A model generated the notes under the pieces. That model saw only the letters and a program-made list of their open reading frames with translations, ran no database searches and was not told where the DNA came from. From the NCBI GenBank assembly GCA_002363635.1, contig DEWM01000027.1, positions 4,446 through 13,683 of the forward strand: 9,238 bases of DNA. Direction: 5' to 3'. The number at the start of each line of letters is the position of its first letter. Position 1 is the first letter of the stretch. Positions 1-9,238 of this stretch are shown in pieces. The stretch is from Caryophanales bacterium UBA3210. Its GTDB lineage: Bacteria > Bacillota_I > Bacilli_A > RFN20 > CAG-449. The position numbers and the translations under genes are program-made.

Positions 1-3000
1 AGACGTGAAAGAATGGGTCACATTGAATTATGTTCACCATGCGCTCACATCTGGTATTTAAAAGGTGTACCTTCAAGAATTGGTTTAATCTTAGGTATCT
101 TACCTAAGAAACTTGAAGAAGTCACTTACTTCGTTTCACATATCTGTTTAAATGCAGGTACTTCAAAAGTATTAAAATACGGCGAAGTTCTTGATGAAAC
201 AGTTTCAAGAACAGAATTCCCAGTTGCAATCAAAGAAATCATTTCTACATTAGATCCTGAATCTTATGATTACAGAAAAGGTGAAGAATTAATCGCAAGA
301 TTACAATCAGCAGCAGATGTCTTCAACTTCAATGCATGTGCTAATTTCATCAACAAATATACTGGCGCTGAATTCGGTTCTGGTGCAGAAGCATTAAAGA
401 GATTACTTTCTGAAGTTGATTTAGACAAATTATTCGTTGAAATCTCTGAAAAGATTAAGAAAACATCTGTCACTTCACCTGAAAGAAAGAAACTCTACAA
501 GAGACTTGAATGTGTTGAAGCATTTAAGAACTCAGGCAATCGTCCAGAATGGATGATTCTTGATGCATTACCAGTCATACCACCAGATTTACGTCCAATG
601 TTGCAGTTAGACGGTGGTAGATATGCTGCTTCTGACTTAAACGAATTATATAGACGTGTTATTACACGTAATATGCGTTTAAAGAGAGAAATCGACATGA
701 ACGCTCCTGACGTTATCTTAATGAACGAAAAGCGTATGCTTCAGGAAGCAGTCGATGCTTTAATCGATAACGGCCGTAGAACTAAGGCTGTTACAGGTGC
801 TGGCGGAAGACCATTAAAATCATTATCATCAGGCTTAAAAGGTAAGCAAGGTCGTTTCAGACAGAACTTACTTGGTAAACGTGTTGACTACTCAGGTCGT
901 TCAGTTATCGCTGTTGGTCCATCTTTAAAGATGTACGAATGTGGTGTTCCTAGAGAAATGGCTGTTCAATTATTTAGACCATTTATTGCTTCAGTCATGA
1001 TTGAAAGAGGTATCGCTACTTCAAATAGAAATGCTAACAAGATGATTGACCACTACGATGAAAAGGTTCTTGATATCGTAGAAGAAATTGTCCCACAGCA
1101 TCCAGTATTATTAAACCGTGCTCCTACATTACATAGACTTGGTATCCAGGCTTTCAAGCCAGTACTTGTCAATGGTAGAGCAATGCGTTTACACCCATTA
1201 GTTTGTGCTGGTTTCAACGCTGACTTCGATGGTGACCAAATGGCTATCCACGTACCACTATCAGAAGAAGCTCAGCAAGAAGCTCTCGAATTAATGCTCG
1301 CTTCAAACAACATCCTTGGTCCTAAGGATGGTCACCCAATCGCTAACCCATCTCAAGATATGATTCTTGGTAACTTCTATTTAACAACAGAAGAAGATCA
1401 AGCTGACTTCATGAGACATGCTAAAGATTGCTATGACAGAGGCGACAATATGCAAGGTGATTTATATACTCACTATGCAAATATGGAAGGTTCAGTCTTC
1501 AAAGATGTTGAAGAAATTATGACAGCATATTCTACAAAGAAGGTTTCCCTCCACAATAGAATTGCTATCCCTGGAAAGAAATTAAACAAACTCGGCTTCA
1601 CAGATGATATGAATAACTCATATTTAATCACAACAGTCGGTAAAGTTATTTTCAACTCAATCTTCCCACAAGATTTCCCATTCTTAAATGATGATTCAAG
1701 TGAAAACTTAAAGGGTGATTTAATTAAGTTCTTCGTACCAAAGGGAACAGATATTAAATCATACTTAAAGGCTCTTCCTACAAATAAGCCATTTGCTAAG
1801 AAAGAAATTTCAAAGATTATTAACGAAGTATTCTCTCGTTATCAAGCAAGAATTACTTCTGATGTCTTAGACAAGTTAAAAGACCAAGGCTTCTACTATT
1901 CAACACTTGGTGGTGTCACAGTTTCTATTGCTGATATCCACGTCATCGATGAAAAGCACGATTTAATTGCTGAAGGTGATGCAAAAGTTGCTGAAATTAC
2001 AGAATTCTATGAAGAAGGTTTATTAACTGATAGAGAAAGATATAAGAAAGTTGTTGCTGTATGGACAGACGTTAACAAACGTGCTGAAGCTATCTTAAAG
2101 AAGAAGATTAATGAAGATAAGGATAACCCAATCTTCATGATGTCTCGTTCTGGCGCTAGAGGTTCTGCATCTAACTACAACCAGTTATGTGGTCTTCGTG
2201 GCTTAATGGCTTCTCCATCAGGCGAAACTATCGAAATTCCTATTAAGTCTTGCTTCCGTGAAGGTATGACAGTTTCTGAATTCTTCATTTCAACTCACGG
2301 TGCTCGTAAGGGTGGTGCTGATACTGCATTAAGAACAGCTGACTCTGGTTACTTAACAAGAAGACTTGTTGATATTTCTCACGATGTTATCATCAAAGAA
2401 GAAGACTGTGGTGCAGACCATGGCTTCGTTGTAAAGGAAATTATCGATACTGTAGAAGGTAAGGTTATTGTTCCTTTAATTAACAGAATTGTTGGTAGAT
2501 ACGTTGCTCAAGACGTAGTCAACCCAACAACAGGTGAAGTTATTGTTCCTGCTAATACATTAGTCGACGATATCTTAGGCAACGAAATTGTCAAAGCTGG
2601 CGTCAAAGAAGTTGAAATTAGATCATTATTCACATGTCAAACTAAAGACGGTGTATGTATTCACTGTTATGGTAAGAACCTTGCAACAGGTAGAACTGCT
2701 CAAATCGGTGAAGCTGTTGGTGTTATGGCAGCTCAATCAATTGGTGAACCTGGTACTCAGTTAACTATGCGTACATTCCACACTGGTGGTGTCGCTGGTG
2801 GCGATATTACAGGTGGTTTACCAAGAGTTGCAGAATTATTCGAAGCTCGTAACCCTAAAGGTGAAGCTACAATGTCTGAAATCTCAGGTACAGTTACTAA
2901 AGTAGAAGAAGAAATGAACAAAGATTCATCAATCAGATACAAAGTAACAGTTCAAAATGATCTCGATACAAAGGTCTATACAACAGTATATGATGCTAAG

Positions 3001-3615
3001 TTAAGAGTTAAAGAAGGCGACGAAATCGAAGCTGGTGACAAGATTACTGAAGGTGCTTTAGCTCCTGCTAAATTACTTGCAGTTTCATCAGTCACTAAGA
3101 CAGAAAACTACTTATTAAAAGAAGTTCAAAAAGTCTATGCTAAGAACTCTATTGATGTTTCTGATAAGCACATCGAAGTTATCATCCGTCAGATGTTAAG
3201 AAAGATGTCAATTATCGAATCAGGCGATACAGATATGTTACCTGGCACAAGAGTTTCTATCCAGGAATTCACAAATAAGAACGAAGAAGCATTAATTAAT
3301 GGTCTTCACCCAGCAGTTGGTGCTCCAGTAATTCTTGGTATTACAAAGGCAGCTTTAGATACAGATTCATTCTTATCAGCAGCTTCCTTCCAGGAAACAA
3401 CAAAGGTCTTAACAGATGCTGCAATTAAGGGTAAAGTTGATAACTTACATGGCTTAAAAGAAAATGTCATGATTGGTAAACTCATCCCAGCAGGTACTGG
3501 TTTAATCGAAAACGTTGATGAAAAAGAAGACTTCTTAACTAGAGAAGAATCTATTGAAGAAGTCGCACCAGTTGAATCAAATGACAATATCTTTGATATG
3601 ACTAACTTTGATTAA
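1..3615 (+). CDS. rpoC: DNA-directed RNA polymerase subunit beta' (5' truncated)
   Basis: This is the catalytic beta' subunit of RNA polymerase. The frame is open from base 1 (RRERMGHIEL), so the gene begins upstream; by comparison with B. subtilis RpoC about 85-90 N-terminal residues, including the first zinc-binding Cys cluster, are outside the window. Visible parts in order: clamp with its sigma-binding coiled coil (about 620-770), lid/rudder and switch region (LKGKQGRFRQNLLGKRVDY, about 835-890), the NADFDGD loop holding the catalytic Mg2+ (1216-1236), the bridge helix (about 2266-2350), the second zinc site (Cys codons at 2407, 2635, 2656, 2665), the trigger loop (LTMRTFHTGG, Met 2767 and His 2779), and the conserved C-terminal DAAIKGK and ENVMIGKLIPAGTG blocks. 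The 1204 visible residues imply a full protein of about 1290, longer than the 1199 of B. subtilis; extra residues lie near 157-360 and 1381-1492. The bridge helix has a Gly where Leu is usual (see findings). Codons such as TTC, AAC and AAG are favoured more than in the neighbours, as expected of a highly expressed gene. Identity is certain. Confidence 0.98.
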   Translation, partial: RRERMGHIELCSPCAHIWYLKGVPSRIGLILGILPKKLEEVTYFVSHICLNAGTSKVLKYGEVLDETVSRTEFPVAIKEIISTLDPESYDYRKGEELIARLQSAADVFNFNACANFINKYTGAEFGSGAEALKRLLSEVDLDKLFVEISEKIKKTSVTSPERKKLYKRLECVEAFKNSGNRPEWMILDALPVIPPDLRPMLQLDGGRYAASDLNELYRRVITRNMRLKREIDMNAPDVILMNEKRMLQEAVDALIDNGRRTKAVTGAGGRPLKSLSSGLKGKQGRFRQNLLGKRVDYSGRSVIAVGPSLKMYECGVPREMAVQLFRPFIASVMIERGIATSNRNANKMIDHYDEKVLDIVEEIVPQHPVLLNRAPTLHRLGIQAFKPVLVNGRAMRLHPLVCAGFNADFDGDQMAIHVPLSEEAQQEALELMLASNNILGPKDGHPIANPSQDMILGNFYLTTEEDQADFMRHAKDCYDRGDNMQGDLYTHYANMEGSVFKDVEEIMTAYSTKKVSLHNRIAIPGKKLNKLGFTDDMNNSYLITTVGKVIFNSIFPQDFPFLNDDSSENLKGDLIKFFVPKGTDIKSYLKALPTNKPFAKKEISKIINEVFSRYQARITSDVLDKLKDQGFYYSTLGGVTVSIADIHVIDEKHDLIAEGDAKVAEITEFYEEGLLTDRERYKKVVAVWTDVNKRAEAILKKKINEDKDNPIFMMSRSGARGSASNYNQLCGLRGLMASPSGETIEIPIKSCFREGMTVSEFFISTHGARKGGADTALRTADSGYLTRRLVDISHDVIIKEEDCGADHGFVVKEIIDTVEGKVIVPLINRIVGRYVAQDVVNPTTGEVIVPANTLVDDILGNEIVKAGVKEVEIRSLFTCQTKDGVCIHCYGKNLATGRTAQIGEAVGVMAAQSIGEPGTQLTMRTFHTGGVAGGDITGGLPRVAELFEARNPKGEATMSEISGTVTKVEEEMNKDSSIRYKVTVQNDLDTKVYTTVYDAKLRVKEGDEIEAGDKITEGALAPAKLLAVSSVTKTENYLLKEVQKVYAKNSIDVSDKHIEVIIRQMLRKMSIIESGDTDMLPGTRVSIQEFTNKNEEALINGLHPAVGAPVILGITKAALDTDSFLSAASFQETTKVLTDAAIKGKVDNLHGLKENVMIGKLIPAGTGLIENVDEKEDFLTREESIEEVAPVESNDNIFDMTNFD

Positions 3616-3638
3616 TTCAAAATTCTTTAAATTAATTT

Positions 3639-3669
3639 AAAGAGGCGTTTCTTTGAAACGTCTCTTTTT
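3639..3669 (+). terminator. Intrinsic terminator of rpoC
   Basis: An 11-bp stem (AGAGGCGTTTC at 3641-3651, GAAACGTCTCT at 3655-3665, one G-U pair, loop TTT) is extended by two A-U pairs and followed directly by a T tract to 3669. It lies 23 bases after the rpoC stop and ends the rpoB-rpoC type transcript before tdk. Confidence 0.93.
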
Positions 3670-3690
3670 ATCTACTTTAGTTTTTTTTAA

Positions 3691-3699
3691 TGATATAAT
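3691..3699 (+). promoter_or_regulatory. Extended -10 promoter for tdk operon
   Basis: TGATATAAT is a perfect TATAAT (3694-3699) with the upstream TG of an extended -10 element. No good -35 is seen at the right spacing (the bases near 3671-3681 are T-rich), which is typical when an extended -10 compensates. Predicted start of transcription is near 3706, giving a leader of about 25 bases. Confidence 0.65.
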
Positions 3700-3714
3700 A
3701 TTATTTAAATAATG

Positions 3715-3721
3715 AAAGGGG
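3715..3721 (+). promoter_or_regulatory. Ribosome binding site of tdk
   Basis: AAAGGGG ends 9 bases before ATG 3731 but only 3 bases before the alternative TTG at 3725. The spacing therefore selects ATG 3731 as the start codon. Confidence 0.75.
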
Positions 3722-3730
3722 ATATTGTAT

Positions 3731-4324
3731 ATGGAATATAATGCTAGACTTGGTTGGGTAGAAGTTATTTGTGGACCGATGTTTGCGGGTAAATCTGAAG
3801 AACTTATTAGAAGAGTTAAAAGATGTGAATACGCAAAAAAGAAAGTAGTAGTTTTTAAACCTACTATTGATAATAGATATGCAGAAGATGCTGTTGTTTC
3901 TCATAATAAAAGATCTACTAAATGTTATAACTTAACTGATGTTAATGATGCTTTTAAATATGTCGATGAAGAAACTTATGCAGTTGCTTTTGATGAAGTT
4001 CAGTTTATGGATAAAGAAATATTAAATGTAATTTCTAAACTTGCAGATCAAGGTAAAAGAGTTATTTGTGCTGGCTTAGATAATGATTTTAGAGGTGAAC
4101 CTTTTTCTATCATGCCTCAATTATTATGTATGGCAGAATATGTTACTAAATTAACTGCTATTTGCCAGGTTTGTGGAGCGGCTGCTACTCGTACTCAACG
4201 TATTGTTAATGGTATTCCTGCTTTTTATGAAGATCCGACAATTATTATTGGGGCACTTGAAGCTTATGAACCTAGATGTAGACATTGTCATACTGTCCCT
4301 CATAAAATTAAATTAGGTGAGTAG
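3731..4324 (+). CDS. tdk: Thymidine kinase (type II)
   Basis: This cytosolic salvage enzyme phosphorylates thymidine (and deoxyuridine) with ATP to dTMP. The 197-residue product has the whole type II fold: Walker A GPMFAGKS (residues 15-22), the DEVQF motif with the expected catalytic Glu89, a zinc site made by Cys145/Cys148 (CQVC) and Cys183/Cys186 (CRHC), and the substrate-covering lasso between them (about 160-180, ending in [10 protein letters not shown]). Length is normal for the family. A TTG at 3725 would add two residues, but the AAAGGGG ribosome binding site fits ATG 3731 much better. It is the first gene of a two-gene operon; the acetyltransferase start follows one base after its TAG stop. 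In many Firmicutes tdk sits near prfA/prmC; that is not the case here. Confidence 0.96.
4315..4320 (+). promoter_or_regulatory. Ribosome binding site overlapping the end of tdk
   Basis: AGGTGA lies within the last tdk codons, 5 bases before ATG 4326. It supports ATG 4326 over the in-frame GTG at 4317, which would sit inside this site and has no purine-rich site of its own upstream. Translation of the second gene is probably coupled to tdk. Confidence 0.6.
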
Positions 4325-4325
4325 C

Positions 4326-4916
4326 ATGAACGCGGTTACATATAAAAGGTATAAATTTATCTGCGATTATCTTATTAAGAATTATTATTCATCTAGAGTA
4401 GAACTTCGTTATATTGATAAAAATGATAAAGCTGATTATTTTGAATTATTTGATGATAAAGAATCTAATCATAATTCAGGTCTACCTTTAGAAATGAGTG
4501 AAGAATATAAACTTAATAGACTTAATGAGGCTATTAATTTATCCGGCTATTTTGAATTACCTTTAGGAATTTTTTATAAAGAGAATAACAAATTAATTGG
4601 TACTATCTCTATTGCAGATAGACCTTACTTTTATACTCATGAGAAGTTAAAGAATTTAAAAGGATTAGGTTTATCTTTTATGCTTAATTCTTCTTATCAG
4701 AGAAAAGGAATTATGAGTGAAGTTCTTAGGGAAGTTTTATCTTTATTAAAAAGAGAAGAACTTCATTTAGATTTTATTAATGCTGGTTATTATTCTTATA
4801 ACGAAGGAAGCAAGATTCTTCAAGAAAAGATGGGATTTAAACCTCTTTTTGAAGCAGTTCTTGACTTTAATGGGGAAAGAAGAAAAGTAATAGAATGTTT
4901 CATTTTTAATAAATAA
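4326..4916 (+). CDS. GNAT family N-acetyltransferase (RimJ/RimL-like)
   Basis: Predicted to transfer an acetyl group from acetyl-CoA to an amine; the substrate cannot be read from the sequence. The 196-residue protein has a GNAT fold: a beta strand with 'LPLGIFYKENNKLIGTISI' (about 78-96), then the acetyl-CoA pyrophosphate loop in motif A, SSYQRKGIMSEVL (about 122-134, Q/RxxGxM type), and the motif B segment NEGSKILQEKMGFKPL (about 159-174), where Asn-Glu-x-Ser leads into the helix and the typical MGF turn. The N-terminal 25 residues are variable. RimJ/RimL-type members acetylate ribosomal protein N-termini, but many relatives act on antibiotics or small metabolites, so no narrower name is given. 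It is co-transcribed with tdk (one base between stop and ATG). A GTG start at 4317 would give 199 residues and is less likely. Its TAA touches the foot of the shared terminator. Confidence 0.85.
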   Translation: MNAVTYKRYKFICDYLIKNYYSSRVELRYIDKNDKADYFELFDDKESNHNSGLPLEMSEEYKLNRLNEAINLSGYFELPLGIFYKENNKLIGTISIADRPYFYTHEKLKNLKGLGLSFMLNSSYQRKGIMSEVLREVLSLLKREELHLDFINAGYYSYNEGSKILQEKMGFKPLFEAVLDFNGERRKVIECFIFNK

Positions 4917-4946
4917 AAAGATTCAGGTTATTTTCCTGAATCTTTT
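4916..4946. terminator. Shared bidirectional terminator between convergent operons
   Basis: A perfect 12-bp stem (AAAAGATTCAGG at 4916-4927, CCTGAATCTTTT at 4935-4946) with a 7-base loop. It ends in T-rich sequence on the + strand (TTTTGTTTTG) and, because the left arm is A-rich, in U-rich sequence on the - strand as well. The acetyltransferase stop (4914-4916) abuts the stem and the GT2 stop (4928-4930, - strand) is inside the loop, so one hairpin ends both operons. Confidence 0.92.
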
Positions 4947-6283
4947 GTTTTGTTTACTTCTTCTAATGTTGATGTGTCATCGTGAGGAATAGCGTCCCAT
5001 TTAATCTTTCTATTAAAAATCGCATAGATTCTTATAGGTAAAGAGATTAAATCAAAGATAGGCCAATGTAATAAATAAAAAACCATTTTGTACCATTTGT
5101 AATGGATCCTTTTTCGTTCTCTAATTAATACTAATATTCCTAGTGCAAGTATTGCTAGATATGTAGTTAATAATGTTGTGCCTACTGTATGTAAATAGCC
5201 AAGGATTTGGTATGTTCCGGTTGTATTTACTTGGAAAACTATATCAATAATTAATATTACTATAGATAATACTAAGACTAGAATATCGTAAGGAAAGGCT
5301 TCTAGATACATATCATAATTTGAGAATTTTCCTGTTTTAAAAAGGCTTTTAACTAATTTATGTGAATTCTCAAAGAAATTATCAAGTGCACCTTTTGCCC
5401 AACGTGCTCTTTGTTTAAGAGAAACTTTTATTGAGTGAGGCTGTTCATCATAAAATACAGCTTCTTCACAATAACCAATTTTTTTATTATTTGAAATTAA
5501 TAAGAATGTAAATTCTGCATCTTCAGTGAGTTTTACATAATTCCATCCATCTTTCATAATGTAGTTATGACAGACAAAGCCTGTTCCGTCTAATAATGTT
5601 GAATTGTGGAAAACCGCTCGAGGACGATGTGAGATAATAACATTTCTATAGAAGTGAAATCCATATGAAGAAGAGATTAAATTTGTTCCAAAATTTTTAA
5701 TATCTCTATATCCTTTTACTACATCCCAATCTGCTTCTAATGCATCATTCATTTTATCTAAGAATAATGGATCTACTAGATTGTCTGCATCAAAGAATGC
5801 ATATGCTTCAAAAGACATAATTCCATAATCTTTTTCAATTTGAGTGAAGAGATATTGTAGGCCTAGACCTTTGGTATCTCTACTTTTTTCGTTCATTTCA
5901 TAGACAATGGCACCATGATTACGCGCAATTAATGCGGTATTATCAGTACAATTATTTGCACTTACAAAGATAGTGATTTTATCTTGTGGATATTTATTTG
6001 CTTTAATTGAATCTATTAAATTTCCGATTACTTTTTCTTCATTTCTTGCGGCAATAATTACTGCAAATGATTTTTTCTTTTCTACATGCTTATATTTTGG
6101 TGCCTTACCAAAGACACCTACTAAGATATAGACAACTCTATATAGGATTAAGATACTATAGATAACGATTAGATAATTAACTATTGTTTGAGCAATGTGC
6201 TCAGGCTCAAACGCTAAATATGTACTTGAAACCCAATTTACTATATATTGCCAAATTTTATTAAAAAATTCGTCAAAATTCAT
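4928..6283 (-). CDS. Membrane glycosyltransferase family 2, processive synthase type
   Basis: Predicted membrane enzyme transferring sugars from a nucleotide-sugar to a growing surface polysaccharide or glycolipid. The 451 residues hold an N-terminal membrane segment (about 34-58), a cytoplasmic GT-A domain (about 72-300) and three further hydrophobic segments (about 331-350, 365-388, 399-423). GT-A landmarks: AVIIAARNEE at 74-83, Asp114 in NNCTDNT, the metal-binding DAD at 165-167, the acceptor-side TED at 253-255, and QRARW at 291-295, which is the QxxRW signature of cellulose, hyaluronan and poly-GlcNAc synthases. QxxRW suggests a processive enzyme, but single-addition relatives exist and the sugar cannot be told. 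No PilZ domain is visible, so control by c-di-GMP is not suggested. A clear AAGGA site precedes ATG with 8 bases of spacing and overlaps the stop of the upstream GT14 gene, 11 bases away, so the two are one operon. Its own stop lies in the terminator loop. Confidence 0.9.
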   Translation of the reverse strand: MNFDEFFNKIWQYIVNWVSSTYLAFEPEHIAQTIVNYLIVIYSILILYRVVYILVGVFGKAPKYKHVEKKKSFAVIIAARNEEKVIGNLIDSIKANKYPQDKITIFVSANNCTDNTALIARNHGAIVYEMNEKSRDTKGLGLQYLFTQIEKDYGIMSFEAYAFFDADNLVDPLFLDKMNDALEADWDVVKGYRDIKNFGTNLISSSYGFHFYRNVIISHRPRAVFHNSTLLDGTGFVCHNYIMKDGWNYVKLTEDAEFTFLLISNNKKIGYCEEAVFYDEQPHSIKVSLKQRARWAKGALDNFFENSHKLVKSLFKTGKFSNYDMYLEAFPYDILVLVLSIVILIIDIVFQVNTTGTYQILGYLHTVGTTLLTTYLAILALGILVLIRERKRIHYKWYKMVFYLLHWPIFDLISLPIRIYAIFNRKIKWDAIPHDDTSTLEEVNKTKDSGK

Positions 6284-6294
6284 AATATAATTCC

Positions 6295-7200
6295 TTATTC
6301 AAATTTGCATTTAAAGTCTGGATTCTTACGATTTTCATAAATCTTAAGAACTACTTCAGGCTCTGTTTTTAAATCAAATTTACGTGCGTATAAACATGGG
6401 TATTTTGGATTATAGATTTTCTTATAATCTTTCATTGTGAGTAATCTTGGTGCATTTAATGTGTACCAATCACAGTAAAGAAGTGCTCCACCTCTTTTTC
6501 CTTTGATAAATAATTTATCGTAGTATGGTGAAGAATAAAGTACTTCCGCCCAAATGTGTTCGTCTGCAATTAATGTATTTTGATATTTTTCTACTAAGTG
6601 ATTATTATCGATTGTCTCTACTAAATATTTTAAACAGTCTTTAGTAATAGAGTACCAAAGTAAAGTTGTTGGAACTTTCCATGATTTGAATTGCTTATTT
6701 TTACCAATTGCCCAACCAAATAATGTATCACATACTACATCTCTAAAAGCTAAGATGTTTCTATGTTTTCTTTGCCATGCTGTATATGGCTTTGAATGGT
6801 CTAAATGTAATCTACTTCTTTTTGTCCAGTCAAATCTTACATCAATAAATTCTGTACCTTTATGTCTTTCGAAGAATGCTTTAATTTCTTCATCTGGATA
6901 TAATGGTAAGCATGATTCTGAAACCATTGTAAAATAATCGTAATCAAGAGATAAGGTTTCTCTCATAAGATTTAATGTTGCGGTAGTAGTGGTTATTCCT
7001 CCCCAATAAACATCAAATCTATTTTGTGCAAAATGAATGTTTTTATCATCTTTATATTTGTTATATAAGAATTGGTATAATGGTTCACTTTTTGCGTCAA
7101 TTTGAATGACAATTTGGTTACCATTTACATTTAATAATTGAATTAAATTATCACATTGTTCTTGTTTGCCTGAAGCAAGTAATCCATAACATAATTTCAT
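6295..7200 (-). CDS. Glycosyltransferase family 14 (core-2/I-branching type)
   Basis: Predicted beta-linked sugar transferase of the family that includes core-2/I-branching N-acetylglucosaminyltransferases and xylosyltransferases; bacterial members modify surface glycans. In 301 residues the Branch domain landmarks appear in order: VIQIDAKS (31-38), VYWGGITTTTATLNLMRETL (64-83), the DYDYFTMVSESCLPLY block (86-101), the TTLLWYSITKDCLKYL segment (178-193), and IADEHIWAEVLYSSPY (211-226). Glu214 in the DEH motif aligns with what I recall as the catalytic Glu of mammalian C2GnT (PDExxWAT). There is no signal peptide or membrane segment, so it should work in the cytoplasm, presumably at the membrane next to the GT2 enzyme encoded just downstream. 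AGGAG (7207-7211) stands 6 bases before the ATG. First gene of the operon; the donor and acceptor are unknown. Confidence 0.88.
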   Translation of the reverse strand: MKLCYGLLASGKQEQCDNLIQLLNVNGNQIVIQIDAKSEPLYQFLYNKYKDDKNIHFAQNRFDVYWGGITTTTATLNLMRETLSLDYDYFTMVSESCLPLYPDEEIKAFFERHKGTEFIDVRFDWTKRSRLHLDHSKPYTAWQRKHRNILAFRDVVCDTLFGWAIGKNKQFKSWKVPTTLLWYSITKDCLKYLVETIDNNHLVEKYQNTLIADEHIWAEVLYSSPYYDKLFIKGKRGGALLYCDWYTLNAPRLLTMKDYKKIYNPKYPCLYARKFDLKTEPEVVLKIYENRKNPDFKCKFE

Positions 7201-7231
7201 AGGACTCTCCTCTTATTTACATAATGACATA

Positions 7232-7237
7232 ATTATA
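7232..7237 (-). promoter_or_regulatory. -10 element for the glycosyltransferase operon
   Basis: Reading the - strand, a perfect TATAAT lies about 31 bases before the GT14 start, downstream of the terminator of the preceding gene. No convincing -35 is seen: at 17-bp spacing the hexamer would be TTCCTT, inside the terminator stem. A separate promoter is expected here because a terminator precedes the operon. Confidence 0.5.
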
Positions 7238-7250
7238 TATGAAAATATAT

Positions 7251-7274
7251 AAAAAAGGAACTCTTAGGTTCCTT
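7251..7274 (-). terminator. Terminator of the Wzz-like/FolT-like gene
   Basis: On the - strand, AAGGAAC (7274-7268), a 6-base loop and GTTCCTT (7261-7255) form a perfect 7-bp stem whose 3' arm runs into six U (7251-7256). It is separated from the stop codon only by two copies of the 13-bp repeat and overlaps the last copy by two bases. Confidence 0.85.
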
Positions 7275-7311
7275 AATTATTTGCATTAATTATTTGCATT
7301 AATTATTTGCA
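7273..7311. repeat. Three exact 13-bp tandem repeats
   Basis: TTAATTATTTGCA occurs three times without a mismatch (7273-7285, 7286-7298, 7299-7311). On the coding (-) strand the unit is TGCAAATAATTAA; the first unit encodes the final Ala-Asn-Asn of the protein and provides the TAA stop (7299-7301), and the other two fill the space to the terminator. Confidence 0.97.
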
Positions 7312-8561
7312 TCAATATTATTTATTGATTTTGCTGTTAGGTACTTTCTCTTTTTAATAATTGTTTCAATTTGTTCTTCATCTATTAAATTATATCGAGC
7401 AAGTATTGGCGCAAGTGCTTGTAATACAAAATATAAAACGAGTGATTGAGGTACTAGATATATTATGTTCTTTGGTAAAGAGAAGATTAATGCATAGAAA
7501 TATGTTTGTTCAGCTGTATATGAACAGACTATTCCCCAACAAATAGATCCAAGTACAACGTTCATTAGGAAGTTGACTAAGATTCTAGAAATAAAACATT
7601 TTGTATAAGTTAATTCTGTTTTATATAAGCAAATTCCGTAAATAAAGCCTGTTAATGCTGCTTGGATAGAGTAACCAAAAAACCAAGCGTATGCAGATTG
7701 TTGAATAAGAAAATATCCAATAGTATCAGATAATAATCCTATAATTAATCCTGCGATAGGACCATATATCATACCGATTGTGGCGAAAACTAAATAGGTA
7801 ATTCCAATTCCTAAATTACTAAATCCGCTTGGCAAAGAGAAGAATTTGCAAATTAACATAAGTCCAAATAGCATTGCAATTGTTGTAATGTTTTTGGTGC
7901 TTTTAAATACTTTTAGAGCATCTTTCCAATATTGCTTATGGAATGGTGTTTTATAGATATGTTCTTTTGATGTTTCTTCTAATAATAAATCACCATATTT
8001 CTTATATGCTAAATAGGTAATTAATATATATGTGCTTGTTAATAACATTAATGTACCTGTTGATATTAAATATATTGCATATGTAGGAAGTGGATTTGTT
8101 TCTACTAAGATATCATTATAGCTATAACTAACAGTAGCATTATTCTTTTTAGCGTAATTATTTAATGCTGTCTTTATGAATGTTTTTGCACGAGTAGAGA
8201 CTGTGTTGCTTTTTGCTAAGAAGAAGGTATCGTAATATGATGTTTTAGTAGTGATTTCATATTCTTTAGTTATTGAAGAATATGTTACAACAAAATCTTT
8301 TTTATCAATCATTTTTTTAACATTGATATCTTTGTAATAACTATTTTTTTTATTTAGTGCTTCTTGCGTTTCTAATAATTCTTTTCCATCATTTAGTGTT
8401 AAAAAATCTGCTGCTTCATTATTAACAGTAAAGCGTATAGAATAGGATGAGTTGTAAGTGTTGTAAACACTTGAGATTGTAAATCCGAGTAAGAATGATG
8501 AGACTAGTACAATAAGTAACATAATCTTCTTTTTCCATAGATAATTTAAGTATTTCTTCAT
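7299..8561 (-). CDS. Wzz-like N-terminal domain fused to a folate ECF transporter S component-like domain
   Basis: A 420-residue membrane protein in two parts. Residues about 224-392 resemble folate-family ECF S components (FolT): an initial TIAMLFGLMLICKF helix, then GIGITYLVFATIGMIYGPIAGLIIGLLSDTIGYF (about 251-284 in all), the AWFFGYSIQAALTGFIYGICLYK block (292-314), and a helix rich in Asn (RILVNFLMNVVLG). Such proteins bind folate in the membrane and are driven by a shared EcfA/EcfA'/EcfT module encoded elsewhere. Residues 1-190 are additional: a basic start (KKYLNYLWKKK), a membrane helix (13-33), about 125 extracytoplasmic residues beginning YNSSYSIRFTVNN, and a second helix (161-184) preceded by PLP. 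This is the topology of Wzz/YveK chain-length regulators, but sequence similarity is weak, so that label is inferred. A cytoplasmic linker (about 185-223) joins the parts. Usual S components have about 170-190 residues. A folate-type riboswitch in the leader supports the FolT assignment. The SD GGGAGGT is 9 bases before ATG. Confidence 0.72.
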   Translation of the reverse strand: MKKYLNYLWKKKIMLLIVLVSSFLLGFTISSVYNTYNSSYSIRFTVNNEAADFLTLNDGKELLETQEALNKKNSYYKDINVKKMIDKKDFVVTYSSITKEYEITTKTSYYDTFFLAKSNTVSTRAKTFIKTALNNYAKKNNATVSYSYNDILVETNPLPTYAIYLISTGTLMLLTSTYILITYLAYKKYGDLLLEETSKEHIYKTPFHKQYWKDALKVFKSTKNITTIAMLFGLMLICKFFSLPSGFSNLGIGITYLVFATIGMIYGPIAGLIIGLLSDTIGYFLIQQSAYAWFFGYSIQAALTGFIYGICLYKTELTYTKCFISRILVNFLMNVVLGSICWGIVCSYTAEQTYFYALIFSLPKNIIYLVPQSLVLYFVLQALAPILARYNLIDEEQIETIIKKRKYLTAKSINNIDANN

Positions 8562-8597
8562 AAAAAAATGACCTCCCGAAATAACTTCGCAAAGGTC
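8562..8597 (-). promoter_or_regulatory. Riboswitch expression platform: SD-sequestering hairpin with U7 tail
   Basis: On the - strand GACCT (8597-8593) pairs with AGGTC (8574-8570); the stem continues through two G-U pairs and CGAA/TTCG (8589-8586 with 8580-8577) to a 5-base loop. The 3' arm contains the Shine-Dalgarno GGGAGGT, and A plus seven U (8568-8562) follow, ending at the ATG. The hairpin can thus block ribosome binding and also looks like an intrinsic terminator. A competing stem, GTCCGC (8614-8609) with GCGGAC (8600-8595), uses the same GAC, so the two cannot coexist. Confidence 0.8.
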
Positions 8598-8605
8598 CGC
8601 ATTTC

Positions 8606-8697
8606 ACAGCGGACACGTTAGAATACCGCCACAAAAATGTGTTCGTCCTTAGACTTATCCTAGTACTAAGGCACTTGACGCGTTCTAACTACTCTGT
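8606..8697 (-). ncRNA. Tetrahydrofolate riboswitch aptamer (class I, folT type)
   Basis: The leader matches the folT-type aptamer in both conserved bases and pairing. On the - strand: P1 ACAG (8697-8694) with CTGT (8609-8606); the conserved AGAGTAG; P2 TTAGAA (8688-8683) with TTCTAA (8623-8618); the conserved CGCG.cAAGTG; P3 CCTTAG (8671-8666) with CTAAGG (8652-8647); loop GGAT (8660-8657), able to form the family's pseudoknot with GTCC (8614-8611, one G-U); the conserved ACGAA; P4 CACA (8641-8638) with TGTG (8633-8630); then GCGG and TCCGCT. It senses reduced folate. Since ligand binding occupies GTCCGC, GCGGACCT becomes free to hide the SD, so folate should turn expression off. The gene behind it is a FolT-like transporter, the usual target of this RNA. 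Confidence 0.93.
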
Positions 8698-8705
8698 TCG
8701 AATTG

Positions 8706-8733
8706 ATTATATATTATTTGAATAAATTGTCAA
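8706..8733 (-). promoter_or_regulatory. Consensus sigma-A promoter for the riboswitch-controlled gene
   Basis: On the - strand TTGACA (8733-8728) and TATAAT (8711-8706) are both perfect, 16 bases apart. The start of transcription should fall near 8699, just before the aptamer's P1 strand, so the transcript begins almost directly with the riboswitch. High basal transcription fits a gene controlled after initiation. Confidence 0.9.
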
Positions 8734-8734
8734 A

Positions 8735-8825
8735 GATATTGGTAAAGATAGTAGCAACTTAAGCGCGTCTTTAAATGAATTGATAGAAAATCATTAAATT
8801 ATGAAATTTAAAAATAAAAATATCT
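8735..8825. other. AT-rich divergent spacer without recognised features
   Basis: These 91 bases lie between the leftward folate-transporter promoter and the rightward secG promoter region. An A/T-only inverted repeat (TTAAATT 8794-8800, AATTTAA 8805-8811) and A-rich stretches are the only structure seen; the latter could serve as UP-type elements for secG. No reading frame with a ribosome binding site is visible. Confidence 0.5.
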
Positions 8826-8854
8826 TTCATTTATACACTAAAATAGTGTATTAT
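8826..8854 (+). promoter_or_regulatory. Candidate secG promoter
   Basis: TATTAT (8849-8854) is a fair -10, and TTCATT (8826-8831) a poor -35 at 17-bp spacing. An alternative pair is TTTATA (8830-8835) with TATTAA (8852-8857). The exact element is uncertain, but a promoter is needed here because the gene to the left is divergent. Confidence 0.4.
8833..8851. repeat. 19-bp palindrome, possible operator of secG
   Basis: ATACACTA (8833-8840) and TAGTGTAT (8844-8851) are exact inverted arms around AAA. The site fills the spacer of the candidate secG promoter and touches its -10, the usual place for a repressor operator. No T tract follows, so it is not a terminator. The half-site ACACTA/TAGTGT resembles NrdR boxes, but the length is one base short and no second box is seen. 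Confidence 0.6.
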
Positions 8855-8886
8855 TAAAAAGACCCTAAAAGAAAGGAAGATTTATC

Positions 8887-9108
8887 ATGGATATTGTTTT
8901 ATTCATCGTTTCGCTTATTATTATCGCTGTTACTTTGTTACAAGGTGGTAAGACTAATGGTGCATCTGGTGCAATTACCGGTGGATCCAAGATGAACATC
9001 TTTGCAAAAACTAAAGAAAGAGGTTCTGAAAGAGTTCTTTCAATCACTACTTTAATTCTTGCAATTGTTTTCTTCCTCTTAACATTAATTACAAAATACG
9101 TTGGGTAG
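8887..9108 (+). CDS. secG: Preprotein translocase subunit SecG
   Basis: Small membrane subunit of the SecYEG channel, which aids SecA-driven protein export. The 73 residues show two membrane helices (about 2-18 and 50-69) joined by the family's cytoplasmic loop: LLQGGKTNGASGAITGGS (17-34), followed by the charged KTKERGSERVL (41-51). Length is normal for Firmicutes SecG. AAAGGAAG stands 7 bases before ATG. A terminator follows, then the likely rnr gene, which is the order secG-rnr commonly found in Firmicutes. Confidence 0.95.
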   Translation: MDIVLFIVSLIIIAVTLLQGGKTNGASGAITGGSKMNIFAKTKERGSERVLSITTLILAIVFFLLTLITKYVG

Positions 9109-9117
9109 ATTAATAAT

Positions 9118-9144
9118 GGGCCATATCAATGGCTCTTTTATTTT
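9118..9144 (+). terminator. Intrinsic terminator after secG
   Basis: GGGCCAT (9118-9124) pairs with ATGGCTC (9129-9135, one G-U) around a 4-base loop, followed by TTTTATTTT. It starts 9 bases after the secG stop. It probably attenuates rather than fully separates secG from the next gene. Confidence 0.85.
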
Positions 9145-9152
9145 GTTAGAAT
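9144..9152 (+). promoter_or_regulatory. Possible extended -10 promoter for the last gene
   Basis: TGTTAGAAT reads as TG-N-TAGAAT, an extended -10 with one mismatch, 21 bases before the ATG at 9174. No -35 is evident. Weak by itself, but a promoter is plausible because a terminator lies just upstream. Confidence 0.3.
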
Positions 9153-9173
9153 ATAAATAGAAAGGAGACGAAT

Positions 9174-9238
9174 ATGTTATCTTTAGAAGAAAGAATTATA
9201 AATTTATTAAAAAAGCATTCATCGACAAGAAGACTCTT
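9174..9238 (+). CDS. rnr: Probable ribonuclease R, N-terminal fragment
   Basis: The frame from ATG 9174 stays open to the window edge (MLSLEERIINLLKKHSSTRR...). AAAGGAG (9161-9167) stands 6 bases upstream, so this is a real start. The short helical beginning LEERIINLLKK resembles the winged-helix start of RNase R, and secG is followed by rnr (then smpB) in many Firmicutes. Only 21 full residues are visible, so the name rests mainly on position. Confidence 0.5.
   Translation, partial: MLSLEERIINLLKKHSSTRRL

Follow-up and report, generated by a model that had tools for sequence, protein, structure and literature searches.

ECF S components work without an extracytoplasmic binding protein. Polysaccharide co-polymerases (PCPs), among which we count the YveK/CapA type, include Wzz (PF02706), WzzE, KpsE and the N-terminal part of Wzc. 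The group II folate ECF S component FolT is represented by several structures (PDB 4huq, 4z7f, 5d0y and 7nnt) and by the profile TIGR04518. Substrate delivery by S components is believed to involve toppling of the protein within the membrane (PMC7145868, PMC10368641); the way in which this happens is an open mechanistic question. Here, we analyzed a 9,238-nucleotide stretch of DNA from Caryophanales bacterium UBA3210 (hereafter, the window), in which a single gene joins a PCP-like N-terminal module to a folate-family S component. Among the titles listed by searches of the open-access (PMC) literature, none describes such a fusion, and an S component of the folate type that bears an outer domain seems to be a variant undescribed in open papers.

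The fused gene (7299..8561, minus strand; 420 aa) was delineated using its frame, a profile match and a structural model, and the minus-strand frame 8561–7299 is a single ORF of 420 codons with its ATG at 8561. A sigma-70-type promoter, TTGACA-16-TATAAT (8706..8733, minus strand), agrees with the consensus at 12/12 bases and ranks at the top of 22 promoter-like sites, a site count not above chance (shuffle mean 27.8). Directly downstream of this promoter lies a tetrahydrofolate (THF) riboswitch aptamer (RF01831; 8605..8698, minus strand; 57.5 bits, gathering threshold 36, E 3.8e-11), complete over model positions 1–99, followed by the Shine-Dalgarno sequence GGGAGG (8572..8577, minus strand) ten bases before the ATG. 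Most of the Shine-Dalgarno bases are paired within a hairpin of the predicted minimum-energy fold (z −2.1), a pairing that would plausibly fit translation control. An intrinsic terminator (7255..7274, minus strand; fold z −2.9, with 0/200 shuffles equally stable) sits directly past the stop codon. With promoter, riboswitch and Shine-Dalgarno sequence upstream and the terminator after the stop, the transcript therefore likely carries the fused gene alone. The preliminary description had noted one uninterrupted frame with one riboswitch and one Shine-Dalgarno sequence, and this was confirmed. A 13-base tandem repeat (window 7273–7316; 3.4 copies, 96% match) overlaps the final codons and the stop.

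In the C-terminal half, residues 220–392 (7386..7904, minus strand) correspond to the S component. TIGR04518 matches residues 220–383 with 78.9 bits (cut-off 60), and the window protein possesses the six helices of the S-component fold. The pterin-side contacts R26, D64, F80 and T81 of EfFolT are K, D, Y and S in the window protein, and are kept or conservatively replaced in 68, 72, 72 and 65 (T or S) of 72 rows, respectively. On the glutamate side, N117 and K145 are unchanged in 72/72 rows, while K36, T121 and R142 are exchanged in most or all of them; FolT of L. delbrueckii likewise deviates at K36 and T121. Docking to EcfT is ascribed to an AxxxA motif (PMC11109136), and the AxxxA-like helix 1 residues A229 and G233 are A, S or G at both positions in 72/72 rows. 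EcfT, by which alone the ECF module was judged, is encoded in the window's own genome (138 bits) and was present in 21/21 genomes. It is thus very likely that residues ~220–392 constitute a folate-family ECF S component, as had been proposed; the profile match and the fold bear this out, as do the riboswitch and the pocket residues on the pterin side.

The N-terminal half was anticipated to comprise a helix, an outer domain and a second helix ahead of the S domain, and the structural model reproduces this topology. The first predicted transmembrane (TM) helix spans residues 12–37 (8451..8528, minus strand; pLDDT 84–88 in blocks of ten) and is followed by a predicted extracytoplasmic domain of mixed alpha/beta structure (residues 38–159; 8085..8450, minus strand), the longest helix of which covers residues 124–139. 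A second predicted TM helix (residues 160–184; 8010..8084, minus strand) extends to residue ~194 in the full model. In an alignment of 147 rows, which excludes three diverged proteins, four hairpin proteins and three unrelated frames, the outer domain measures 100–128 residues (median 117), R124 is unchanged in 146/147 rows, position 128 is aromatic in 147/147, and a basic residue marks the start of the first TM helix in 133/147. The PLP segment before the second helix, previously read as a sign of PCP ancestry, lost its value in this alignment; a P..P pattern ahead of that helix is confined to the window's own row (1/147), and any proline occurs there in 45/147. Sequence comparison delineates a predicted cytoplasmic linker (residues 195–219; 7905..7979, minus strand) with the motif TPFHK.YW, the stretch between columns 186 and 219 having a median length of 32 residues. 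Since a similar (P)F.K.YW-like element also precedes the S domain in unfused proteins of family f23, the linker seems to be older than the fusion. A coevolution analysis of the two halves, performed on 150 rows including the three unrelated frames (effective number 82.5) and six shuffles, returned top pairs dominated by hub columns.

The module had further been described as Wzz/YveK-like, of which the fold resemblance stood and the family membership did not. Modeled alone, the module retrieved only KpsE, Wzc or WzzE chains in the first 30 Foldseek rows, at middling scores and with none of these rows at E ≤ 0.001; the viral structure library yielded no match at E ≤ 0.001. The Pfam Wzz profile PF02706 did not match the window protein at E ≤ 1, matched 6/67 rows at that threshold (best E 0.0014; the G007 protein reached 20.5 bits against a cut-off of 25.5), and is missing from the precomputed domains of all 120 relatives listed. 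Direct homology to Wzz, hinted at by a whole-module hhalign value of 88.6%, was discarded because the outer domain alone, compared to nine Wzz proteins of relatives, gave 0.2% and no sequence match; the signal originated in the membrane helices.

An intermediate family furnished a different connection. By hhalign, the outer domain aligned to an unannotated coiled-coil membrane family (L078–L085) at 98.0%, with a reversed control at 0.2%. The eight family members that were read (416–484 aa) progress from a TM helix through an outer domain and a helical stretch to a second TM helix, and no confident Pfam match was obtained for the family. None of six members scored over its cut-off in NCBIfam, 7/8 members scanned had no match to Wzz models at E ≤ 0.1 (one matched weakly, E 0.045), and the outer domain of the family gave 0.1% and no sequence match against the Wzz set. 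Unlike the window protein, the family retains a helical stretch of ~200 residues and has no S component, and Q, V or I stands in place of R124 in the eight proteins read. In G001, a genome of the same genus as the window, one member (L087:5200–6489, minus strand) adjoins genes for a Wzx-type flippase and sugar metabolism, and has the appearance of a capsule-locus co-polymerase. Judged by these alignments, the intermediate family is better evidence for a PCP relationship than the direct Wzz comparison. PCP descent of the N-terminal half is, in our estimate, probable; the module, which scores below the Pfam cut-off and has neither a coiled coil nor a proline-rich segment, is at most PCP-derived and not a Wzz.

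Does a PCP-like module then imply a role in envelope assembly? The fold, the flippase and sugar genes beside the coiled-coil family member in G001, and two glycosyltransferases next door in the window genome would each fit a module that ties the uptake of a vitamin to the assembly of surface glycans. The two neighbors, of PF02485 and GT2 types, are indeed real genes; however, they lie beyond the terminator, and neither found a tblastn match in 10 wider relative loci, among which Tdk was found in five and SecG in four (other glycan genes in these loci were judged only from protein starts). The riboswitch, moreover, senses folate, not sugar supply. The suggested link between vitamin uptake and envelope glycans by way of these glycosyltransferases is accordingly not borne out, and we consider coupling to glycan assembly very improbable. 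Within the window, positions 4317–7200 place a GNAT gene and the two glycosyltransferases between tdk and the fused gene, an arrangement seen only here among 11 loci; the block is likely an insertion peculiar to this genome.

The fusion also occurs in relatives. At E ≤ 1e-3, 189 proteins match, and among the matches listed at least 120 proteins measure 342–426 aa with 77–100% query coverage. Phage records returned five partial matches, none with 80% coverage, and a contig scan of genomes with the single window protein detected no relative. The first 58 genomes of the window's order hold 12 complete fused genes including that of the window (genera g1 and g2, and g11 of family f8), as well as a fused-group gene that ends at a contig edge (G003, L056). 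Genus g47 of family f4 provides four further fused genes, and in a class-wide sample of 395 genomes, family f27 adds 12 proteins with a recognizable module and three in which the outer part is longer and has diverged (G351, G553 and G610). In one genome scan, many genomes had more candidates than were scored (e.g., 12 of 15 scored), and weak matches may be missing. Homologues that keep both parts in one frame thus occur among the listed matches and in three genome scans, and the fusion, as far as sequences attest, is not an artefact or a chance architecture. Family f27 also encodes four hairpin proteins (G506, G418, G477 and G570; L112–L115) of 266–267 aa that, by eye, comprise two helices and a short loop with the outer domain absent; these genes are a natural deletion of the outer domain. 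Thirteen unfused relatives (f23, f25 and f20) consist of the S domain alone (172–225 aa).

In a maximum likelihood tree of 49 S domains, midpoint rooted and with some long branches, the 36 fusion-group rows (31 with the module, four hairpin, one cut) form one clade with support 100/100 across four families. The fusion apparently had a single origin, a reading drawn from this tree, and the simplest story would be one fusion, after which the proteins diverged and the outer domain was lost once. In 465/465 pairs of the 31 module-bearing proteins, identity is lower over the N-terminal part than over the S domain; by this measure, the outer part changes faster. Such rapid divergence, together with a subclade that has lost the outer domain, would be expected of an accidental fusion that is merely tolerated, with the linker leaving the S domain free and the outer domain having no transport role. 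Yet 35 of the 36 rows in the fusion clade, which spans four families, retain the module or its helix pair (the one left, G003, L056, is cut by its contig end), and the near invariance of R124 and of an aromatic residue at 128 is hardly expected from drift. A passenger without function is therefore an unlikely account of the module, in our judgment.

It had been suggested to check whether homologues of the same architecture share the folT riboswitch, and a THF aptamer is present upstream of 30/31 module-bearing genes. In 27 of these the aptamer scores over the gathering threshold; the remaining three (L004, L005 and L010) fall under it at 30.5–31.4 bits (E 0.01–0.018), and L097 has no THF aptamer at E ≤ 0.1. 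The four hairpin genes have no THF riboswitch at E ≤ 0.1 (0/4). Aptamers also precede 13/13 of the unfused f23, f25 and f20 genes, three under gathering, and 7/7 of the S components that genera g3 and g4 encode unfused. The latter stand-alone proteins (L058–L064) have strong THF riboswitches (71.8–76.3 bits) and a pocket motif that differs by eye, and of four scanned with NCBIfam (L058, L059, L061 and L064), three fall under the TIGR04518 cut-off (54.3–59.5 of 60 bits); they are possibly another folate-related S type.

The distribution of folylpolyglutamate synthase (FolC) bears on whether the outer domain helps to import polyglutamyl folates where FolC is absent. Within the window's order, folC (E ≤ 1e-30) was detected in 154/279 genomes, among which are 0/17 of the genomes with a fused gene (16 complete, one cut); it was not found at this threshold in 18 f1 genomes, four f8 genomes and four g47 genomes. 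The changed glutamate-side pocket residues would also agree with polyglutamate uptake. However, the T121 site is already glycine, by eye, in five unfused f23 proteins, folC is also absent from unfused f1 relatives in genera g3 and g4, and in f27 folC is present in 19/19 genomes that encode this S component, whether as a full fusion or in the hairpin form. The f27 genomes rule out polyglutamate uptake as the reason for the fusion, and import of polyglutamyl folates by the outer domain is hardly credible. As a marker of folate use, serine hydroxymethyltransferase gives no simple picture: at E ≤ 1e-30 it was detected in 10/17 genomes of the order with a fused gene, whereas G000, G001, G005, G007, G008, G011 and G014 (including all three g2 genomes) returned no match. 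In five other genomes (G018:C27, G020:C1, G022:C130, G046:C14 and G053:C61), a folate-family S component in a frame of 243–279 residues lies directly behind folC; the two that were aligned, from G018 and G022, possess an insertion of ~70–80 residues mid-protein.

Taken together, a mechanistic model can be proposed. A toppling subunit could hardly carry a soluble domain of ~120 residues, set between two TM helices, through the bilayer. The module is therefore expected to remain upright and to serve as a companion or pillar for the S domain, which would rotate on the cytoplasmic linker. From this position, the outer domain could cover the gating loops of the pocket, pass folate on to it, or keep the S domain in a ready position. 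Our preferred reading is of a folate S component with a PCP-like module, led by a THF riboswitch, in which the module stands upright and, on the outer side of the membrane, captures folate or gates its entry; with topology and fold predicted and the single origin taken from the tree, we would place its chances slightly short of even. Capture or gating of folate by the outer domain is the role that we hold most likely; weighed as a step by itself, it is a tentative proposal and rather doubtful. Somewhat less likely still is the most detailed version, that a PCP module minus its coiled coil was recruited once and stays upright, where it would capture or gate folate and guide the S component as it topples.

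The module could alternatively act as a scaffold, forming small rings or clusters that gather S components near the shared ECF module, by which folate would gain an edge over the other vitamins competing for it. PCP proteins form octamers (PMC7809406) and one ECF module is contested by group II S components (PMC7755397, PMC10368641), and the TM pair is retained despite loss of the outer domain in 4/4 hairpin genes, the helices being judged by reading. The module nevertheless has no coiled coil and no proline-rich segment, and the two-helix bundles of the WzzB octamer are described as lacking mutual contact (PMC7809406). Clustering is accordingly an improbable function. Should the most detailed version above hold, an S component would have regained a binding protein, and no earlier S component would have possessed an ectodomain. 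Because so bulky an outer domain could hardly pass through the membrane, this natural protein is a built-in test of the toppling question, in that it either topples relative to a fixed neighbor or does not topple at all. The set furnishes natural controls, namely unfused relatives, full fusions, and a subclade that has dispensed with the outer domain and kept the two helices. The findings also point to a glycan-assembly fold reused in vitamin uptake.

Comparison with FolT reveals a common six-helix fold, pterin-side pocket residues and small EcfT-docking residues, to which the window protein adds ~200 N-terminal residues with two predicted TM helices and the outer domain; 3/9 folate contacts of EfFolT are non-conservatively replaced. 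The S-component fold is likewise common to the 5TMR sensor kinases and MreD, and the kinases show that this fold tolerates fused domains (PMC11109136). As described there, the domains fused in these proteins are mostly cytoplasmic signaling domains and the AxxxA motif is absent, whereas the window protein retains the docking residues and has a fused domain with a predicted extracytoplasmic location. With the PCPs, the module has in common a predicted TM helix, an alpha/beta outer base domain and a second TM helix, along with the basic residue at the start of the first. The long periplasmic coiled-coil helices of PCPs are absent from the outer domain of the window group, as is the proline-rich segment that PMC7809406 places before the second TM helix. 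PCPs stand in glycan loci; the module of the window protein is instead fused to a vitamin-uptake protein.
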